NCBI GenBank assembly: GCA_938003955.1
Contig: CALKXE010000002.1
Coordinates: 41,296-105,295, forward strand
Length of the DNA: 64,000 nucleotides
Direction of reading: 5' to 3'
Source of the DNA: an uncultured Saprospiraceae bacterium
GTDB taxonomy: Bacteria; Bacteroidota; Bacteroidia; Chitinophagales; Saprospiraceae
Of the stretch, positions 1 to 64,000 are shown piece by piece. The notes under the pieces were generated by a model that saw only the letters and a list, made by a program, of their open reading frames with translations, did no database searches and was not told where the DNA came from. The position numbers were made by a program, and so were the translations under genes. Positions within the stretch are counted from its first letter, which is position 1. Each line of letters starts with the position of its first letter.

Positions 1-1987
1 GACTATCTCCATCTACATCAGCTGTGGATGTTGCAGGGCCATTCTCAGACAGTTTATGAGGCAGTAGGACTTCAACTTTGTAGTCATTGAATTCATTCTC
101 TACGTGGGTATAATCTATCTTATTAGATTCCGAAAAGAATTTTGATTTTCCAGAATTCCTTTTAGATATAACTAGCTCTAAGCTCTCTTTCGACAATTCA
201 ATCAAGTTATCAGCTTGATCCAGTGGTAAAACATAGGTTTTATCATAAATAGTAGTTATCGTCCCTCCATATATTTCACAACCTTCTGGAACCGCAAATA
301 TTATATGATCCCAACTCGACGAATTATATCCTCTTGTAGGAACAATATCTTTCCTTTGAGTACCACAATTTGTTTCGATTATAAATTTGGCATTCAAGAA
401 TTCATTCCAAATATCAGACTTAAGGCTATATCTAAATATCCTACTTGATCTAACAGTCTGATTTTCTATTATCTTACTTGGCCCCTCAGATACAGAAGCT
501 ACAATATCAAGATCACCATCTCGATCAAGGTCAGCAACAGCAGACCCTGTAGAGAAATCAGGAGAATAAGTCCCACTTTTCTTAGTAGCATCTTCGAATT
601 TTAGACCACCTTTATTTTCATAATAATAATTTGAAATAGGATTAGAAGGCACCTGATTCAAAAGATCCATAGCCTGAAACTCTCTATTCCCACTTGATAT
701 TTTTGATGTCAACTTTTGTATAAAATCATTATTTCTGACATCTTTCTCAATACCATTCGTTACATACGCATCCTTAAGTCCATCCATATTGAAGTCTTCT
801 AAAATAACACTCCAACTCCAATCGGTCTGAGCTATACCTCCCATATGTGCTATTTCACTATAATGTCCTTCTCCTTGATTTAAGTGCATTGCGTTGAACA
901 TATATTGGTAGTAATTACCTTGGCCCACACTCTTCCAAAAAGCTTCTTCATTCATGGCGCCCATATTTGTTTTGGACTTATAATGATCACTCGCAGACAT
1001 ATCTAACGTCATGATATCATTCAATCCATCATTGTTAATATCAGCGACATCACTTCCCATTGAGAAATTTGAAATGTGCCCTACTCTGTCTTCTAACTCA
1101 TTTTTAAATCCTTTCCCTTCCTGGTTTATATAAATGTAATCAGGTTTATCATAATCATTAGTAACATATAGATCGAGCCAACCATCTTCATTGATATCAT
1201 TTACTAAGACATTTAAGCCATATGCAAGATTATCAATTCCGAATTCTTTTGATTTATCTAAATACCTACCGCTCTTCTTTCTTATATATAACTTATCATT
1301 ATAATCGAAGCTACTGTCTGGTAATTGTATACTACTTGCTTGCGCCAGTTTAGCATCCATTGGCTGATTTACAAGATACATATCCTTGTCGCCATCTTTA
1401 TCAACATCAAAAAAGGCTGCCATAATAGAAAATCCTTTTGCATCTAAACCATACTCTTTAGCCTCATCCTTAAATGTATTGTTTTTCTGATTTACAAGCA
1501 ATCTATTCTTTCTATCATCTGGATTAGTTGATGGACCAAAAGAACATACATAAATATCCATCCATCCATCATTATTAATATCAACTACAGTCACTCCTGT
1601 TGTCCATTGTAAGTTAGCCGGTAAAGCCTTAGCTGAAATCTCTTCAAATTTCATATTCCCCTCATTGATATACAATTTATCTTGGGTCATGTTCTGTCCC
1701 ATATATATATCAGGTAAGCCATCATTATTGAAATCCGCGATGCCCACACCAGATCCCATATAAAAAGATGCCCAAAGAAAATAATTGAAATTAGCGGTAG
1801 ATTCTATATGATTATCTGCATCCACTCCAGTGGATTTAGGATCTAATATTTTAAATTTTGTAGCTTCTTTCTTTATCGTATCAAAATCAACCAAACTTAT
1901 TGAGTTCGAACTCGTATTATCGTCAGTTCCACATCCCAAAACAAATAAAGTGGCAATCACTATAAAACATGTAAAAAACTTATTCAT
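1..1987 (-). CDS. FG-GAP/VCBS-repeat surface lipoprotein, CRTAC1-like (C-terminus beyond the window)
   Basis: The frame runs off the left edge, so the C-terminus is missing; about 662 codons are visible. It opens with a lipoprotein signal (MNKFFTCFIVIATLFVLGC, lipobox LVLGC). The body carries at least seven D-x-[ND]-x-DG-x-x-D blades typical of FG-GAP/VCBS beta-propellers, for example ADFNNDGLPDIYMG, VDINNDGWMDIYV, DVDKDGDKDMYL, DINEDGWLDLYVTND, DLDRDGDLDIVASV. Such loops usually bind calcium. The family is extracellular; anchoring to the outer membrane by the lipid is inferred, and the ligand is unknown. An in-frame ATG two codons earlier (1993) is an alternative start. The gene is separated from the next upstream gene by a terminator hairpin, so it is probably its own unit. 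Confidence 0.85.
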   Translation of the reverse strand, partial: MNKFFTCFIVIATLFVLGCGTDDNTSSNSISLVDFDTIKKEATKFKILDPKSTGVDADNHIESTANFNYFLWASFYMGSGVGIADFNNDGLPDIYMGQNMTQDKLYINEGNMKFEEISAKALPANLQWTTGVTVVDINNDGWMDIYVCSFGPSTNPDDRKNRLLVNQKNNTFKDEAKEYGLDAKGFSIMAAFFDVDKDGDKDMYLVNQPMDAKLAQASSIQLPDSSFDYNDKLYIRKKSGRYLDKSKEFGIDNLAYGLNVLVNDINEDGWLDLYVTNDYDKPDYIYINQEGKGFKNELEDRVGHISNFSMGSDVADINNDGLNDIMTLDMSASDHYKSKTNMGAMNEEAFWKSVGQGNYYQYMFNAMHLNQGEGHYSEIAHMGGIAQTDWSWSVILEDFNMDGLKDAYVTNGIEKDVRNNDFIQKLTSKISSGNREFQAMDLLNQVPSNPISNYYYENKGGLKFEDATKKSGTYSPDFSTGSAVADLDRDGDLDIVASVSEGPSKIIENQTVRSSRIFRYSLKSDIWNEFLNAKFIIETNCGTQRKDIVPTRGYNSSSWDHIIFAVPEGCEIYGGTITTIYDKTYVLPLDQADNLIELSKESLELVISKRNSGKSKFFSESNKIDYTHVENEFNDYKVEVLLPHKLSENGPATSTADVDGDS

Positions 1988-2032
1988 CGACATTTCTTTA
2001 TAATTATAATACAAAACTAATAATACTAATAC

Positions 2033-2064
2033 AAAAAAGAGCCTAACTCAAAAGAATTAGGCTC
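2033..2064 (-). terminator. Intrinsic terminator of the T9SS cargo gene
   Basis: Perfect 8-bp inverted repeat GAGCCTAA (2039-2046) / TTAGGCTC (2057-2064). Read on the minus strand the stem is followed by six T (2033-2038). It lies 37 bases after the stop codon of the gene at 2101-5079. Confidence 0.8.
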
Positions 2065-2100
2065 TCATTATAAAGTTCAGTTATAATTAACTGATTTGCA

Positions 2101-5079
2101 TTATTGTTTTATAATCTTTTCTACTTGCACACCATCTTCTGTTCTCAAAGAGAAAAGATAGATACCCGAATTGAGATTATCAAGATTGATTGAGAATGTA
2201 TTTAATCCGTTTTTCAGAATTACATTTTCATTTTGTACAATCTTGCCTGTCATATCATGAATGAGAATAGTACCACTCATATCAGCATTAGAAACCGTCT
2301 GCAGAGACATATTAGAACTAGTAGGATTAGGTGATAGTGACATTTTACCCATCTCGTCATCACGTCTTACTTTCACTGAATGAGACATTTCCGATTTTCC
2401 ATCTTTGTCTACCGCATTCAATCTGTAATAAGTAACTGCATATGGATTATTATCAAACACTTCATAATCAAGTCTTGATAGACTCTCCCCTTTCGTTTGA
2501 ACTTCATCAACAGTCTCCCATTTAGTTGAACCATTTGGAGAACTTTGCACCTCTACAAAGTCACTGTTAATTTCAGATAATGTCGTCCATTCTATCATGT
2601 TACCTCTCTTTTCTGCCTTCGCATCAAAACTACCAAGAACAATAGGAAGTGCCGCCCCTTGAGCACCAATTTCAAATGGTTCTCCAGATGTAACTTTTTC
2701 ATATACTCTTACAAAATAATTAGCATCTCTAGTTGTGCTGGAGTTTCCTTTTTCATCTTGAAAAAGAGCTGTGAAGTTAATAGTCTCAACACCTCCGTTT
2801 CCGCCTAAATCTACGCATTGTTCAGGAATGGCTGATCCACACCCATTATAAATTGCTACTACCATATCACTATTTGGACCTGGCTCCACTACTATTATAA
2901 GGTTACCACCATCCGCATCAGTATCTATTGAATACCATATATCCGCTGGAGTTGGTGTAGCAGATACATCACACGCTTCCGCTCCCATTCCTGAAGCCTC
3001 AGCACCAGCAAAATATTGATTAATAAGAGATCCTGTTGTATTCATAGCCAACACTGCAGCTGTCGCGCAGTCATCATTCGCAGGTGCTAATTCATTTACT
3101 TGAATTTCGAAACCTCCTACAGATGTTCCATATCCATCAACTTGCACATAGTATGTATCGCCTCCAGTCAATGGAGCTCCTGATGTTTCTATATAAGACA
3201 TCCAACCGCTGCCTGTTAATCCACCGTCTTCATCACAATCTATTTCACTTGCTGTTGTTAAATCAGCACAATCAGTAACAGTGTATAATGCTATTTGTGA
3301 ATCCGTCAATCCAGTCGCAAAATCAGTAGTTATCTCTACTAAACCAGATCCTGGAGCTACAAATGAATACCAAACTGAATTAGATCCTGTAGTTGATGCC
3401 CAACATGAACCAGAAACTTCACTCGTCTCAAATGTAGAATAAGCATTAGTTCCAGAGATTTGTGGCGCATCTACTGTAATTGCTTCTGCATCGCATGCAG
3501 CATCATTTACTGGTGGACAATTCAATAGAAATGGTCCTAAAACTACATTGCATGTAGGATTAGACTCATGTGCAATGATTATAGACCAACTAGTCTGTGG
3601 TACTGAAACACCAGTAACTATAAAAACACCTGTAGCACTAACCATTCCACCTGTACCTGTAGGATTACCCATATCATCTTCAGCGGTAATTGTTAATGTT
3701 CCTGAATCTCCTAAATCATCTATAGATATAGAAACATCTACTGTTGCAGGACAATTCGTATTGTCAATTGGATCTGCTGGAATAGTTACAGTAGGTGCAG
3801 TACAAGAAAGCTCATATGCACAGAAACTGAAATCTCCTGGACCATCATCGTTTAAAGAATCCCAAGCTCTTATCCAAATAGTTGCACCTGGAGTTTGTCC
3901 AGTAAGAGCTGTCTCAAATGTAGATGGATCATTTCCACCTGTTGCTGAACATTGTAATGTAGTTAAGGCAGAACAATCTGTTCCTGTATATAATTCATAC
4001 CATAAAAAAGAACAACAATCCGAAGCTGCGCCTGAGATTGTAACATTCCCACTCGCTGGCACTGCCAATTTAAACCAAATATCTCCACCTCCATATGAAG
4101 AACAAGTAGCTGCTGGAGGAGCGGGCACATCATTATCAGAATCAGTTGAGCCCAAGTTATTTCCTGTAGTTTGTCCAGTACACATATCTACTGTTACTGG
4201 TATTGTTATTGCTCCCATACAATTATCCTCTACCGGTGGAGGTGGTAAACACGAACCATCATCGCAATTTGCGGATGGATCATAGTTAGGAGCTAGTGGG
4301 TCCGTACATCCAAAAATTGGACATTGCGCACTTCCTAATGAAAAGCTTTCCGCTCCAGTGGTTCCAGTTATTACTGAAACATTATTATTCAAAATTTCCC
4401 AAGAAACTTCACCTGGGTAACTCCCATCTGTAACAATTACAGAGTAACACGCATCAGGAACACAAATAGATTCAGTCCCAGTCGAACCTCCAGTTATTGT
4501 AAATGGACCATATGATGCTCCATCAGCACAACCATTTTTTTCAACAATTGTCATCTCCGCACCATTCCATCCATCTCCGTATGAATCCGTAAGAATTATT
4601 GTCAAAGGATTATCAGAACAGGCAGGAATGCAAGAACCATCATCACATGTCGCAGCAGGATCAAAATTTAAAGCCGTAGGGTCAGTACATCCCGGAATAA
4701 AACAAGTCGCTCCACCAAGTGTGAAATCAAAAGGTGTATTAACTGTGGCTGTGCCCGTAGTTATAGAGACAGAATTTGTAGCATCAAAGATTTCCCAACT
4801 CACTTCACCCGGATAACTTCCTTGATTATCGATTGTGAATGTATAACATCCATCTGCAAGCGTATAAGCATCAGTTACAGTAGAGCCAGAGGCAAGTGTA
4901 CCAGAAGCTACACTCGCAATTGTACAATTGGTTCCATCAGAACCATTTAGGTCTATATTATAAGTTGCACCATTCCATCCATCGCCATAAGAATCAGTCA
5001 AGATAATTTGAATATCAGTCTGAGCGAAAAAAATGTTCGTAAAAAAAAGACATAAAAATAATAGTAAAAGTTTTTTCAT
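2101..5079 (-). CDS. Large secreted protein with C-terminal T9SS type A sorting domain
   Basis: 992 residues. An N-terminal signal peptide (MKKLLLLFLCLFFTNIFFAQ) is followed by two cysteine-rich modules, each with an LTDSYGDGWNGA motif (near residues 27 and 163) and a GCTDP...FDP/YDP...CDDGSC motif (near 131 and 258), as found in Bacteroidota surface proteins. The middle holds repeated beta-sandwich-like segments with DIWFKL/DIWYSI and NSVWYSFVAPGSG patterns. The last ~80 residues (SLSPNPTSSNMSLQTVSN onward, ending GIYLFSLRTEDGVQVEKIIKQ less the final residue) form a T9SS type A sorting domain, which directs export across the outer membrane. No catalytic motif is visible; an adhesive or structural role is only inferred. 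It is followed by its own terminator. Confidence 0.9.
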   Translation of the reverse strand: MKKLLLLFLCLFFTNIFFAQTDIQIILTDSYGDGWNGATYNIDLNGSDGTNCTIASVASGTLASGSTVTDAYTLADGCYTFTIDNQGSYPGEVSWEIFDATNSVSITTGTATVNTPFDFTLGGATCFIPGCTDPTALNFDPAATCDDGSCIPACSDNPLTIILTDSYGDGWNGAEMTIVEKNGCADGASYGPFTITGGSTGTESICVPDACYSVIVTDGSYPGEVSWEILNNNVSVITGTTGAESFSLGSAQCPIFGCTDPLAPNYDPSANCDDGSCLPPPPVEDNCMGAITIPVTVDMCTGQTTGNNLGSTDSDNDVPAPPAATCSSYGGGDIWFKLAVPASGNVTISGAASDCCSFLWYELYTGTDCSALTTLQCSATGGNDPSTFETALTGQTPGATIWIRAWDSLNDDGPGDFSFCAYELSCTAPTVTIPADPIDNTNCPATVDVSISIDDLGDSGTLTITAEDDMGNPTGTGGMVSATGVFIVTGVSVPQTSWSIIIAHESNPTCNVVLGPFLLNCPPVNDAACDAEAITVDAPQISGTNAYSTFETSEVSGSCWASTTGSNSVWYSFVAPGSGLVEITTDFATGLTDSQIALYTVTDCADLTTASEIDCDEDGGLTGSGWMSYIETSGAPLTGGDTYYVQVDGYGTSVGGFEIQVNELAPANDDCATAAVLAMNTTGSLINQYFAGAEASGMGAEACDVSATPTPADIWYSIDTDADGGNLIIVVEPGPNSDMVVAIYNGCGSAIPEQCVDLGGNGGVETINFTALFQDEKGNSSTTRDANYFVRVYEKVTSGEPFEIGAQGAALPIVLGSFDAKAEKRGNMIEWTTLSEINSDFVEVQSSPNGSTKWETVDEVQTKGESLSRLDYEVFDNNPYAVTYYRLNAVDKDGKSEMSHSVKVRRDDEMGKMSLSPNPTSSNMSLQTVSNADMSGTILIHDMTGKIVQNENVILKNGLNTFSINLDNLNSGIYLFSLRTEDGVQVEKIIKQ

Positions 5080-5661
5080 AGTTAGTAAGTTTATTAAAAA
5101 ATCTAATTAAAAAAAATAAGCGATCGCAACTAGAAAAAATAGTCAATGACCAAATAATCTAATATACGACAAATGCCGATTAACTGATAAAATTGGGGTT
5201 GTTTGTAAAAACGTAAAAACTGTCAAGAATATGACACTTGATAAGAAAGACATAAATTATAAAATTCAACCATATATAAATGATTGAAATAGATATAATT
5301 ATACTAGCCTCGCGGACTCAAATATAAAATTCCCTGGTTAATTGTTTGTTAATTATTAGCCAAAGTATTCTTTTTTGTTGAAAATCAAAAAATATAAGCG
5401 TTAAAACACAATAAATATATCATTTTGACATATTATCAAAATTCAAAATATTTGACTACATTTCCAGAATTAAGCAATACTCAACAAAGAGAACTGGGCA
5501 AACCAGATTGAGTGAGCCAAAAAAAAAGCAGATACAGTTACTGTATCGGCTTAAATTTAACTTTAGAAATAATTGAATTGAAATGTCTATTTAAACTTCT
5601 TTATTTTTTTGAAACATAAAATTGAACGACAAAATGCCACTACTCAATCAAAAATAGTATT
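5080..5661. other. Intergenic region of 582 bases
   Basis: No credible gene is seen. The left part is the leader of the gene at 2101-5079; a minus-strand box TATATTTG (5319-5326) fits the Bacteroidota -7 consensus but has no clear -33 partner and would give a leader of about 240 bases. The right part holds the terminator of the enoyl-CoA hydratase gene. Confidence 0.5.
5519..5550 (-). terminator. Terminator hairpin after enoyl-CoA hydratase
   Basis: GATACAG (5531-5537), loop TTA, CTGTATC (5541-5547), extended by GC/GC across one mismatch. On the minus strand it is followed by a run of nine T (5519-5527). It lies about 110 bases beyond the stop codon at 5662. Confidence 0.7.
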
Positions 5662-6432
5662 CTAAAAATTTGCCTTCCTCTTCTCAATAAACGCACTAAC
5701 ACCTTCTTTACATTCATCACTTACCAACAGATCACCAAACGTAGAGTATTCAGTTTCGTAACCATTTTTTGCATTATCGTAATATGCATTAATCGCAGCT
5801 ATTGCTTTTGAAACAGCCAGAGGCCCTTTACTTTTTGTTTTCTTGAATATCCCCATACATGTATCGATCAATTCATCTTTCTCTACAGCATAGTTCACCA
5901 ATCCAATATCATGAGCTTCTTCCGCTGTAACCATTCCTCCAGTTAATGTTAACTCCATTGCTTTAGCCTTTCCTACTAATTGTGGAAGTCTTTGGGTACC
6001 TCCATAGCCAGGAATAAGTCCTAAGGAAACTTCTGGTAAACCAAATTTTGCATTCATCGAAGCTACTCGCATGTGACATGACATAGCTAACTCACAACCT
6101 CCACCAAGTGCAAATCCATTAACTGCTGCAATGACTGGCACATGAAAATTCTCTATCAAAAAAAATGTTTCCTGGCCAAACTTTGACACCTTACTCCCCG
6201 ACTCTACTGTGAGATTAGTAAAACCTTTGATATCAGCTCCAGCTACAAATGCCTTTTCTCCACTCCCAGTAACTATCACTCCTTTTAGTCCTTCTATAGT
6301 TTTATACTCTTTGCCAAACCAATCATTCAGTGCTTGCATAACATCTGCATTGATAGCATTTAGTGCTTTAGGTCTATTTATAGTAACAGTCGCGATTCCC
6401 CCTTCTGAAGAAATTAATACAGTTTCATTCAT
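5662..6432 (-). CDS. Enoyl-CoA hydratase/isomerase (crotonase family)
   Basis: 256 residues, the usual length of bacterial crotonases. The oxyanion-hole segment KAFVAGADIKGF, the GGGCELAMSC motif with the first catalytic Glu, and FGLPEVSLGLIPGYGGTQRL with the second catalytic Glu are all intact, so hydration of trans-2-enoyl-CoA in fatty acid beta-oxidation or a butyrate/crotonyl-CoA route is expected; substrate chain length cannot be told. The protein is cytosolic. The gene starts 9 bases after the stop of the membrane hydroxylase-family gene upstream, so the two probably form one operon, which suggests a shared role in lipid metabolism (inference). Confidence 0.9.
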   Translation of the reverse strand: MNETVLISSEGGIATVTINRPKALNAINADVMQALNDWFGKEYKTIEGLKGVIVTGSGEKAFVAGADIKGFTNLTVESGSKVSKFGQETFFLIENFHVPVIAAVNGFALGGGCELAMSCHMRVASMNAKFGLPEVSLGLIPGYGGTQRLPQLVGKAKAMELTLTGGMVTAEEAHDIGLVNYAVEKDELIDTCMGIFKKTKSKGPLAVSKAIAAINAYYDNAKNGYETEYSTFGDLLVSDECKEGVSAFIEKRKANF

Positions 6433-6441
6433 ATTATATAT

Positions 6442-7713
6442 TTAAGTGCTTATTGTAAGGTTAGGTTTTATTCCTGCATCTTCATTCAAGAAGTACACAT
6501 TTAGAGACAGCGAAATAATCAAATAAAAGACAAATAATGTAGTCCCGTGAGGAATAATTTCATCCAAACCATACCAACCGCCCAATTGACGAATCAAAAC
6601 GAGCGCTAAAATTATTTTCATTACTTCAAATAGTGTAGAAAGTCTGGACCGATCCATAAGACTAGTATAACTATATATACTGAGTGCCAGAAACAAACCA
6701 TACAGCAAAATCCATAAAAAAGAAGTATCCGCAAAAGATTGAAACATATGGATCATCAAAGTCAAGTTGATAACCAACTGCATCCATATCCATATATGCA
6801 TAGTCACTGATCCTGGTGTTTCATACTTTACTTGATCACTGGCGACTACGGTATATGGTATTGGGTCTTCTTGTTCTCTATCGTTTGGCCTCCAACCTGT
6901 CGGCATAATGAATACTTTCATTTTATCTATCCATGATCTTGTAAACCAAGCATCTTTCACCAATATCCATAAATGCTGGAAGTTGATCAGAAAAGGATTC
7001 CATGTATTTGCTTGCCTCTTCACTCCATATACTGGAATTTCGTCAACCAACTCCTCTTGAAATGTTCCAAATAACCTGTCCCATATTATAAAAACTTGAC
7101 TGAAATTCCGATCCATATAGACGTCATTTATTGCATGATGAACTCTATGGTGTGACGGAGTGACAATAATGCTTTCTAAAAAACCCATCTTATTAATCAA
7201 TCTAGTGTGATACCAGAACTGAGCGAACAAATGCAATGGGGCAACGATAGCTATAACCTCTGCTGGAACCCCTAATACAGCAAGTGGAATAAGTAGAAAG
7301 AAAAATACGCCAAAAACAGCGGATATATTTTGTCTCAATGCACATGCAAGATTGAATTCCTCACTACTATGATGGATGATATGACGGTTCCATAGGATAT
7401 TGATCTCATGCTCAAATCTATGTGCCCAATACCCCGCAAAGTCCAAACCAATAAATGTAATTAGATATAGCCAAAGCTTAGACTCTATTTCTATTAAACC
7501 AATATGATCCACCATCCAGCTATAGCTAATAATTATTACGGCCAAGCCTAAAACTTCCTTCAAAGAATTAGTAAGACCAGAACTCAGACTCGAAACTGTG
7601 TCAAAACTCCTAATAACTGACATTCCCTTCACCTTAGATATACCCAATTCTATAAGAATTAGGACCATAAAAAAAGGTATAGCATATGTTAAAACTTCTG
7701 CGTAGGTCTGCAT
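6442..7713 (-). CDS. Sterol desaturase/fatty acid hydroxylase family membrane protein (alkylglycerol monooxygenase-like)
   Basis: 423 residues with at least six hydrophobic segments. The di-iron histidine motifs of the fatty acid hydroxylase superfamily are present: HRFEH near residue 112, NRHIIHHS near 125, and the C-terminal SHHRVHHA near 188. The surrounding IVTPSHHRVHHAINDVYMDR and WDRLFGTF match the branch that includes alkylglycerol monooxygenase. It is thus a probable integral-membrane oxygenase acting on a lipid chain; the substrate is not known. The C-terminal half is a further group of membrane helices. It is the first gene of a pair with the enoyl-CoA hydratase 9 bases downstream. 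A tandem palindromic repeat lies directly upstream. Confidence 0.85.
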   Translation of the reverse strand: MQTYAEVLTYAIPFFMVLILIELGISKVKGMSVIRSFDTVSSLSSGLTNSLKEVLGLAVIIISYSWMVDHIGLIEIESKLWLYLITFIGLDFAGYWAHRFEHEINILWNRHIIHHSSEEFNLACALRQNISAVFGVFFFLLIPLAVLGVPAEVIAIVAPLHLFAQFWYHTRLINKMGFLESIIVTPSHHRVHHAINDVYMDRNFSQVFIIWDRLFGTFQEELVDEIPVYGVKRQANTWNPFLINFQHLWILVKDAWFTRSWIDKMKVFIMPTGWRPNDREQEDPIPYTVVASDQVKYETPGSVTMHIWIWMQLVINLTLMIHMFQSFADTSFLWILLYGLFLALSIYSYTSLMDRSRLSTLFEVMKIILALVLIRQLGGWYGLDEIIPHGTTLFVFYLIISLSLNVYFLNEDAGIKPNLTIST

Positions 7714-7777
7714 TGTTTAATATTGATTAGAAGGTAAATATAAGGTATTGTAAAAGAATTTATGAATTAATTCCAAT

Positions 7778-8120
7778 ATGTCTGACATCTCAAAGAGTGT
7801 CTGACATTTATTTGTTTTGAATCCGATAATCTGTCTGTGGATCCATGCAAGTGTCAGACACCTGTTAGGTGTGCAGACACTAGTGTTAATCCGAAATGTC
7901 TGACATCTCAAAGAGTGTCTGACATTTATTTGTCCAGAATCCGATAGTCTGTCTGTGGATCCTTTTAAGTGTCAGACACCTGTTAGGTGTCTGACACTAG
8001 TGTTAATCCGACATGTCTGACATCTCAAAGAATGACTGACATTTATTTGTCCAGAATCCGTTAGTCTGTCTGTGGATCCATGTAAGCGTCAGACACCTGA
8101 TTGGTGTGCAGACACTGGTG
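7778..8120. repeat. Three tandem ~117-bp repeats carrying a palindromic core
   Basis: Copies start at 7778, 7896 and 8013, each at ATGTCTGACATCTCAAAGA. Every unit ends with a long inverted repeat; in the second unit it is perfect, GTGTCAGACACCT / AGGTGTCTGACAC around GTT (13-bp arms). The copies differ at scattered positions, so the array is not recent. Similar TGTCAGACACC palindromes are known as dispersed REP-like elements in other bacteria (recalled, not searched). No coding frame is convincing here. Confidence 0.9.
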
Positions 8121-8317
8121 ATAAAAAAAATTATTATGAGAAAAGAATCAAAATGAATGGAGCAGCCAATTTGAATCAACTACTCCATCCAAAACGCTAA
8201 TACTACGTCTTTATAAAATCATATTTTCACTCTTTTTTTCAACTTTATCCACTCAAATGACAGCGAATTCATACAATGGTTGCTCTATTAAATAGAATTA
8301 ATTAAATTATGAATTAC

Positions 8318-8345
8318 TTGCTTACATTTGAATTAGTTACTTTTG
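8318..8345 (+). promoter_or_regulatory. Bacteroidota-type promoter of the giant cargo gene
   Basis: TTG at 8318-8320, 17 bases, then TACTTTTG at 8338-8345, which fits the Bacteroidota -33/-7 consensus (TTG and TAnnTTTG). The ATG follows 20 bases later, giving a very short leader. Confidence 0.7.
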
Positions 8346-8365
8346 TAATAACAATTTGAGAAATA

Positions 8366-11300
8366 ATGGGAAGGATATTTTTAACTATGTGCATCTGCAC
8401 GCTTATTACTATTTACGGAACATCACAATGTCCTGACCTCCCAAACAACGTTGAAGTCAATGGAACCAATGATCTTGACTTCCCACTTTGTGGCGCTCAA
8501 TCAGTAACATTTACTGTGGATGATCCGAATTTACCTAATGGAACCATCGATTGGTATTCGAGTAATACATCGGGATTTGATCCATTAATTAGTGGAACGC
8601 TCATAGGCAGTTCTGCAATAAGCAGTTCCGTAACACCTCTTTGTCCAGCAATAGAATCCATATATATTGATGCATGTGACGATGAAGGTGGAAATGAATT
8701 TATGATTGTTAGTTCTGGCTCTGGTGTTGCAGTAAATGATTTAACGTTTACTTTTGACGTAGCAAACACAGGAGGTTCCGCCGCCAATGGAAACATCAAT
8801 TTTGGAGGGGTGTGTGGATGGACAACAGGAAACTTAGCTTTAGTTTTTGGATGTACAACAATGATCAGTGTTGGCCCAGGAGACTTCGTACCACCTAACA
8901 GTACCATGATAATACAAACCAGTTCTGGTGGAATCACTTCTTATGATGTGTCTGGTATATGTGGAACATCAGATTGTATATATGTATTGCGTAGTTCTTG
9001 TGAACGAATTATTGGTGGTTTTTCAAATTCTGATGCAGGAACAGGCGCATCGAATGTCAGAATAAATATTTTAGGAATAGCTGGCTGTCCAGATGACGTT
9101 CTGATATATGATCTTTTAGACCCAACTTTTGATGCAACTGATGGAGCACATGTGTATAAAGATTTGACATTTGCTAATTTTGGCTGTAATGTTGGACCTA
9201 GTATATCAACTATACCTCAAGCAACACTTTCAGCTAGTACAGATCCATTTAACCATATATTCAATTGCGACGATGAACTATTTGTCGTTGGAGTTTTAAA
9301 CTCAACTGAGTATAATGAAGACTGTTGTGGTGAACAAATCACCAATGAGTACTCTTTCAATGTTGCCTGTCCCGAAGCCGAGCTAAGTGGCGGTGGCGTT
9401 ATTTGCACAGGAGAATGTACTGATATAAATGTAACATTTTCAGGTGGCGTATCTCCTTATGATTTAAATTTGGAAGTAACAGGTTCATTATTCCCTATCC
9501 CATTTTCATTGACGAATTTTGATGTAGGAGAAACAATTACGATCTGTTATGATAGTCTAGGACCACCTCTAGATCCAGGAACTAACACAGTTAATGTTCC
9601 CGCTCTTTTTGGAGACTTTAATGGATTTGTGGAACTACTTAGTTTTCAAGATGACAACGGCTGTGCTGGTATCGTTACTGGCCTTCCCGTAAATATAGAC
9701 TTCAATGATGCACCAGATATAATTACTCCTCCCCCATTTACAGAATGTGACATGGGAGATGGAACCGCTTTTTTTATACTGTCTGATTATGATATTATTA
9801 TTAACGATGGTACTGGACTAACAGTTAATTATTTCTCTGACGCAATGGGGACTATCCCTATCTCAAACCCATATCAATCTTCTGGAACAACAACTATATA
9901 TGCTCAAGTAGAGGACAATCCTTGTAGTAGTGAGATTGTTCCTGTTATATTAGAGGTAATAGCAAATGGTGATGCAGGAATCGTAAGTATGTTCTGTAAT
10001 ATAGGTGGAACAAATAGTCTAGAATGTACAATTTGTGACAACGACAATGTACCAGGAGAAGAAGTAACCATTACTATTGTTTTTCAGGAAGTTACTGTAG
10101 TGTATAATTTTGATGTATTGGTATCTCCTATGGGAGGAGCACCTTTTACAATCAGTGGAGTTTCAAACGCTGGAACAGGAACAATTACATTGGATATATT
10201 TGAGACTACGACATTCCAAGTAACATTGGTTGATCCAGACAATGACTGCCCCGACATGACTGATCTTGGCGATGCAGTTACAATAATATATGGAATGACA
10301 CCCGATATGGACGACCCAGGAGATCTTTCAAACTGCGGAGATATTGTACTTCCGGCTATAACAGGAAATAGCATACCCGCTAATGCTGGTTACTATACTA
10401 TGCCCGGAGGAATGGGGACGATGTCTATGCCCGGCGATTTAATTTCAGCGAGTACTACCCTTTACTTATATGGTGGGTTTACAGGCTGTGATCAAGAAAT
10501 AGAAATAGAATTAACCATAGTAACCGCTGGAACGATTGATGACCCTGGTACAATCAATGCTTGTGGATCATATATTCTACCTGCAATTACAGGCACTAAC
10601 GTTGACAATGCTAATTACTATACAGAAACCAATGCTGGCGGAATGATCCTTCCAGTTGGACAAAACATAACAGCGAGTACCACAATATTCATTTTTGACC
10701 CTATATGTACTGGCGCAGAAGTATCATTCATGGTCATCATTACACCAGGAAGTGTAATCACAACTGGTCCTGATACACTTGTTTGTGACACTTTCTTTGT
10801 AGAAGCTATAGAAGGTATGGACTTAACTGGCTTAGAATCATACTACGAGTTAACGGGGGGAACGGGTCAAGAAATCTCAGTGGGTGACACAATTACGCAA
10901 GATACGACGATATACATTTATGATAACACGCCTGGTTGCGTCCAAGAAATTCCGTTTGTAATTTCAATTGCGCAGCCTCTTTTCCCTGGTCTAGATTCCT
11001 CTATTGTAATATGCGAAAGTGACCCTGTACTATATAATATCAACCAATTACTTGCGGGAAGCGCTCCAGATCCATCTGGTTTCTGGATAGAGTCTGGTAC
11101 AAATATTATTAATGATAGCACTCAAGTTGACTTTTCATCATTAACAGTAGGTCCGTATTCGTTTGATTACATGATCAATGATACAATCTGTCAAGAATCA
11201 TCTGCAACATTAAGCGTAAGTATTGTAGGCGCTGTAGATGCTGGAATCGATACACTTTATGCTGTATGCGAAAACATAACTGGAGTTAATGTTTATGAAC

Positions 11301-13858
11301 TATTAGGAAATCCTGTTGAAGGAGGGGTATTTGTAGATAACGGCGGCACGCCCGCTACATTTGACCCTAGCAATGCTACTTTCACTACCGATATTCCTGG
11401 TCTTTTGGTTTATAGTTATATAGTTGGTGATCCACAATCTTCTTGTGGTGCAGACACTTCAATATTTTCAATTATCACTGGAGCGGAAATAAATGCTGGA
11501 GATGATGCTTCTAGAACTATATGTGTTGGTGAAACATTATTAGTGTCTACTCTTTTAACAAATAACACTGCACTTGGAATCTACTCTGAACCGGTTACTA
11601 GTGGAGCCCTAGATATTATAGGAAACTTCAATAGTGTAGGTTTAACTGATGGAGATGAATATATCATATACCATATACTTGCCGGTAGTGGTACATGCCC
11701 TGATGATACTGCAACTATAACCATCACCTTAGTAGATGGGCCTAGTGCTGGAGACGAACAAGATTATGAAGTCTGCGGAGACGATTTGGTTGTGAATTTG
11801 GAAGACATTTTAGATCCAGATGCAGATTCAAATGGTAGTTTCTATCTAGGTAGCGTTGAGATAACAGATCCGATGATTGACTTTACAGGAATATCAGGAG
11901 ATCTGGAATACTTATATATTGTTGGAAATGGAATTGGTTGTCCATTTGACACGGCAATTTTATCGATATCAATACCCTTGACTCCTGTTTTTGCTTTATC
12001 CTTTGATAATGCATCTATTTGTCCAGAAGATTGTGCCACATTAACTATTACTGCAGGTGCAAATAATGCGCAACAAATGACAGCCTTTTACAACATCTCA
12101 GATAATAACGGATTCATAGAAAATAGAACAGCAATCATAGAAATGCTATCCTCTCCGCACACATTAGAACTTTGTGAAGGAGATGGTAGTCAAATGAATA
12201 ATTTCTTAATGCCTGGTAATACATATACCGTGACATTAGATAGTCTATACCTTGATGGTTCTGACTGTATTTATTTCCCAGGCGCTATATCTTCTATAGA
12301 AGTACTTAACATTAGTACATTCCTTCTAGAAGACACTTATTGCGTGGGAGAAGAGCCTATGCTAGGTGCAGATACATACACTGCAATCATGCCGAATGGC
12401 GTAACTACTATTCCGTCTGCAAATGGATGTGATAGTATCATTACTGTTGACTTTGAGTTTTTGGAATCAGTAGAAGGCGAATACACTGAATCATTCTGTG
12501 ATGGAGCTTCTATAGAGGTACTGGGTACAATATACACTTCTGATTATATCGGAGACTCATTACTTGTAGGCGCGAGTGCAGGAGGATGCGACAGTCTAGT
12601 CAAGATAGACATATCATTTTCAGATGTTATCATAGAAGACTATCCACTTATAAGATGTGAAGGAGAAATTGATACTATAGCTGGTGTAATATTTAATGAT
12701 ACAAATTCAACAGCTCAAGTACCTATACCTGGAGGCAGTGCAAATGGATGTGATAGCATTCTTAATGTATCCATCACTTATCTAACTGAATCAGACGGTA
12801 TATTTGATCCTATGGTATGCGGTACGTTTAGTGTTGACATTGGAACTGAAACATTCGACATTACTAATCCTTCTGGAATGGTAATCCTAGAAGGTCAGAA
12901 TATGAATGGCTGTGATAGTGTATTGATGATTGATCTAGATTTTTCTGGATCAGGTGTTGATTCTATGTTTGCTTTGTCAACGTGTGACGAAGATTACTCT
13001 ATTGATATTGGAACCGAGACTTTCGACTTCAGTAATCAGAGTGGTTCAGCTATATCAGCTGGAGTTAATGGTGAATGCGACACCATATTTACAGTTAATC
13101 TTACTTTTGGACAGACCAATATTGAATTCGAAAATATTAATGCCGGATGTGAAGTTGTAGACTCAGGTTCTGTGATTATTACTCTTGACAATGGTGAACT
13201 TCCATATAACATTACGTATAACGGAAACAATACAATTGGATTTGTCATACCGATTGAGATACCTCTCCCAGTAGGTGCTGGTGAATTACAAATTACTGAT
13301 AACTCAGGATGCCAGACTACAATATCCTATGAAATACTCGAAGGCAATGAGGAAGAAGATTTCAATATAGTAGCGAATGGAAATCAACTCTCTATTGTGG
13401 GTGGCATAATTGATTCAGTGCTTTGGGCACCTAACGATTCTATAAGCTGCATAGATTGTATTAACCCTATTGTGAATCCTCAATCTACAACGATATACAC
13501 AGCTACAGTCTATTATGGTGGAAGCTGTATGGTAGATCTAGAATATGTTTTCAATGTAATAGATGAACTTCCTGACTATATACTTCCTAGTGGATTTAGT
13601 CCTAATAGAGACGGCACAAATGATAATTTCTTTCTTACCGTAACAAATGGAGCTATCGGTATTCCTCTAAGGATGGAAATATATGACAGATGGGGAAACA
13701 GAGTATTTGTTACCACTGGTGAAGATATAACTCAGACCGGATGGGATGGTACTTGGAATAACAATGAGGTTACATCAGGAGTATATGTATATAGAGTACA
13801 AATACAGGAATTAGATAAAACCATTTCACTATATGGAGACGTGACCGTAGTAAGGTAG
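8366..13858 (+). CDS. Giant secreted protein with gliding-motility-type (T9SS type B, CHU_C) C-terminal domain
   Basis: 1830 residues. It starts with a signal peptide (MGRIFLTMCICTLITIYGTS). The early part (ESIYIDACDDEGGNEFMIV) resembles a lamin-tail-like domain. It is followed by many Ig-like and cysteine-bearing repeats; residues ~1320-1560 hold at least five units with an NGCDSI-x-x-V-x-[IV] motif and an ETFDI/DIGTETFD motif. The C-terminus (PSGFSPNRDGTNDNFF, YDRWGNRVF, GWDGTWNN, SGVYVYRVQI) is the CHU_C/gliding-motility-associated T9SS type B domain that targets such proteins to the cell surface, often with the SprF-like partner system. Surface adhesin or filament component is an inference. 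It has its own promoter and stands alone between divergent and unrelated genes. Confidence 0.9.
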   Translation: MGRIFLTMCICTLITIYGTSQCPDLPNNVEVNGTNDLDFPLCGAQSVTFTVDDPNLPNGTIDWYSSNTSGFDPLISGTLIGSSAISSSVTPLCPAIESIYIDACDDEGGNEFMIVSSGSGVAVNDLTFTFDVANTGGSAANGNINFGGVCGWTTGNLALVFGCTTMISVGPGDFVPPNSTMIIQTSSGGITSYDVSGICGTSDCIYVLRSSCERIIGGFSNSDAGTGASNVRINILGIAGCPDDVLIYDLLDPTFDATDGAHVYKDLTFANFGCNVGPSISTIPQATLSASTDPFNHIFNCDDELFVVGVLNSTEYNEDCCGEQITNEYSFNVACPEAELSGGGVICTGECTDINVTFSGGVSPYDLNLEVTGSLFPIPFSLTNFDVGETITICYDSLGPPLDPGTNTVNVPALFGDFNGFVELLSFQDDNGCAGIVTGLPVNIDFNDAPDIITPPPFTECDMGDGTAFFILSDYDIIINDGTGLTVNYFSDAMGTIPISNPYQSSGTTTIYAQVEDNPCSSEIVPVILEVIANGDAGIVSMFCNIGGTNSLECTICDNDNVPGEEVTITIVFQEVTVVYNFDVLVSPMGGAPFTISGVSNAGTGTITLDIFETTTFQVTLVDPDNDCPDMTDLGDAVTIIYGMTPDMDDPGDLSNCGDIVLPAITGNSIPANAGYYTMPGGMGTMSMPGDLISASTTLYLYGGFTGCDQEIEIELTIVTAGTIDDPGTINACGSYILPAITGTNVDNANYYTETNAGGMILPVGQNITASTTIFIFDPICTGAEVSFMVIITPGSVITTGPDTLVCDTFFVEAIEGMDLTGLESYYELTGGTGQEISVGDTITQDTTIYIYDNTPGCVQEIPFVISIAQPLFPGLDSSIVICESDPVLYNINQLLAGSAPDPSGFWIESGTNIINDSTQVDFSSLTVGPYSFDYMINDTICQESSATLSVSIVGAVDAGIDTLYAVCENITGVNVYELLGNPVEGGVFVDNGGTPATFDPSNATFTTDIPGLLVYSYIVGDPQSSCGADTSIFSIITGAEINAGDDASRTICVGETLLVSTLLTNNTALGIYSEPVTSGALDIIGNFNSVGLTDGDEYIIYHILAGSGTCPDDTATITITLVDGPSAGDEQDYEVCGDDLVVNLEDILDPDADSNGSFYLGSVEITDPMIDFTGISGDLEYLYIVGNGIGCPFDTAILSISIPLTPVFALSFDNASICPEDCATLTITAGANNAQQMTAFYNISDNNGFIENRTAIIEMLSSPHTLELCEGDGSQMNNFLMPGNTYTVTLDSLYLDGSDCIYFPGAISSIEVLNISTFLLEDTYCVGEEPMLGADTYTAIMPNGVTTIPSANGCDSIITVDFEFLESVEGEYTESFCDGASIEVLGTIYTSDYIGDSLLVGASAGGCDSLVKIDISFSDVIIEDYPLIRCEGEIDTIAGVIFNDTNSTAQVPIPGGSANGCDSILNVSITYLTESDGIFDPMVCGTFSVDIGTETFDITNPSGMVILEGQNMNGCDSVLMIDLDFSGSGVDSMFALSTCDEDYSIDIGTETFDFSNQSGSAISAGVNGECDTIFTVNLTFGQTNIEFENINAGCEVVDSGSVIITLDNGELPYNITYNGNNTIGFVIPIEIPLPVGAGELQITDNSGCQTTISYEILEGNEEEDFNIVANGNQLSIVGGIIDSVLWAPNDSISCIDCINPIVNPQSTTIYTATVYYGGSCMVDLEYVFNVIDELPDYILPSGFSPNRDGTNDNFFLTVTNGAIGIPLRMEIYDRWGNRVFVTTGEDITQTGWDGTWNNNEVTSGVYVYRVQIQELDKTISLYGDVTVVR

Positions 13859-13937
13859 AAAGGTCCAATTATGTTTTTGATGGTAGACATCAGCTACCTT
13901 CCTAGCTTATTATCACCTTAGTACTTTATTCGTTTCA

Positions 13938-14840
13938 ATGATAAAAATAGCATACTCGCCAATCTACAAATATGAATTGCCAGATGGTCATAGGTTTCCT
14001 ATGATCAAGTATGAATTGATTCCTGAGCAGTTGTTGTATGAAGGATCTGTAACTGATGAGCACTTTTTCCATCCAGATAAGTTGACTGATGAACAGATAT
14101 TGTTGACACATACATCAGAGTATCTTAACAAGCTAAATAACCTAACATTAGATAGAAAAGAGGTAAGAAATATTGGATTCCCTGTAGCCAAATCACTTAT
14201 TGATAGAGGCAAGTATATAGCTAATGGCACTCTCCAATGTGCTCGATATGCAATAGAGCATGGTTGCGCGATGAATATTGCTGGTGGCACCCATCATAGT
14301 TTTGCCGACCGAGGAGAAGGTTTCTGTATCTACAATGATATCGCGATCAGTTCAAACATATTACTCAAAGAAGGTACATCTAAACAAATACTTGTGATAG
14401 ATTTAGATGTACATCAAGGCAACGGTACAGCTAAAATCTTCGAAAACGATGATAGAGTATTTACTTTTAGTATGCACGGCGAACGAAACTACCCTACCCG
14501 CAAAGAAGTTTCTAATCTCGACATAGGACTTCCGGACAAGACCGAAGATTCATTATTTCTATCTGAACTGAAGAAAACGCTACCAAGATTGATTGATACT
14601 GTAGAACCGGATATGATTTTCTATTTGTCTGGTGTTGACATCATCGAAAGTGACAAACTAGGCAGGCTATCTGTGTCAAAACAAGGATGTAAAGAACGTG
14701 ACCGTTTTGTATTCCAAACCTGTAAATCTAATGATATACCAGTAGCTGTAAGTATGGGAGGTGGTTACAGTCCTAAGATATCAGACATTGTGGACGCACA
14801 TTCTAACACCTTTAGAGAAGCGTTGGATCTTTATGAATAA
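13938..14840 (+). CDS. Histone deacetylase-fold amidohydrolase (AcuC/class II HDAC-like)
   Basis: 300 residues, the expected size. The tandem catalytic histidines are in GGTHHSF (119-120); zinc ligands are in IDLDVHQGNGT (Asp and His near 157/159) and SGVDIIESDKLGRL (Asp near 231); the transition-state Tyr is in MGGGYSP near the C-terminus. All key residues of zinc-dependent deacetylases are therefore kept. In bacteria such enzymes deacetylate acetyl-lysine of proteins or small acetylated amines; the real substrate cannot be read from the sequence. It is cytosolic, stands 79 bases after the giant cargo gene, and faces the two-component kinase gene on the opposite strand with 31 bases between the stops. 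Confidence 0.9.
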   Translation: MIKIAYSPIYKYELPDGHRFPMIKYELIPEQLLYEGSVTDEHFFHPDKLTDEQILLTHTSEYLNKLNNLTLDRKEVRNIGFPVAKSLIDRGKYIANGTLQCARYAIEHGCAMNIAGGTHHSFADRGEGFCIYNDIAISSNILLKEGTSKQILVIDLDVHQGNGTAKIFENDDRVFTFSMHGERNYPTRKEVSNLDIGLPDKTEDSLFLSELKKTLPRLIDTVEPDMIFYLSGVDIIESDKLGRLSVSKQGCKERDRFVFQTCKSNDIPVAVSMGGGYSPKISDIVDAHSNTFREALDLYE

Positions 14841-14871
14841 CAGAGTTTTATTTTTCAAAAACGTTAAGTCT

Positions 14872-15951
14872 CTATGCCTTCTCAAGTGTAAAACCAAAAA
14901 TAGATCCTTCACCAACCGTGCTCCTTACATGGATTGTTTGTTTGTGAGCTTCAACTAGATGTTTCACAATAGATAAACCAAGGCCTGAACCTCCCTTAAG
15001 TCTGCTTCGACTTCGATCCACCCTATAGAATCTATCAAATACGTGTTCTAGATGTTTCTCTTCAATACCAATACCGTCATCAGAAATTTCTATGAGTATA
15101 TTTTTATCGACGTCAAAAGTAGAAATGACGGTTGTTCCGCCTTCATCACCATACTTTAAGGTATTGGTCACTAAATTATTAAGTATTTGACGAACGGCTT
15201 CTACATCTCCCTTCACCATCAATGGAAAATCTCCTTTTGTCTCTAAATTTAGTTTCACTTTTTGTTTATCGGCCATCCTCTTTTGATCTTGAAAAACATC
15301 TTTGATCAATTTGTAGATATCAAATTCTTCAATATCAAGCTCCAGTCTTCCAGACTCCATTTCACCAATGGATTCAAGATCCTCAACGATATGTTGTAAT
15401 CTGTCTGCATTATCAGCCGCTCTTTTTATATATTTTAAGTTGATGGACTCATCGTATATTCCTCCATCTAATAGCGTATGCAGATACCCTTGTAGAGAGA
15501 AGATCGGAGTTTTTAATTCATGCGATACATTCCCTACAAAATTCTTCCTGTACTTGGCTAATGTTTGCAGAGATTCTATTCTCTTTTCAGTATCAGAAGC
15601 CCATTTGAGTACATCTTTATTTACATTATCTATACTTACTACATCTTCGGGTATATCTTTCTTAGAATCCTTAGACTTAGAGTTATGAATAAACTTATAT
15701 ATGACCTTTAGCTTATTGTAAACGTATTTTTCTAACAATAAAAGAACACAGAAATACAATAGGACGAGCCCAATAATGAGACTTATAAAGAATGGAAGCA
15801 AATTGATATTTAATTCCTGGAAAAAATATGTAATTCCAAATACGGCAAGAGCAACTACACCAAAAAGGAGTGTAATAGCTGCCGAAAGATTTTTTATAGA
15901 TAATTTATCAAACACAAATAATAGATTGGAATAAGTAATACTATTGATCAA
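14872..15951 (-). CDS. Sensor histidine kinase (PhoR-like)
   Basis: 359 residues. Two membrane helices lie in the first ~75 residues (AAITLLFGVVALAVFGITYF and LLPFFISLIIGLVLLYFCVL) with almost no periplasmic loop, so the signal is probably sensed in or near the membrane. HisKA with the phospho-acceptor His is in FVGNVSHELKTPIFSL; the N box is LNNLVTNTLKYGD, the G boxes are ISDDGIGIEEKH and GGSGLGLSIVKHL. The gene overlaps the response regulator gene by 11 bases, which shows they work as a pair. The layout matches the PhoR/PhoB-type pairs common in Bacteroidota, but a phosphate role is not shown. Confidence 0.9.
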   Translation of the reverse strand: MINSITYSNLLFVFDKLSIKNLSAAITLLFGVVALAVFGITYFFQELNINLLPFFISLIIGLVLLYFCVLLLLEKYVYNKLKVIYKFIHNSKSKDSKKDIPEDVVSIDNVNKDVLKWASDTEKRIESLQTLAKYRKNFVGNVSHELKTPIFSLQGYLHTLLDGGIYDESINLKYIKRAADNADRLQHIVEDLESIGEMESGRLELDIEEFDIYKLIKDVFQDQKRMADKQKVKLNLETKGDFPLMVKGDVEAVRQILNNLVTNTLKYGDEGGTTVISTFDVDKNILIEISDDGIGIEEKHLEHVFDRFYRVDRSRSRLKGGSGLGLSIVKHLVEAHKQTIHVRSTVGEGSIFGFTLEKA

Positions 15952-16636
15952 ACTTATATCCTACACCTTTCAAAGTATGGATATAATGACTACCAAGTTT
16001 TTCTCTGAGCTTTCTGATATGCACATCTATCGTCCTGTCACCAACGATAACTTCACTGCCCCAAACCTTATTCATGATCTCAGCTCGTTTAAAAACCTTC
16101 CCTGGTTTAGAGGTCAATAAAGCTAATAAATCAAACTCCTTCTTGGCTAAATTAATGGTCACTCCGTCAACGGTTAATTTATAGTGTTCAAAATTAATCT
16201 CCAGATTGCCGAATACTCTGGTCGCGTTGTCAGATGAATTGACTAAATCAGGATGCCTTCTGAGCAAAGCCTTTATTCTAGACTTAAACACATTTGGCTT
16301 TATAGGTTTATTAATAAAGTCATCTCCACCAGTTTCCAAGGCCGTTACTTGTGTAAACGACTCGTTCCTTGCAGTAAGAAAAGCTATGATAGTATTGTTA
16401 AATTTCTCTTCTGATCGCAAGATCTCGCATACTTCAATACCGTCATACTCGGGCATCATAATATCCAATACAATTAAATGGGGATTAAACGATTTAGCAA
16501 TTCTTATTGCCTCCTTACCATCGAACGCTGTTTCTACATTATAGCCTTCTTTCTTTAAGTTATAGCTTAAGAACTCCACTATATCCTCTTCATCATCAAC
16601 TATAAGTACTCTTATATCTGTATTCATGTTTGTCAA
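15941..16636 (-). CDS. Response regulator, OmpR/PhoB family
   Basis: 231 residues: receiver domain (acidic pocket VDDEED, phospho-acceptor Asp in LIVLDIMMPEYDG, Lys in FINKPIKP) and a C-terminal winged helix (LTSKPGKVFKRAEIMNKVWG, RTIDVHIRKLREKLG, IHTLKGVGYKF). It is the DNA-binding partner of the histidine kinase whose start codon lies inside its 3' end. It is the first gene of the pair, with no obvious target gene beside it. Confidence 0.92.
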   Translation of the reverse strand: MTNMNTDIRVLIVDDEEDIVEFLSYNLKKEGYNVETAFDGKEAIRIAKSFNPHLIVLDIMMPEYDGIEVCEILRSEEKFNNTIIAFLTARNESFTQVTALETGGDDFINKPIKPNVFKSRIKALLRRHPDLVNSSDNATRVFGNLEINFEHYKLTVDGVTINLAKKEFDLLALLTSKPGKVFKRAEIMNKVWGSEVIVGDRTIDVHIRKLREKLGSHYIHTLKGVGYKFDQ

Positions 16637-16721
16637 TTCGTATTATGCAAATATACTGAGCTTAATCACGATTCAATGTTCATCAAGGTTATCATAACGT
16701 TATCTTTAAGATAAGTAAAAT

Positions 16722-17054
16722 TTAATCTTCCTTAAGTTCTTTGATTTTCAAGTGTATTTTTTGTTCTATGCTATAGAATGTTTCCAAATTTGACTCTAAG
16801 TATGTCATTAAGCTTTCCAATTGAACGCTATCAATTTTATGGATTTCTAAGACCTGCTTAGTATAAACACTTAATAGACTATCATGATTTATATTTCTTG
16901 TAATTCTTGAAGCTTCTCCAGCGTAGTGCATATCAATAAGTACATCAATTATTTTCTCTTCTGACATAGGAAGCTCCTCACTTACTTTTGCCTTAGAAGA
17001 ACATCCTATACAGAGCAATAGAACAATCAAGAATGTGAAATTGAAAATCCGCAT
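16722..17054 (-). CDS. DUF4296 family lipoprotein
   Basis: 110 residues with a lipoprotein signal (FTFLIVLLLCIGCSS, lipobox CIGC). The rest is helical and matches the Bacteroidota-specific DUF4296 pattern (MSEEKIIDVLIDMHYAGEA, then HDSLLSVYTKQVLEIHKID). Function is unknown; it probably sits in a membrane facing the periplasm. Its ATG shares one base with the stop codon of the phosphatase gene upstream (TAATG), so the two are translated together. Confidence 0.8.
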   Translation of the reverse strand: MRIFNFTFLIVLLLCIGCSSKAKVSEELPMSEEKIIDVLIDMHYAGEASRITRNINHDSLLSVYTKQVLEIHKIDSVQLESLMTYLESNLETFYSIEQKIHLKIKELKED

Positions 17055-17545
17055 TAATACATTTTTGGATAAATAAAATTAATCAACTTAGAATTCATCG
17101 GATCTATATCAACCCATGAACTAGCCGTACTTGTTATTATTAGAACGCCACAAGTTGGTACATTGTCTATGTATTTGTCGCTGACATTATTCGCCAAGTA
17201 AGTGATCCCAGGATTATGACCAAACATCATAGCTGAGGCTATACTATCATCTATCAATTGTGCTTCTTCAAAATAAGTATCTTCAGGAGCATGATATAAT
17301 TTTCCATTTACCTCAGTTTGAGATTGTCTCAACCCAAACTTTTCGATAAAACAATCAGCGGTCTCTTGAGCCCGCTTGGCATTACTCGTAATTATTAATT
17401 CTGGAATATATTTGAGTTCTATACACTTAGAACTCATAATCGGTGCATCCCTCTTACCTCTTTGGTTTAGTGGTCTATCAATATCCTGCATAGATAAATC
17501 TGCCCATGATGACTTTGCATGCCTAACTATATATAGCGTTTTCAT
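17054..17545 (-). CDS. SixA-like histidine phosphatase
   Basis: 163 residues from the start chosen here, MKTLYIVRHAKSSW; an earlier in-frame ATG would add eleven basic residues that the family lacks. The phosphatase RHG-type signature is RHAKSSW, followed by DRPLNQRGKRDAP, the second Arg in TSNAKRAQETAD, and the second His in MMFGHNPGITYLAN. This is the compact SixA branch, which dephosphorylates phosphohistidine in HPt domains in E. coli; a similar role here, perhaps on one of the window's kinase systems, is inference. It overlaps the DUF4296 gene by one base. Confidence 0.85.
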   Translation of the reverse strand: MKTLYIVRHAKSSWADLSMQDIDRPLNQRGKRDAPIMSSKCIELKYIPELIITSNAKRAQETADCFIEKFGLRQSQTEVNGKLYHAPEDTYFEEAQLIDDSIASAMMFGHNPGITYLANNVSDKYIDNVPTCGVLIITSTASSWVDIDPMNSKLINFIYPKMY

Positions 17546-17762
17546 CCTTCTTTTACTTTTTAGCTTCAAAATTGGCAAAATGAAATTTACTAAAGAAAAT
17601 TAGACTCTAAGAAAGATAAAAGAAAATATTAGTGGCAACAAAACCATTTTCAGGTCAATACCCACTTCTACCCTAAATCAATATCTAATTACGTTTTTAG
17701 AATAAAATTCCTAATAATTGACATTTAACCAAATACATATTACTTTTTTAAATAATATGTTA

Positions 17763-17838
17763 TATATTTGTATTGTGTAAGTTTTGGTTATTTTTATAAA
17801 TAATTCGTTTTTGCTCCGAAACCGTTCGGAGCATTTTT
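17763..17838 (+). ncRNA. Candidate small RNA or orphan terminator
   Basis: A -7-like box TATATTTG (17763-17770) is followed about 40 bases later by a strong intrinsic terminator: GCTCCGAA (17813-17820), loop ACCG, TTCGGAGC (17825-17832), then ATTTTTT. No protein gene on the plus strand lies upstream for this terminator to serve, because both neighbours are on the minus strand, and read on the minus strand the stem lacks a T run. A short transcript of roughly 60 bases is therefore possible. No good -33 element is seen, and no known RNA family is recognised. Confidence 0.4.
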
Positions 17839-17878
17839 TATTTATAGAATTACATCTAAAACATTTGTCTTATCGTGA

Positions 17879-18937
17879 CTACCATCTTAACAAGCCACTT
17901 CCCCACGTAAAACCACTTCCAAAAGCAGCGACACATACTAGATCTCCATCTTTGATTTTACCTTCTTCCCATGCTTCACACATAGCAATCGGAATCGATG
18001 CAGCTGTAGTATTCCCATACTTTTGAATATTATTGAACACCTTCTCATCTGGAAGCCCTAATCGTTTTTGGACGAATTGACTGATTCTTAAGTTGGCTTG
18101 GTGTGGGATAAACATATCAATATCATCAGTCGTGTGTCCAGTAGAATCTAAGGCTTCTTTGATTACTTCAGGAAACTTAGTAACAGCATGCTTGAAAACT
18201 AGCTTACCATTCATATGTGGTGATAACATATAGTCGTCTATCATCTTTTGCGTAACGAAGACTCCACCAAACTTATCAGTATCTCCATATCCAAACTGTT
18301 CAGTACCTACATGATATCCACCATGTGACCCAGGATTCAGCAAGGACAGTTCCTCTGCATAAGTACCATCACTGTGGACATGAGTTGTCAATATGCCACT
18401 ATTTTCATCTTCAGTAGGTTGCAATACAAGTGCTGCCGCTCCATCACCAAATATAACTGAAACATCCCTGCCTTCTGTACGAAAGTCCATTCCCATAGAA
18501 TGCATTTCCGAACAAACAAATAGAATATTCTTATACTTCCCCGCTTTGATAAACTGATCAACTACTTCAAGCCCATAGACAAATCCAGAACATTGATTTC
18601 TAATATCTAATGCGCCAACAGCACCTTTAGTTATGCCTAATTCTCTCTGAACAAGAACTCCACAACCGGGAAAATAATAATCTGAACTAATGGTTGCAAA
18701 TACGATGTAATCGATATCTTCTTTAGTAATACCGGCCCGCTCTATTGCTTGTCTAGCTGCAGCGGCACCCATAGTTGTGGTGGTCTCATGGTGTTTCTTA
18801 GCAAATCTCCTTTCCTTGATTCCAGTTCGTTCTTGGATCCACTCATCTGAGGTATCCATATATTGAGCTAAATCGTCGTTAGTAACTACTTGTTCAGGAA
18901 GATATTTTCCTATACCTGCAATTTTAGTTCTAATCAT
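17879..18937 (-). CDS. fabH: 3-oxoacyl-[acyl-carrier-protein] synthase III
   Basis: 352 residues. The catalytic triad of KAS III is complete: Cys in IRNQCSGFVYG, His in FIPHQANLRI, Asn in KYGNTTAASIP. The N-terminus (GIGKYLPEQVVTNDDLAQ, EWIQERTGIKERR) is typical. The enzyme joins acetyl-CoA or a branched acyl-CoA with malonyl-ACP to begin fatty acid synthesis in the cytosol. The protein is about 20-30 residues longer than E. coli FabH, in insertions around SLLNPGSHGGYHVGTEQFGYG, as in other Bacteroidota paralogues, so a specialised KAS III cannot be excluded. It stands apart from other fab genes here. Confidence 0.88.
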   Translation of the reverse strand: MIRTKIAGIGKYLPEQVVTNDDLAQYMDTSDEWIQERTGIKERRFAKKHHETTTTMGAAAARQAIERAGITKEDIDYIVFATISSDYYFPGCGVLVQRELGITKGAVGALDIRNQCSGFVYGLEVVDQFIKAGKYKNILFVCSEMHSMGMDFRTEGRDVSVIFGDGAAALVLQPTEDENSGILTTHVHSDGTYAEELSLLNPGSHGGYHVGTEQFGYGDTDKFGGVFVTQKMIDDYMLSPHMNGKLVFKHAVTKFPEVIKEALDSTGHTTDDIDMFIPHQANLRISQFVQKRLGLPDEKVFNNIQKYGNTTAASIPIAMCEAWEEGKIKDGDLVCVAAFGSGFTWGSGLLRW

Positions 18938-18973
18938 GTCTTTGAAGATTTGAGAAGATGTAAATAAATATGA

Positions 18974-20173
18974 TTATTTATAAGGTATTGATACAGTTGG
19001 GTCCAAATACCATGCTTTCGAAGAAAGACGCTTTCTAATATCTGTGAGATAAACATCTAAATCTACGTTAGAGCATTCAAAAGTGAAACCTACTCTAGTT
19101 ATTCCTTTGTACTGACTAGTATACGCCTGTTTACCATCTCTTTCGATCACACTAATCATTCGTGTAATATTGGTTGCCTTTTTTAATGAGGCCAAAATAA
19201 TAATACATTTTCCAGATTGCGGGATAATGGCTTCGTATTTACTTCTAGGAATTTCAGGTGTCTTTTCTACTACTACCTCATCAATAGTCGATTTTGGAAT
19301 TTCCTTTACCTCTTCAATAGGCTTAGTCTCAACTTCAGCGATTGCATCTATATCTGATTTAGTATTATCCACTAATTCTTCTAATTCTTCATCAAGTTTA
19401 GCCTCGGGTTCCTCAGCCTTTACTGGCTCATCAGATGTTGGAACTTCATCAAGCATCTTATCCACCTCTTTATACTTAGCATCTAAGGTTACATCTTTTT
19501 TAGTGTCCGCTTCGTCAAAAAACGTATCTGTAACAGCGTTAGTATTGTCTTCTTCAAGCACTTCAGATGTTTCATCAGGATTATTATACAACATAGAATC
19601 CTTATCCGAATATATCGTCCATACTAAAACCACTAAAGCTGCTATCATAATACCGGCAATAATCGGTTGAAGCCATCTGTATTTACTTTCGGCTCTGACA
19701 ACTTGATCTTGAGTATCTACAACATGATTAATTGCTATATTCTCTTTTATCCTATCAATTGGATGTATTGATAAAGGCTTCAGGTTCTTATATTCTTTGG
19801 TAAACAGGTCGAGCGTTGGCTCAAATGTAACTTTGTCTAACTCTTCATTGCGTAAAAGAGCCCCTACTCCATCAATTTTATTTACTTTAAGATTGATCAG
19901 ATTGTTATATACAGCCTGGCTATATTCAGTAATTGCAGAATTTATCTTCTTATTTGAAAATTCACCAGTGTCCTGAATGTATCTTTTTAGAGATATGTCA
20001 TCAGACAAACCGTCTTTAAACTCAATATCTAAGGTAGGAGGATATATTCTTGATTTATCATCAGAAATACGTGCAGGAGCCTGTAGCATATTAAAAGTAC
20101 CAACCTCAGGTATGTATACTTTTCTCTGCTCTCTCAGGACTTGTCTAATATAGTATGGAATGTCTATTTTCAT
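18974..20173 (-). CDS. HU-like/CCDC81-type N-terminus, membrane helix and C-terminal SPOR domain protein
   Basis: The start is placed at MKIDIPYYIRQVLREQRKVY; an upstream in-frame ATG adds 24 residues that do not fit the family. Residues 1-~150 hold the two HU-like modules seen in Bacteroidota cell-envelope proteins (VYIPEVGTFNML, then DGVGALLR). One membrane helix follows (IIAGIMIAALVVLVWTI), then a long acidic low-complexity linker rich in Glu, Asp, Lys and Val, and a C-terminal SPOR-like domain (SGKCIIILASLKKATNITR, KGITRVGFTFE). SPOR domains bind denuded peptidoglycan at division sites, so a divisome or envelope role is likely; the topology is a single-pass inner-membrane protein. It lies 36 bases upstream of fabH and may be cotranscribed. 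Confidence 0.8.
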   Translation of the reverse strand: MKIDIPYYIRQVLREQRKVYIPEVGTFNMLQAPARISDDKSRIYPPTLDIEFKDGLSDDISLKRYIQDTGEFSNKKINSAITEYSQAVYNNLINLKVNKIDGVGALLRNEELDKVTFEPTLDLFTKEYKNLKPLSIHPIDRIKENIAINHVVDTQDQVVRAESKYRWLQPIIAGIMIAALVVLVWTIYSDKDSMLYNNPDETSEVLEEDNTNAVTDTFFDEADTKKDVTLDAKYKEVDKMLDEVPTSDEPVKAEEPEAKLDEELEELVDNTKSDIDAIAEVETKPIEEVKEIPKSTIDEVVVEKTPEIPRSKYEAIIPQSGKCIIILASLKKATNITRMISVIERDGKQAYTSQYKGITRVGFTFECSNVDLDVYLTDIRKRLSSKAWYLDPTVSIPYK

Positions 20174-20493
20174 ATATGGCATTCGACCGACGGCGAAGAT
20201 AACAAGTTTTGCTTTACTTAAAATTATTTGTTCAACATTTAACAACTTTATCTACTAAGGCAATAATAATGCCCAAGCATCAATATCGTCGAACAAAAAT
20301 ATAAAGATTTCGTTTTTACAGATATGTGACCTCAATATAACTACGAGTATGTAAATTTGCTTACAATTGTGAAGTTTGAAGATCACTAACTAAATATAAT
20401 AATAAATCAAGCATTTATCTTTGTCTAAGCCGATAAAAGATGAAATATGGTTTCTAACATTATTGATTTATTAATATCAAAAATAAATAAAGC

Positions 20494-21783
20494 ATGAAAA
20501 GAGATAAGTCCCAAGCGTTGTTTGATGAAGCAAAAACATTATTTCCAGGTGGAGTTAATTCTCCCGTAAGAGCATTTAAGTCTGTTTCTGGTCCTCCATT
20601 GTTTATTAAAGAAGGAAAAGGTTGCCGATTCATAGATGAGGATGATAATACATATCTCGATTTTTGCTGTTCTTGGGGCCCACTTATAATGGGACACAAT
20701 AATGATAAAATCCGTAATGCAATAACAGAAACTGTTGCGAAAGGAACATCATTCGGTACGCCAACCAAGCTCGGAAATGAAATAGGAAAGCTGATTATTG
20801 AGAATCACAGATATCTTGAGAAAATTAGATTCGTAAGTTCAGGTACTGAGGCTGTAATGTCGGCAATCAGATTAGCTAGAGGTTATAGTGGTAAGAATAA
20901 AATTGTAAAATTTGAAGGATGCTATCACGGGCATGTGGATTCTCTGTTAGTAAAGGCAGGATCGGGACTAGCTACATTTGGAGAAAGCACTTCGGCTGGT
21001 ATTCCAAAAAGTTTTGTTGAAGAAACACTGGTTCTATCATTGAATGACTTAGTGGGCTTCGAAAAATTACTGGAAGCACAATCTGACGATATTGCAGCGG
21101 TGATCATAGAGCCCATCCCAGCAAATAATGGTCTTCTTTTACAAGATCAAAACTACCTAGTATGGTTAAGAACATTATGTGATAAATACGGCGTATTGTT
21201 AATATTTGATGAAGTTATCTCTGGATTCAGAGTCGGTTTCGAAGGGGCTTCAGGATATTACACTATCGAGCCAGACATTATTACATTTGGTAAGATCGTA
21301 GGAGGAGGAATGCCTGTAGGCGCATATGGAGGCCGAGCAGAGATAATGAGTCACGTAGCACCAGATGGACCGGTATACCAAGCGGGAACACTATCTGCTA
21401 ACCCTGTTGCAATGGCGGCAGGCATTGCTGTACTTAAGCAATTATTAAAACCTGGATTCTACGAGGGCATGGCAGAAAAGACAAAGAACTTCTGCGACAA
21501 ATTACAATCGCACATTGATGCCAAAGGACATAAAATGCATATGGTCCATATCGGCAGTATATTTTGGTTTGCACTATCTGATAAAAGGATAATAAGCGCA
21601 GACGAAATAGACCCAAGCACTATGGATATCTTCAGAAAGATGCACCATTATCTATTAGAAAACAATGTATACTTGGGACCAAGTGGATATGAAGTAGGTT
21701 TCATATCTGCAGCACATACTGAAGCTGATTTAGATGAAGCTGTAGTGAAAATCTGCAAGGCTATAGATTTAGCTTTTGCATAG
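20494..21783 (+). CDS. hemL: Glutamate-1-semialdehyde 2,1-aminomutase
   Basis: 429 residues, full length. Family motifs are clear: FPGGVNSPVRAFKSV, FVSSGTEAVMSAIRLARG, FEGCYHGHVDSLLVKAGSG, LLIFDEVISGFRVG, and the PLP lysine in ITFGKIVGGGMPVGAYGG. It converts glutamate-1-semialdehyde to 5-aminolevulinate in haem synthesis by the C5 pathway. A -7-like box TATCTTTG (20416-20423) lies 70 bases upstream with no clear -33. A sensor kinase gene begins 10 bases after its stop, so hemL and the kinase are probably cotranscribed. Confidence 0.95.
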   Translation: MKRDKSQALFDEAKTLFPGGVNSPVRAFKSVSGPPLFIKEGKGCRFIDEDDNTYLDFCCSWGPLIMGHNNDKIRNAITETVAKGTSFGTPTKLGNEIGKLIIENHRYLEKIRFVSSGTEAVMSAIRLARGYSGKNKIVKFEGCYHGHVDSLLVKAGSGLATFGESTSAGIPKSFVEETLVLSLNDLVGFEKLLEAQSDDIAAVIIEPIPANNGLLLQDQNYLVWLRTLCDKYGVLLIFDEVISGFRVGFEGASGYYTIEPDIITFGKIVGGGMPVGAYGGRAEIMSHVAPDGPVYQAGTLSANPVAMAAGIAVLKQLLKPGFYEGMAEKTKNFCDKLQSHIDAKGHKMHMVHIGSIFWFALSDKRIISADEIDPSTMDIFRKMHHYLLENNVYLGPSGYEVGFISAAHTEADLDEAVVKICKAIDLAFA

Positions 21784-21793
21784 TTAACAGAAA

Positions 21794-22774
21794 ATGAAAA
21801 AAAACAAACGTCTTCGAGTTCTTTCTTTCATAGTTATAGGCTATATGCTCATGGCTCTGCTATGGTGGGCTATACTACTGCATAGAAAGAACACTGAAGT
21901 CTTTGTCTTGAAGTCAGATTTACTGAAGGAACAGTTTATGAACACAGCTGGAGTCGCGAATGTAGATGTAACGACTATGCCTGAGTTCAAAGAATTAAAA
22001 TCTGAATACGAAAGACAGATGTACATGATCTTTGGTGAAGCCGTTGTATTCGGCATTACACTAATATTAGGTATTTACTTCATCAATAGAGCCTACGTGA
22101 GAGAACTTTCCGCTGCGGATAAACAAAAGAATTTCCTTTTGTCTATAACGCATGAACTTAAGTCTCCCCTAGCCTCTATCAATTTGATTTTGAGTACATT
22201 TATCAAGAGAGATTTACCTAGTGATAAAATCAAAGAGTTAAGTTCAGATGGACTAAAAGAAAGTACTCGTTTAGAAGAATTATTTAATAAAATACTAATA
22301 AGTACACGATTAGACCAAGCCTACCCTTTCAACTTTGAAAGTGTAAATATTTCTAATCTCATCTCTACCTGTGCTAATCGGTTCCAAAACCTGCATCCGG
22401 AAGCAAAATTGATTTATAATATTGAACCGGAAATAATTCATAGTGTTGATCAGGAAAGCATGGTTTCGGTTATTAAAAATCTTCTAGAAAATGCGCTTAA
22501 GTACAGCCCTGATGAGAAAGAAATAACTATTGATTTAAGAAGACCTGGAAATCAAACCATTATTGAGGTTTCAGATCATGGTATAGGTATACCAAAAGAA
22601 GAGAAGGCAAAAATATTTGATCAGTTCTACAGGATAGGAAGTGAAGACACTCGAGCTTCTCAGGGTACTGGATTAGGATTATATATAGTAAAGCAGATTG
22701 TGCATGCCCATGACGGAAGTATCAAAGTCAATAATAATGATGGATTGGGAACAAAACTCACCATCACATTGTAG
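21794..22774 (+). CDS. Sensor histidine kinase, two membrane helices
   Basis: 326 residues. Helices near residues 7-28 and 78-97 bracket a ~50-residue periplasmic sensor loop. The HisKA motif is FLLSITHELKSPLASI, the N box IKNLLENALKYSP, the G boxes VSDHGIGIPKEE and GTGLGLYIVKQI, so it should be an active kinase. It lies 10 bases after hemL and 79 bases before an OmpR-type regulator gene on the same strand, which is its likely partner. Its place next to hemL is odd for a kinase and may mean only shared transcription. Confidence 0.9.
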   Translation: MKKNKRLRVLSFIVIGYMLMALLWWAILLHRKNTEVFVLKSDLLKEQFMNTAGVANVDVTTMPEFKELKSEYERQMYMIFGEAVVFGITLILGIYFINRAYVRELSAADKQKNFLLSITHELKSPLASINLILSTFIKRDLPSDKIKELSSDGLKESTRLEELFNKILISTRLDQAYPFNFESVNISNLISTCANRFQNLHPEAKLIYNIEPEIIHSVDQESMVSVIKNLLENALKYSPDEKEITIDLRRPGNQTIIEVSDHGIGIPKEEKAKIFDQFYRIGSEDTRASQGTGLGLYIVKQIVHAHDGSIKVNNNDGLGTKLTITL

Positions 22775-22853
22775 TATATTGAGGAATCAATGTAGTGAAT
22801 AGGAACTGTTCATTAATCAGATAACACACCTAAGATAAACAGAAATTTAGATT

Positions 22854-23534
22854 ATGAGAATATTATTGGTAGAAGACGAAGTACAAATTAGAAAGCTCAT
22901 TAAAATGAACCTCGAGCTAGAAGGCTATGAGGTAGTATCTGTTGACAATGGAAGAAAAGCTATTGATATTATCGAAGGTCAACACTTCGATCTTATGATA
23001 TTGGATGTCATGTTACCTGAAGTAGATGGCTTCCAAATTTGTCAAAAAGTGAGATTGAATAATACAAAAGTCGGTATCATTATAGTTTCTGCCAAAGACA
23101 CAAGCCATGATAGAATTAGTGGTCTAAAGTATGGCGCAGATGATTATATGACCAAGCCATTCAATCTTGAAGAGCTCCTTCTTAGAGTAAGCAATCTACT
23201 TAAACGTAGTACAGAGGAATCTGTTAGTGATCTAGAATACTATGAGTTTGGAGAAAACAAAGTGAATTTTGTCACTTATGAAGCAGATGGAACTAAGGGC
23301 ACATTTAGACTTACTCAAAAAGAAGTTCTACTTTTAAAAATGCTTATAGAAAGAAAAAATGAAGTCGTTTCACGAAAAGAAATTCTTCAAAACGTTTGGG
23401 GTTATGATGTATATCCATCAACTAGAACCATTGATAACTTCATTCTTAACTTCAGGAAGTATTTTGAACTAGATCCAAGACATCCAGCATTTTTTCATTC
23501 CGTCAGAGGAGTTGGGTATAAGTTTGTAATATAA
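22854..23534 (+). CDS. Response regulator, OmpR/PhoB family
   Basis: 226 residues: receiver (VEDEVQIRKL, Asp in LMILDVMLPEVDGF, Lys in DYMTKPFNLEEL) plus winged helix (LTQKEVLLLKMLIERKNEVV, NVWGYDVYPSTRTIDNFILN, SVRGVGYKFVI). The output domain resembles the RprY/CpxR-like regulators of Bacteroidota. It follows the kinase gene and is its expected partner. Confidence 0.92.
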   Translation: MRILLVEDEVQIRKLIKMNLELEGYEVVSVDNGRKAIDIIEGQHFDLMILDVMLPEVDGFQICQKVRLNNTKVGIIIVSAKDTSHDRISGLKYGADDYMTKPFNLEELLLRVSNLLKRSTEESVSDLEYYEFGENKVNFVTYEADGTKGTFRLTQKEVLLLKMLIERKNEVVSRKEILQNVWGYDVYPSTRTIDNFILNFRKYFELDPRHPAFFHSVRGVGYKFVI

Positions 23535-23573
23535 GTTCCTTAAGTATTCATTCCTTTCAATAGACTATTCATC

Positions 23574-24182
23574 ATGAGAAGATCTACTTGTACTTTAGCT
23601 ATTGTTTTATTTTTGATTTGCATTAGCAATGCTCAAGAAATTTTCTATTCGCCCAACTATGCTTTCGACTGTTATGGTGAAGTCAAACTGCCTGAATCAA
23701 CTAAAATCCTCTATGTGTATGATGGAGTAGATCCAAATATAGAAACTAAGGAATTCATTGTAAAAGAAGCTACTGGAAAAACAAAATGGGTAAAGAAGAA
23801 AGCGGATAAAAACTGTCTTTCCGCAAACCCAGAAGATTGTCTTGTATGGTGTTTGGTGGAAGATAACGAATCCATAATTTACAACATTTTGATTGATACA
23901 TCTGCGACAACAGAATGGTATCCACAATCGTACACTATCAGAGAAAAAGGTAAGACTAAAAAAGTTCAAGTTCTCTGTAAAGATGAATTAACATTCGAGC
24001 TTTTAGATGCATTAAAAAACAAACTAATTTCATTAGATTATGATCTAAAGCCAAATAAAAAATACAAAAAACTGAGAGGTAAGTTTATGAGAGAATTCAA
24101 ACGATTTCAAGAAGACTATAATCTCCCAATCGGCAAATGGAATGTAGCTACAATGGAGCTCTTATACGACCTCAAGTCGTAA
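23574..24182 (+). CDS. Secreted protein with peptidoglycan-binding-like C-terminus
   Basis: 202 residues with a signal peptide (RRSTCTLAIVLFLICISNAQ). The middle contains four cysteines (KNCLSANPEDCLVWCL) that may pair in the periplasm. The last ~60 residues (LTFELLDALKNKLISLDYDL, then FKRFQEDYNLPIGKWN and VATMELL) have the shape of a PG_binding_1 module: two helices, an 'FQ..YNLP.G..' core and a closing helix. Cell-wall contact is therefore plausible but not proven; no catalytic domain is seen. It lies 39 bases after the response regulator gene and could be its target or simply cotranscribed. Confidence 0.65.
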   Translation: MRRSTCTLAIVLFLICISNAQEIFYSPNYAFDCYGEVKLPESTKILYVYDGVDPNIETKEFIVKEATGKTKWVKKKADKNCLSANPEDCLVWCLVEDNESIIYNILIDTSATTEWYPQSYTIREKGKTKKVQVLCKDELTFELLDALKNKLISLDYDLKPNKKYKKLRGKFMREFKRFQEDYNLPIGKWNVATMELLYDLKS

Positions 24183-24298
24183 CTGTTCTGACATTAAAAC
24201 ATTGAATTTAATCTTCATTATACAATAACAAACTTTCATTGCATTACAAATGCTTATCAGTTAAATAATTTGAGCTTCCTTTTTCAATAAGAATACCA

Positions 24299-24306
24299 TA
24301 CATTTG
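24299..24306 (+). promoter_or_regulatory. -7 box of the thioesterase gene
   Basis: TACATTTG fits the TAnnTTTG consensus and lies 18 bases before the ATG at 24325. An earlier in-frame TTG start (24304) falls inside this box, which is why 24325 is preferred. A TTG at 24270-24272 is 26 bases upstream, slightly too far for a standard -33. Confidence 0.55.
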
Positions 24307-24324
24307 ATTTATCAAATATCAACT

Positions 24325-24744
24325 ATGAAAGAACTAAGCAAGTTTCCAATAAAATTAGATATTCCAGTAAGATGGGCAGACATGGATGCATTCAAACATG
24401 TAAACAATGTCGTCTATTTGCAATGGGCAGAAATGGCCAGAATACAATATCTTACAACAAACATCACTGGTGATCTTAATAATATAAGCTTAGGTCCTAT
24501 ATTGGCTCGTCAAGATTGTAGATATATATTTCCAATCACCTTTCCTGACACAGTAAAAATTGGATGCCGTGTTTCAGAAATTCAAGAAGATAGATTGATA
24601 TTCGAAATCAAAATCTTTAGTGAGAAATACGACAAACTATGTGCGATCATCTACAATACTGTAATGGCATATGACTTTGTAAATCTTAGAAAAGCTGACA
24701 TTCCTGTGGATTGGGTTATGAAGATCCAGGATATTGAAGAGTAA
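24325..24744 (+). CDS. Acyl-CoA thioesterase, hotdog fold (YbgC/FadM-like 4HBT)
   Basis: 139 residues from MKELSKFPIKLDIPVRW. The catalytic-site segment VRWADMDAFKHVNNVVYLQWAE is split here as VRWADMDAF and HVNNVVYLQWAE; the Asp of WADMD and the His-Val-Asn-Asn stretch are the 4HBT signature. The protein should hydrolyse an acyl-CoA or acyl-ACP in the cytosol; chain preference is unknown. It has its own -7 box and a convergent neighbour. Confidence 0.85.
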   Translation: MKELSKFPIKLDIPVRWADMDAFKHVNNVVYLQWAEMARIQYLTTNITGDLNNISLGPILARQDCRYIFPITFPDTVKIGCRVSEIQEDRLIFEIKIFSEKYDKLCAIIYNTVMAYDFVNLRKADIPVDWVMKIQDIEE

Positions 24745-24795
24745 ATTGAATTATCTATAGATTATTAATTAAGGCTAAATTCTCTAACATATAAG

Positions 24796-26001
24796 CTAGC
24801 CTAATCTGCCTGCAATGTAGCCTGTCGTCCATGCTGATTGGAAGTTATATCCACCAGTAATGCCATCGACATCCGTCAACTCTCCAGCGAAATACAGATT
24901 GGGGTACTCTCGGCTTGCCATTGTTTTGAAATTAATAGACTCTAAACTTATTCCTCCGCAAGTGACAAATTCCTCTTTGAATGTTGTTTTGCCTTTGACT
25001 TGATATACGTCATTGGTCAAAATATTAATTAATCGATTGATTCCTTTTTTACCAATCTCGTTCCATTTTGCTCTCTGAGAAAGGCCACTTCTATCTATGA
25101 GAAAGTGCCACAGTCTTTCAGGAAGTAGATATGGTCGATAGTTCGCTAAGATCTTGTTGGATTCCGTTATTGTTATTTCACGGATCACCTCTGCTACTTT
25201 TTCATTATTCACTTCATTCACCCAATTGACCTGTACTTTGAATTGATAATCAGACTCACTCAAAATCCGAGCACCAAAAGCGGACAACTTCAATATTGCT
25301 GGACCACTCATCCCCCAATGTGTGATAAGTAATGGCCCATCGCCTTTGAGCTTTGTTCCTTGGATATTGGTAAGTGCTTCCTTTACTACTATACCCATGA
25401 GCTCTGTAATATTCTCGCCAGGCATGTTGAAAGTAAATAACGAAGGAACAGGATCTTCTATTTGCATATTAATATCCTCTAACCACTTCATACCTTTCCT
25501 CATCGGTGTTCCTCCAGTTGCGACTACTACTTTATCAAAAGTTTTCTGCCAGTCCCCAAAATCTAATTCAATAAGATCACCCGAAGGGTTTATCGCTTTC
25601 ACACCACTACTTACATTGATACTAATGCCTAATCTCTTACTCTCTGACAAGAAACAATCTATAATCGTCTGCGAATCTTGAGAAACTGGAAACACACATC
25701 CATCATCTTGAGTAACCAGTGCAACACCCCTACTCTCAAACCAATCCATGGTATGCTGGGTACTAAATTCGTAGAAAGCTTTTCTGAGCTTCTTCTCACC
25801 TCTTGGATATGCCTTAGCTAGTACTTTTATATCTGTCTCACCATTTGTTACATTACACCTTCCTCCTCCAGATATTTTCACCTTCGAGAGTAGATTTTTC
25901 GACTTCTCATATATCGTCACCTCTGCACCAGGATGATGCTCTTTAACTGACAATGCTGCAAAAAAACCAGCTGCTCCGCCTCCGATAATGGCTACTTTCA
26001 T
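24796..26001 (-). CDS. FAD-dependent oxidoreductase, YhiN/HI0933 family
   Basis: 401 residues. The dinucleotide-binding motif is VAIIGGGAAGFFAAL, followed by the family mark KVKISGGGRCNVTN and a second glycine motif KVVVATGGTPMRKGM. The C-terminus has GGISLESINFKTMASR and LYFAGELTDVDGITGGYN, where FAD is held. The family is widespread and soluble; the reaction is unknown, with roles suggested in tRNA or redox metabolism not settled. It is a single gene. Confidence 0.9.
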   Translation of the reverse strand: MKVAIIGGGAAGFFAALSVKEHHPGAEVTIYEKSKNLLSKVKISGGGRCNVTNGETDIKVLAKAYPRGEKKLRKAFYEFSTQHTMDWFESRGVALVTQDDGCVFPVSQDSQTIIDCFLSESKRLGISINVSSGVKAINPSGDLIELDFGDWQKTFDKVVVATGGTPMRKGMKWLEDINMQIEDPVPSLFTFNMPGENITELMGIVVKEALTNIQGTKLKGDGPLLITHWGMSGPAILKLSAFGARILSESDYQFKVQVNWVNEVNNEKVAEVIREITITESNKILANYRPYLLPERLWHFLIDRSGLSQRAKWNEIGKKGINRLINILTNDVYQVKGKTTFKEEFVTCGGISLESINFKTMASREYPNLYFAGELTDVDGITGGYNFQSAWTTGYIAGRLG

Positions 26002-26063
26002 TTATACGAATTATTGAATTATAGAATTATAGAATCTAAAGAACATCAACAGATAATTTACTC

Positions 26064-26873
26064 TCACTCTATCAAGCTGTACTCATCTGTTAGAGCTATG
26101 GAAAACTCATCTCTCAAGTCCATAAAATCAATATTTCTAAGTAAACCCTCTCCTATTTGTTTCCCTAGCCCCGTTTCTTGATTATAATCAGAGAAAATCC
26201 ACTTTGTTGACATAGGTACAGCATCCACTTGTTTATAATCTTCGTACGTAATTGCGTGTGCATGCTTCTCTGCCTCTTCAATAGATGTGCCCCCTCCAGT
26301 TACAATATATCCAATATGCTCGACTAGGTTTGATTCTGGATTAGAATGTACAATATACCAATCATTAGAAGAATCTCCTGTCCCATCCTCAAAAGTCAAC
26401 TTACTTCTATTGGTTTGTTTATTATCAATTTCCATAGATGAAAGCTTCTCCCATTTCGTGCCTGGGTCACTAAATTTATAAGGAGCCATAAAGAAGTAAT
26501 GGTATGTATATATTCCAGCTTTCTCATTCGCCCAATCTGATTTATCTGCATTGGTGTAAGTCTTACCATCTATCATTATGGTAGATATCCCATTTTGCTT
26601 GTCAACTCTTATCGATGATGAATTGGGAGTAGTAAATATTTTCATTAAGCTCTTACTCTTTCCAAAAGTCATATCTAAATTGAAGCAAATCATTTCATTA
26701 TTATAGACTGAGTTTTTCTCATGAGCAAATTCCATGTCCGCCACAAAAGAAGGATGATTAGATTCATTGACCACGTTAGAGATCTCATTTACATTATTGA
26801 TCTTAGTCTTTTGTTCTTTGCATGAGATAAGCAATAAAATGCAACCGATAAAATACAGACTTGAAATTTTCAT
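26064..26873 (-). CDS. Lipoprotein of unknown function
   Basis: 269 residues from MKISSLYFIGCILLLISCKE, whose lipobox LISC marks a lipoprotein; an ATG nine codons earlier would spoil the signal. The rest is beta-rich with motifs DMTFGKSKSLMKIFTTPNSS, GISTIMIDGKTYTN, YHYFFMAPYKFSDPGTKWE. This looks like the DUF6503-type heat-shock/outer-membrane lipoproteins of Bacteroidota, but I am not sure of the family. No catalytic residues are visible. It lies between a flavoprotein gene and dnaA, without evidence of a shared role. Confidence 0.65.
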   Translation of the reverse strand: MKISSLYFIGCILLLISCKEQKTKINNVNEISNVVNESNHPSFVADMEFAHEKNSVYNNEMICFNLDMTFGKSKSLMKIFTTPNSSSIRVDKQNGISTIMIDGKTYTNADKSDWANEKAGIYTYHYFFMAPYKFSDPGTKWEKLSSMEIDNKQTNRSKLTFEDGTGDSSNDWYIVHSNPESNLVEHIGYIVTGGGTSIEEAEKHAHAITYEDYKQVDAVPMSTKWIFSDYNQETGLGKQIGEGLLRNIDFMDLRDEFSIALTDEYSLIE

Positions 26874-26970
26874 AGACTTAAAATTTTTACTAGGGCACAA
26901 AGAAAGGTAATTAGATATTGGTCATCATAAATAATTAGCTATAATGTCATAAGTATTTCAAAAGGCAAAC

Positions 26971-26999
26971 AAAAAGAGCCGCAAAAATGCGGCTCTTTT
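26971..26999 (-). terminator. Bidirectional intrinsic terminator after dnaA
   Basis: AAAAGAGCCGCA / TGCGGCTCTTTT around a short A-rich loop, a strong GC stem with T runs on both strands. It lies 36 bases past the dnaA stop and also blocks read-through from the plus side. Confidence 0.9.
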
Positions 27000-27034
27000 A
27001 TTTTAGGTGTTTGTTTAAGTTAGTTTTCTATGTC

Positions 27035-28438
27035 CTAGTGCAGATTTAACTGAACTTGTTTTTCCAGTTCTATCACCTTATCCTTAAAGACTAAGTCAGT
27101 ATCCATAAGATCCTGTACTGCCTTAACGGAATATAGTACAGTTGTATGATCTCTTCCTCCAAAGTTAGCTCCAATATCTTTTAAGGTATTGGTAGTAAAC
27201 GTTTTTGCTAGATACATAGACAATTGTCTTGCGATTACTATGTCTCTCTTTCTTGTTTTACTATGAAGCTTTTCTACAGGTACTTTGAAATATTCTGCAA
27301 CTAAGAGTTTGATGTTCTCTACTGTGATCTCCTTGTTGTCTTGACTTATAAATTGATTGACTACATCTTTTGCAAGCTGCAGATCTATCTCCTTTTTATT
27401 AAGCGTCGACTGTGCAACAAGTGTTATGATTACACCTTCTATCTCTCGAATATTGTTTTTTATATTGAAACAAATATATTCTTGAATTTCTTCAGAAAGT
27501 TCTAATCCTTCTTTTGCCATTTTAACTGACAAAATTTCTCTTCTTGTTTTATAATCTGGTGTTGCAAGATCAGCAGCTAATCCCCATTTGAATCTACTAA
27601 TCAATCTATCCTCTACACCTTCTATATCTTTTGGAGGTCTATCAGATGTTAATATTATCTGTTTCCCGTTATGATGCAACTGACTAAATATATTAAAAAA
27701 CACTTCTTGGGTTTTTGCTCTACCCGATAAGAAATGAATATCATCAACGATTAAAGTATCTACCATCTGATAGAAATTCATAAAATCATTAACGGCATTA
27801 TTTTTAATTGCTTGCACTACCTGATTCGTAAACCTTTCTACTGTAACATAGATTACTTGCTTTTCGGGATCCTGAGCTAATACCTCTGCACCTATGGCAT
27901 TCGCCAAGTGTGTCTTACCTAATCCTACATCACCATATATAAACAATGGATTAAAAGCTGTACCTCCAGGATTTCCAGCAATGGCTTTACCAGCGGTTGC
28001 TGCTAAACGATTGCAATCTCCTATTACGTAAGTATCAAAAGTATAATTTGCGTTTAATTGAGGATCGATTTTCATCCTCTTGATTCCAGGAATCACAAAC
28101 GGATTCTTAATCTGGTCAGTAGAAAACTTCTTAGGAAAGTCGCCATTGCCTGCGAGACTAGTATTCTTTCCTATCCTTCTATGGTTGTCAACAAGTATCT
28201 GATATTCTAGTCGAGCGTTATCTCCGATGGTTGCTTTCAGCGCTTTTCTAAGTACACTAACATAGTTCTCTTCTATCCATTCATAGACGAACTTGTTGGG
28301 CACTTGAATAGTCAACGCTTCAGAAGTCAACCTAACCGCTTTTGTGGGCCCAAACCAGGCTTTAAAAGCTTCTTGAGTTAATTCTCGCCGTACAATATTC
28401 AGGCATTTATTCCACACTTCAGTATGGTCATACGTCAT
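27035..28438 (-). CDS. dnaA: Chromosomal replication initiator protein DnaA
   Basis: 467 residues from MTYDHTEVWNKCLNIV, the usual DnaA start; an ATG seven codons earlier (28459) is possible, but a -7 box ends right next to it. Domain I is HTEVWNKCLNIVRREL..AFKAWFGP. The AAA+ core has Walker A GDVGLGKTHLANAIG, Walker B LIVDDIHFLSG, sensor ILTSDRPPKDIE and the Arg finger region RLISRFKWGL. Domain IV, which binds the DnaA box, has RQLSMYLAKTF and GANFGGRDHTTVLYS. It opens the replication origin. One DnaA-box-like site lies in its promoter, which suggests autoregulation. Confidence 0.97.
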   Translation of the reverse strand: MTYDHTEVWNKCLNIVRRELTQEAFKAWFGPTKAVRLTSEALTIQVPNKFVYEWIEENYVSVLRKALKATIGDNARLEYQILVDNHRRIGKNTSLAGNGDFPKKFSTDQIKNPFVIPGIKRMKIDPQLNANYTFDTYVIGDCNRLAATAGKAIAGNPGGTAFNPLFIYGDVGLGKTHLANAIGAEVLAQDPEKQVIYVTVERFTNQVVQAIKNNAVNDFMNFYQMVDTLIVDDIHFLSGRAKTQEVFFNIFSQLHHNGKQIILTSDRPPKDIEGVEDRLISRFKWGLAADLATPDYKTRREILSVKMAKEGLELSEEIQEYICFNIKNNIREIEGVIITLVAQSTLNKKEIDLQLAKDVVNQFISQDNKEITVENIKLLVAEYFKVPVEKLHSKTRKRDIVIARQLSMYLAKTFTTNTLKDIGANFGGRDHTTVLYSVKAVQDLMDTDLVFKDKVIELEKQVQLNLH

Positions 28439-28460
28439 GTCCTGTATTTTCTTTATCATT

Positions 28461-28482
28461 CAAAAATATGCTCTTATCTACA
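28461..28482 (-). promoter_or_regulatory. dnaA promoter with an overlapping DnaA box
   Basis: On the minus strand TATTTTTG (28461-28468) fits the -7 consensus and lies about 22 bases before the ATG at 28438. TTATCTACA (28474-28482, plus strand) differs from the DnaA box consensus TTATCCACA at one position. No -33 TTG is at standard distance. Confidence 0.5.
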
Positions 28483-29164
28483 AGGTTGGTTGCAGATCGA
28501 AACGATCTAATATTAAAGAATCGGTTTAGCTGATAAAATGTTAGATATTATAACACTCAAATCAGATTCCGAAACCAAATGATTAACATTTCTGTAAATC
28601 AGTCGAATGCGAGATCTAAAACTAAAATCGGGTTTTTAAATCCTTCATATCAAGATCGGCTCTTTTGGGAAGGTCAAAAATGAGTAAAATATTTCATCAA
28701 TGCATACTTCAAAACATATATTTTTTAAGCACATACGTGGTGTCGTAATATATTGTAAGCCAATCCGATACAGATAGAAATTTTAAAATATTTCTTTCCT
28801 CAATATCAGCCAATTATGTATTATTTTTTTCAACAGCTCATAAAGAATTGAGAATTGCAGAGTTATAAATATACTTAGAAATATTTGTAAATAGATTAGA
28901 AAATAGTCGTATAAAATAAATATTCTCTTAAGAAAGGACCAAGAAATGCCTTTTAGCATGAAACAAATCTACAATACTTAGAAATTAAATGACTGATTCC
29001 TGAGAGAAACAGATAAATGACTCCATAAAATAGCGCAACGATAATTAACATTTCCATAATAAAGTAGGTTTTGTAACCTAACTAATGAACTTAGATTCTG
29101 TTCAAATCAAAATAGATTAAATTACAAAAAGAAATATTCGGAAAGTATATTAAGCGTTTAACTT
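28483..29164. other. Gene-poor region upstream of dnaA
   Basis: About 680 AT-rich bases. I find no further DnaA boxes, no 13-mer-like repeats and no AT-cluster that would mark oriC. It holds one small membrane-protein frame (28953-29057) after ccmC, listed separately. Confidence 0.5.
28953..29057 (-). CDS. Possible tiny membrane protein downstream of ccmC (CcmD position)
   Basis: 34 residues beginning MEMLIIVALFYGVIYLFL: one hydrophobic helix and a short basic tail with two cysteines. In many Bacteroidota a short one-helix CcmD-like protein is encoded after ccmC on the same strand; this frame has the right place (108 bases past ccmC) and shape but no recognisable CcmD sequence. It could be chance in AT-rich DNA. 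Confidence 0.3.
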   Translation of the reverse strand: MEMLIIVALFYGVIYLFLSGISHLISKYCRFVSC

Positions 29165-30241
29165 CTATCCCCTACTCATCCATTTATCTTTTAATACTTC
29201 ATATCTTATCAGTGCACTTGACATCCACAGACCAAGAAGTGTAAAACCGATAATTGCTGGATAAAATACCATTCGCAAAGTATTCTCCATATCCTCGCCT
29301 CCTAGAGCGGGATTACCGCCATTTCCAGGGTGAAGACTATCTGTCAATCTAGGAATAATGAATACCAATGGAATCAATGCCGCAAAAGCAAAAATATTAT
29401 AACTCGCAGAAAGCTTGGCTCTTCTATCTATATCATTGATACTACTTCTAAGTATTAGAGAAGCAACATAGATCAGCATAGCGACAGTGGACATATTTAA
29501 TTTTACGTCAGTCGTCCAGAATGTCCCCCAAGTATATTTAGCCCAGAGTGATCCAGTAATGATTCCAAGAATACCAAAAAGTACAGCAACATTGACCAAC
29601 GCCGAAGCATATATATCGTGTTGTAAATTACCACTTCGTAGATATTTGACACTGTATACCAATGAAACTACCAGTAGTATAAACATTGAAAACCAAAGTG
29701 GTATATGAAAAAATGTATTTCTAATCGTCTCATGCAATACAGACCTGTATGGGAATTGCATACCAGGTTTATCAGTCAAATTAGCTATAGGATTCACCTC
29801 CCATTCAGCAATATTATCACCACGGGTTAGATCACTCTTTACGAAGATAGCATCCGGTAATATTGCAGTACCATCTTCTTTATTATATAGTACCAAGGTA
29901 AGTGACTCGAACGTATCCCGACTAGGAAAGTGATTTGGAATATCAAATGTCAAATCTATTTCAGTATCATTTACTATGTTAACCTTATTCGCCATAACAG
30001 CTCCTATAGAGTCTAATTTCAACCAAGCAGTGTTGTCATTATCTGTGAAATTGGTATTGTACCCTTTGACTCTAAACTTATGTGTTTCACCATGTGTGAT
30101 TCTTAATGAATCATTTCCATTTTGACCAATAGAAAGTGGATCTATACGTAATACACCTGGCTTAAGTGGCGTAGACATACCTATGACTACTGTATAAATA
30201 AGTAGCGCTATCCCCAGAAATTTCCACCAATTTTGTCTCAT
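29165..30241 (-). CDS. ccmC: Cytochrome c assembly protein CcmC/CcsA family
   Basis: 358 residues. One N-terminal helix and a ~150-residue periplasmic region unusual for classical CcmC precede five or six membrane helices. The haem-handling tryptophan-rich motif is WAKYTWGTFWTTD, flanked by conserved histidines (LHETIRNTFFHIPLWF and RLTDSLHPGNGG), as in CcmC. It should move or present haem for cytochrome c maturation at the inner membrane. ccmB lies 186 bases upstream on the same strand, supporting the assignment; the cytochrome c at 41275-41682 is a possible client. The long periplasmic N-terminal part is found in Bacteroidota homologues as far as I recall. Confidence 0.82.
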   Translation of the reverse strand: MRQNWWKFLGIALLIYTVVIGMSTPLKPGVLRIDPLSIGQNGNDSLRITHGETHKFRVKGYNTNFTDNDNTAWLKLDSIGAVMANKVNIVNDTEIDLTFDIPNHFPSRDTFESLTLVLYNKEDGTAILPDAIFVKSDLTRGDNIAEWEVNPIANLTDKPGMQFPYRSVLHETIRNTFFHIPLWFSMFILLVVSLVYSVKYLRSGNLQHDIYASALVNVAVLFGILGIITGSLWAKYTWGTFWTTDVKLNMSTVAMLIYVASLILRSSINDIDRRAKLSASYNIFAFAALIPLVFIIPRLTDSLHPGNGGNPALGGEDMENTLRMVFYPAIIGFTLLGLWMSSALIRYEVLKDKWMSRG

Positions 30242-30427
30242 AAATTAAATTTTATACCGTTGAAATTCAACGATCTATGCCTAGTTTTCTTATTGAGCAT
30301 CTGAGTTTATTCGCCAGTATCAATTATAAATAAAAATTGAAGTGGACTAAAATTATCCAAGCCTATTAATTATTTACTCTGGACTCTACATCTCAAATAT
30401 CGACGCTCATATCTTTTTTATTAAAAA

Positions 30428-31084
30428 TTATTCTTTCCATAATCCTGGGAATATCAAAACGATCATCCCAATCAATAATAAATCTATCCCTGCTAGGATC
30501 ACTAAATCTTCATATCTCTCACTATCATTTATCAGTCTCATCGCAACGGCTGTTGTCCGCTCCATAATTAATACACTAGGCAATACCAATGGTAACGATA
30601 AGATAGACATCATCGTCGCACTAGAACTTGTAGATCCAGATACTGAAGATACAAATGTAAATACCGAAGATATTCCTAAGGTACCTAATAACAATGCCTT
30701 CATAAATAACGAAACATCTTCTATTGGATTACCCAGAAGTACTGAAAAAACACCTACAACTACCAGCGACAGAAAAAGAGTAAACAGATAATTATAGATC
30801 AGCTTAGCTACGATGACCTCAAGAGGTCCAAATAGCGTATAGTAGTAAAGGTAAGTTTCTTTACTCTCTTGGATAAAAGACTTAACGATGGCATTCAATC
30901 CTGCATACAAAACAATAATCCATACAAGAATATTCCACTCCATCGCTTTAAGCTCTCCAAACGACTTGTATATGATATATGCGGACGTAATAGCAAACAA
31001 AAAGGTCCCCCCAATTGCATACTTCTGTCGCAATTCGATATCTACATCTTTTTTGATGATAGCCCACACGTGAGATAAATTCAT
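30428..31084 (-). CDS. ccmB: Haem exporter membrane subunit CcmB
   Basis: 218 residues from MNLSHVWAIIKKDVDIELRQ; seven more residues are possible from an upstream ATG. Six hydrophobic segments are visible. Motifs fit CcmB: KKDVDIELRQKYAIGG near the N-terminus, SKETYLYYYTLFGPLEVIVA, and the ISSVFTFVSSVSG...ILSLPLVLPS stretch. CcmB is the permease of the CcmAB ABC complex in cytochrome c maturation; no ccmA gene is in the window. ccmC lies downstream on the same strand. Confidence 0.85.
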   Translation of the reverse strand: MNLSHVWAIIKKDVDIELRQKYAIGGTFLFAITSAYIIYKSFGELKAMEWNILVWIIVLYAGLNAIVKSFIQESKETYLYYYTLFGPLEVIVAKLIYNYLFTLFLSLVVVGVFSVLLGNPIEDVSLFMKALLLGTLGISSVFTFVSSVSGSTSSSATMMSILSLPLVLPSVLIMERTTAVAMRLINDSERYEDLVILAGIDLLLIGMIVLIFPGLWKE

Positions 31085-31257
31085 AGTGCAAATATACATA
31101 CCCAATTAGAATATGATAGATCTGGCTCTACAATCTTCGATGAATCGTAATCGTTTATTATAAAACAAATACTTACCAAAGACGGTTACAAAACCATAAA
31201 TAAGGTAACTAACTAAATAAAAGAACATAACATATTACTTTTTATTGTAATTTGTCT

Positions 31258-31265
31258 TACTTTTG
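31258..31265 (+). promoter_or_regulatory. -7 box of the amidase operon
   Basis: TACTTTTG matches TAnnTTTG and is 28 bases before the ATG at 31294. The -33 position holds TTA rather than TTG (31235-31237, spacing 20). Confidence 0.5.
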
Positions 31266-31293
31266 TAGAAGTCTCAACAATTGAAAATATACA

Positions 31294-32535
31294 ATGAATA
31301 GGATACTCCTTTGCTTTTTTATTATATTTTTTGCTTTCGATACATCTGCAAATGCTCCATATTTCCATGATGTAAAACCTGATAAAGGAGAAGGCATCTA
31401 TTCCCTATTAAGGAAATATGATCTTATGATCCATCCTTGTAATAAAGAGAAATTTCTGGAGATGAATAATCTTACTGAAAAATCAGTGTTACTTACTCAC
31501 AGAAGTTACAAGCTTCCTATCTATATATATGCCTACAACGGAAAAAGTATAAGATCTACAATTGGTGAAGACAATTGGGAGAAAGCCGTAAGAATAAAAA
31601 AATATAACGAGACCATCCTCAAAAAAGGAGCAAGAAGGACCGATTACAAGAAAAGTAAAATACTATGGGTCCCCTATCATGAAATAGGATGTTCTGAAAT
31701 AATAACTGAAACATTACCTTCAAAAAACAGCACAAATAATACTAAAAAAGAGAAGGAAAAACCGGTAATCAATACAACTAAATCGTCAGACAAAAACAAC
31801 TTGTATGTCAGCCTTTTTGGTGAAAAATATGCAAAAGTAAAAATCCTTGACAGATCACTCAAGGATAAAGTATACTACGTAGTTGCCGGCCATGGTGGCC
31901 CAGACCCAGGTGCTATGTGTAATGACTGCCTTGGCAATAAGGATTTATGTGAAGATGAGTATGCTTATGATATAGCGCTCAGATTAGCCAGAGATCTAAT
32001 GCAACATGGTGCTAGAGTTCATATTATAATACAAGATGAAAATGATGGCATAAGAGACGAAAAATTATTGAAATGTGATTACGATGAAAAGTGTATTGGA
32101 AAATTAAAGATTCCAAGAAAACAAAAACCAAGACTCGTCCAAAGAGCTGCAGCAATCAATAGATTGTATAGAAGCTATAAATCTCAAGGTATTAAATATG
32201 AAGATCAAGTGGCAATATTCTTACATGTTGATAGTAACAGTGCTTCAAAACAGCAAGATGTATTTTTCTACTACCATAAGAAAAGTAAACATGGCAAAAA
32301 ATTAGTGAGAAAAATACGTGATACTTTCCAGGCTAAATATGATAGATATCAAGCTGGACGGGGCTATAAAGGAACAGTAAAATCAAGAGGATTGTATGTA
32401 ATCAACTATACTCAGCCTACTACTGTTTTTGTAGAACTCGCCAATATCAGGAACAAAAATGATCATAAAAGAATACTTATGGAATCCAATAGACAAGCCG
32501 TAGCAAACTGGTTATTTGAAGGATTAACTAAGTAA
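31294..32535 (+). CDS. Secreted N-acetylmuramoyl-L-alanine amidase with LysM-like N-terminal region
   Basis: 413 residues. A signal peptide (RILLCFFIIFFAFDTSANA) is followed by ~100 residues resembling a LysM pair (GEGIYSLLRKYDLMIHPCNK, EKAVRIKKYNETIL, SKILWVPYHE), then a Lys/Ser/Thr-rich linker. The C-terminal Amidase_3 domain has the zinc ligands in VAGHGGPDPGA (His), EDEYAYDIAL (Glu) and IFLHVDSNS (His), and the catalytic Glu in VFVELANIRN. It should cut the amide bond between MurNAc and the stem peptide during cell separation. An insertion with cysteines (MCNDCLGNKDLCEDEY) lies beside the first ligand. The acetyltransferase gene follows after 2 bases. Confidence 0.9.
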   Translation: MNRILLCFFIIFFAFDTSANAPYFHDVKPDKGEGIYSLLRKYDLMIHPCNKEKFLEMNNLTEKSVLLTHRSYKLPIYIYAYNGKSIRSTIGEDNWEKAVRIKKYNETILKKGARRTDYKKSKILWVPYHEIGCSEIITETLPSKNSTNNTKKEKEKPVINTTKSSDKNNLYVSLFGEKYAKVKILDRSLKDKVYYVVAGHGGPDPGAMCNDCLGNKDLCEDEYAYDIALRLARDLMQHGARVHIIIQDENDGIRDEKLLKCDYDEKCIGKLKIPRKQKPRLVQRAAAINRLYRSYKSQGIKYEDQVAIFLHVDSNSASKQQDVFFYYHKKSKHGKKLVRKIRDTFQAKYDRYQAGRGYKGTVKSRGLYVINYTQPTTVFVELANIRNKNDHKRILMESNRQAVANWLFEGLTK

Positions 32536-32537
32536 TT

Positions 32538-33098
32538 ATGAATGAAAGCGTTTTTACCTCATTCCCTATACTTCAGACCGAAAGATTAGATCTTGTCCGT
32601 CATAATAAAGTCCATGCAGCAGATATGTTTGCATTGCGCACGGATGATGATGTTATGTTATTCTTAGACACGCATCCCCCGAAGAGCATAACAGATATTG
32701 AAAATAAAATTCAAGAAAACATATCAAATTTCGATAATAAGATTGGTATCAACTGGATCATCAAAATAAAAGAATCTGATGAGGCTATTGGTTATATGGG
32801 AATTTGGAGAGTAGACAAACACAATAATCGTGGAGAAATCGGTTATGCTATTAAAAAAGAATTTTGGAATAAAGGAATAGCATCAGAGGCGGCTCGAACG
32901 ATTATTAACTATGGGTTTAGTCAGATGGAGCTCAATACTATAATGGCCAACACAAACCCCAAGAATTTAGCTTCTCAATCACTTCTTAAAAAGCTAGGGT
33001 TCGTTCAAGAGGCACTTTTTAGACAAGATTACTTCTTTGATGGGAAATACTTGGACAGTGCGATATATGGACTTATTAAGGAGGATTGGAAAATATGA
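32538..33098 (+). CDS. GNAT N-acetyltransferase, RimJ/RimL type
   Basis: 186 residues. N-terminal TERLDLVRH is typical of the Rim branch. The acetyl-CoA site is GEIGYAIKKEFWNKGIASEA, followed by GFSQMELNTIMANTNPKNLA and SLLKKLGFVQEALFRQD. It transfers an acetyl group to a protein N-terminus or a small molecule; the target is unknown. It starts 2 bases after the amidase stop and is surely cotranscribed with it. Confidence 0.88.
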   Translation: MNESVFTSFPILQTERLDLVRHNKVHAADMFALRTDDDVMLFLDTHPPKSITDIENKIQENISNFDNKIGINWIIKIKESDEAIGYMGIWRVDKHNNRGEIGYAIKKEFWNKGIASEAARTIINYGFSQMELNTIMANTNPKNLASQSLLKKLGFVQEALFRQDYFFDGKYLDSAIYGLIKEDWKI

Positions 33099-33100
33099 AA

Positions 33101-34093
33101 TCATAAATCTGATACCATTAAATTACATCCTCTAATATCCGCTAAATCTAGCCTTCCAAGTACTTCAAACGAACCATCAGCATACAATCTACCTAAATCT
33201 TGTGTCTCAATAAATGCACACGAATCTATATTCGCGAGGTCAATGATGTTAATCACTCCTGATTTACCAACTGGAGCATCACAGAACGGGTCGGTAATCT
33301 CTTTGGTTAAAACCTTCATAGTTTTAGATGTAGTAAATATACCATTCCCTTTAGAGTAAGCCTGTGAAAATAACTCTGTCATACCATATTCCGAATGAAC
33401 ATGATCCACACCAAACCCACTTGCTAATAATTTCTGTAGTTGACTCTTCGTCATTTCCTTTTTACGCCCCTTCATCCCTCCTGTTTCTATGATTGTTAAT
33501 TCAGGAAAATTATGTGCATGGATATCTAAGTAATCTAACAATGCAAAGCTCACACCAAATAGAATCGTAGGAATTCCTTCCTTTTGGCAATGAATAAGTC
33601 GATCTCTCAGTTGATCATGATCATATAAGTAAAATCCGCTTTCAGAGTAGTCTGAACTATTGATAAAATGCTCAACCATCGCCACTAATGAAGATCCACC
33701 ACGTTCTAGATAATTAGGCAAAAGCGCTAAATAACAGTATTCATTAATTTTGTTGTAGAATTGAGAAAAAATCACCTCCGTATTATTCAGGTACAGATTC
33801 ATATCAAATACTAAGTGCTGTGAAGGAGTTGAACCTGTGGTGCCACTACTTGTAAATACATGGCTCTCACTCCCCTTTTGCGACCTAATCTCGTAGTTTT
33901 TGAAAGCAGAAATTGGAAGAAAAGGTATGTCGTCAAGAACATTTATATCGCTTACTTTCACATTCAGTGCATCAACCCACGTTTTATAAATAGAATTATT
34001 TATATATTGATAACTGAATAAAGCTAGCGCAGAAGACTCGAAAGAATTCTCACTGACTGATTTCAAATTTGATATGAGTTGCGTTCTATTCAA
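33101..34093 (-). CDS. LuxE-like acyl-protein synthetase/acyl transferase (adenylate-forming)
   Basis: 330 residues. The adenylate-forming signatures are present in a short form: FTSSGTTGSTPSQH (P-loop-like), ETGGMKGRKKEMTK, HSEYGMTELFSQAY and the late RLDLADIRGCNLM. This matches the LuxE family (ATP-dependent activation of a fatty acid and transfer to a protein) without any lux genes nearby. In Bacteroidota such stand-alone genes are common and are thought to act in lipid or cell-surface metabolism; the substrate is unknown. Its stop faces the acetyltransferase stop with 2 bases between. Confidence 0.82.
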   Translation of the reverse strand: MNRTQLISNLKSVSENSFESSALALFSYQYINNSIYKTWVDALNVKVSDINVLDDIPFLPISAFKNYEIRSQKGSESHVFTSSGTTGSTPSQHLVFDMNLYLNNTEVIFSQFYNKINEYCYLALLPNYLERGGSSLVAMVEHFINSSDYSESGFYLYDHDQLRDRLIHCQKEGIPTILFGVSFALLDYLDIHAHNFPELTIIETGGMKGRKKEMTKSQLQKLLASGFGVDHVHSEYGMTELFSQAYSKGNGIFTTSKTMKVLTKEITDPFCDAPVGKSGVINIIDLANIDSCAFIETQDLGRLYADGSFEVLGRLDLADIRGCNLMVSDL

Positions 34094-34185
34094 AGTAATG
34101 ATAATGTTTTAAATCAGTGCAAAGATATACACACAATCGAACTCTAAAACTTATGTGCAAGTAATCACGTTTTTAATATGCGAAA

Positions 34186-34717
34186 GGCAGATGACTGGGC
34201 TTTAAATACAAAAGAAAATAGATAAGATCGTTGGTTAGTTTTTTAGTGCCAATAAAAATTGATTTTTAAAATGCTAAAGAACAAGCTTTCGTAACCCAAG
34301 CAAATGAAAGAATCGTGGCTTCAAAAACATTTTGGAGAAATTGATTGGCTTATTGACTGGCTTATTGACTGGCTTTTATAGAATTTCAAAGAAATGCGGG
34401 AAAACAGTCAAAAGAAATGCGGGAAAACAGTCAAAAAGAAATGCGAAAAAACGATCTCATGCGGAAAACACGATTAAGTATGAATCGTTGATTGTCTGGG
34501 AAATAAAATTTTAAATACATGAAAGACAGACGACTTGGTTTTAATAACCAGAGGAAATAATTAAGATCATTGGTTTGTTTTTTATTCCAATTCAAGCCAG
34601 AATTGGAATTTGTGCCGTTAAATTTTTATTTTAATGACGCTAAGGAACAAGCGCTATACCTAGAAAAATGATTACACTTAAATCGTTAATTTTAGGCGGA
34701 AATAAAATTTTAAATAC
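34186..34717. repeat. Degenerate duplicated leader DNA upstream of a lipoprotein gene
   Basis: Two diverged copies of a ~90-150 base segment begin near 34186 and 34524 (GGCAGATGACTGGGCTTT / GACAGACGACTTGGTTTT, then AAGATCGTTGGTTAGTTTTT / AAGATCATTGGTTTGTTTTT). AAATAAAATTTTAAATACATGAAA occurs at ~34500-34524 and again at the start codon of the lipoprotein gene (~34700). Shorter tandem repeats lie between: GGCTTATTGACT (~34348-34374) and a 21-22 base unit AAAGAAATGCGGGAAAACAG (~34388-34450). A 60-codon open frame here is repeat-made and not counted as a gene. Confidence 0.7.
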
Positions 34718-35224
34718 ATGAAATTGAAAAACACGCTATCAATAATAATATTCGCCTTTGTAGTCCTTGGCATCTATTCGTGCATTAATTCTCCCGATTA
34801 TAGTGATACTCCAACCTTAGAATTTGTATCTCTATCTAATCTTCAGATGTCTCAAAGCCCTCTCAATAGTGATACAACCGTCGTGACTTTACAATTTACG
34901 GATGGAGATGGAGACATAGGATTTGGTACTGGCACTCCTGGAGAAAACATATTTGTCATCGATGATCGTACAGGTGAATTCTATGATAGATTTAGAGTCC
35001 CCGCTATCCCTGAACAAGGAGCTAATAATGGCGTTAGCGGCACAATCAATATGGTTTTGTTAAACACATGTTGCATATTTCCACCACAAGATTCGATTCC
35101 GGCCTGCGAAAGCCCAGCTCAATATCCTGATAACGACTTGACATTTACGATTTACATGGTCGACAGAGCGGGAAATAAAAGTAATGAAGTCCAAACAACC
35201 GCTATCAAACTAAGATGTAACTAA
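34718..35224 (+). CDS. Lipoprotein of unknown function
   Basis: 168 residues. Signal peptide with lipobox: TLSIIIFAFVVLGIYSCINS. The body is beta-rich, with VVTLQFTDGDGDIGFGTGTP and later DRAGNKSNEVQTT; the DGDGD stretch could bind calcium. Two cysteines side by side (NTCCIFPPQDSIPACE) may form disulfides. The family is common in Bacteroidota, but no function is known to me. The gene stands alone, with duplicated DNA in front and a hairpin terminator behind. Confidence 0.7.
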   Translation: MKLKNTLSIIIFAFVVLGIYSCINSPDYSDTPTLEFVSLSNLQMSQSPLNSDTTVVTLQFTDGDGDIGFGTGTPGENIFVIDDRTGEFYDRFRVPAIPEQGANNGVSGTINMVLLNTCCIFPPQDSIPACESPAQYPDNDLTFTIYMVDRAGNKSNEVQTTAIKLRCN

Positions 35225-35294
35225 GTAATTGGAAGGTATTAAGGTAATTCTCCCTGATTATCGTCTGTTTACATTTAAAAAAGCAAAAGAAGTT

Positions 35295-35322
35295 CGACCT
35301 CGCTGAGGTCGTTTATTATTTT
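35295..35322 (+). terminator. Hairpin terminator after lipoprotein gene
   Basis: Perfect 7-bp stem CGACCTC/GAGGTCG with loop GCT, then TTTATTATTTT. It lies 70 bases after the stop at 35224. Confidence 0.6.
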
Positions 35323-35416
35323 GCACATTTAATATCTAACATATTTGTAACCAGGCTTTATAAATATAGCCTCAGACGGGTATAACTATGATAGGCAGAT
35401 AAGAAATAACAGATCA

Positions 35417-35433
35417 CGACCTAAGCGAGGTCG
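35417..35433. repeat. Second copy of the GACCTCGCTgAGGTC hairpin, inverted
   Basis: CGACCT-AAGCG-AGGTCG. Its reverse complement, CGACCTCGCTTAGGTCG, differs from the hairpin at 35295 at one base. A third relative, with a T-A pair in place of C-G, is at 39939-39955. Confidence 0.6.
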
Positions 35434-35551
35434 CACTATATTTTGACAGAACGAAAAGTATAGTACATTTGGAAAGAACAACGCCATTTTAATGCTTGCC
35501 ATTTGGAATTATTCAATCGTTTTATTAAGTAGAATTGACACTAGTTGCCCA

Positions 35552-36403
35552 ATGAAAAAAGAAATCATAACAACAGAAGACGGATACAATATAACAGCTG
35601 TCATATTAACTCCTCCAATATCCAAACCTAAGGCCGTTATTCAATTTCATTCTGGAACAGTTACAAAAAAAGAATTCTATCTAAAACTAGCAAACTATCT
35701 TGTAGAACAAAATTTCATTGTTGTATTATTTGATTACCGAGGCGTTGGTGAATCAAAACCAAAATCACTCAAGAGATTTGAGATGAGCATAGCTGATTGG
35801 GGAAGATACGATGCAGCTGCGGTCACGAAGTGGATCCAAGATAAATACCCTACCCTAAGCCTACATTTGATAGCACACAGTATGGGTGGACAAATATATG
35901 GGATGATGCAAAATTGGGATGTCTTCGATAAGGTAATCCTCTTGACTACATCATCGGGCAACTTCAATAAATTCTCTCCCAATCCTTATAAGTGGAAAAT
36001 AAAATGGCCGGCCATTCTATTATTCCCTCTACTACTGAGAGTATACGGTTATATTCCTGGTTCATTTGGCGTTGGAGAAGATTGGCCAAAAGGTGTAGCA
36101 GATGATTGGATTAAGAATAGCCGAATGAATGGAATGATGCCTAACTATCTTCATAATAAAATAGGCTTATCATTCTATCAGCAAGTAAATAGAAAAATTT
36201 CCGCTTGGTATTTCCCAGATGATCCTATGTCTACGCCTGATACAGTAAAAGAATTAGCGCTATCCTATCCTAATGCAATTCTCAATATCAAAACTATACA
36301 ACCTTCAGATGTTGCATTAGACAAGATTGGGCATTTTGGATTATTTAAGAAGAAGGCTGAAGCTAGATTGTGGCCTATGTTATTGAATGAGATCGAATCT
36401 TGA
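35552..36403 (+). CDS. Alpha/beta hydrolase
   Basis: 283 residues from MKKEIITTEDGYNITAVI; the longer frame adds 20 residues without homology. Alpha/beta fold marks: oxyanion region VIQFHSGTVTKKEF, LFDYRGVGESKPK, nucleophile elbow AHSMGGQIYG (Ser), acid in WYFPDDPMSTPD, and His in KIGHFGLF. All triad residues can be placed. It resembles the 'alpha/beta hydrolase family protein' group that carries a WPAILLFPLLLRVYGYIPG segment after the lid; the substrate is unknown. It is a single gene ending in a terminator. Confidence 0.85.
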   Translation: MKKEIITTEDGYNITAVILTPPISKPKAVIQFHSGTVTKKEFYLKLANYLVEQNFIVVLFDYRGVGESKPKSLKRFEMSIADWGRYDAAAVTKWIQDKYPTLSLHLIAHSMGGQIYGMMQNWDVFDKVILLTTSSGNFNKFSPNPYKWKIKWPAILLFPLLLRVYGYIPGSFGVGEDWPKGVADDWIKNSRMNGMMPNYLHNKIGLSFYQQVNRKISAWYFPDDPMSTPDTVKELALSYPNAILNIKTIQPSDVALDKIGHFGLFKKKAEARLWPMLLNEIES

Positions 36404-36413
36404 TTATATGTAA

Positions 36414-36452
36414 ATAAAAAACAGGTACTCCCTCTTTCGAGAATACCTGTTT
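36414..36452. terminator. Bidirectional terminator between convergent genes
   Basis: AACAGGTA (36420-36427) / TACCTGTT (36444-36451), T runs on both strands (TTTTTTATTT on minus). It serves both the hydrolase gene and the Crp/Fnr gene. Confidence 0.75.
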
Positions 36453-36514
36453 ATAGCTAGGATTTCAGATTCGGTCTATGAGAACTCGTGTACCTGAAAA
36501 TTCTTTATATTGAC

Positions 36515-37219
36515 TTATGCTAGAGTTTCTAAATCTCTGATAAGTATACTTTTCCTTTTGAAATATATTTGATTAGAACTTTTCAGATCATTCAACACAG
36601 ATGTTACCGTCTGTCTTGATGTCCCCGTGAAGTTCGCTATATCTTGTTGTGTAAGACTGTGCTTTAGAAGCATCTCATATCCTACTTTTCTTCCGAATTT
36701 ATTTGCGTTATCTCTTATGAAATCTACAATTCTAGTTCTAGCATCATTAAATACTAGAGACTCCAACCTATTTTCTATTTTGACGATCTTATTACCTAGG
36801 CTTTCTACCACTTTAAGGTTAAAATCAAAGTTTGACTTCATCAATTCTTTGAAAGTCGCTACATCTATTTGTAATAACCTTACATCAGTATCAATCGCTT
36901 TTGTAAATGAAGTTCTTAAGCTTTTTGAACTCAGTCCTGACTCACCAAATAATGCTGTAGGATGAAGAATAGTCTTGATTACTTCTCTTCCATCGGCTGA
37001 TGTATTTCCTACTTTAATTGTACCGTTGATTAGTACATATAGAAAATTACAATCGCCTCCACATTTGAAAACGTATTTGTGCTTCGCAATTGCTTTAATC
37101 TCAGTTGCCCTAGCAAGATCCTGTAGTTCTTCTTCATTGAGATCTGAGAATATTTTAAATTGTCTTAGCATGGCTACTTTGTCAATTATTTTTAAAAATG
37201 CGTCTGGATTAGATGTCAT
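36515..37219 (-). CDS. Crp/Fnr family transcriptional regulator
   Basis: 234 residues from MTSNPDAFLKIIDKVAMLRQ; two ATGs further upstream are possible. The cyclic-nucleotide-binding fold spans ~25-140 (KHKYVFKCGGDCNFLYVLIN, TILHPTALFGESGL), and the HTH is LTQQDIANFTGTSRQTVTSVL. The residues that bind cAMP in Crp are not obvious (FGESGLSS in place of FGE(L/M)...RS), so the effector is uncertain; the CGGDC pair might sense redox state. The sequence resembles the single Crp-like regulator near core genes of Saprospiria/Flavobacteriia. It is a single gene, ending at a shared terminator. Confidence 0.85.
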   Translation of the reverse strand: MTSNPDAFLKIIDKVAMLRQFKIFSDLNEEELQDLARATEIKAIAKHKYVFKCGGDCNFLYVLINGTIKVGNTSADGREVIKTILHPTALFGESGLSSKSLRTSFTKAIDTDVRLLQIDVATFKELMKSNFDFNLKVVESLGNKIVKIENRLESLVFNDARTRIVDFIRDNANKFGRKVGYEMLLKHSLTQQDIANFTGTSRQTVTSVLNDLKSSNQIYFKRKSILIRDLETLA

Positions 37220-37685
37220 GTAGGTATATGTTTCTTTTGTGTACATAAACAAGACACGCAAATCAACGACATACCCCTACATCAAGATGAATATATTTTA
37301 CATTCCTTCAGAAATAAATGTAAAATACTGGCACAACACCACTAAAAGCTCTAATAATGCGCTTTTTATATAATTACAATTTCCTCTTAATATCTAAAAA
37401 GAATTAGCCCCGATGTCAAAATAAACCATATGTAATAAGATAAACCCATATTAGAAAAGGACGTGCTACCGCAAATTCAAGAGAAAATTATAAGTTAATG
37501 CTTTCCTCCAAGAATAAAATAAGGGTAAAAGAATTAGTGCGACTCCCCTGACAACTAGGGTCAAAAAATCGATGTGCAAATTGCGGCCGCAAGCACAGAA
37601 AACATTCCTGATGGATTACCTATTTTCCAACCATCTGGTAATACGTTTTATTATTATGACACTCAATGTGATTATGCAACATCAA
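37220..37685. other. Intergenic region, no gene seen
   Basis: About 460 bases between two minus-strand genes. A 69-codon frame overlaps the 3' end of the peptidase gene on the opposite strand and has no gene-like features. A NotI-type sequence GCGGCCGC occurs near 37584, unusual in such AT-rich DNA. Confidence 0.4.
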
Positions 37686-39392
37686 TTATTTTTTTGAATC
37701 CTTCACCCAAGATTTCACAATCCTATCTAGGGTCGCCATCGGGATACTTCCGTTCGCCAATACTGTATCATGAAATGCTCTAATATCAAACTTGTCTCCA
37801 AGAGTTTCTTCTGCGTATATCCTTAGCTTTCTTATTTTCAATTCACCTAACTTGTATGACACCGCTTGTCCTGGCCACCCGATATATCGATTAATCTCAG
37901 TGCCTACTTCGTGAAGTGACAAGGCTGTGTTACTCTTCATAAATTCGAATGCCTTCTCTCTGGACCATCCTAAGTAGTGCATACCTGGATCTACGACTAA
38001 TCTACACGCTCGCCACATTTCATATACCAAAGCTCCAAACTCTTCATACTCGGTATGGTACATTCCTGCTTCTTTGCCTAGATATTCGCAATACAAAGCC
38101 CAACCTTCACCAAATGCAGATAAATATTGACTCTTTCTGAATTTAGGCAGATCCATTTCGGCAGCCAACATAATCTGGGTATGATGGCCTGGCACACCTT
38201 CATGTAGAGATAATGAAGGCAATACATATAAAGGTCTGCTTTCTAGGCTTGTCGTATTTACCCAATATTGACCCGCTTTTTTATCTTCATATGATCCTCC
38301 CGAATACCTACCAGTTGTATAATTGGGAGCGAGTGCTTCAGGTACAGGCTTTACTGTAAGTGGCATCATAGGAAGTTTATTAAAGTAGTCTGGCAGTTTA
38401 CCTTCCATTTCCTTTGTTATCCATGCCGCATAGTGCAATAATTCTTTGCCCGTTTTGGGATAGAACTGCGGGTCAGTTCTTAGGAATTCGCAGAAATCCG
38501 CAAAGCTTCCCTCAAAAGCTAACTTAGTAATAATATCCTCCATTTCCGTTCTGATTCTTGACACTTCGCTCATACCAATGTCAAAGACTTCTTGAGGAGT
38601 TATATCTTCTGTTGCAAAATATCGTACCCTTTGTTCATAGAACTCTTTACCACCATTAATCGACCGCACACCTATCTCTTCTGGCGCATTCTGCAAATAT
38701 TCATTTTCTAAATAATCTACCAACTTTTTATAGGCAGGTATCACTTGTGATGAAATCGCATTTATTGCTTTCTTTTGAATTTCAGTTCCTTGCACCGCTT
38801 TGGAGAAGAAGTTATTGTCCGCTTCTGATTCAGACACTTCTTTTGCCATTCCTAGACAAATACCTGTAATCAATTTAGGTGAACTAACTCCGCGTTTCTG
38901 TCCTGCCTTTAGATTTTCTATTTGAGAATCAATATATGCTGGAATCATATTTAGTTTATTCAAGTATTTAATCCCATCCTCTTCAGAATTAATCCTCGTT
39001 CCACTTATCCTATATATAATGCCTGTCAGAAATCCGCCTTCTGCAGTAAGTGGCATTTCATGTTTTCTCCAATCTATTTTAAATATTCGATCTTCAATTA
39101 TAAGTTCCAATAGATCTAAGTTGATCAAATCTTGTTCATCAGCAGTTGCTCTATCAATAGATTTTACATCGACTAATATTTGACTTAGCCTCGAACGAAG
39201 ATTACTTGTCTTTGATTCTGAGAATGTGGGCCATGTAGACTTATCTTTCTCCGCTTCATTGTCATTGTCATTGTCACTGTTATCTACTGATTCATAGGCA
39301 CCGATTATCGACTCTATAGATTGACTGTAGAGCCCTATTGTTCCTAAAGAAAAAATCAATATAAAAACTAGTCTAGGTATTCTATTGATCAT
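37686..39392 (-). CDS. DUF885 family secreted metallopeptidase-like protein
   Basis: 568 residues from MINRIPRLVFILIFSLGTIG, a signal peptide; the longer frame overlaps the small gene upstream. The zinc-type motif is LHEGVPGHHTQIMLA near residue 400, with a downstream acidic segment FGEGWALYCEYLGKEAGMY, as in DUF885 proteins. The family is thought to be a metallopeptidase of unknown substrate. A low-complexity DNDNDNE stretch follows the signal peptide. The ATG lies inside the 3' end of a small membrane protein gene (11-base overlap), implying translational coupling. Confidence 0.85.
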   Translation of the reverse strand: MINRIPRLVFILIFSLGTIGLYSQSIESIIGAYESVDNSDNDNDNEAEKDKSTWPTFSESKTSNLRSRLSQILVDVKSIDRATADEQDLINLDLLELIIEDRIFKIDWRKHEMPLTAEGGFLTGIIYRISGTRINSEEDGIKYLNKLNMIPAYIDSQIENLKAGQKRGVSSPKLITGICLGMAKEVSESEADNNFFSKAVQGTEIQKKAINAISSQVIPAYKKLVDYLENEYLQNAPEEIGVRSINGGKEFYEQRVRYFATEDITPQEVFDIGMSEVSRIRTEMEDIITKLAFEGSFADFCEFLRTDPQFYPKTGKELLHYAAWITKEMEGKLPDYFNKLPMMPLTVKPVPEALAPNYTTGRYSGGSYEDKKAGQYWVNTTSLESRPLYVLPSLSLHEGVPGHHTQIMLAAEMDLPKFRKSQYLSAFGEGWALYCEYLGKEAGMYHTEYEEFGALVYEMWRACRLVVDPGMHYLGWSREKAFEFMKSNTALSLHEVGTEINRYIGWPGQAVSYKLGELKIRKLRIYAEETLGDKFDIRAFHDTVLANGSIPMATLDRIVKSWVKDSKK

Positions 39393-39579
39393 TATAAGCT
39401 CCTTTTTTGTTATTTCTCCATACATTATATCCACCTACAGCTGCAGCGATAAACATCGATCTGTACCAAATCCAATTTTCTAACGACCCATCTACTACAT
39501 ATCTGAAGATTGCAATAAGCCCCATAAACATTGCTATGTATGAAACAAAATTGGCAACCATTTTCATATTTATATTCAT
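39382..39579 (-). CDS. Small membrane protein coupled to DUF885 peptidase
   Basis: 65 residues from MNINMKMVANFVSYIAMFMG; the longer open frame begins with unlikely low-complexity sequence. Two hydrophobic segments are separated by RYVVDGSLENWIWYRS: VANFVSYIAMFMGLIAIF and MFIAAAVGGYNVW. The C-terminus is short and charged. Its stop codon lies 8 bases inside the DUF885 gene, so they share a message. No family is recognised. Confidence 0.6.
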   Translation of the reverse strand: MNINMKMVANFVSYIAMFMGLIAIFRYVVDGSLENWIWYRSMFIAAAVGGYNVWRNNKKGAYNDQ

Positions 39580-39717
39580 GCTATTTCTATTTGTACAATA
39601 ATACAGAAATATATTTAAAGAATAGAAGTTGTAATGATTGGTGTGTCTATATGTGTGTGTGTATGTATGTAACAAACTGTACGGAAGAAGAAATTTAATA
39701 CAGCAAGATACTAGCAA

Positions 39718-40278
39718 GGGAGATAATCAAAATCACCGATAAACCACGGCGACTCACTATGGGGTCAATAAAAATATTAAGATTCTAATCTAGAACATGG
39801 AAACCTCTATGAAATTAGAACTAACCATTCACCTTAAAGAACCGGGTTGACTTGCAATAAGTCCTTTACGTTGTGCTAAATTAGTTATCATGAATTCAGA
39901 GTATTCATCCTGCTGTAGCTATTTATGTAATAATGAATTGATCTCAGCGAGATCACCTATGGTGTTGTGTAATTTGTTCGACACAAATAGTTGCGCATTT
40001 AAAACAAAATACTTTTACAAATAAAATATTGATAACTAAAAGACCATTCTTGGCTTGACTATATTAATTAAAGATTGCCATCATTGTGTCAAATAGATAA
40101 GTACAGCAAACATAAGCCAGCTAATACTATTAGATTTGTATCTATACTAACCTAATACAGCTTGCAAGTAACTACTATTAGATTTGTATCTATACAAATC
40201 TAGAAAAGCTTGCCAGTAAATACTATTAGATTTGTATATAACTAACCTAATACAGCTTAAAACTTAAAATCATATCAA
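39718..40278. other. Intergenic region with hairpin and tandem repeats
   Basis: No gene is seen. It holds a hairpin TGATCTC-AGC-GAGATCA (39939-39955), related to those at 35295 and 35417, and the tandem repeat at 40125-40262 in front of the SCO/cytochrome operon. Confidence 0.6.
40125..40262 (+). repeat. Three tandem 48-bp repeats, each with a -7-like box
   Basis: TACTATTAGATTTGTAT starts at 40125, 40173 and 40221, an exact 48-base period. Each copy carries TAGATTTG (40131-40138, 40179-40186, 40227-40234), a match to TAnnTTTG. A TTG lies 14 bases before the second and third boxes, shorter than the normal 17-23. The last box is 45 bases before the ATG at 40279. Confidence 0.75.
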
Positions 40279-40665
40279 ATGAAAAGACTATTAATATTTC
40301 TTTGCTTAATCAGCCTTATCTCTTCTTGCAGAGAAAAATCAACATTAGAACAAGAAGTAATAGCTGTCCATGATGAAGTGATGCCAAAATTAGGTGAGCT
40401 TAACAAAGACCGTAAGGGCCTTCAATCCATTCTCAAAAGCACGACTGACGAATCCATAAAAACAGAGTTACTAACCGCTATTACCGCTCTCGAAAAAGCA
40501 GATGATGGCATGATGGACTGGATGTCTGATTGGAAAGTTCCAAGCGAGCCTACTGAGCAGAAGGCCTATTTAGAAAAAGAAATGATTCGGATTACAAAAG
40601 TAAAAACCGATATGTTGGAGAGCATGAAAAATGCTAAACTATTAAAAGAAAAACATACTAAATAA
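40279..40665 (+). CDS. Small helical lipoprotein at the head of the SCO/cytochrome operon
   Basis: 128 residues, signal with lipobox (LLIFLCLISLISSCREK). The mature part is helical and charged: VIAVHDEVMPKLGELNKDRK, ALEKADDGMMDWMSDWKVP, LEKEMIRITKVKTDMLESMK. His and Met residues (HDEVMP, DDGMMDWM) could bind copper, which would fit the next gene, but this is speculation. Its stop overlaps the SCO start (TAATG), and such short lipoproteins next to SCO genes are seen in other Bacteroidota. Confidence 0.7.
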   Translation: MKRLLIFLCLISLISSCREKSTLEQEVIAVHDEVMPKLGELNKDRKGLQSILKSTTDESIKTELLTAITALEKADDGMMDWMSDWKVPSEPTEQKAYLEKEMIRITKVKTDMLESMKNAKLLKEKHTK

Positions 40666-41291
40666 TGAGACTAACAGCAATACTAACAATAGCAATTCTA
40701 AGTCTAATCAACACAAGTTGTAAAGACAATACTTCTACTGCATTACCGAAATTAGGCTTCAAAAAGGTAGTAGACAATGAGGAAGTAGATCATATAGTGA
40801 AAGATTGGTCATTTCTCAATAGCGACAGCATACGTGTTACAAATAAAGACTTGTCAGATGTAGTTTATGTATCTGATTTTTTCTTCCGATCATGCCCAAC
40901 AACATGCCCTAAGGTAGCCAGAGAGATGAAGCGAGTGTATACAGAGTTCGAATCCAACCCTCAGGTTAAATTTGTTTCATTTACACTTGATCCAAAAAGA
41001 GATTCTCCTCAAAAGCTAAAGGAATATGCAGCTAATTTACAAGTAAGAACTGACAAATGGTGGTTTCTTCACGGAGACAAAGATGAAACTTATGACCTGA
41101 CTGGAGAGTACTTACAGATTGGATTCGAGGATGAAGATGCGCCAGGTGGCTTCGACCATAGCGGTAAATTAATATTGACTGACAAAGCTGGTCATATAAG
41201 ATCATTCTCAGAAGGAACAGACCCTGATGAGACACCAAAACTGATAAGAGATATCAATACCTTACTCAAAGAATATGAAAGTAAAAATTAG
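40665..41291 (+). CDS. SCO1/SenC family copper-binding lipoprotein
   Basis: 208 residues. Lipoprotein signal AILTIAILSLINTSCKD. The thioredoxin-like fold has the copper motif FRSCPTTCPKVAREM (CxxxC) and the distal His in GFDHSGKLILTD; FVSFTLDPKRDSPQKLKEY is also typical. It should deliver copper to the CuA site of a cytochrome oxidase or act as a thiol reductase in the periplasm. It overlaps the small lipoprotein gene by one base and the cytochrome c gene by 17 bases. Confidence 0.9.
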   Translation: MRLTAILTIAILSLINTSCKDNTSTALPKLGFKKVVDNEEVDHIVKDWSFLNSDSIRVTNKDLSDVVYVSDFFFRSCPTTCPKVAREMKRVYTEFESNPQVKFVSFTLDPKRDSPQKLKEYAANLQVRTDKWWFLHGDKDETYDLTGEYLQIGFEDEDAPGGFDHSGKLILTDKAGHIRSFSEGTDPDETPKLIRDINTLLKEYESKN

Positions 41292-41682
41292 CATTCCTTT
41301 ATTATTCCTACTGATTATATCTAGCTTGTTCGTACTGGAAAGTTGCGAACAAGAGACTTACGCCCATGGTAAAAGACTATATGAGGCACAGTGCAACAAC
41401 TGTCATATGGAAGATGGCGTTGGACTTGCAAAACTGATACCTCCGCTAGCCAAATCTGATTGGCTAAAAAACAATCAGGACAAGGTTGCTTGTATATTCA
41501 GATATGGTCAAAAGGGAGAGGTCGTAGTAAACGGAGTGACATACAATCAAGAAATGCCTGGACAGAAATACACAGAAGTACAGATAACTAATATCATAAA
41601 CTACATCAATAATTCTTGGGGGAATGATTTTGGCGTAGTCACACTTAAGGAATCAACTGTTGCTTTGAGGAATTGTAAGTAG
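41275..41682 (+). CDS. Cytochrome c lipoprotein
   Basis: 135 residues. Signal peptide with lipobox (LIISSLFVLESCEQ). Haem site CNNCH in LYEAQCNNCHMEDGVGL; the axial Met is in NQEMPGQKYT. The fold is a class I cytochrome c. Two further cysteines (KVACIFRYG, RNCK) are unusual and may form a disulfide. It needs the ccmB/ccmC-type maturation pathway also present in this window, and is likely an electron carrier to the oxidase that the SCO protein serves. Confidence 0.88.
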   Translation: MKVKISIPLLFLLIISSLFVLESCEQETYAHGKRLYEAQCNNCHMEDGVGLAKLIPPLAKSDWLKNNQDKVACIFRYGQKGEVVVNGVTYNQEMPGQKYTEVQITNIINYINNSWGNDFGVVTLKESTVALRNCK

Positions 41683-41698
41683 CTGATCTATGGGGTTT

Positions 41699-41925
41699 GG
41701 CATTGATAAAACACGGAAAACACAGATTTAGCGGATTGAAACGGATTTTTCTTAAAGTGACTATGACGATTATTTACGAGATATGTTCTTGTGCTTTGAG
41801 CGAACGAGGAGTTGGTATTGATGGAACGCGGATGACGCTGATTCAGCGGATTAAAACGGATTATTCTTAAAGTGACGACAACGATTATTTACGAGATATG
41901 TTATTGGGCTTGAGCCTTGTAAATG
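41699..41925. repeat. Tandem ~115-bp duplication after the cytochrome operon
   Basis: Copy 1 starts at 41699 (GGCATTGAT...ACACGGAAAACACAG), copy 2 at 41814 (GGTATTGAT...AACGCGGATGACGCT). Both continue with AGCGGATT[GA]AAACGGATT and ACGATTATTTACGAGATATG. The ACGGAT-type phrase resembles dispersed repeats seen in many Bacteroidota genomes (recalled). No coding potential is seen. Confidence 0.75.
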
Positions 41926-41939
41926 ATTTGGCGATCTTA

Positions 41940-42506
41940 TCAATTATTGGGATTATCTTTTAGATCATCTGTAAAGTGCTTAATGGTCTTATCTCGAGCA
42001 AACCTTTCTGCATTATAGCTTTTCGATTGATTTTTAGGAATTGACAATGATTGAAATTCATTTCCCTTTAGTAATCGCGCTGTAAATACGATCTGGCCCA
42101 CATGATATGCATAGTGACTGATTTGTCTTATAATGGCGTCATGAAATGTACATCCCATATTCCGGATATAGACAATCGTCTCTAAATCGTTATCGTTTGC
42201 ATTACCTAATGTATCCTCTAGACTTTGCCATCCTTCAGCCCAGTAATGGAGCAACTCTTCCTTTGTATTAAAAGAATTTATAAACTCATCGTCTCTGTTA
42301 CGCCATGATTTCTCACCATCAGACTCAAATACATTTGTCCATCTTGACAGCATATTTCCAGCCATATGTTTCATTATCACTGCAATAGAATTACTTTCAG
42401 CACTAGGCATTTCAAAGACATGTTCGTCTGATATCTGAGAGACTGCCTTCTCTGCTAATGAACGGTAGTAATGGAATTGTTTTTGGTATGCAGCTATTTT
42501 TGACAT
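41940..42506 (-). CDS. DinB-superfamily protein (DUF1572)
   Basis: 188 residues, a four-helix bundle. Putative metal ligands are the three histidines typical of DinB-like proteins: IMKHMAGNMLSRW and, late, RQISHYAYHVGQIV. The N-terminus (YQKQFHYYRSLAEKAVSQI) fits DUF1572. Members include thiol transferases, but this protein's reaction is not known. Single gene, divergent from the ribF fusion gene with 116 bases between. Confidence 0.8.
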   Translation of the reverse strand: MSKIAAYQKQFHYYRSLAEKAVSQISDEHVFEMPSAESNSIAVIMKHMAGNMLSRWTNVFESDGEKSWRNRDDEFINSFNTKEELLHYWAEGWQSLEDTLGNANDNDLETIVYIRNMGCTFHDAIIRQISHYAYHVGQIVFTARLLKGNEFQSLSIPKNQSKSYNAERFARDKTIKHFTDDLKDNPNN

Positions 42507-42590
42507 TGCACTAAGTTTTCATCTATAACGAATAAGAATAAAAAATATATCTCTATATCTAAGATAGTCCATAAATTTAAACAAATGAAG

Positions 42591-42598
42591 TACATTTG
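42591..42598 (+). promoter_or_regulatory. -7 box of the ribF-GT2 operon
   Basis: TACATTTG, 24 bases before the ATG at 42623; the -33 is not clear. Confidence 0.5.
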
Positions 42599-42622
42599 CA
42601 CTGTAGCAAGAGTAAGAAATAG

Positions 42623-44611
42623 ATGAGAATATTTAGGGATATCAACGAACTTCCCAATTTTAAAAATGCCGTTCTGACAATCGGGTCCTTTGATGGAGTC
42701 CATCGAGGTCATCAAAAGATCATAAAACGGATAAATCACCTGGCAAAGGAGATTGACGGTGAGAGTGTTATAATTACATTTGATCCTCATCCGCGTAAGA
42801 TAATCTATCCTAAGGATGATTCTTTTGTGCTACTCAATACGCTGGACGAAAAAATAGATCTAATAGAAAGCTTCGGAGTCGACAATTTAGTGATCGTCCC
42901 TTTTTCTGTCGAATTTTCGCAACAGCCACCTAGAGAGTATATTGAACGTTTCTTGTTGAACAGTTTCAAACCATCCTATATAGTTATTGGTTACGACCAT
43001 AGATTCGGACTAAATAGAGAAGGAAACATTGATCTCCTAGAAGAATATAGCCCAGAGCATAAATTCGAGGTGATTCAGATAAAAAAACAAGAATTAGAAG
43101 ATATTACCATAAGTTCTACCAAGATTAGAACCGCAATAAAAGAAGGTGATATAGAAGGTGCAAATCAATTCTTAAATCATAATTACAAGATCTCAGGAAT
43201 AGTTGGGCATGGTGACAAAATAGGTAATACAATAGGCTACCCTACTGCAAATATTGAGATAAATGAAAAACATAAACTTAAGCCTCAAGAAGGTGTCTAT
43301 GCAGTAACCTGCGATATAGAAGGCCTGCATAAAAAAGGCATGATGTATATAGGGACTAGACCGACTATATCAGGCGTTACCCACAAACAAAAAATCGAAG
43401 TCAATATTTTTGAATTTGATGATAACATCTACAATAAACCGATAGAAGTATCTGTGTTGACTCGAATAAGAGGAGACCAAAAGTTTGATTCGTTATCTGA
43501 GTTAAAAGGTCAACTAGCTATGGATAAAATTGCAGTTCAAGATTTTTTTGACACACCTCCGCCTGAAGTTCACTCTCAGGATAGAGTTTGCATAGCTATC
43601 TTAAACTGGAACGGCGAAGAATACTTAGAGTCCTATCTTCCGCAAGTACTTTACTCATCATCCGATCCAATTAACATTGCTGTGATAGATAATGCCTCTG
43701 ATGATGACTCAGTCGCATATGTACAAGACTGGCATCCCGAAGTACAGATGATACAACTTCCTAAGAATTACGGATTTGCTGAGGGATACAATAGAGGCAT
43801 GGAGTATATTGATGCTGAATATACTGTCATTCTTAATTCTGATGTAAGTGTCAAAACAGAGTGGTTAGACCCAATATTAGAGGCAATGGACAATGATCCT
43901 ACCTTAGCTATTTGTCAACCCAAAATACTGAGCCTAGAAGAAAAGGACTCGTTTGAATATGCAGGAGCAAGTGGTGGTTTTTTAGACAGTCTAGGTTATC
44001 CATATTGTAGAGGACGTATATTCAACAATCTTGAAAAAGATAATGGCCAATATGATGATGAAATGTCTATCGACTGGGCAAGTGGCGCCGCTATGGTCGT
44101 AAGGACTGAGGTTTTTAAAAATCTTGGTGGATTCGACAGTGACTACTTTGCTCATATGGAAGAAATTGACTTTTGTATCAGAGCAAGAAAATGCGGTCAC
44201 AAAATCAAAGTTATTCCGCAATCCACAGTCTTTCATCTCGGTGGTGGCACATTAGATTATAGTAGCCCTAGAAAGGTAAAACTTAACTTTAGGAATAGTC
44301 TTTACACGTTATACAAAAATGAGAATGCCGGTAGTTTAATCTGGAAGTTACCTGTCAGATTAATACTTGATGGAGTTGCTGCTGCAAAGTTCTTAACAGA
44401 AGGTAAAACATCTAACATCAAAGCAATTATAGGCGCACATTGGAAATTCTTTAGCCAGATTCCAACGTTGACAAAGAAGAGAAAAACTCTCAAAAAAATA
44501 ATTCAAAAACACAAAGTAGGTAACCCTACTCCACAATCTAGATACTCGTCTTCTATTGTCCTTGACTTCTATATAAAAGGAAAAAAGACGTTTGATAAAT
44601 TGAGCAAGTAA
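42623..44611 (+). CDS. ribF: Fusion: bifunctional riboflavin kinase/FAD synthetase (RibF) + family 2 glycosyltransferase
   Basis: 662 residues in one frame. Residues 1-~312 are a complete RibF: GSFDGVHRGHQ and ISSTKIR (FMN adenylyltransferase), then GNTIGYPTANIEI and VNIFEFDDNIY (riboflavin kinase), ending at LAMDKIAVQDFF where RibF proteins normally stop. A short linker (DTPPPEVHSQDR) leads into a complete GT2: VCIAILNWNGEEYL, VIDNASDDDS, NYGFAEGYNRGM, the metal site VILNSDVSV, and FAHMEEIDFCIRARKCGH; C-terminal NFRNSLYTLYKNE is typical of Bacteroidota rhamnosyl-type GT2s. The RibF part makes FMN and FAD; the GT2 part should add a sugar to a surface glycan. In other genomes these are separate genes. 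The pseudouridine synthase gene overlaps its stop by one base. Confidence 0.9.
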   Translation: MRIFRDINELPNFKNAVLTIGSFDGVHRGHQKIIKRINHLAKEIDGESVIITFDPHPRKIIYPKDDSFVLLNTLDEKIDLIESFGVDNLVIVPFSVEFSQQPPREYIERFLLNSFKPSYIVIGYDHRFGLNREGNIDLLEEYSPEHKFEVIQIKKQELEDITISSTKIRTAIKEGDIEGANQFLNHNYKISGIVGHGDKIGNTIGYPTANIEINEKHKLKPQEGVYAVTCDIEGLHKKGMMYIGTRPTISGVTHKQKIEVNIFEFDDNIYNKPIEVSVLTRIRGDQKFDSLSELKGQLAMDKIAVQDFFDTPPPEVHSQDRVCIAILNWNGEEYLESYLPQVLYSSSDPINIAVIDNASDDDSVAYVQDWHPEVQMIQLPKNYGFAEGYNRGMEYIDAEYTVILNSDVSVKTEWLDPILEAMDNDPTLAICQPKILSLEEKDSFEYAGASGGFLDSLGYPYCRGRIFNNLEKDNGQYDDEMSIDWASGAAMVVRTEVFKNLGGFDSDYFAHMEEIDFCIRARKCGHKIKVIPQSTVFHLGGGTLDYSSPRKVKLNFRNSLYTLYKNENAGSLIWKLPVRLILDGVAAAKFLTEGKTSNIKAIIGAHWKFFSQIPTLTKKRKTLKKIIQKHKVGNPTPQSRYSSSIVLDFYIKGKKTFDKLSK

Positions 44612-45336
44612 TGAAGAAGAAATTAGAGATTATATACGAAGATGAATATATGTTAGCGGTGAACAAGCCTGCTGGCCTACTTACTATTCCTGACAGATTT
44701 CGTCATGATATCCCAAATCTATTTGCGATGTTGGTTGCAGATCGGGATGAGTTATATACGGTTCACCGTCTTGACAAAAACACGAGTGGTGGAATCTTGT
44801 TTGCCAAGGATAAAGAAACACATCGTATCCTAAATAAAATGTTCATGGATCGAGTTCCTGAAAAGTACTACGTGGCTGTCGTAGACGGTGTATTCAGGGA
44901 AAAAGAGGGAGAAGTAAACCAACCTCTGTCCGAATCTACTACGACTAGAGGAAAGATGTTAGTGCATCCAAGAGGCAAAGATTCAAGAACTGCATATAAG
45001 GTAATAGAAGAGTTTGGTAATTTTACTTTTGTACAGTTGAGAATATTTTCTGGGCGATTACATCAGATACGTGTACATATGTCTCATATTGGGCATCCGC
45101 TATTAGTCGATCACTTATATGGTAAGCGTGAGGGTTTCTTCTTGTCCGAGATTAAGAAGAGAAAATTCAACATGAAAAAAGGGGAAGATGAAAGAGCACT
45201 TCTTACACGTCAACCGCTGCATAGTAGAAGATTAAAATTCCCTCATCCACATACGGAAAAACCGATGGATATGGAATTCCCTATCCCAAAGGATATCAAT
45301 GCAATTCTGAAACAGTTTAAGAAGATTTTGAAATAA
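44611..45336 (+). CDS. RluA-family RNA pseudouridine synthase
   Basis: 241 residues. The catalytic Asp is in TVHRLDKNTSGGILFAK; other family motifs are LTIPDRFRHDIPNL, YYVAVVDGVF, GRLHQIRVHMSHIGHPLL and the closing RRLKFPHP. No S4 domain is present. It converts specific uridines in rRNA or tRNA to pseudouridine; which site is unknown. Its ATG shares one base with the stop of the RibF-GT2 gene (TAATG). A repeat array begins 15 bases after the stop. Confidence 0.9.
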   Translation: MKKKLEIIYEDEYMLAVNKPAGLLTIPDRFRHDIPNLFAMLVADRDELYTVHRLDKNTSGGILFAKDKETHRILNKMFMDRVPEKYYVAVVDGVFREKEGEVNQPLSESTTTRGKMLVHPRGKDSRTAYKVIEEFGNFTFVQLRIFSGRLHQIRVHMSHIGHPLLVDHLYGKREGFFLSEIKKRKFNMKKGEDERALLTRQPLHSRRLKFPHPHTEKPMDMEFPIPKDINAILKQFKKILK

Positions 45337-45350
45337 CTTGACTTGACTTC

Positions 45351-45520
45351 GGCTTCGCTCAGTCTGCGTTCTGGCTTCGCTCAGTCTGCGTTCTGGCTTC
45401 GCTCAGTCGGCGTTGAGGATTTGTTTTGGCTTCGCTCAGTCGGCGTTGAGGATTTGTTTTGGCTTCGCTCAGTCGGCGTTTGGGATTCACGTAGTTGGCG
45501 TTTGCTTTGCTCGGTCTACA
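45351..45520 (+). repeat. Tandem array of GGCTTCGCTCAGTC[GT]GCGTT units
   Basis: Units start at 45351, 45373, 45395, 45428 and 45461 with 22- and 33-base periods, and decay to the right. It starts 15 bases after the pseudouridine synthase stop. The repeats create open frames that look coding but are not. The same motif is inverted at 45853-45965. Confidence 0.9.
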
Positions 45521-45852
45521 TTGGATTTAATCAGTCGAATTTGGGATTTGATCCGGCCTTTTGACTGATAGATTATTTTTCTTTTTAGGGATATTAATAG
45601 GCTAAATTACCAAATTCGGGATCGCCCCTATAGGGCTTTTATTATGTTGTTATATTTCATGGTGGCTTTTCAGCCACCACTAAGGGGAATCGGTCCTTCA
45701 GACCTTTTTTACAATTTCCGCTTTATTTTTTAATTGAAGGTAATATTATAGTCCCTCACCTAAAAGAAACATCTCTACTCAGTGCCTGAGCGTAGTGATC
45801 ACGTTTTACCAAAACAACACCTTTCAATTGTAAACTTCTCAATGACTAAGCA
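45521..45852. other. Intergenic region with hairpins
   Basis: No gene. It carries GCCCCTATAGGGC-like, GGTGGCT-TTTC-AGCCACC (45661-45678) and GGTC-CTTCA-GACC hairpins, all of the kind found between convergent Bacteroidota genes. Confidence 0.6.
45661..45710 (+). terminator. Double-hairpin terminator
   Basis: GGTGGCT/AGCCACC (45661-45678), then GGTC/GACC (45692-45704) followed by TTTTTT (45705-45710). It could end the transcript of the RibF-GT2/pseudouridine synthase operon, although 325 bases past its last stop. Confidence 0.55.
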
Positions 45853-45965
45853 TCGCCGAACTGACACCGACTGAGCAAAACCGAACTGACGCCAACTAAA
45901 CGAAGCCGAACTGACACCGACTCAGCAAAGCCGAAATGACGCCGACTGAGCGAAGCCGAAGTCGA
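45853..45965 (-). repeat. Inverted array of the same repeat family
   Basis: Four degenerate ~25-base units (GCCGAACTGACACCGACTGA, ... GACGCCGACTGAGCGAAGCC). The unit GCCGACTGAGCGAAGCC is the reverse complement of GGCTTCGCTCAGTCGGC at 45428. The array ends next to the stop codon of the arrestin-fold gene (45968), mirroring the array after the pseudouridine synthase gene. Confidence 0.85.
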
Positions 45966-45967
45966 AG

Positions 45968-46429
45968 TCACAGCTCCACCTCCTGCTCTGCAAATGGATT
46001 CAACTTAGCTCCATCCTCATCCGCTTCAGCAATTAAAGTAAACTCAGATTTTACTTTTCTCATAAACTTTGCGAAACTAACAAAAGGCCTTTTAAGGATA
46101 CTGCCTGAAGCCATCTTGTCCATTTCGGATTGAGCAATCTCATACATTATAGAAAATGGAACTTCTACTATCTCTTCCGGTGAAATGACAAATGAATCAG
46201 ACAGCTCTAATTGAGCAATAGTGTATTCATCGACCAATCTATCCTTACCTCTTCCTCTTGAGTACTTTTCTATTATCTTGACAGTAATCCCTTTCACAAC
46301 ACTTTCCCTTTTTGTTGTGAATTTTAAATTACCAGTGATTACTTTCTCCTCTTTATCTATAGGAAGTTTGATATACATCTCAACTTTAACCCCTTCTATT
46401 CCTAGTACTCTTTTTAGCTTACCTAACAT
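45968..46429 (-). CDS. Spo0M-like arrestin-fold protein
   Basis: 153 residues, beta-rich, without signal peptide. The N-terminal half VKVEMYIKLPIDKEEKVI, GNLKFTTKRESVVKGITVKI and later SPEEIVEVPFSIMYEI fit the arrestin-like fold of SpoOM proteins, which is widespread outside spore formers. Function is not known. The C-terminus is acidic. Single gene; its stop codon touches an inverted repeat array. Confidence 0.65.
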   Translation of the reverse strand: MLGKLKRVLGIEGVKVEMYIKLPIDKEEKVITGNLKFTTKRESVVKGITVKIIEKYSRGRGKDRLVDEYTIAQLELSDSFVISPEEIVEVPFSIMYEIAQSEMDKMASGSILKRPFVSFAKFMRKVKSEFTLIAEADEDGAKLNPFAEQEVEL

Positions 46430-46711
46430 AAATATTTGTTTTATGGAGGTTATACTTCCTCCGCTACTATCAAAAGTGCAAAGATTGTACTAGAAGTTCC
46501 ATATTTATCTTCGAATAGATATAAAAAGTAGACGGAAGATATGTTATATCTCTATTTCAAAAGTACAAAATCAATAAAACAGACTGGTGAAAAGATCTTA
46601 AACTTTGACTACACCACCGCAATCGAATGACACAATCGCCAATACTCCCCCAATCTAAGCATCGGAAATAGGACCTTTTTTGTGACAAGGCGTTATATGC
46701 AAATTTAAATA
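46430..46711. other. Short intergenic region, nothing clear
   Basis: 282 bases. It contains GGAGGTTATACTTCCTCC near 46445, an inverted repeat upstream of the Spo0M-like gene that could be an operator, and otherwise nothing. Confidence 0.3.
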
Positions 46712-47512
46712 TCAACATCCTTCTACTCCAAAAAAGAAAACTAACTCTTGATCTACTTTTGCTCCGCTTCCATTTGATGCAGGCGTCCATTGCCCAGGAA
46801 TAGTCTCTATTGTCTCAACTAGAACTTTATCAACGGACTCATAACCTGAGGTAGATGTAAGGGATACATTAGAGATGAATCCTTCTTTTGTTACAGTGAA
46901 CCTTACCTTTCCTGCCTTAAGGCCATCTTTAGTGATGACTTTTACATCTTCTTTACTCTTCGTTTTTAAGTGTTTGATTAGTGCCTCATAACCATCATTA
47001 TAGATAGCTTGCTGATCAGGTACTACACTGATAAAATATGTCAAATAGTTATAATCTCGCAAACCACTTTTGTTTTCATAGTCTGATCGAATATAGATAT
47101 TTCCAGAATCGTTTGTAGATTGGATAAGATTGATCTGTTCTGTTGTCAAAACCTCGTTATTAGACATTGCTCGACGATCTGTTTCCACATGATCATCTAA
47201 AATGGATACTCTAGCGTAGTAATATGAATCTATCAAATCTGTTGCCCCTTTAGGAAGTATGTCAATGATGGTTTTTGCGTTATCCAAATCAGTTTTTGAA
47301 ATTGTAGCTAAAAATCTAGATTCTACTTTATATAACAAGTCCTCAGGCTTTAATATATTGATAAAAGATAAAGGACTCTTCGAAAATTCTTGATTTGATG
47401 CAATAGGTGTTGCATCTATCTTACAATTAGACTCGTTCGGAGTCATTAACTTGAAAGCCATAAAACTTAATCCTGCAATCAATAAACTGAGTAATAATAA
47501 ATTCTTTCTCAT
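46712..47512 (-). CDS. Membrane-anchored protein with TonB-C-like domain
   Basis: 266 residues. One N-terminal helix or signal (LLLLSLLIAGLSFMAFKLM), a helical middle, and a C-terminal ~90-residue TonB-like domain: GKVRFTVTKEGFISNVSL, SGYESVDKVLVETIETIPG, QWTPASNGSG, ELVFFFGVEGC. Such 'energy transducer TonB' proteins in Bacteroidota often lack the proline-rich arm and may not power TonB receptors. The gene is preceded by a long palindrome over its -7 box, so it is probably regulated. The target of the domain is unknown. Confidence 0.65.
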   Translation of the reverse strand: MRKNLLLLSLLIAGLSFMAFKLMTPNESNCKIDATPIASNQEFSKSPLSFINILKPEDLLYKVESRFLATISKTDLDNAKTIIDILPKGATDLIDSYYYARVSILDDHVETDRRAMSNNEVLTTEQINLIQSTNDSGNIYIRSDYENKSGLRDYNYLTYFISVVPDQQAIYNDGYEALIKHLKTKSKEDVKVITKDGLKAGKVRFTVTKEGFISNVSLTSTSGYESVDKVLVETIETIPGQWTPASNGSGAKVDQELVFFFGVEGC

Positions 47513-47525
47513 AATATATTTGTTT

Positions 47526-47557
47526 AGTACAATTCAAATGTATGCTTGAATTGTACT
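47526..47557 (-). promoter_or_regulatory. Operator-like palindrome over the promoter of the TonB-C-like gene
   Basis: AGTACAATTCAA (47526-47537) / TTGAATTGTACT (47546-47557), a perfect 12-bp inverted repeat with an 8-base spacer. On the minus strand it contains the -7-like box TACATTTG (47535-47542), 22 bases before the start codon. Confidence 0.65.
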
Positions 47558-47639
47558 ACCTGCCGCAGAACAAATGTAAAATGATGTAAAGCTAAATGTA
47601 AAGAATTGAAAATGTGCCACTTCCCCTTTTTTAAAAAGC

Positions 47640-49292
47640 CTATTCAACTACAAATAATTTTCTTATTTTCTCATTAAATACAATCACATAAACACCTTTA
47701 TCAAAAGAAGAAACATTTATTATTTCAGAATTCCGCTTCGTAATAATTGACAATATTTCTCTCCCCATCAAATCAAATATCACAATATTTTTCACTTCAA
47801 AATTTGACCATTCGATATTCAATTTTGTTGTAACTGGATTAGGAAATACTTTCAAATCAATTTCGAGTACATTATCAACCGCAGTAAGAGAATCACAAAA
47901 TGCTACGTTTGGATCTAGCTCAATAAATCCTTTAGACGATAAATCTCGCCCCTCAAAAGCTTCATATTCTGGTGGATATTTAAATGCTCGAAATGTAAGA
48001 TTTTGCCAATAAGGAATCTCTGAACCTTGAGGCATTCTAAAACCATTTTTGATAGGCACCTTATATTCCCATACTATCTCATTTTCAGAAGTTAATTCCA
48101 TTAGATAACCTTGTCCACCGCTGCAGCCAAGTATATTCCCATTTGGTAATAACTGAACGCTAGACAGACCACGAGAAAAGAACTTCTCTGGTTCCGGATG
48201 GGTAATAGAATTTTCAAAAATCGTGGGTAAAAATACTCCACCTTCTTGATTATAAGACTTACTATCTTGATTCCATGGATTTTCGATTATCTCCATTTTA
48301 GATATATCCCCTTCTACTCTATTATTAAAAATTAGGATGTCATTATAATGAGGATGATCAGGTGATAAAAAATCATTTGCCCAATGCGTATCATGAGGGA
48401 AGAAAAGCATCTTATCGTCCTCCGTTCCTCTTTTGTATGCAAGTGGATTCCCTACCCTATATAGTAGATCCCCTCCTTTACCATAATCTCCACCACTATG
48501 CCCAGCAGCTTCTTCAATTGTCGTTGAATGATCAATAATCCATAATTCATTAAAGTACGGAACACATAACATTATTTGATCTAATCCCTCATGGTAATCT
48601 ATCGCATTTACATGTAACCAATCCCAATCAAGAGGACCAATATTTTCTGCATAGTTAATGTCAATTAATTCTGGATGGTCACTTACATTACCGTAGTTTA
48701 ATTTACTAGCGTCTACATCTTGAATCAGATGATCCCACACATGCCATTCCCATACCTTTTCGTTCGTTTCTGTATTGATCTCAAAAATATAGTCAGGGTA
48801 TAGAACATCGGAAGTCATCGTCTCAGCTAACCTACCATTTGCCAGCGCTTCATCTTTATCTCGCCTCTCCCATGCAATCATCACTATGTTCCCGTTAGGC
48901 AGAATTTCAACATCATGATGCAATCTTTCGTTCTCAGTATTTAATTCGTAAGACCATAATAACTCGTTATCCCAAGACAAGATTTCTATGAAGTACTCTC
49001 CACCTCCCGTACCAATAGATCCACTGTTGTGCTTTTTACATTTCACGAGGTTACCATTCGCTAGCAGATAGACTGCATTATTGGGCACATACTTCGTATC
49101 ATCTTCCCATTCGTGGACAATCTCACCACAATTATTGATCAAAAATACTGTTGATTGATCCCTAGGAAAAATTAGCGTATATCCCTCATAAGTTAGATTC
49201 TGCTTATATGAAAGTAAGCCAATCGTTTGGTTTTGTGATATGGATATTTGAAAAAACAGGAATATAATTAGAGTCGTTATGAGTACTTTCAT
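47640..49292 (-). CDS. Arylsulfotransferase (ASST)-like secreted protein with T9SS type A domain
   Basis: 550 residues from MKVLITTLIIFLFFQISIS, a signal peptide; an ATG 14 codons earlier has no signal. Beta-propeller repeats with the ASST pattern: IFPRDQSTVFLINNCGEIVH, NAVYLLANGNLVKCKKHNSG, RLHHDVEILPNGNIVMIAWE, FFPHDTHWANDF, SSVQLLPNGNILGCSGGQGY. Histidines in these motifs (LHHDVE, FPHDTH) match the active-site His of aryl-sulfate sulfotransferases. The last ~75 residues (VFPNPVTTKLNIEWSNFEVK ... GVYVIVFNEKIRKLFVVE) are a T9SS type A sorting domain, so it is exported to the surface. The substrate is unknown. Confidence 0.85.
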   Translation of the reverse strand: MKVLITTLIIFLFFQISISQNQTIGLLSYKQNLTYEGYTLIFPRDQSTVFLINNCGEIVHEWEDDTKYVPNNAVYLLANGNLVKCKKHNSGSIGTGGGEYFIEILSWDNELLWSYELNTENERLHHDVEILPNGNIVMIAWERRDKDEALANGRLAETMTSDVLYPDYIFEINTETNEKVWEWHVWDHLIQDVDASKLNYGNVSDHPELIDINYAENIGPLDWDWLHVNAIDYHEGLDQIMLCVPYFNELWIIDHSTTIEEAAGHSGGDYGKGGDLLYRVGNPLAYKRGTEDDKMLFFPHDTHWANDFLSPDHPHYNDILIFNNRVEGDISKMEIIENPWNQDSKSYNQEGGVFLPTIFENSITHPEPEKFFSRGLSSVQLLPNGNILGCSGGQGYLMELTSENEIVWEYKVPIKNGFRMPQGSEIPYWQNLTFRAFKYPPEYEAFEGRDLSSKGFIELDPNVAFCDSLTAVDNVLEIDLKVFPNPVTTKLNIEWSNFEVKNIVIFDLMGREILSIITKRNSEIINVSSFDKGVYVIVFNEKIRKLFVVE

Positions 49293-49375
49293 TTTGTGTA
49301 ATTGGTTATTTGATAGTGAAAATAAACAAATCACTAATAATGATTAAGTTAAGTGATTTTCGCCAAAAAGACTTT

Positions 49376-49867
49376 TTATTCGGTGGACTTCTTCAAAGTA
49401 GTTGCGTGATCTTTAGTAACATACCATTTATTATCAGCCTCTTTTTGTAATACATAACTTACTATCATATGATTCATATATGGCTTTCCATTTCTGTCAG
49501 GCTCTTCATATATAGCTTCCGTAGTAGCTGTACCGATATACTCTCCTACATCCATGTTCAGAATCTTAGTCTTCATTGTCCAAGTAGTATCCTTGAACCA
49601 TCCTTCGTGAAAATTCACAAATTCATCGACTTTATACGTTGTCTCAGTACTCGATAATATGAGCTCCATTTTTCCAGAAGGAGACATTGTTGATTTTAAT
49701 AAATCCAGATTCTTAGTTTCGATCGAGGTTAGTAAGTTTTCAAGCGTTTCTGTAATCTGCGTCCTATTTACTGTTGAATCAAAAGGTGTATCTGATTTTT
49801 CATCATTGCAGGAAACAAGTATAAAAAGAGAAAATATTAGCAACATAAAATTGGTGGTATTCTTCAT
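49376..49867 (-). CDS. SnoaL/NTF2-like lipoprotein
   Basis: 163 residues. Lipoprotein signal NFMLLIFSLFILVSCND. The mature part has the NTF2/SnoaL cone-fold pattern: ETLENLLTSIETKNLDLLKS, VDEFVNFHEGWFKDTTWTMK, EAIYEEPDRNGKPYMNHMIV, QKEADNKWYVTKDHAT. Such domains hold small ligands or have lost activity; no catalytic residue is evident. It is likely periplasmic. Its upstream neighbour is the MarR/SRPBCC pair on the same strand but 86 bases away, so cotranscription is possible. Confidence 0.75.
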   Translation of the reverse strand: MKNTTNFMLLIFSLFILVSCNDEKSDTPFDSTVNRTQITETLENLLTSIETKNLDLLKSTMSPSGKMELILSSTETTYKVDEFVNFHEGWFKDTTWTMKTKILNMDVGEYIGTATTEAIYEEPDRNGKPYMNHMIVSYVLQKEADNKWYVTKDHATTLKKSTE

Positions 49868-49952
49868 GCATTAATGTTTAAAATGATTTTCCTTTTAATT
49901 AATATGGTTTTTGTTCATAGAATATATTAGCTAAAATATAAAGCTCCTATAT

Positions 49953-50396
49953 TCATTTTCCTTTCAATAAATATAATAATTCTTTATTGAAAGAATCGAT
50001 ATTTTTCAAATTAGCGAAGAATGACTTGTCAAAATTCTCTACTGACTTGACTGCCTTCTTCAACAGTGCCTTACCCGTATTAGTAACTTTTAGCGTTTTA
50101 GCCCTTGTATCTGTCTCATGTTCTTTTCTTGAAACGAATTCCTTTTTCAGCAAAGCTTTGATAATATTGGAAGTCAACATTTTATCAATTCCTACTTGGT
50201 TCGCAATATCCATTTGCGTTACATTATCATTTTCGAACCCCATATAAAAGGTATTTGCCAGTACTACGAATTGTCCATGCGAGAGATCAAACTCCGATAA
50301 TATTATTTTAATCTCTCGTTGCCAATAATTATTAACCTTCCATAGTAGAAACCCAGGACTTTGACTTGGCGACTCAAATTGAAACACTTTGCTCAT
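49953..50396 (-). CDS. MarR family transcriptional regulator
   Basis: 147 residues. The winged HTH is VTQMDIANQVGIDKMLTSNI (recognition helix), followed by wing EHETDTRAKTLKVTNTGKAL. N-terminal LLWKVNNYWQREIKIILSEF forms the dimer helix. It overlaps the SRPBCC gene by 4 bases (ATGA), and the promoter of that gene contains a long palindrome, the likely binding site: classical autoregulation. The inducer is unknown. Confidence 0.88.
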   Translation of the reverse strand: MSKVFQFESPSQSPGFLLWKVNNYWQREIKIILSEFDLSHGQFVVLANTFYMGFENDNVTQMDIANQVGIDKMLTSNIIKALLKKEFVSRKEHETDTRAKTLKVTNTGKALLKKAVKSVENFDKSFFANLKNIDSFNKELLYLLKGK

Positions 50397-50818
50397 ACTT
50401 GTTTATTTTGGGCTACAGTAACTAATTCGTTTAATGCTTTGGGGAGTTCTTTTATCAGTTTATTTCCAATTACTCTTGAAAATAGAAAGGTCAACATCCC
50501 AGATATCTCCACTCTATGCGTTAAGGTTAGCTCTCCTCCTGATTCTTCTATTCTGTGAATAAAATCCATCTTCGCGAGCGGAAGGATGGATCGGCTAGTG
50601 AAACTTGCCTCCTTGGTTACTTCAACCAATTCAAAAGTTGACTTAGGTCCTCCTTTTGGTGTTATCATACCCTTTTGCCCTTGTATAAATTGACCATCTA
50701 ATACTGATGTAATTACTTGATCATCCCAAACATTCCAATTTGATACATCAGACCACACCTTCCAAATTTGTCCTTTTGAAACGTTGGTTTTTATTGTTAC
50801 TTGATTTGCCCACATCAT
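50393..50818 (-). CDS. SRPBCC (START-like) family protein
   Basis: 141 residues. The pattern VTIKTNVSKGQIWKVWSDVS, WDDQVITSVLDGQFIQGQKG and a C-terminal long helix fit the SRPBCC ligand-binding fold (polyketide cyclase type 2). Such proteins bind hydrophobic small molecules and often sit next to MarR regulators that sense the same compounds. It is the first gene of the operon and lies 25 bases from the MarR palindrome. Start at the first or the second Met. Confidence 0.82.
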   Translation of the reverse strand: MMWANQVTIKTNVSKGQIWKVWSDVSNWNVWDDQVITSVLDGQFIQGQKGMITPKGGPKSTFELVEVTKEASFTSRSILPLAKMDFIHRIEESGGELTLTHRVEISGMLTFLFSRVIGNKLIKELPKALNELVTVAQNKQV

Positions 50819-50843
50819 TTATCAATTTAATTGAAACGCAAAC

Positions 50844-50878
50844 ATAGTAAATATATTTACAGTAATTATATTTACTAT
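50844..50878 (-). promoter_or_regulatory. MarR operator over the SRPBCC-marR promoter
   Basis: ATAGTAAATATA (50844-50855) / TATATTTACTAT (50867-50878), perfect 12-bp arms. Inside, GTAAATATATTTAC (50847-50860) is a perfect 14-bp palindrome. The minus-strand -7-like box TATGTTTG (50839-50846) overlaps its edge. The ATG follows 21 bases later. Confidence 0.75.
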
Positions 50879-51127
50879 ATAATTTAATATTCTTAGCCCT
50901 ACTATATCAACTTAAGCAACTAATTATCCATGGTGCAGTATAAATTATCCAACAAAACGAGTGCATTTCAAAATCACGTTTTCAAACTATGCTAATATAA
51001 TACTTAGTCAACATCATAAAACAAATCAACAAATCAAACAAATCCACAAATCCACAAAAAGTAAAATTGAAAACCTATTCATTAAAATGAAACCAGCAAA
51101 TAACAAAATTGCTCCTTAAAATACCCC

Positions 51128-51161
51128 TGACACATTATGTCACCAATAACCTCTATATTTG
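51128..51161 (+). promoter_or_regulatory. Operator 1 and -7 box of the WYL regulator gene
   Basis: TGACA (51128-51132), CATTA, TGTCA (51138-51142), then -7 box TATATTTG (51154-51161), 26 bases from start of palindrome to box. It is preceded by CCCC. The same design recurs at 51872-51904. Confidence 0.75.
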
Positions 51162-51175
51162 ATTCAAATGATTTT

Positions 51176-51874
51176 ATGAGCCAATTGCCAAGACTAATAT
51201 CAATCTTAACCATGCTGAAGTCCAAAAGGCTGATCACTGGTAATGATATCGCTATTAAGTTTGGTGTGAGCCTACGAACGATCTATAGAGATATCAGGAA
51301 GCTGGAAGAAGCGGGTGTTCCTATAATCACAGAAGAAGGCAAAGGTTATTCAATTATGGATGGATATACTGTATCTCCTGTTCAGTTTCAGCAAGAAGAA
51401 GTGAACGCTCTAATTACCGCTGAAAAAATAATTGCCAGAACTAAAAATGAATCATTGATAGAGAACTTTGGGAATGCACTTGTCAAAATAAAGTCCACCT
51501 TCCAAAGTAATATGCAAACCAAATCCGAATTACTGGATGCTAAGATGCTCGTTTTTTCTACATCTAAGACTACTATAGAAAGCAATGCACTGTCCGCTTT
51601 GCAATCGGCAATGACTAACTTCTATATGCTTGAGATAAAATATCAAAAAGTGCATACCGGAGAAATTAGCGAAAGAGAAATAGAACCCGCAGCGATATAT
51701 TGTATAGATGAAATATGGATTGTGATCGCTTGGTGTCATCTCAGAAACCAATACCGAAATTTCAGAATCGACAAGGTGCTAGAATATAACTTATTAAACA
51801 AAAAATTTGAAGACAGAAAATTTGACCTTAGGAAATATTTTATGGATTGTCCCGAGGAATTTAGCAACCCCTGA
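51176..51874 (+). CDS. WYL-domain transcriptional regulator (YafY-like, DeoR-type HTH)
   Basis: 232 residues from MSQLPRLISILTMLKSKRLI; the earlier ATG at 51137 lies inside the operator and before the -7 box, so it cannot be the start. HTH: TGNDIAIKFGVSLRTIYRDI, then KLEEAGVPIITEEGKGYSI. The WYL ligand-sensing part is QKVHTGEISEREIEPAAIYC, VIAWCHLRNQYRNFRIDKVL. The effector is unknown. Its stop codon TGA forms the first bases of the second operator, which controls the SnoaL-like gene 70 bases downstream, so it most likely represses or activates itself and that gene. Confidence 0.88.
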   Translation: MSQLPRLISILTMLKSKRLITGNDIAIKFGVSLRTIYRDIRKLEEAGVPIITEEGKGYSIMDGYTVSPVQFQQEEVNALITAEKIIARTKNESLIENFGNALVKIKSTFQSNMQTKSELLDAKMLVFSTSKTTIESNALSALQSAMTNFYMLEIKYQKVHTGEISEREIEPAAIYCIDEIWIVIAWCHLRNQYRNFRIDKVLEYNLLNKKFEDRKFDLRKYFMDCPEEFSNP

Positions 51875-51904
51875 CACAATCTGTCATGACCAATAATATC
51901 TTTG
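51872..51904 (+). promoter_or_regulatory. Operator 2 and -7 box of the SnoaL-like gene
   Basis: TGACA (51872-51876), CAATC, TGTCA (51882-51886), then TATCTTTG (51897-51904), 25 bases from start of palindrome to box. Flanks CCCC and CCAATAA are shared with operator 1. The palindrome overlaps the stop codon of the regulator gene. Confidence 0.75.
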
Positions 51905-51946
51905 TATTATTATTCTACATTAATTAACTACTAAAACAAATTCAAC

Positions 51947-52306
51947 ATGACTACACAGGAAATCGCAACTAAGTTAGCTGATCTATGCCGTAAAGGTGAA
52001 TACGAAACTATCTACAAAGAACTCTACGCTCCTAACTGCGTAAGCATCGAACCAAAGGGTGCACCAATGGAAGTATGTGAAGGACTTGAAGCTATGGCCG
52101 CTAAAGGAAAGGCTTGGAATGAATCAATGGAGGAGTTTCATGGCTCGTCTGTAGGTGAACCAGTTGTTGCAGGTAATCACTTCTGTATGACTATGATGAT
52201 GGATGCGACATTCAAAGGAAGAGGAAGAGAAAAAATGGATGAACTATGTATGTATGAAGTACAAGATGGGAAAATCGTAAAGGAACAATTTTTCTATTCA
52301 ATGTAA
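51947..52306 (+). CDS. SnoaL-like (NTF2-fold) protein controlled by the WYL regulator
   Basis: 119 residues, no signal, so cytosolic. The pattern EIATKLADLCRKGEYETIYK, LYAPNCVSIEPKGAPMEVCE, GLEAMAAKGKAWNESMEEFH and VVAGNHFCMTMMMDATFKGR fits the SnoaL-like polyketide cyclase family. It carries three cysteines and many methionines (CMTMMMD, ELCMYEV), more than usual. No specific catalytic site is seen. It is the target gene of the upstream WYL regulator, as shown by the shared operator, and ends in a strong terminator. Confidence 0.82.
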   Translation: MTTQEIATKLADLCRKGEYETIYKELYAPNCVSIEPKGAPMEVCEGLEAMAAKGKAWNESMEEFHGSSVGEPVVAGNHFCMTMMMDATFKGRGREKMDELCMYEVQDGKIVKEQFFYSM

Positions 52307-52320
52307 TTTGATTTTTTCAA

Positions 52321-52367
52321 AATCTATATGCTGTCCATTTCATATTGGTTAGCATATAGATTTTTTT
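52321..52367 (+). terminator. Intrinsic terminator of the SnoaL-like gene
   Basis: AATCTATATGCT (52321-52332) / AGCATATAGATT (52351-52362), perfect 12-bp stem, then seven T. Confidence 0.85.
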
Positions 52368-52456
52368 ACCACGAGCCCATTCCACTTATGTCAAGAATCA
52401 GCTAGGACTCCCCTATTTTGACTTAACCATTTCATACCTAAAATTCTATTCTCAAG

Positions 52457-52996
52457 ATGACACAGCAAAAGGAATATTTCAATTATTCGAAAACTGGAGA
52501 ACTTATAAATATCCCCTCTCCTACCTCGTCGAAAGATGACTTTAATTTTTTTAAAGGGAAATGGAAAATTAAAAACAGAAGATTAAAAACAAGGTTGAAT
52601 AATTGTACCGAATGGATTGAATTTGACGCCGATCAAGAAATGAAAATAATGTTACATGGTCTTGGAAATATAGATCATTTCTATGCTACTTTCGACGACA
52701 AACCATTTGAAGGTATGTCACTTAGATTTTTTGATACACAAACAAAGCTATGGAGTATTTATTGGTCTGATGTCACAAAAACTGGAGTTCTGGAAGAGCC
52801 TGTTCTAGGTTCATTTTACGGAGACTTAGGCGTATTCTATACTAAACATCTTTTTGAAGGCAAAGAAGTATTGATGAAATTTGAGTGGGACAAATCGGAT
52901 CCAAACAACCCAATATGGAGGCAAGGGTTTTCAGAAGATGATGGCAAAACCTGGGAATGGAATTGGTATATGTATGCGTCTAGAGTTATTGATTAG
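52457..52996 (+). CDS. DUF1579-like lipocalin-fold protein
   Basis: 179 residues, no signal. The pattern FNFFKGKWKIKNRRLKTRLN, CTEWIEFDADQEMKIMLHGL, SLRFFDTQTKLWSIYWSDVT and FSEDDGKTWEWNWYMYASR matches a widespread beta-barrel family near DUF1579; function is not known. In other bacteria similar genes stand next to regulators of the DeoR/WYL type (recalled). The start codon follows only 150 bases after the SnoaL terminator; no operator copy is visible in front of it. Confidence 0.6.
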   Translation: MTQQKEYFNYSKTGELINIPSPTSSKDDFNFFKGKWKIKNRRLKTRLNNCTEWIEFDADQEMKIMLHGLGNIDHFYATFDDKPFEGMSLRFFDTQTKLWSIYWSDVTKTGVLEEPVLGSFYGDLGVFYTKHLFEGKEVLMKFEWDKSDPNNPIWRQGFSEDDGKTWEWNWYMYASRVID

Positions 52997-53720
52997 ATGA
53001 GGATTGCAACAATCTAGATTTGATGACATAATTCCTAGAGTTGGTAAATATAACGATAAACGTATATCCAATATAAATATAAAGGCAATTCCTAATGGCC
53101 CCTACTTTCTAATATTGAAATATCTTTCTTTTAGCCAGGAATATTCAGGAGTAAGCTAAATTTGGCAAAAGGGAAAATGAAGTTATTGTGATTGTTGGCA
53201 TTTAGATTTTTAGGAAATAATTGATTAAAATCTGTTAAGAAGCTCTAAACAGCCCACGAATGTACCATTCGCTACACTGTTCAACGACTGTTTGAACGCA
53301 GTGAGTTTTAGAGGTTTAAGATTTTGGTTGATTATTTGCGTTAAGAAAATCTTCAAGCCTTGGGACAAGAGATGGTACAAGGGATGGTTTTCGAAGAAAA
53401 CACCCGATGCGTAGCAAACACTCGATTTTTGTTTCGTTTTTGACCAAAGGTTTGCGCTAGTAAGCGCTGTAGCTAAGCCAAAAATGAAAGCCCAAGCGGC
53501 GAGCTGAAAGTTCAATTGAAAAACATTACCTCGTATTTACGTATAATCATAGAAAAACAGTGGATTTATTCAGAAGTAAATAACCGATTAACCTTATAAT
53601 TAAAGGATATTCAATACTACGGAATATCTCTAGCCAATCTATAATTCAAAAAAATGTGGTTAGATAGGTTTTATAAATCAACATGCAAATCTAATTAGGT
53701 TTCATGTAATGCCAGAGACT
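52997..53720. other. Intergenic region holding a dispersed repeat
   Basis: 724 bases without a convincing gene. The centre is the repeat at 53221-53520; the remainder is AT-rich with nothing recognised. Confidence 0.5.
53221..53520 (-). repeat. Dispersed Bacteroidota repeat element containing a 96-codon frame
   Basis: The base composition is visibly higher in GC than the flanks. The minus frame (FQLAAWAFIFGLATALTSAN, KTKQKSSVCYASGVFFENHP) reads like a protein and I recall nearly the same words in short predicted proteins of unrelated Bacteroidota, which suggests a conserved repeat or RNA-like element rather than a normal gene. No signal peptide, start region or neighbours support translation. 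Confidence 0.5.
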
Positions 53721-54179
53721 TTAATTTCTAATCAAAGAAATTATAGTAATGTAGATCCTCTCAAACCACATATGCAGATTGAAAATAAAAACAATAAGTA
53801 AGGCCAAGTTGATATTTATTCTATTCTTTTTTCGCCAAAAAAACTGAGTTAGCAATAAGGGAATCCACATCATCCCTAAATATATCATCCAATAAGGACC
53901 AAGTGCTCGACTTAAAAAGGAAAATTGTTCATAGATATAGCCAGCATACAATGCCACTACTAATTCTACAAAATATGATCCTAGCAATACAGTACTTAAA
54001 ATACAAAATACTAAGTTAGCAATATTTAAAGCTGCCTGATATTTCTCTTTTTTAATTTTAAATACCTTAATCGCAATGAGCCAAACAAACAAAACGATTG
54101 CTATTATTGATAATAGCTTACCTGATACATAGTAGATCGGGTTGATAGTGGTATGCCAGCCTGGTAAGACATCATACAT
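53721..54179 (-). CDS. Small membrane protein of unknown function, four helices
   Basis: 152 residues. Four hydrophobic segments: VSGKLLSIIAIVLFVWLIAI, ALNIANLVFCILSTVLLGSY, FVELVVALYAGYI plus LGPYWMIYLGMMWIPLLLTQ, and NLALLIVFIFNLHMWFERIY. Loops are short and basic (KVFKIKKEKYQA, RKKNRI). No family is recognised; it may belong to a small membrane protein group of Bacteroidota. Single gene in an accessory region. Confidence 0.6.
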   Translation of the reverse strand: MYDVLPGWHTTINPIYYVSGKLLSIIAIVLFVWLIAIKVFKIKKEKYQAALNIANLVFCILSTVLLGSYFVELVVALYAGYIYEQFSFLSRALGPYWMIYLGMMWIPLLLTQFFWRKKNRININLALLIVFIFNLHMWFERIYITIISLIRN

Positions 54180-54433
54180 AGATGAAGATTTTTCTCAAAA
54201 TTAATGAAAGAATCATAGTTGCCAATAATAATCAGGAAGGCTATTTTAAATATTTTTGATTTTGTGTTGAAAACTAATTCCAAAGAGATTTGAATTCCAC
54301 TTAAACCCCAAGGTTTTTTTCAACTATTTCCTTTGTCAAATTTGATCATTTCTTTGGTAAATAAATGAAGCTAGAGTTTCCTGTCGTACACCAGTAAAAA
54401 TAAAATTCAAAACCTAATCGTTTTATTCCACAA

Positions 54434-55096
54434 ATGAAACTTCTTCATATATTCATATTACTGATTTTGATCCATAGCTCATTAATAGGGCAACAGTTTG
54501 AGGTATTTCCAAAACAAATAGTAATAGAAAAAGACTGTAATGAAGAAATTATAAATGGTGTTCTTGAGCTTTGGAGTTTACCTAGTTTGCCAATAAATAT
54601 TTTCAACTTGAGGTCTGATTTGTGCGAAATTGAATTTTATTCAAATGGTAACAAAATTAACAAAAGAGACACTCTAACAACTGCATCAAAGGAAAAACTG
54701 AAAATTGAATTCAGATTTAAGAACTATACTGAAGTTAATACGGAAATAAGCTTCTCAACACGACATAAAAAGGAGAATGTAGTACAAATAAATCTAGGAA
54801 GCTTTAACATTTCACACGAAGAAATCAAAAGCGGTACAACTAAAAACATCAATGTAAAAAATAATTGTTCTGACTCAATTAGAGTATATTTCCCTAAAGG
54901 CGGTACAGTTACTGGTGTTACGGTGCATACTAATGAGTTCGATATGGATTTTCAAGAATCAATAATATTTGGATACGGTATGGACAATAAAACGAACTAT
55001 ATAAAATTCTCTAAAAACGAGATGGGGAAATATTATATTAGATATGCAGCATGCCATTGGGGCAACAACTTTTGGTTAGAACTTACTGAAGATTAA
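54434..55096 (+). CDS. Secreted protein of unknown function
   Basis: 220 residues with a signal peptide (LLHIFILLILIHSSLIGQ). The rest is beta-rich: FEVFPKQIVIEKDCNEEIIN, IEFRFKNYTEVNTEISFSTR, TTKNINVKNNCSDSIRVYFP, with four to five cysteines. No known domain is seen. It is probably periplasmic or exported without a T9SS domain. Its base composition is low in GC, like its neighbours in this accessory stretch. Confidence 0.55.
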   Translation: MKLLHIFILLILIHSSLIGQQFEVFPKQIVIEKDCNEEIINGVLELWSLPSLPINIFNLRSDLCEIEFYSNGNKINKRDTLTTASKEKLKIEFRFKNYTEVNTEISFSTRHKKENVVQINLGSFNISHEEIKSGTTKNINVKNNCSDSIRVYFPKGGTVTGVTVHTNEFDMDFQESIIFGYGMDNKTNYIKFSKNEMGKYYIRYAACHWGNNFWLELTED

Positions 55097-55190
55097 GCAA
55101 ATTCTCTAATTTGTCCTAGTCTCTCATTTCATATCATCCTCCAAGTACCTAGATAGGCTTGGACGTTATCCTTGGTAGTATTATTTATAT

Positions 55191-55592
55191 CTAATTCTGA
55201 TTAATAGCGATACAATTCTCATTTTCTTGGCCATTGTTGCAGTTACCAAGTGCATCTTGTAGTCTTGTGGAAATAAGTAATTTCATTTCTTTTAGTTCTT
55301 CTATTTTTTTATCAATAGCTTCTAATTTCACTATTACCTTATTATAAAGTGTAGAACAATTCGCTTCATCAACTGCTACTAATTCTAAGGTTTCTGCTAT
55401 TTCGTTTAGCGTGAATCCAAACGTTTTAGCTTTTTTAATTAAGATCAGTTTTTGTAAGTTTTCTTCAGTGTAATTTTTATAATTATTGAATTCAGAATTG
55501 GTGTGTTCAGCTTCTATAAGGCCCTTCTTCTCATAGAACCGAATTGTATCTCTAGACAAGTGCGTCTTCTTACTTATTTCCCCTATCAGCAT
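55191..55592 (-). CDS. MerR family transcriptional regulator
   Basis: 133 residues. N-terminal HTH: LIGEISKKTHLSRDTIRFYE, KKGLIEAEHTNSEFNNYKNY. A long coiled coil follows (KVIVKLEAIDKKIEELKEMK). Cysteines in EANCSTL and the C-terminal GNCNNGQENENC sit where metal-binding MerR proteins (ZntR, CadR-like) hold their ligand, so a metal effector is plausible. It is divergent from the cysteine-containing gene at 55688, and their shared region carries a MerR-type operator. Confidence 0.85.
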   Translation of the reverse strand: MLIGEISKKTHLSRDTIRFYEKKGLIEAEHTNSEFNNYKNYTEENLQKLILIKKAKTFGFTLNEIAETLELVAVDEANCSTLYNKVIVKLEAIDKKIEELKEMKLLISTRLQDALGNCNNGQENENCIAINQN

Positions 55593-55620
55593 ACTTTTTT
55601 TTATAAAGTTACAAAATTAC

Positions 55621-55654
55621 TTGACCGTTGACTATACTCCATGGTTTAACTTTG
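55621..55654 (+). promoter_or_regulatory. MerR-type promoter of the divergent target gene
   Basis: TTG (55621-55623), 23 bases, then TAACTTTG (55647-55654), a long spacer. Within it is a dyad centred on TATA with ACC (55624-55626) and GGT (55643-55645) at the ends, the usual MerR half-site ends. A second TTG (55628) would give 16 bases. The start codon follows at 55688. Confidence 0.6.
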
Positions 55655-55687
55655 TGTCTTTATTGACTTAGCCCATAATATCGACAT

Positions 55688-56146
55688 ATGAAAAAGAATC
55701 TTACATATTTGCTTTTAGGCTCTGGTTGGTTATTCCTTGCGATATTCTTGTTGTCTGGATACTTCTTCAACAAACTATCAGATGGTAATGAAACATCTAA
55801 CTTTCGTCCTATTGTTTGGGGATACCACATGGAGCTCTTTAAAGGTGCCGTTCAATGCAGTTTACTTGAGGATGATATTCTTGAGCGGAAGATCTTTTTG
55901 AAAAAGAAGGTATTTTCGAAAGTCACGAGAAAGGAAGAAAAGATCGATGGGTCTATATATTTCTTCGAAGATGAAATAACACTACTTAGTGATGCCATAG
56001 AATTTGTCCAAAAAGAAAAAGAATGTTGTCCTTTCTTCAAATTTGACATTTCAATATTACCGTTTGGTCAAGGCTTTGCCATACAGATTTCTGGATCCGA
56101 GGATGCAATTGAAATGCTAAGAGATTTTGAAAATAATGAATATTGA
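55688..56146 (+). CDS. Cysteine-containing protein under MerR control
   Basis: 152 residues. One N-terminal helix (LLLGSGWLFLAIFLLSGYFF), then a compact domain with AVQCSLLEDDILERKIFLKK and FVQKEKECCPFFKFDISILP. The E-C-C-x-F-F motif and the CSL element recall a small family found near arsenic, mercury or other metal genes (recalled, uncertain). The Cys pair could bind metal. It is divergent from merR with a MerR operator between them and so is probably its target. The membrane helix looks added to the family's soluble core. Confidence 0.6.
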   Translation: MKKNLTYLLLGSGWLFLAIFLLSGYFFNKLSDGNETSNFRPIVWGYHMELFKGAVQCSLLEDDILERKIFLKKKVFSKVTRKEEKIDGSIYFFEDEITLLSDAIEFVQKEKECCPFFKFDISILPFGQGFAIQISGSEDAIEMLRDFENNEY

Positions 56147-56160
56147 CATCTTGATTAAGA

Positions 56161-56682
56161 TTAGTTTCGTGCAACTTTACTTATTTTTTCATTGATTAAT
56201 TCAACAAGATATTTTGCTTTTGAATCTCCTAATGCCGCTCCAAAGTCATACGATCTGTGAAGCTGTTTAAACCTTATTTTACCTGGATTATTAAGATTTA
56301 TTCTTCCCGGCTTAGCTTGTTGTTTATTTGTACGCTCATCAACTATGGTACAAAGTATATCTTTTGGTGGTTGCATTGTTCTACTAAATCCTAGATCAAA
56401 AAGCTTGATTGACAAAGTGATTTCGCTTTTCGAAACCTTTATTTGTTCAAATCCAAATTTTTGCCACAGGTTTAATATAACCATGAATACTCCAGCAAAG
56501 GACCACCCTACTAACCAAATATAAAGCACTGTTTGCTCTAGGGCTAAAGTATACTTAAATATCAAAAACCATAAAATAAACCATATTACACTGAATAAGG
56601 GTAATTTAAAATTAACATCCGTTGGAATTGTGATTGTCAAGTCAGTACCATGATCTTCGACTGTAGCTTTTTTATCTTGCAA
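56161..56682 (-). CDS. Membrane protein of unknown function, PH-like
   Basis: 173 residues. Two helices near 27-70 (LPLFSVIWFILWFLIFKYTL, TVLYIWLVGWSFAGVFMVIL) follow a short beta-rich N-terminus (DLTITIPTDVNFKLPLF), and a soluble C-terminal domain follows (FEQIKVSKSEITLSIKLFDL). This is the layout of bacterial PH-domain membrane proteins of the YdbS/YcxB kind; no exact family is recognised. Convergent with the cysteine-containing gene, 14 bases between the stops. Confidence 0.6.
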   Translation of the reverse strand: MQDKKATVEDHGTDLTITIPTDVNFKLPLFSVIWFILWFLIFKYTLALEQTVLYIWLVGWSFAGVFMVILNLWQKFGFEQIKVSKSEITLSIKLFDLGFSRTMQPPKDILCTIVDERTNKQQAKPGRINLNNPGKIRFKQLHRSYDFGAALGDSKAKYLVELINEKISKVARN

Positions 56683-56724
56683 TTTAATTTGTTTTGTATT
56701 CGATAATTGTCAGTAATCTCTGTA

Positions 56725-57381
56725 TTAATCCCACCATAACCAAACACCATTCATTTGAGTCATGGCCTTTTTTAATTCTTCAATTGTTCCAACTCCTTGA
56801 TCAACGGAATCAGGACAGAACTTGTAAACCTCCTCTGCAAATGCATCCATATCACTCGGTAACTTATCAAATTCTACATGAACCCAATCTCTGCTGCAAC
56901 CAATAATCTTTATTCCGTATTGGGATTGCCATTCATTCATTTTAGCAATAACATCCTTGTTTTCTATACCGTGATTTATTCCATCTGTTCTCCTATACTT
57001 TAATATATCTATGTCATCTGCCCCTTTTATAACACCAATACTATTTTTTTGATAGCTTAATTCAAACAGAAACAGTAAATATCCTGACTTTCTAAAATTG
57101 GATTTCTCTCTACGAATGAATCTTATTGCTTCATCTTCTGTAGCGCTTGAGAAGATTCCTTCAAACACATTAGGTTTAGCTAAGATCTCTCCTGTTTCTT
57201 GTCCTATCCCAGGTAGTTGTTCTATTGTGCTTTTTGTATTTTCCTTGACTTTATTTATTAGCTCTATATCAAATTTCAAACTATTTAATAATTCAGTTTC
57301 TGTTTCAGTTAGACTGTTCTTTTGAGCACAGCCAAACAGTATAAAGATTGATGCAATTGCTAATATTTGTATTTGTCTCAT
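56725..57381 (-). CDS. DUF4253 lipoprotein
   Basis: 218 residues. Lipoprotein signal ILAIASIFILFGCAQ. The C-terminal half matches DUF4253: DIDILKYRRTDGINHGIENK, KMNEWQSQYGIKIIGCSRDW, VHVEFDKLPSDMDAFAEEVY, KFCPDSVDQGVG. Function is not known; this family is often seen in polymorphic-toxin immunity settings (recalled), so an immunity role is a possibility only. It has its own promoter in the 3' end of the upstream gene. Confidence 0.75.
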   Translation of the reverse strand: MRQIQILAIASIFILFGCAQKNSLTETETELLNSLKFDIELINKVKENTKSTIEQLPGIGQETGEILAKPNVFEGIFSSATEDEAIRFIRREKSNFRKSGYLLFLFELSYQKNSIGVIKGADDIDILKYRRTDGINHGIENKDVIAKMNEWQSQYGIKIIGCSRDWVHVEFDKLPSDMDAFAEEVYKFCPDSVDQGVGTIEELKKAMTQMNGVWLWWD

Positions 57382-57453
57382 TTTTTGTTTTTAATTATGT
57401 GTAACGATCTTTTAATTGTGACAAGCCTACGAGCTTCGAGCAGGTATGATCAT

Positions 57454-57484
57454 CAAATATATTGTCAGTGATAGCATTTCCCAA
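57454..57484 (-). promoter_or_regulatory. Promoter of the DUF4253 gene
   Basis: On the minus strand TTG (57482-57484), 20 bases, TATATTTG (57454-57461): a full match to the Bacteroidota consensus. It overlaps the last codons of the upstream gene (57465), so these two genes have separate starts of transcription. Confidence 0.7.
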
Positions 57485-58115
57485 TAGATATTTTTTCATT
57501 CACCTTAATCGTATCTTGATGGTTATGGAACCATACTTCTTCAGTAAAGTAATCTAAATTCAAGAACTTCAATTTATCATATTTATAATGGAAACTTGAT
57601 GTTCCATTAATACTAACTGAATAGCAATTAACTTTTTCCATTGTTTCACCTAGAGATACTATTGTTTCTAATGGGATATTTTTGTATTCTAGAAAGCCCT
57701 TAAAATATTTGTTATTTATGTTGCCGATAAATTTCCATTCCCAAAACTGTCCAATATGCCAATCTGGATTTTTTTTAGATTTAAAACGACCATTTTCAAA
57801 ATTGTAATTATTTATATTATTCTTTGATACTTGCAAAAATGAACTAGAATCAAAGCCGTCACTAAATAATGTCACTTCAATTGAATTATTTGAGTGAAAT
57901 TTAATGTTTTTAAATGGAAATAATGTAGTACAAATAGCCGTAAGTGAATCAAAGTAATTTTCATTTTGGACGTAATTATCCTTCATTTCTTCCTTTACAT
58001 AATTAGCTAAAGGTTTTTCAAATGGATAAACATCAAATTCATTCTTCCACCAATTTGAAGCATATATTAGAAATATAATTGCTAAACCTGCATATATTTT
58101 AGACTCAATCTTCAT
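57465..58115 (-). CDS. Protein of unknown function with N-terminal membrane helix
   Basis: 216 residues. N-terminal helix IYAGLAIIFLIYASNWW, then a mostly beta domain with no recognisable family (FHSNNSIEVTLFSDGFDSSS, WHIGQFWEWKFIGNINNKYF, SINGTSSFHYKYDKLKFLNL). It is probably in the periplasm, anchored by the helix. Codon use is like that of the neighbouring small genes. No function is proposed. Confidence 0.55.
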   Translation of the reverse strand: MKIESKIYAGLAIIFLIYASNWWKNEFDVYPFEKPLANYVKEEMKDNYVQNENYFDSLTAICTTLFPFKNIKFHSNNSIEVTLFSDGFDSSSFLQVSKNNINNYNFENGRFKSKKNPDWHIGQFWEWKFIGNINNKYFKGFLEYKNIPLETIVSLGETMEKVNCYSVSINGTSSFHYKYDKLKFLNLDYFTEEVWFHNHQDTIKVNEKISIGKCYH

Positions 58116-58257
58116 CTATTAATAGCTTCTTATAAATACAATTATATGTTGACTCTTCATTGTGATGCTTTGAATTATTAAAACCAGATAAAGTATTGGT
58201 TTCATTTGTAATTTTTGATTTTTGCTCCATGCTGTATCATATGCCTATTCATACAGT

Positions 58258-58788
58258 TTAATTTTCTAAATCAAGTATCTGGTTCGGTTCACTTGTAATT
58301 TCACTGGAAACAATATTTAATTCAACTATATAGTATGCTTGATACTTTTCATATTCATCTCCAGTATTTTTAATTCCTATATTAATCTTGTAAAACCCCT
58401 CAGGAATAGATTTGCTGAATTGAATTGGAGAACTATAATCCTTATAATTTCCTTTGTCGTCACAAATCATGGTAAATTCTGCATGATTCAATATAAGCAA
58501 TTCATCATCTGATTTAATTGATAAATACTGTGAGATTACATTATCAAAATTTGAATGATTTAATTCAGTATTAAATGATACGCTCAAGTTAACGCTGTCT
58601 CCTTCATTTGTGGTAAGAGCAATTATTTGATGTTCCTTTAATAGCTCCGCTAATCCACCAGGAAAGTTATAGTCGAATTCATTTTCTGAATATTTCGACA
58701 TTAGTGCTTTGGAAGATGCGATTACCAAAACTCCTTCTGCATATAATTTGATTTGGGCTTTACTTTTCATTGGTCGTTCAAATTTCAT
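58258..58788 (-). CDS. Protein of unknown function
   Basis: 176 residues, no signal or membrane helix, so cytosolic. Parts such as KAQIKLYAEGVLVIASSKAL, LAELLKEHQIIALTTNEGDS and SPIQFSKSIPEGFYKINIGI are beta-rich. No family is recognised. It lies among small single genes in an accessory stretch and might be cotranscribed with the broken methyltransferase gene 52 bases upstream on the same strand. Confidence 0.55.
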   Translation of the reverse strand: MKFERPMKSKAQIKLYAEGVLVIASSKALMSKYSENEFDYNFPGGLAELLKEHQIIALTTNEGDSVNLSVSFNTELNHSNFDNVISQYLSIKSDDELLILNHAEFTMICDDKGNYKDYSSPIQFSKSIPEGFYKINIGIKNTGDEYEKYQAYYIVELNIVSSEITSEPNQILDLEN

Positions 58789-58840
58789 GTAACGTCTCTA
58801 GAACATATAGAATCTAACTGAAAGGAAGATACCATCAAAT

Positions 58841-59525
58841 TCAATATAATATACCGTTTTTTTTACCAATGAATATGATCTCATTGATGGAATCCAATTC
58901 AACTAATTTAACTACTTTAAACTTTGTTTTTCTAATGGCATTCTTAAGTATTTCAAAGTTGATAGATCTTCTATCAGAACTATCTTTGCTAAGAGGAACT
59001 GTTAAATAAATATACCCATTAGATCGAAGAATATCTTCACATTAAAAAAAAAACATATGGTTCTGAAATTGATTTATAATGTAGAACTTTGGAGGCAATT
59101 ACTAAATCAAATGCTGCTGAATCAAACTTCATATCAGCAAAATTAGAAGAAAATTGAAATTTAAAAACATCTTCAAACCTGTCATTAGATAGTGGAATTT
59201 TACATAGCTCGCGTGTTACATATTTACAATAAAAATCAAAATAATTAACTGTCCCGTTATTATCTAAGTGCACTCTTCTTATTTCTTTTGCAAAATCAGA
59301 GTTTATTATAAACTGCGTAAAATAGGAATCCTTTTTTTCGAGAAAAGACTTACTTTTTATTTACAATCCTCTTATTGATTTCACTCCATATAAATGAAAT
59401 AAGCGATACGAGAACTTTCCTGTACCACTACCAATATCAAGTGCGTCCATACCACTTACGTTGACCGAAATAATAAATTTCTCAAATTCTTCAAGCAATA
59501 TTTCATATTCTTTTACACCTGTCAT
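58841..59525 (-). pseudogene. Broken class I SAM-dependent methyltransferase gene
   Basis: Three pieces in order form one methyltransferase. Piece 1 (59525-59361): MTGVKEYEILLEEFEKFI and motif I DALDIGSGTGKFSYRL, then an in-frame TAA at 59361-59363. The same frame continues as piece 2 (to 59037) with AKEIRRVHLDNNGTVNYFDF, CKIPLSNDRFEDVFKFQ, FDLVIASKVLHYKSISEPY. A frameshift near 59037, next to a run of ten A (59044-59053), leads to piece 3: CEDILRSNGYIYLTVPLSKD and ending at TGA 58841. One stop and one shift show the gene is dead unless sequencing errors explain both. Confidence 0.75.
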
Positions 59526-59542
59526 TGATTATTTTTAGTAGT

Positions 59543-59607
59543 ACCTAACATCCCTTGACATGCGGAGTCCGACCAACGGGAGGATTACGACATATCTAAT
59601 GTTAGGT
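59543..59607. repeat. attC-like recombination site (65 bp hairpin)
   Basis: ACCTAAC (59543-59549, fits RYYYAAC) and GTTAGGT (59601-59607, fits GTTRRRY) are the ends of a perfect 9-bp outer arm. Inside, GACATGCGGAGTCC pairs with GGATTACGACATATC's complement, with a one-base bulge and mismatches, around an 11-base loop GACCAACGGGA. Boxes, unpaired spacer, bulge, terminal loop and length all fit an integron attC site. It follows the fusion gene on the minus strand by 150 bases. No integrase is in the window. Confidence 0.65.
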
Positions 59608-59624
59608 GCTGGCTTTTCCAGAAT

Positions 59625-59755
59625 GTCCTTTACATCCCTCGATGAATTCATGTAATACTATAAGGGACAAAATGTCCTTTAAAATGTCCTTTATGTTTCT
59701 TTTTCGGTCAACTAAAGCTATAAAAGACAAATTGTCCTTTGGGATGTCCTTTATA
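59625..59755 (-). repeat. AAAGGACA repeats after the deaminase-ATPase gene
   Basis: On the minus strand the segment after the stop has two diverged ~65-base units (TAAAGGACATCCCAAAGGAC... and TAAAGGACATTTTAAAGGAC...), five AAAGGACA words in all. In each unit the second AAAGGACA faces TGTC[CT][TC]TT, forming a small dyad. A 60-codon frame runs through them but is repeat-made (NIKDIPKDNLS / NIKDILKDILS). Homologous proteins of this ATPase type often carry KD-rich repeats near their end (recalled), so this may be the remnant of a longer C-terminus. Confidence 0.65.
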
Positions 59756-59756
59756 T

Positions 59757-61253
59757 TTATTTCTTTATTAGATATTTTGTCCATCTGCGTTCTCCTTCTT
59801 TTACTATTAATCCATTATCCATCAGCTCATTGAGTCTACGCTGAGCTGTTTTATTGGTTATCCCAAATTTTTCTGCATAGTCACTTGCAGAAATCGGTTG
59901 GTTGGCTTGAATGAATTGAACTCCCAATTTGTCTTGTTCTGATAGGTTGTGGGTTTTATTTGAGATGATTTCTGTTAAAGCATCTGAAGATCTAGCAAAA
60001 GCTATTTCGAGTACCTTTCCTTTAATGTCGATGACAGGTAAAGGGAACCCTTTATCGGAAAGTGATTTCATGCTCCGAAGACCGATTCCTCGTTGTTCAG
60101 CAAGTCCCATCCTGTTATAGACATACATAATCTTTGGGTTTCTACTTACAGATGGCAAATCAAGAGTACGGATATCATCAAGAGTAAGCGGTGGCAATGG
60201 CATTCCAGGACTCTTAATCAGAATCTTATCATTGCTTATGAAAAGATAGTTAGCTGATGAGGTGATGCTATAATCTCTATGGATTATCGCATTAGCGATA
60301 GCTTCTCGAAGAATATCCAAAGGAAAATCGGTCTTAGAACTTCTTTTTGCTGATGATCGATCAATCGTTAGTTTTAGAGCTTTCTCTGAAACATAAGAAA
60401 ATACTCTTCTTAACTGTGTAGAAACTGGACCACCAAAATCCTCAATTTCAGTAGAACCATCGGGATATTCTATTTCTACTTTAAAAATAGTATGAGGTAG
60501 AATATGATCAACCGTCTCACCAAACAATATTAATCCCATATTAGTAGGGATATAATTTTCATTCTCAAGAGTCGCTAAACCAAATGATACTGCCCATTGA
60601 TTAAACTCTTGTGATGGATAGGTAAATTCTGAACTTGAATTATTAATGAACTCTTGGACTGCGGACTTAGAAAATTGATCAACCTTACTACCGGTAACCG
60701 ATTCCTTAAAGTATTCCTTCTTTGCTTTTGGTTTACCTTCTTTCTGGATTTTAAGTTTTTCGGCTTCTTTATATGCGATGAACTCAGATAGGCTGTTCCT
60801 AATCTTTTGGCTTATATCAGGATCAAAGTCGTGAACTTCAACCTTTGCTTCAATCAATTGATTCGCACCTTCATTTTCTATATCGACATCTGGGTCTCGC
60901 ATACCAATATAGACCTTAGGTATTCGAGATTTTATGATATGAGTGGCACATCCTCTTTTGGGCTTTGTTCTTACTTTATCAATACATGGCTCCAAAGTGA
61001 CATAAAGTACCATATCAGAAAGTTTGTCACTTTTAAGTTTTCGCTCTATTAATGTGTATTCACAATGTTCACCTATCCTCAATTCTCCTCTATAAGCCTC
61101 AGCTAAGATTTGTCCATCTTGCGTTGCTAAAATGGCTCCTACCAAAGGGTCAGGTTTGTTCTTATGTTCACCAATAGATTCTATGCTCAATGCATAAGCT
61201 CGTTCCATTAATTCTCTCGAGGTATACTTCTTTCCTTTTTTATAGGGTTCCAT
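59757..61253 (-). CDS. Fusion of RibD-like deaminase, HATPase_c_4-type ATP-binding domain and winged helix
   Basis: 498 residues. Residues ~10-140 form a zinc deaminase close to the RibD type: PDPLVGAILATQDG, the HCE motif in GEHCEYTLIE (His 63, Glu 65), LEPCIDKVRTKPKRGC (Cys 90 and Cys 102), YIGMRDPDVDIENEGANQL. Residues ~180-420 match the C-terminal half of Schlafen/AlbA-type ATPases: NMGLILFGETVDHILPHTIF, the N box LREAIANAIIHRDYS, LIKSPGMPLPP, MGLAEQRGIGLRSM. Residues ~440-498 are a winged helix (ISASDYAEKFGITNKTAQRR). The N-terminal AlbA DNA-binding domain is replaced by the deaminase. Function is unknown; phage defence by nucleotide or nucleic acid deamination is a hypothesis. The gene is bracketed by two GTTAGGT sites. 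Confidence 0.85.
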   Translation of the reverse strand: MEPYKKGKKYTSRELMERAYALSIESIGEHKNKPDPLVGAILATQDGQILAEAYRGELRIGEHCEYTLIERKLKSDKLSDMVLYVTLEPCIDKVRTKPKRGCATHIIKSRIPKVYIGMRDPDVDIENEGANQLIEAKVEVHDFDPDISQKIRNSLSEFIAYKEAEKLKIQKEGKPKAKKEYFKESVTGSKVDQFSKSAVQEFINNSSSEFTYPSQEFNQWAVSFGLATLENENYIPTNMGLILFGETVDHILPHTIFKVEIEYPDGSTEIEDFGGPVSTQLRRVFSYVSEKALKLTIDRSSAKRSSKTDFPLDILREAIANAIIHRDYSITSSANYLFISNDKILIKSPGMPLPPLTLDDIRTLDLPSVSRNPKIMYVYNRMGLAEQRGIGLRSMKSLSDKGFPLPVIDIKGKVLEIAFARSSDALTEIISNKTHNLSEQDKLGVQFIQANQPISASDYAEKFGITNKTAQRRLNELMDNGLIVKEGERRWTKYLIKK

Positions 61254-61286
61254 TTATTCTAATTTATTTTTTTATCCTATGCTTGC

Positions 61287-61293
61287 ACCTAAC
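61287..61293 (-). other. Second GTTAGGT core site, upstream of the fusion gene
   Basis: GTTAGGT on the minus strand, in GTTAGGTGCAAGC, close to GTTAGGTGCTGGC of the attC-like site. The base pattern beyond (GGGAAG / GGGATG) is also shared. No matching second arm is found, so it is half of a site. With the core at 59543-59549 it marks both ends of a unit of about 1.74 kb. Confidence 0.45.
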
Positions 61294-61516
61294 TTCCCTA
61301 TAACAGCACCCATTCTTTATAAACCTTCCCACTTTTCAAGCAAATCTTAAATAAAAGCTAATCAAAGACTATTAACAGACAGCAGAATTCAAAGTACTGA
61401 TACTTAGAATATATAATTAATTAGGTTCAATTGGCTTATCCAAATCGGATGTATATCGGTTACAGTTGTAAGATAATAATATCTCATTAATTATTTCAAT
61501 TAATCTATATAAGCTT

Positions 61517-62881
61517 GGTAGTGTATTGAAAAGTGTGTCATGATTTTAGCATCAATATTTTTTTAGCTAAAGGCCTTCGCAAGAAAGAGGTCTTTTGTTA
61601 AAAAGATATCCTCGTTATTAAACTTCCTTTATTCGCTCAGGGAACTCACGTTTGAGTACACGTATTATTTGGGGCCAACCTCTAGTTTTTCTTTGCCAAC
61701 TCTTCTTACTGTGTTGTAAAGTTAAAAATAATTGTTTTTCTAATGCTTGATCATTAACAAATGCTCCTTTTGTCTTTGTTGTTTTTCGCATTATTCTATG
61801 CAGTGATTCTACCGTGTTTGTAGTATAGATTACTCGTCGTAGTTCTTTAGGGTAATCAAAACTCACACTCAACTCTATCCACGAAGCTTTCCATTTCTTT
61901 GCTATTTCTGGGTACTTATCTCCCCATTTTTCGTCAAACCGATCCAGTTCTTCTAATGCCGAATCTGAACTATCTTTGGAATACATTGTCTTTAAGTCCT
62001 TGCATACTGCCCGTAGGTCCTTCCAGGATACATGTTTTACACTTGTTCTTACCATGTGGACTATACATCTCTGTATTAGTGATGAAGGGTATATTTGTTC
62101 TATAACATTTGTAAATCCTGATAATCCATCTACACAGAAGAACAGTACATCTACAACTCCTCTTTCTCTTATGTTTTCTAGAATTTGCCCCCAATGACGT
62201 GCTCCTTCTGACTCTCCTATGTACAAGCCTAGTACATCTCGTTGTCCCTCCATATCTACTCCAAATACTGTATATACAGCTTTGGTAACAACTTTTCTAT
62301 TCTCCCGTACTTTGAAGTGTATAGCATCTAAGTATATGATCGCGTATATATCATCTAATGGTCGACTCTTCCATAACTCTACTTCATCTATAATACGATC
62401 TGTAACTCCTGATATAAAAGATGGACTATATTTAACGCCATACATCTGATTCATATGTTCACTTATGTCTCGAGTACTCGTTCCTATTGCGTATAAACTA
62501 AGTATTTGCCTTTCTAACTCTGGGGCTATATTGCGTTCCCATTTCTTAACTATTTGAGGCGTAAATGTACCTTGTCTATCTCGGGGCGGATCTACAACTA
62601 TCTCTCCCAATCCACTTTTAAGCCTTTTCTTAGTCGAGCCATTTCTTCGGTTATTAGATCCTTTTGTCTTCGTGATATGATCATCTATCTCTTCTTCATA
62701 GGCAGCTTTTAATATCCTACCAATTAAGCCTGTCAACGCCCCTTCTTCTCCAACTAATCCTTTTCCTGACCTTAACTTCTTAATCGCTTCTTTTTCGAAA
62801 CTTTCATAATCAAAACTCTTTTTCTTTTTCATCTCGTCAATTTATGTATTTTTAAATTGACACACTTTTAGGTACACTCTC
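61517..62881 (-). mobile_element. Complete IS256-family insertion sequence
   Basis: 1365 bases. Ends GGTAGTGTATTGAAAAGTGT.. (61517) and, reversed, GAGAGTGTACCTAAAAGTGT.. (62881) form ~24-bp imperfect inverted repeats, with AAAAGTGTGTCA identical. Both sides are flanked by the direct repeat ATAAGCTT (61509-61516 and 62882-62889), an 8-bp target duplication, normal for IS256. Intact transposase inside. The intact duplication shows recent insertion without rearrangement. Confidence 0.92.
61618..62832 (-). CDS. IS256-family transposase
   Basis: 404 residues, full length for the family. N-terminal NRRNGSTKKRLKSGLGEIVV and DPPRDRQGTFTPQIVKKWER; DDE residues in YLDAIHFKVRENRKVV (first Asp), FCVDGLSGFTNVIEQIYP (second Asp) and TNTVESLHRIMRKTTK (Glu); also the HMVRTSVKHVSWKD segment typical of IS256/mutator transposases. 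No stop or shift interrupts it, so the element may be active. It occupies nearly the whole insertion sequence. Confidence 0.95.
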   Translation of the reverse strand: MKKKKSFDYESFEKEAIKKLRSGKGLVGEEGALTGLIGRILKAAYEEEIDDHITKTKGSNNRRNGSTKKRLKSGLGEIVVDPPRDRQGTFTPQIVKKWERNIAPELERQILSLYAIGTSTRDISEHMNQMYGVKYSPSFISGVTDRIIDEVELWKSRPLDDIYAIIYLDAIHFKVRENRKVVTKAVYTVFGVDMEGQRDVLGLYIGESEGARHWGQILENIRERGVVDVLFFCVDGLSGFTNVIEQIYPSSLIQRCIVHMVRTSVKHVSWKDLRAVCKDLKTMYSKDSSDSALEELDRFDEKWGDKYPEIAKKWKASWIELSVSFDYPKELRRVIYTTNTVESLHRIMRKTTKTKGAFVNDQALEKQLFLTLQHSKKSWQRKTRGWPQIIRVLKREFPERIKEV

Positions 62882-63017
62882 ATAAGCTTCGATCCAGCAA
62901 CATCACAAATTCCAACTCTACTCCACTCCACTCCACTTCCCCTTTCCCTAATCCCCAAAATTCACTTTTACCCACAATTCACATCAAGATTAATAACTTC
63001 TTACTACCTTGACCGCT

Positions 63018-63797
63018 ATGAGTAAAATAGATATCCGAACGGTAGAAGTGTTGCAGTATTTGCAGCCGTTGAGAGAAGGAGGTTCCCTGCCTGCGATCGT
63101 GAAGGCAGATGATGACATCCTCTATGTACTAAAGTTCCGAGGAGCTGGACAAGGAACAAAAGCCTTAATCGCAGAACTTATTGGTGGCATGCTTGCCAAA
63201 GAAATAGGACTGAACATGCCAGAGCTTGTGTTGATGAATCTCGATGATTCGTTCAGCAAGACAGAACCGGATGAGGAGATTCAGGACTTATTGAAATTCA
63301 GTGTAGGGACTAATCTGGGTTTACATTTTCTATCTGGATCGATCACTTACGATCCGTTGGTCTCTATTGCGGACTCTTTATCTGCATCCAAAGTAGTCTT
63401 GCTTGATAGTATGATTATGAACATTGACAGGACCGCTAAAAACACCAACTTACTCAACTGGAACAAAGAACTTTGGTTGATCGATCATGGTGCTAGTCTG
63501 TACTTCCATCACAACTGGGCTACTTGGGAACGATACCTAGGAAGTACATTTCCAAGTATCAAAGACCATGTATTACTCGAACGAGCAGATCAGCTTACGG
63601 AAGCCGCAGCCGAAATCAAACAATCAATTACTAAAGATAAAATTTCTGAAATCGTCGCACTGATCCCCGAAGATTGGTTAACAGATCAATCCACTGCGCT
63701 ATCATCCACAGAGATGAGAAACGCATATACCGAATTCCTTAGTAGCAAATTGGATATCATTGACTCACTCGTAAAAGAAGCATCAGATGCAAGATAG
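63018..63797 (+). CDS. HipA-like kinase
   Basis: 259 residues from MSKIDIRTVEVLQYLQPL; a TTG nine bases earlier is a less likely start. The N-lobe has LPAIVKADDDILYVLKFRGA with the ATP-binding Lys; the catalytic loop is DSMIMNIDRTAKNTNLL (Asp, Asn), followed by the DFG-like LWLIDHGASLYFHH. It is much shorter than HipA toxins and lacks a HipB partner. Instead it overlaps a DUF3037 gene by 11 bases, a pairing seen in many genomes. The protein is cytosolic; the phosphorylated target is unknown. Confidence 0.82.
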   Translation: MSKIDIRTVEVLQYLQPLREGGSLPAIVKADDDILYVLKFRGAGQGTKALIAELIGGMLAKEIGLNMPELVLMNLDDSFSKTEPDEEIQDLLKFSVGTNLGLHFLSGSITYDPLVSIADSLSASKVVLLDSMIMNIDRTAKNTNLLNWNKELWLIDHGASLYFHHNWATWERYLGSTFPSIKDHVLLERADQLTEAAAEIKQSITKDKISEIVALIPEDWLTDQSTALSSTEMRNAYTEFLSSKLDIIDSLVKEASDAR

Positions 63798-64000
63798 AGT
63801 TACATATGAGTATGCCGTCATCCGATTAGTTCCACTTGTTGAGCGTGAAGAATTCATGAATGTGGGAGTCATTCTATTTTCAAAAAGGAAAAAATATCTC
63901 GGGATAAAATACACAGTCGACAAAAGAAGAATTAAAGCCTTCTCAGAGGCTGTAGATCCAGATATGATCCAAGACTACTTGGATGCATGGGAGAAGATCT
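63787..64000 (+). CDS. DUF3037 protein (cut by the window edge)
   Basis: The visible 71 codons read MQDRVTYEYAVIRLVPLVER, EEFMNVGVILFSKRKKYLGI, KYTVDKRRIKAFSEAVDPDM, the typical DUF3037 N-terminus. The ATG lies inside the last codons of the HipA-like kinase gene, so the two are translationally coupled. It is known as a partner of HipA-like kinases; function unknown. The C-terminus is outside the window. Confidence 0.85.
   Translation, partial: MQDRVTYEYAVIRLVPLVEREEFMNVGVILFSKRKKYLGIKYTVDKRRIKAFSEAVDPDMIQDYLDAWEKI

Follow-up and report, generated by a model that had tools for sequence, protein, structure and literature searches.

The window (the whole 64,000-nucleotide stretch analysed here, from an uncultured Saprospiraceae bacterium) carries on its minus strand an intact open reading frame, beginning with ATG and free of internal stops, that encodes a three-part protein (Table 1). 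Pfam searches placed dCMP_cyt_deam_1 at residues 17-118 (7.1e-13), HATPase_c_4 (PF13749) at residues 338-415 (1.6e-12; 47.7 bits against a cut-off of 26) and HTH_24 (PF13412) at residues 447-483 (7.2e-7; 29.1 bits against a cut-off of 21.9), bearing out the fusion of RibD-type deaminase, ATPase and winged helix that an earlier note had read from the DNA letters. In the structure model the winged helix has helices at 439-451, 456-463 and 467-479, and its predicted recognition helix contains KTAQRRL. AlbA_2 (PF04326) was absent among 24 Pfam matches with E values up to 10; the deaminase occupies the N terminus instead. No system model in PADLOC-DB 2023 covers the protein at full length, and its best matches there were partial ones to pAgo-system profiles (8.9e-10 and weaker).

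Table 1. Features of the locus, in window coordinates
Feature	Position	Strand	Basis or remark
Coding sequence, 498 aa deaminase-ATPase-winged-helix protein	59757..61253	-	ORF reading, Pfam, homologue search, structure model
Deaminase domain, residues ~8-166	60756..61232	-	
Zinc ligand H63	61065-61067	-	
Catalytic E65	61059-61061	-	
Zinc ligand C90	60984-60986	-	
Zinc ligand C102	60948-60950	-	
Linker fold and HATPase_c_4 (GHKL-like), residues ~179-423	59985..60719	-	Matches DIP2311 (3lmm)
C-terminal winged helix, residues ~436-496	59766..59948	-	HTH_24 and structure model
Array unit 1, AAAGGACA-N4-AAAGGACA-N3-inverted box	59722..59752	-	Starts 4 bases past the stop codon
Array unit 2, geometry as unit 1	59662..59692	-	60 bp after unit 1
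Single further AAAGGACA box, third incomplete unit	59624..59631	-	Near-register
attC-like site, inverted ACCTAAC...GTTAGGT	59543..59607	-	Hairpin-forming
Upstream cassette boundary AGGGAAGTTAGGTGC	61285..61299	-	Matches AGGGATGTTAGGTAC at 59541-59555

The zinc-site residues are those that had been named (His63, Glu65, Cys90 and Cys102), and they are near-invariant: H63, C90 and C102 are each kept in all 254 rows of the family alignment and E65 in 253 (248 rows are distinct; 4 of 234 listed proteins were left out by length). A disrupted site, which had been put forward as grounds for doubt, was thus not found. Cys-x11-Cys spacing occurs in 217 of the 254 rows, x9 in 23 and other spacings in 11, with the pattern absent from 3; the loop is indeed longer than in RibD, being three residues shorter in the aligned RibD rows. 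Sequence comparison shows the zinc-site and ATPase-motif residues to be conserved. The deaminase is predicted to be active. Classical GHKL ATPases have an Asp in the G1 motif. The window protein has Ser348 at that position, so ATP hydrolysis is uncertain.

A three-box array behind the gene and a cassette-like setting

Between the stop codon and the attC-like site lies an array of short boxes that had escaped the earlier note. Each unit consists of a box X, 3-4 bases, X again, 3 bases (4 in three units) and an inverted X. The box is AAAGGACA at the window and varies between loci, where we found TCAAGGACAA, CTTGGACA, TCGCGACA, CTCGCCA, TTCCGGCA and ATCCCGCA, among others. Of 22 unit pairs measured, 21 repeat at 60-63 bp (mode 62), close to six helical turns of DNA, and some units are reversed with unchanged spacing (the third unit of L022; L055). 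Across the 24 loci, at least one unit follows the family gene in 22 and at least two in 18, versus 2 and 0 of 217 3' ends of other genes at the same loci, and 4 and 0 of 733 random stretches with the detector that requires boxes ending in CA. The two scoring 3' ends of other genes were one in L018, behind hsdM (4740), and one in L056. On this count we rejected the idea that the array is a general property of 3' ends, a terminator for instance.

The first detector scored 11 of 12 family loci versus 19 of 978 random stretches. A wider-gap detector without the CA rule scored 19 of 23 downstream regions versus 2 of 23 upstream regions (L052 and L058) and missed four of the 23 (L023, L053, L055 and L056); the CA-rule detector missed two of the 23 (L023 and L060), with at least two units in 18. 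By eye, the boxes of L023 and L060 are rearranged or degenerate. Since the CA-rule detector demands CA-ending boxes and bounded gaps, it dictates by itself that the CA is conserved and, in part, that the gaps are tight. Boxes 1 and 3 of a unit match best (0.92, versus 0.87 for boxes 1 and 2 and 0.85 for boxes 2 and 3), as a hairpin would also lead one to expect. A promoter operator or autorepressor was rejected, there being no excess of boxes upstream (5 seen versus 4.3 expected within 300 bp at 21 loci, one mismatch allowed). In L005 (2987-3330) four scored units (five by eye) follow the gene, and their boxes drift from CAAGGACA to ATTGGACA; the family gene there directly follows a nuoB-like gene, as read by eye.

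The surroundings of the window copy had been described as accessory, with an insertion sequence and an attC-like site nearby. The insertion sequence is a Mutator-family transposase gene at 61618-62832 (PF00872, 5e-97), and the attC-like site is real, folding with z scores of -2.9 on the plus strand and -1.5 on the minus strand. Better evidence for a cassette than any count of attC-like pairs is a 15-base motif, AGGGAWGTTAGGTRC, which stands at both boundaries in the same orientation, 1744 bp apart, and recurs with at most one mismatch nowhere else in the 757 kb scanned (which include the window and overlapping copies). Gene and array both lie inside the unit that it bounds. With an attC site and a matching 5' boundary present, the gene and array of the window look like a relic integron cassette. 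In the genome, an incomplete one of 304 contigs, a search for an integron integrase gave 9 tyrosine-recombinase matches, none of which passed the cut-off; this search fires in 13 of 14 control genomes. Counted alone, loose attC-like pairs are no commoner in the window than chance would give (both strands together hold 6, ten shuffled windows 2-12), and no convincing attC was seen beside relatives at the 11 loci looked at. Because attC counts are at chance, no integrase match is over the cut-off and the relatives lack attC, we regard the cassette as a property of the window's copy. Integrons are reported to carry phage-defence cassettes in two papers cited in the excerpted text of PMC13092281. 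The next unit past the attC-like site, at 58930-59530 on the minus strand, holds what looks like a decayed SAM-methyltransferase gene in several frames (by eye) and is possibly a second cassette. Further on, at 56161-58788 on the minus strand, are four consecutive small ORFs, three without a Pfam match and one with DUF4253; no attC was found between them.

Family distribution and genomic neighbours

The deaminase-ATPase-winged-helix family is large. When 7997 candidates were scored against the window protein with phmmer, 1275 matched, and a profile of 13 rows matched 3070 of 7995, counts that may include relatives of one part only; both PF00383 and PF13749 were present in 118 of the best 120 listed by phmmer and in 120 of the best 120 listed by the profile, as read by eye. 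Among the matches listed, many relatives have no more than names like ATP-dependent DNA helicase RecG or ATP-binding protein. The distribution is patchy, as expected of the accessory gene that had been proposed: counting the window's own genome, the family was found in 8 of 395 genomes of the phylum (the same 8 by profile), 12 of 395 of the class and, for the order, 3 of 198 in one sample and 4 of 396 in another. Around other matches it was present in 4 of the 65 species sampled from a genus, in 4 of 16 from a family and in 1 of 36 from an order; all these taxonomic samples overlap. One member (L062, 8017-9909) reaches 630 aa, its additional residues lying between the two parts that match. A phage- or plasmid-borne gene was rejected: viral contigs scanned three times by pattern held no relative of full length (the third scan picked up two matches to the deaminase part), and among phage and plasmid records none covers 80% of the query, nearly all rows listed being the ATPase part.

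We examined genomic neighbours at 24 loci (the window; L004 and L005; L015-L023; L052-L062; L100), with flanks of up to ~10 kb that are shorter at contig ends (L005, L017, L053). A restriction-modification gene is present in the flanks of 12 (a raw count, all 12 confirmed by Pfam). L018-L020 share the order HsdM, HsdS, deaminase-ATPase gene, HsdR (the HsdR start of L020 was read from the DNA); L021 follows the same order with HsdM and HsdR as partial ORFs, and in L023 the order is HsdM, RhuM, HsdS, deaminase-ATPase gene, HsdR. HsdR is also found in the flanks of L017 and L057, and an Eco57I-type restriction gene in those of L015, L053, L055, L059 and L062. An AbiEi/AbiEii pair flanks the gene in L022. 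Candidate defence status, proposed earlier, is backed by confirmed defence-type neighbours at 13 of the 24 loci but by none at the window's own copy, which is among the 11 whose fetched flanks hold no confirmed defence neighbour (with L004, L005, L016, L052, L054, L056, L058, L060, L061 and L100). Because nearly all of the examined relatives carry the array and half of them lie near restriction genes, the protein is likely to be a phage-defence enzyme that brings its own DNA control element.

By eye, L052 had suggested a Wadjet-like defence locus with its DUF3584 ATPase cluster; PADLOC matched none of the three proteins tested, and the locus was for that reason left out of the count. In L017, the HsdR at 2655-5822 on the minus strand directly adjoins the deaminase-ATPase gene and carries a C-terminal SLFN_AlbA_2. 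In L018, a SIR2-type protein (6496-8274) stands between HsdS and the deaminase-ATPase gene and matches, over nearly its whole length, the PADLOC Aga_SIR2 models, which belong to pAgo systems.

The winged helix, the boxes and related ATPases

Distances between box cores at the 24 loci follow distances between winged helices, with partial correlations of 0.323 once the deaminase is removed and 0.269 once the ATPase is removed (both p 0.0005, the floor of 2000 permutations); the reverse partials, box core with deaminase or ATPase after removal of the winged helix, are -0.011 and 0.039. The recognition helix alone gave 0.289 (p 0.0005, deaminase removed) and 0.239 (p 0.003, ATPase removed). The Mantel test treats loci as exchangeable, and L018-L021, as well as L015 and L059, are related and not independent. 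For whole 8-letter boxes the winged helix has only a slight edge over the ATPase (r 0.481 versus 0.470), with winged-helix partials of 0.336 and 0.258 and reverse partials of 0.185 and 0.234, from which we take the outer letters to follow general descent as well. A Glu at position Q471 pairs with GCCA in 4 of 5 cases, and GCCA also occurs in 2 of 19 without Glu, so a one-residue recognition code of this kind is imperfect and only suggestive. Because the core tracks the winged helix, mismatches show no wobble bias and the upstream region no excess of boxes, we infer that the winged helix probably binds the boxes as double-stranded DNA.

The ATPase and winged-helix chassis is shared with Schlafen-type proteins, which are built of AlbA_2 (PF04326), HATPase_c_4 (PF13749) and a winged helix; the window family differs in having a RibD-type deaminase in AlbA_2's place. 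The replacement and the Schlafen-like chassis had both been recognised earlier and stand, but not the description of AlbA_2 as a DNA-binding domain. In the excerpted text of PMC12839542 (2026), the AlbA_2 of Schlafen is an RNase effector, and fusions of a Schlafen RNase, a minimal histidine kinase and a wHTH are described as spread through BREX loci; its references include a preprint about bacterial Schlafens in phage defence. Because AlbA_2 is described there as an RNase effector, the deaminase has more likely taken the place of an effector than that of a DNA-binding domain. The putative DNA-binding part of the window protein is its C-terminal winged helix, not the replaced N-terminal domain. 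An annotated Schlafen-type relative, L037, sits in a type I restriction operon, like several deaminase-family loci.

Boxes are also found behind related genes lacking the deaminase. A program scored 3' direct-repeat boxes behind 7 of 21 such HATPase_c_4 genes versus 37 of 696 control stretches (24 PF13749 loci were sampled, and L075, L077 and L082 were left out as members of the deaminase family); the same simple direct-pair test scored 16 of 24 in the deaminase family. Winged helices of the TAxxxL type go with boxes by eye in L063, L065, L068, L069, L070, L079 and L085, with program pairs in 3 of these 7; L072, which a text pattern also flagged, was left out as a false flag. In L063, L068, L069, L079 and L086 the direct-repeat boxes stand 10-11 bp apart directly 3' of the gene. 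The deaminase-family array differs from these repeats in its inverted third box and its usual two units at ~62 bp, and the three-box triple was absent from the first six plasmid loci of the canonical class (0 of 6). Given direct-repeat boxes behind HATPase_c_4 genes without a deaminase, the array may predate the fusion with the deaminase.

Readings of the gene and its array

One reading to weigh is a transcriptional regulator with its deaminase-like and ATPase parts as ligand sensors and the array as operator of the next gene, for example hsdR. The array does lie between the family gene and hsdR in L018-L021, L023 and L057, and the excerpted text of PMC12255303 describes a dedicated repressor at restriction loci, RptR, that binds direct repeats. 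About half of the loci, however, have no hsdR behind the array, and solitary copies, including the cassette-like one of the window, keep it; boxes are not enriched in the upstream 300 bp; and a mere sensor would not need a catalytic zinc site that is near-invariant. We consider this reading rather unlikely.

A deaminase held by a repeated RNA hairpin transcribed from the array would have its model in AvcID, in which a deaminase is likewise the defence effector, a working likeness to the role proposed here for the window protein. AvcID is not known to have an ATPase or winged helix of this kind. AvcD is described in the excerpted text of PMC10511110 as a deoxycytidylate deaminase toxin held by an RNA antitoxin, which shows that a deaminase can defend in such a manner under another kind of control. 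The array could be transcribed, and the match of boxes 1 and 3, better than that of any other pair, leaves a transcribed hairpin some weight. The mismatches show no G-U bias, though, with 6 wobble-compatible versus 8 other transitions between boxes 1 and 3, and 10 versus 21 between boxes 2 and 3; no Rfam match covers the array even at E values up to 1; the box core tracks the winged helix; and several relatives without a deaminase carry direct repeats. An RNA antitoxin is thus improbable, and the control element of the window family, in contrast to that of AvcID, looks DNA-read.

A housekeeping role in riboflavin or salvage metabolism, as a pyrimidine deaminase fused by chance to a regulator, was rejected as the main reading and is very improbable. 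In its favour, RibD/RibG (2b3z, 4g3m) is the closest relative of the deaminase domain among the matches listed, and the window holds a gene for a riboflavin kinase/FAD synthetase, although at a distance of 15 kb. Against it, the protein lacks the reductase domain, has the Cys-x11-Cys spacing, scores 55.8 bits versus a cut-off of 156.35 on the RibD equivalog TIGR00326 (profile positions 4-117 of 343, the deaminase half only), is patchily distributed (8 of 395), coexists with a RibD-like ORF of full length that the genome carries on a different contig (L003, 814-1860, 348 aa) and, read by eye, has no riboflavin biosynthesis genes beside it at any of the 24 loci, where the earlier note had looked to riboflavin clusters for a refutation. 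The kinase/synthetase gene (42623-44611, plus strand) is itself an odd fusion, joined in frame to a family 2 glycosyltransferase.

Our best reading is a Schlafen-type defence chassis whose effector is a deaminase and whose predicted binding site is a private array that moves along with it. A defence role is probable. In the full reading, the protein would rest, through its winged helix, on the array directly 3' of its own stop codon until an infection frees it or switches it over. The array-bound state might be changed by the binding of ATP, by a lost array or by a signal from the phage, and the freed deaminase would go on to attack nucleotides or nucleic acid and so stop the infection. We hold the chances of this full account to be evenly balanced; the switch on the array, the trigger and the substrate are its least certain parts, and the parking of the effector on the array until infection is, taken by itself, a tentative proposal. 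Extended to conflict proteins of the ATPase-winged-helix type with either an RNase or a deaminase in front, it is conceivable, if doubtful, that the phased 3' array is a cis-acting DNA antitoxin that parks the effector, gene and array forming one mobile defence unit, even an integron cassette.

The array is the surprising new part, and the fusion a variation on a known chassis. In the titles, abstracts and passages of open literature covered, we found neither the fusion nor the 3' array described, though the Iyer 2011 deaminase survey or the Schlafen preprint might mention them. Finding a deaminase on a chassis that bears an RNase in other defence proteins would show the ATPase and winged helix to be a reusable module for sensing and control. 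The 3' array names, locus by locus, the predicted target DNA of each protein and gives a direct handle on the control of the module; binding, specificity and release can be tested both in the deaminase family and in box-bearing Schlafen-type relatives.

The deaminase domain also occurs in a different setting. A viral-labelled contig (L101, 7971-8888) encodes a RibD-like deaminase of 305 aa. Over residues 8-153 its domain shares 42% identity with the L022 domain; the C-terminal part has no name, and by Pfam the protein has neither HATPase_c_4 nor a winged helix. This different C-terminal part shows that the domain serves in at least two architectures, and L101 is possibly a second deaminase defence type. 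Its first 160 residues are matched by 550 proteins, and integrase-like and AAA-like ORFs, read by eye, lie within 4 kb of its gene.
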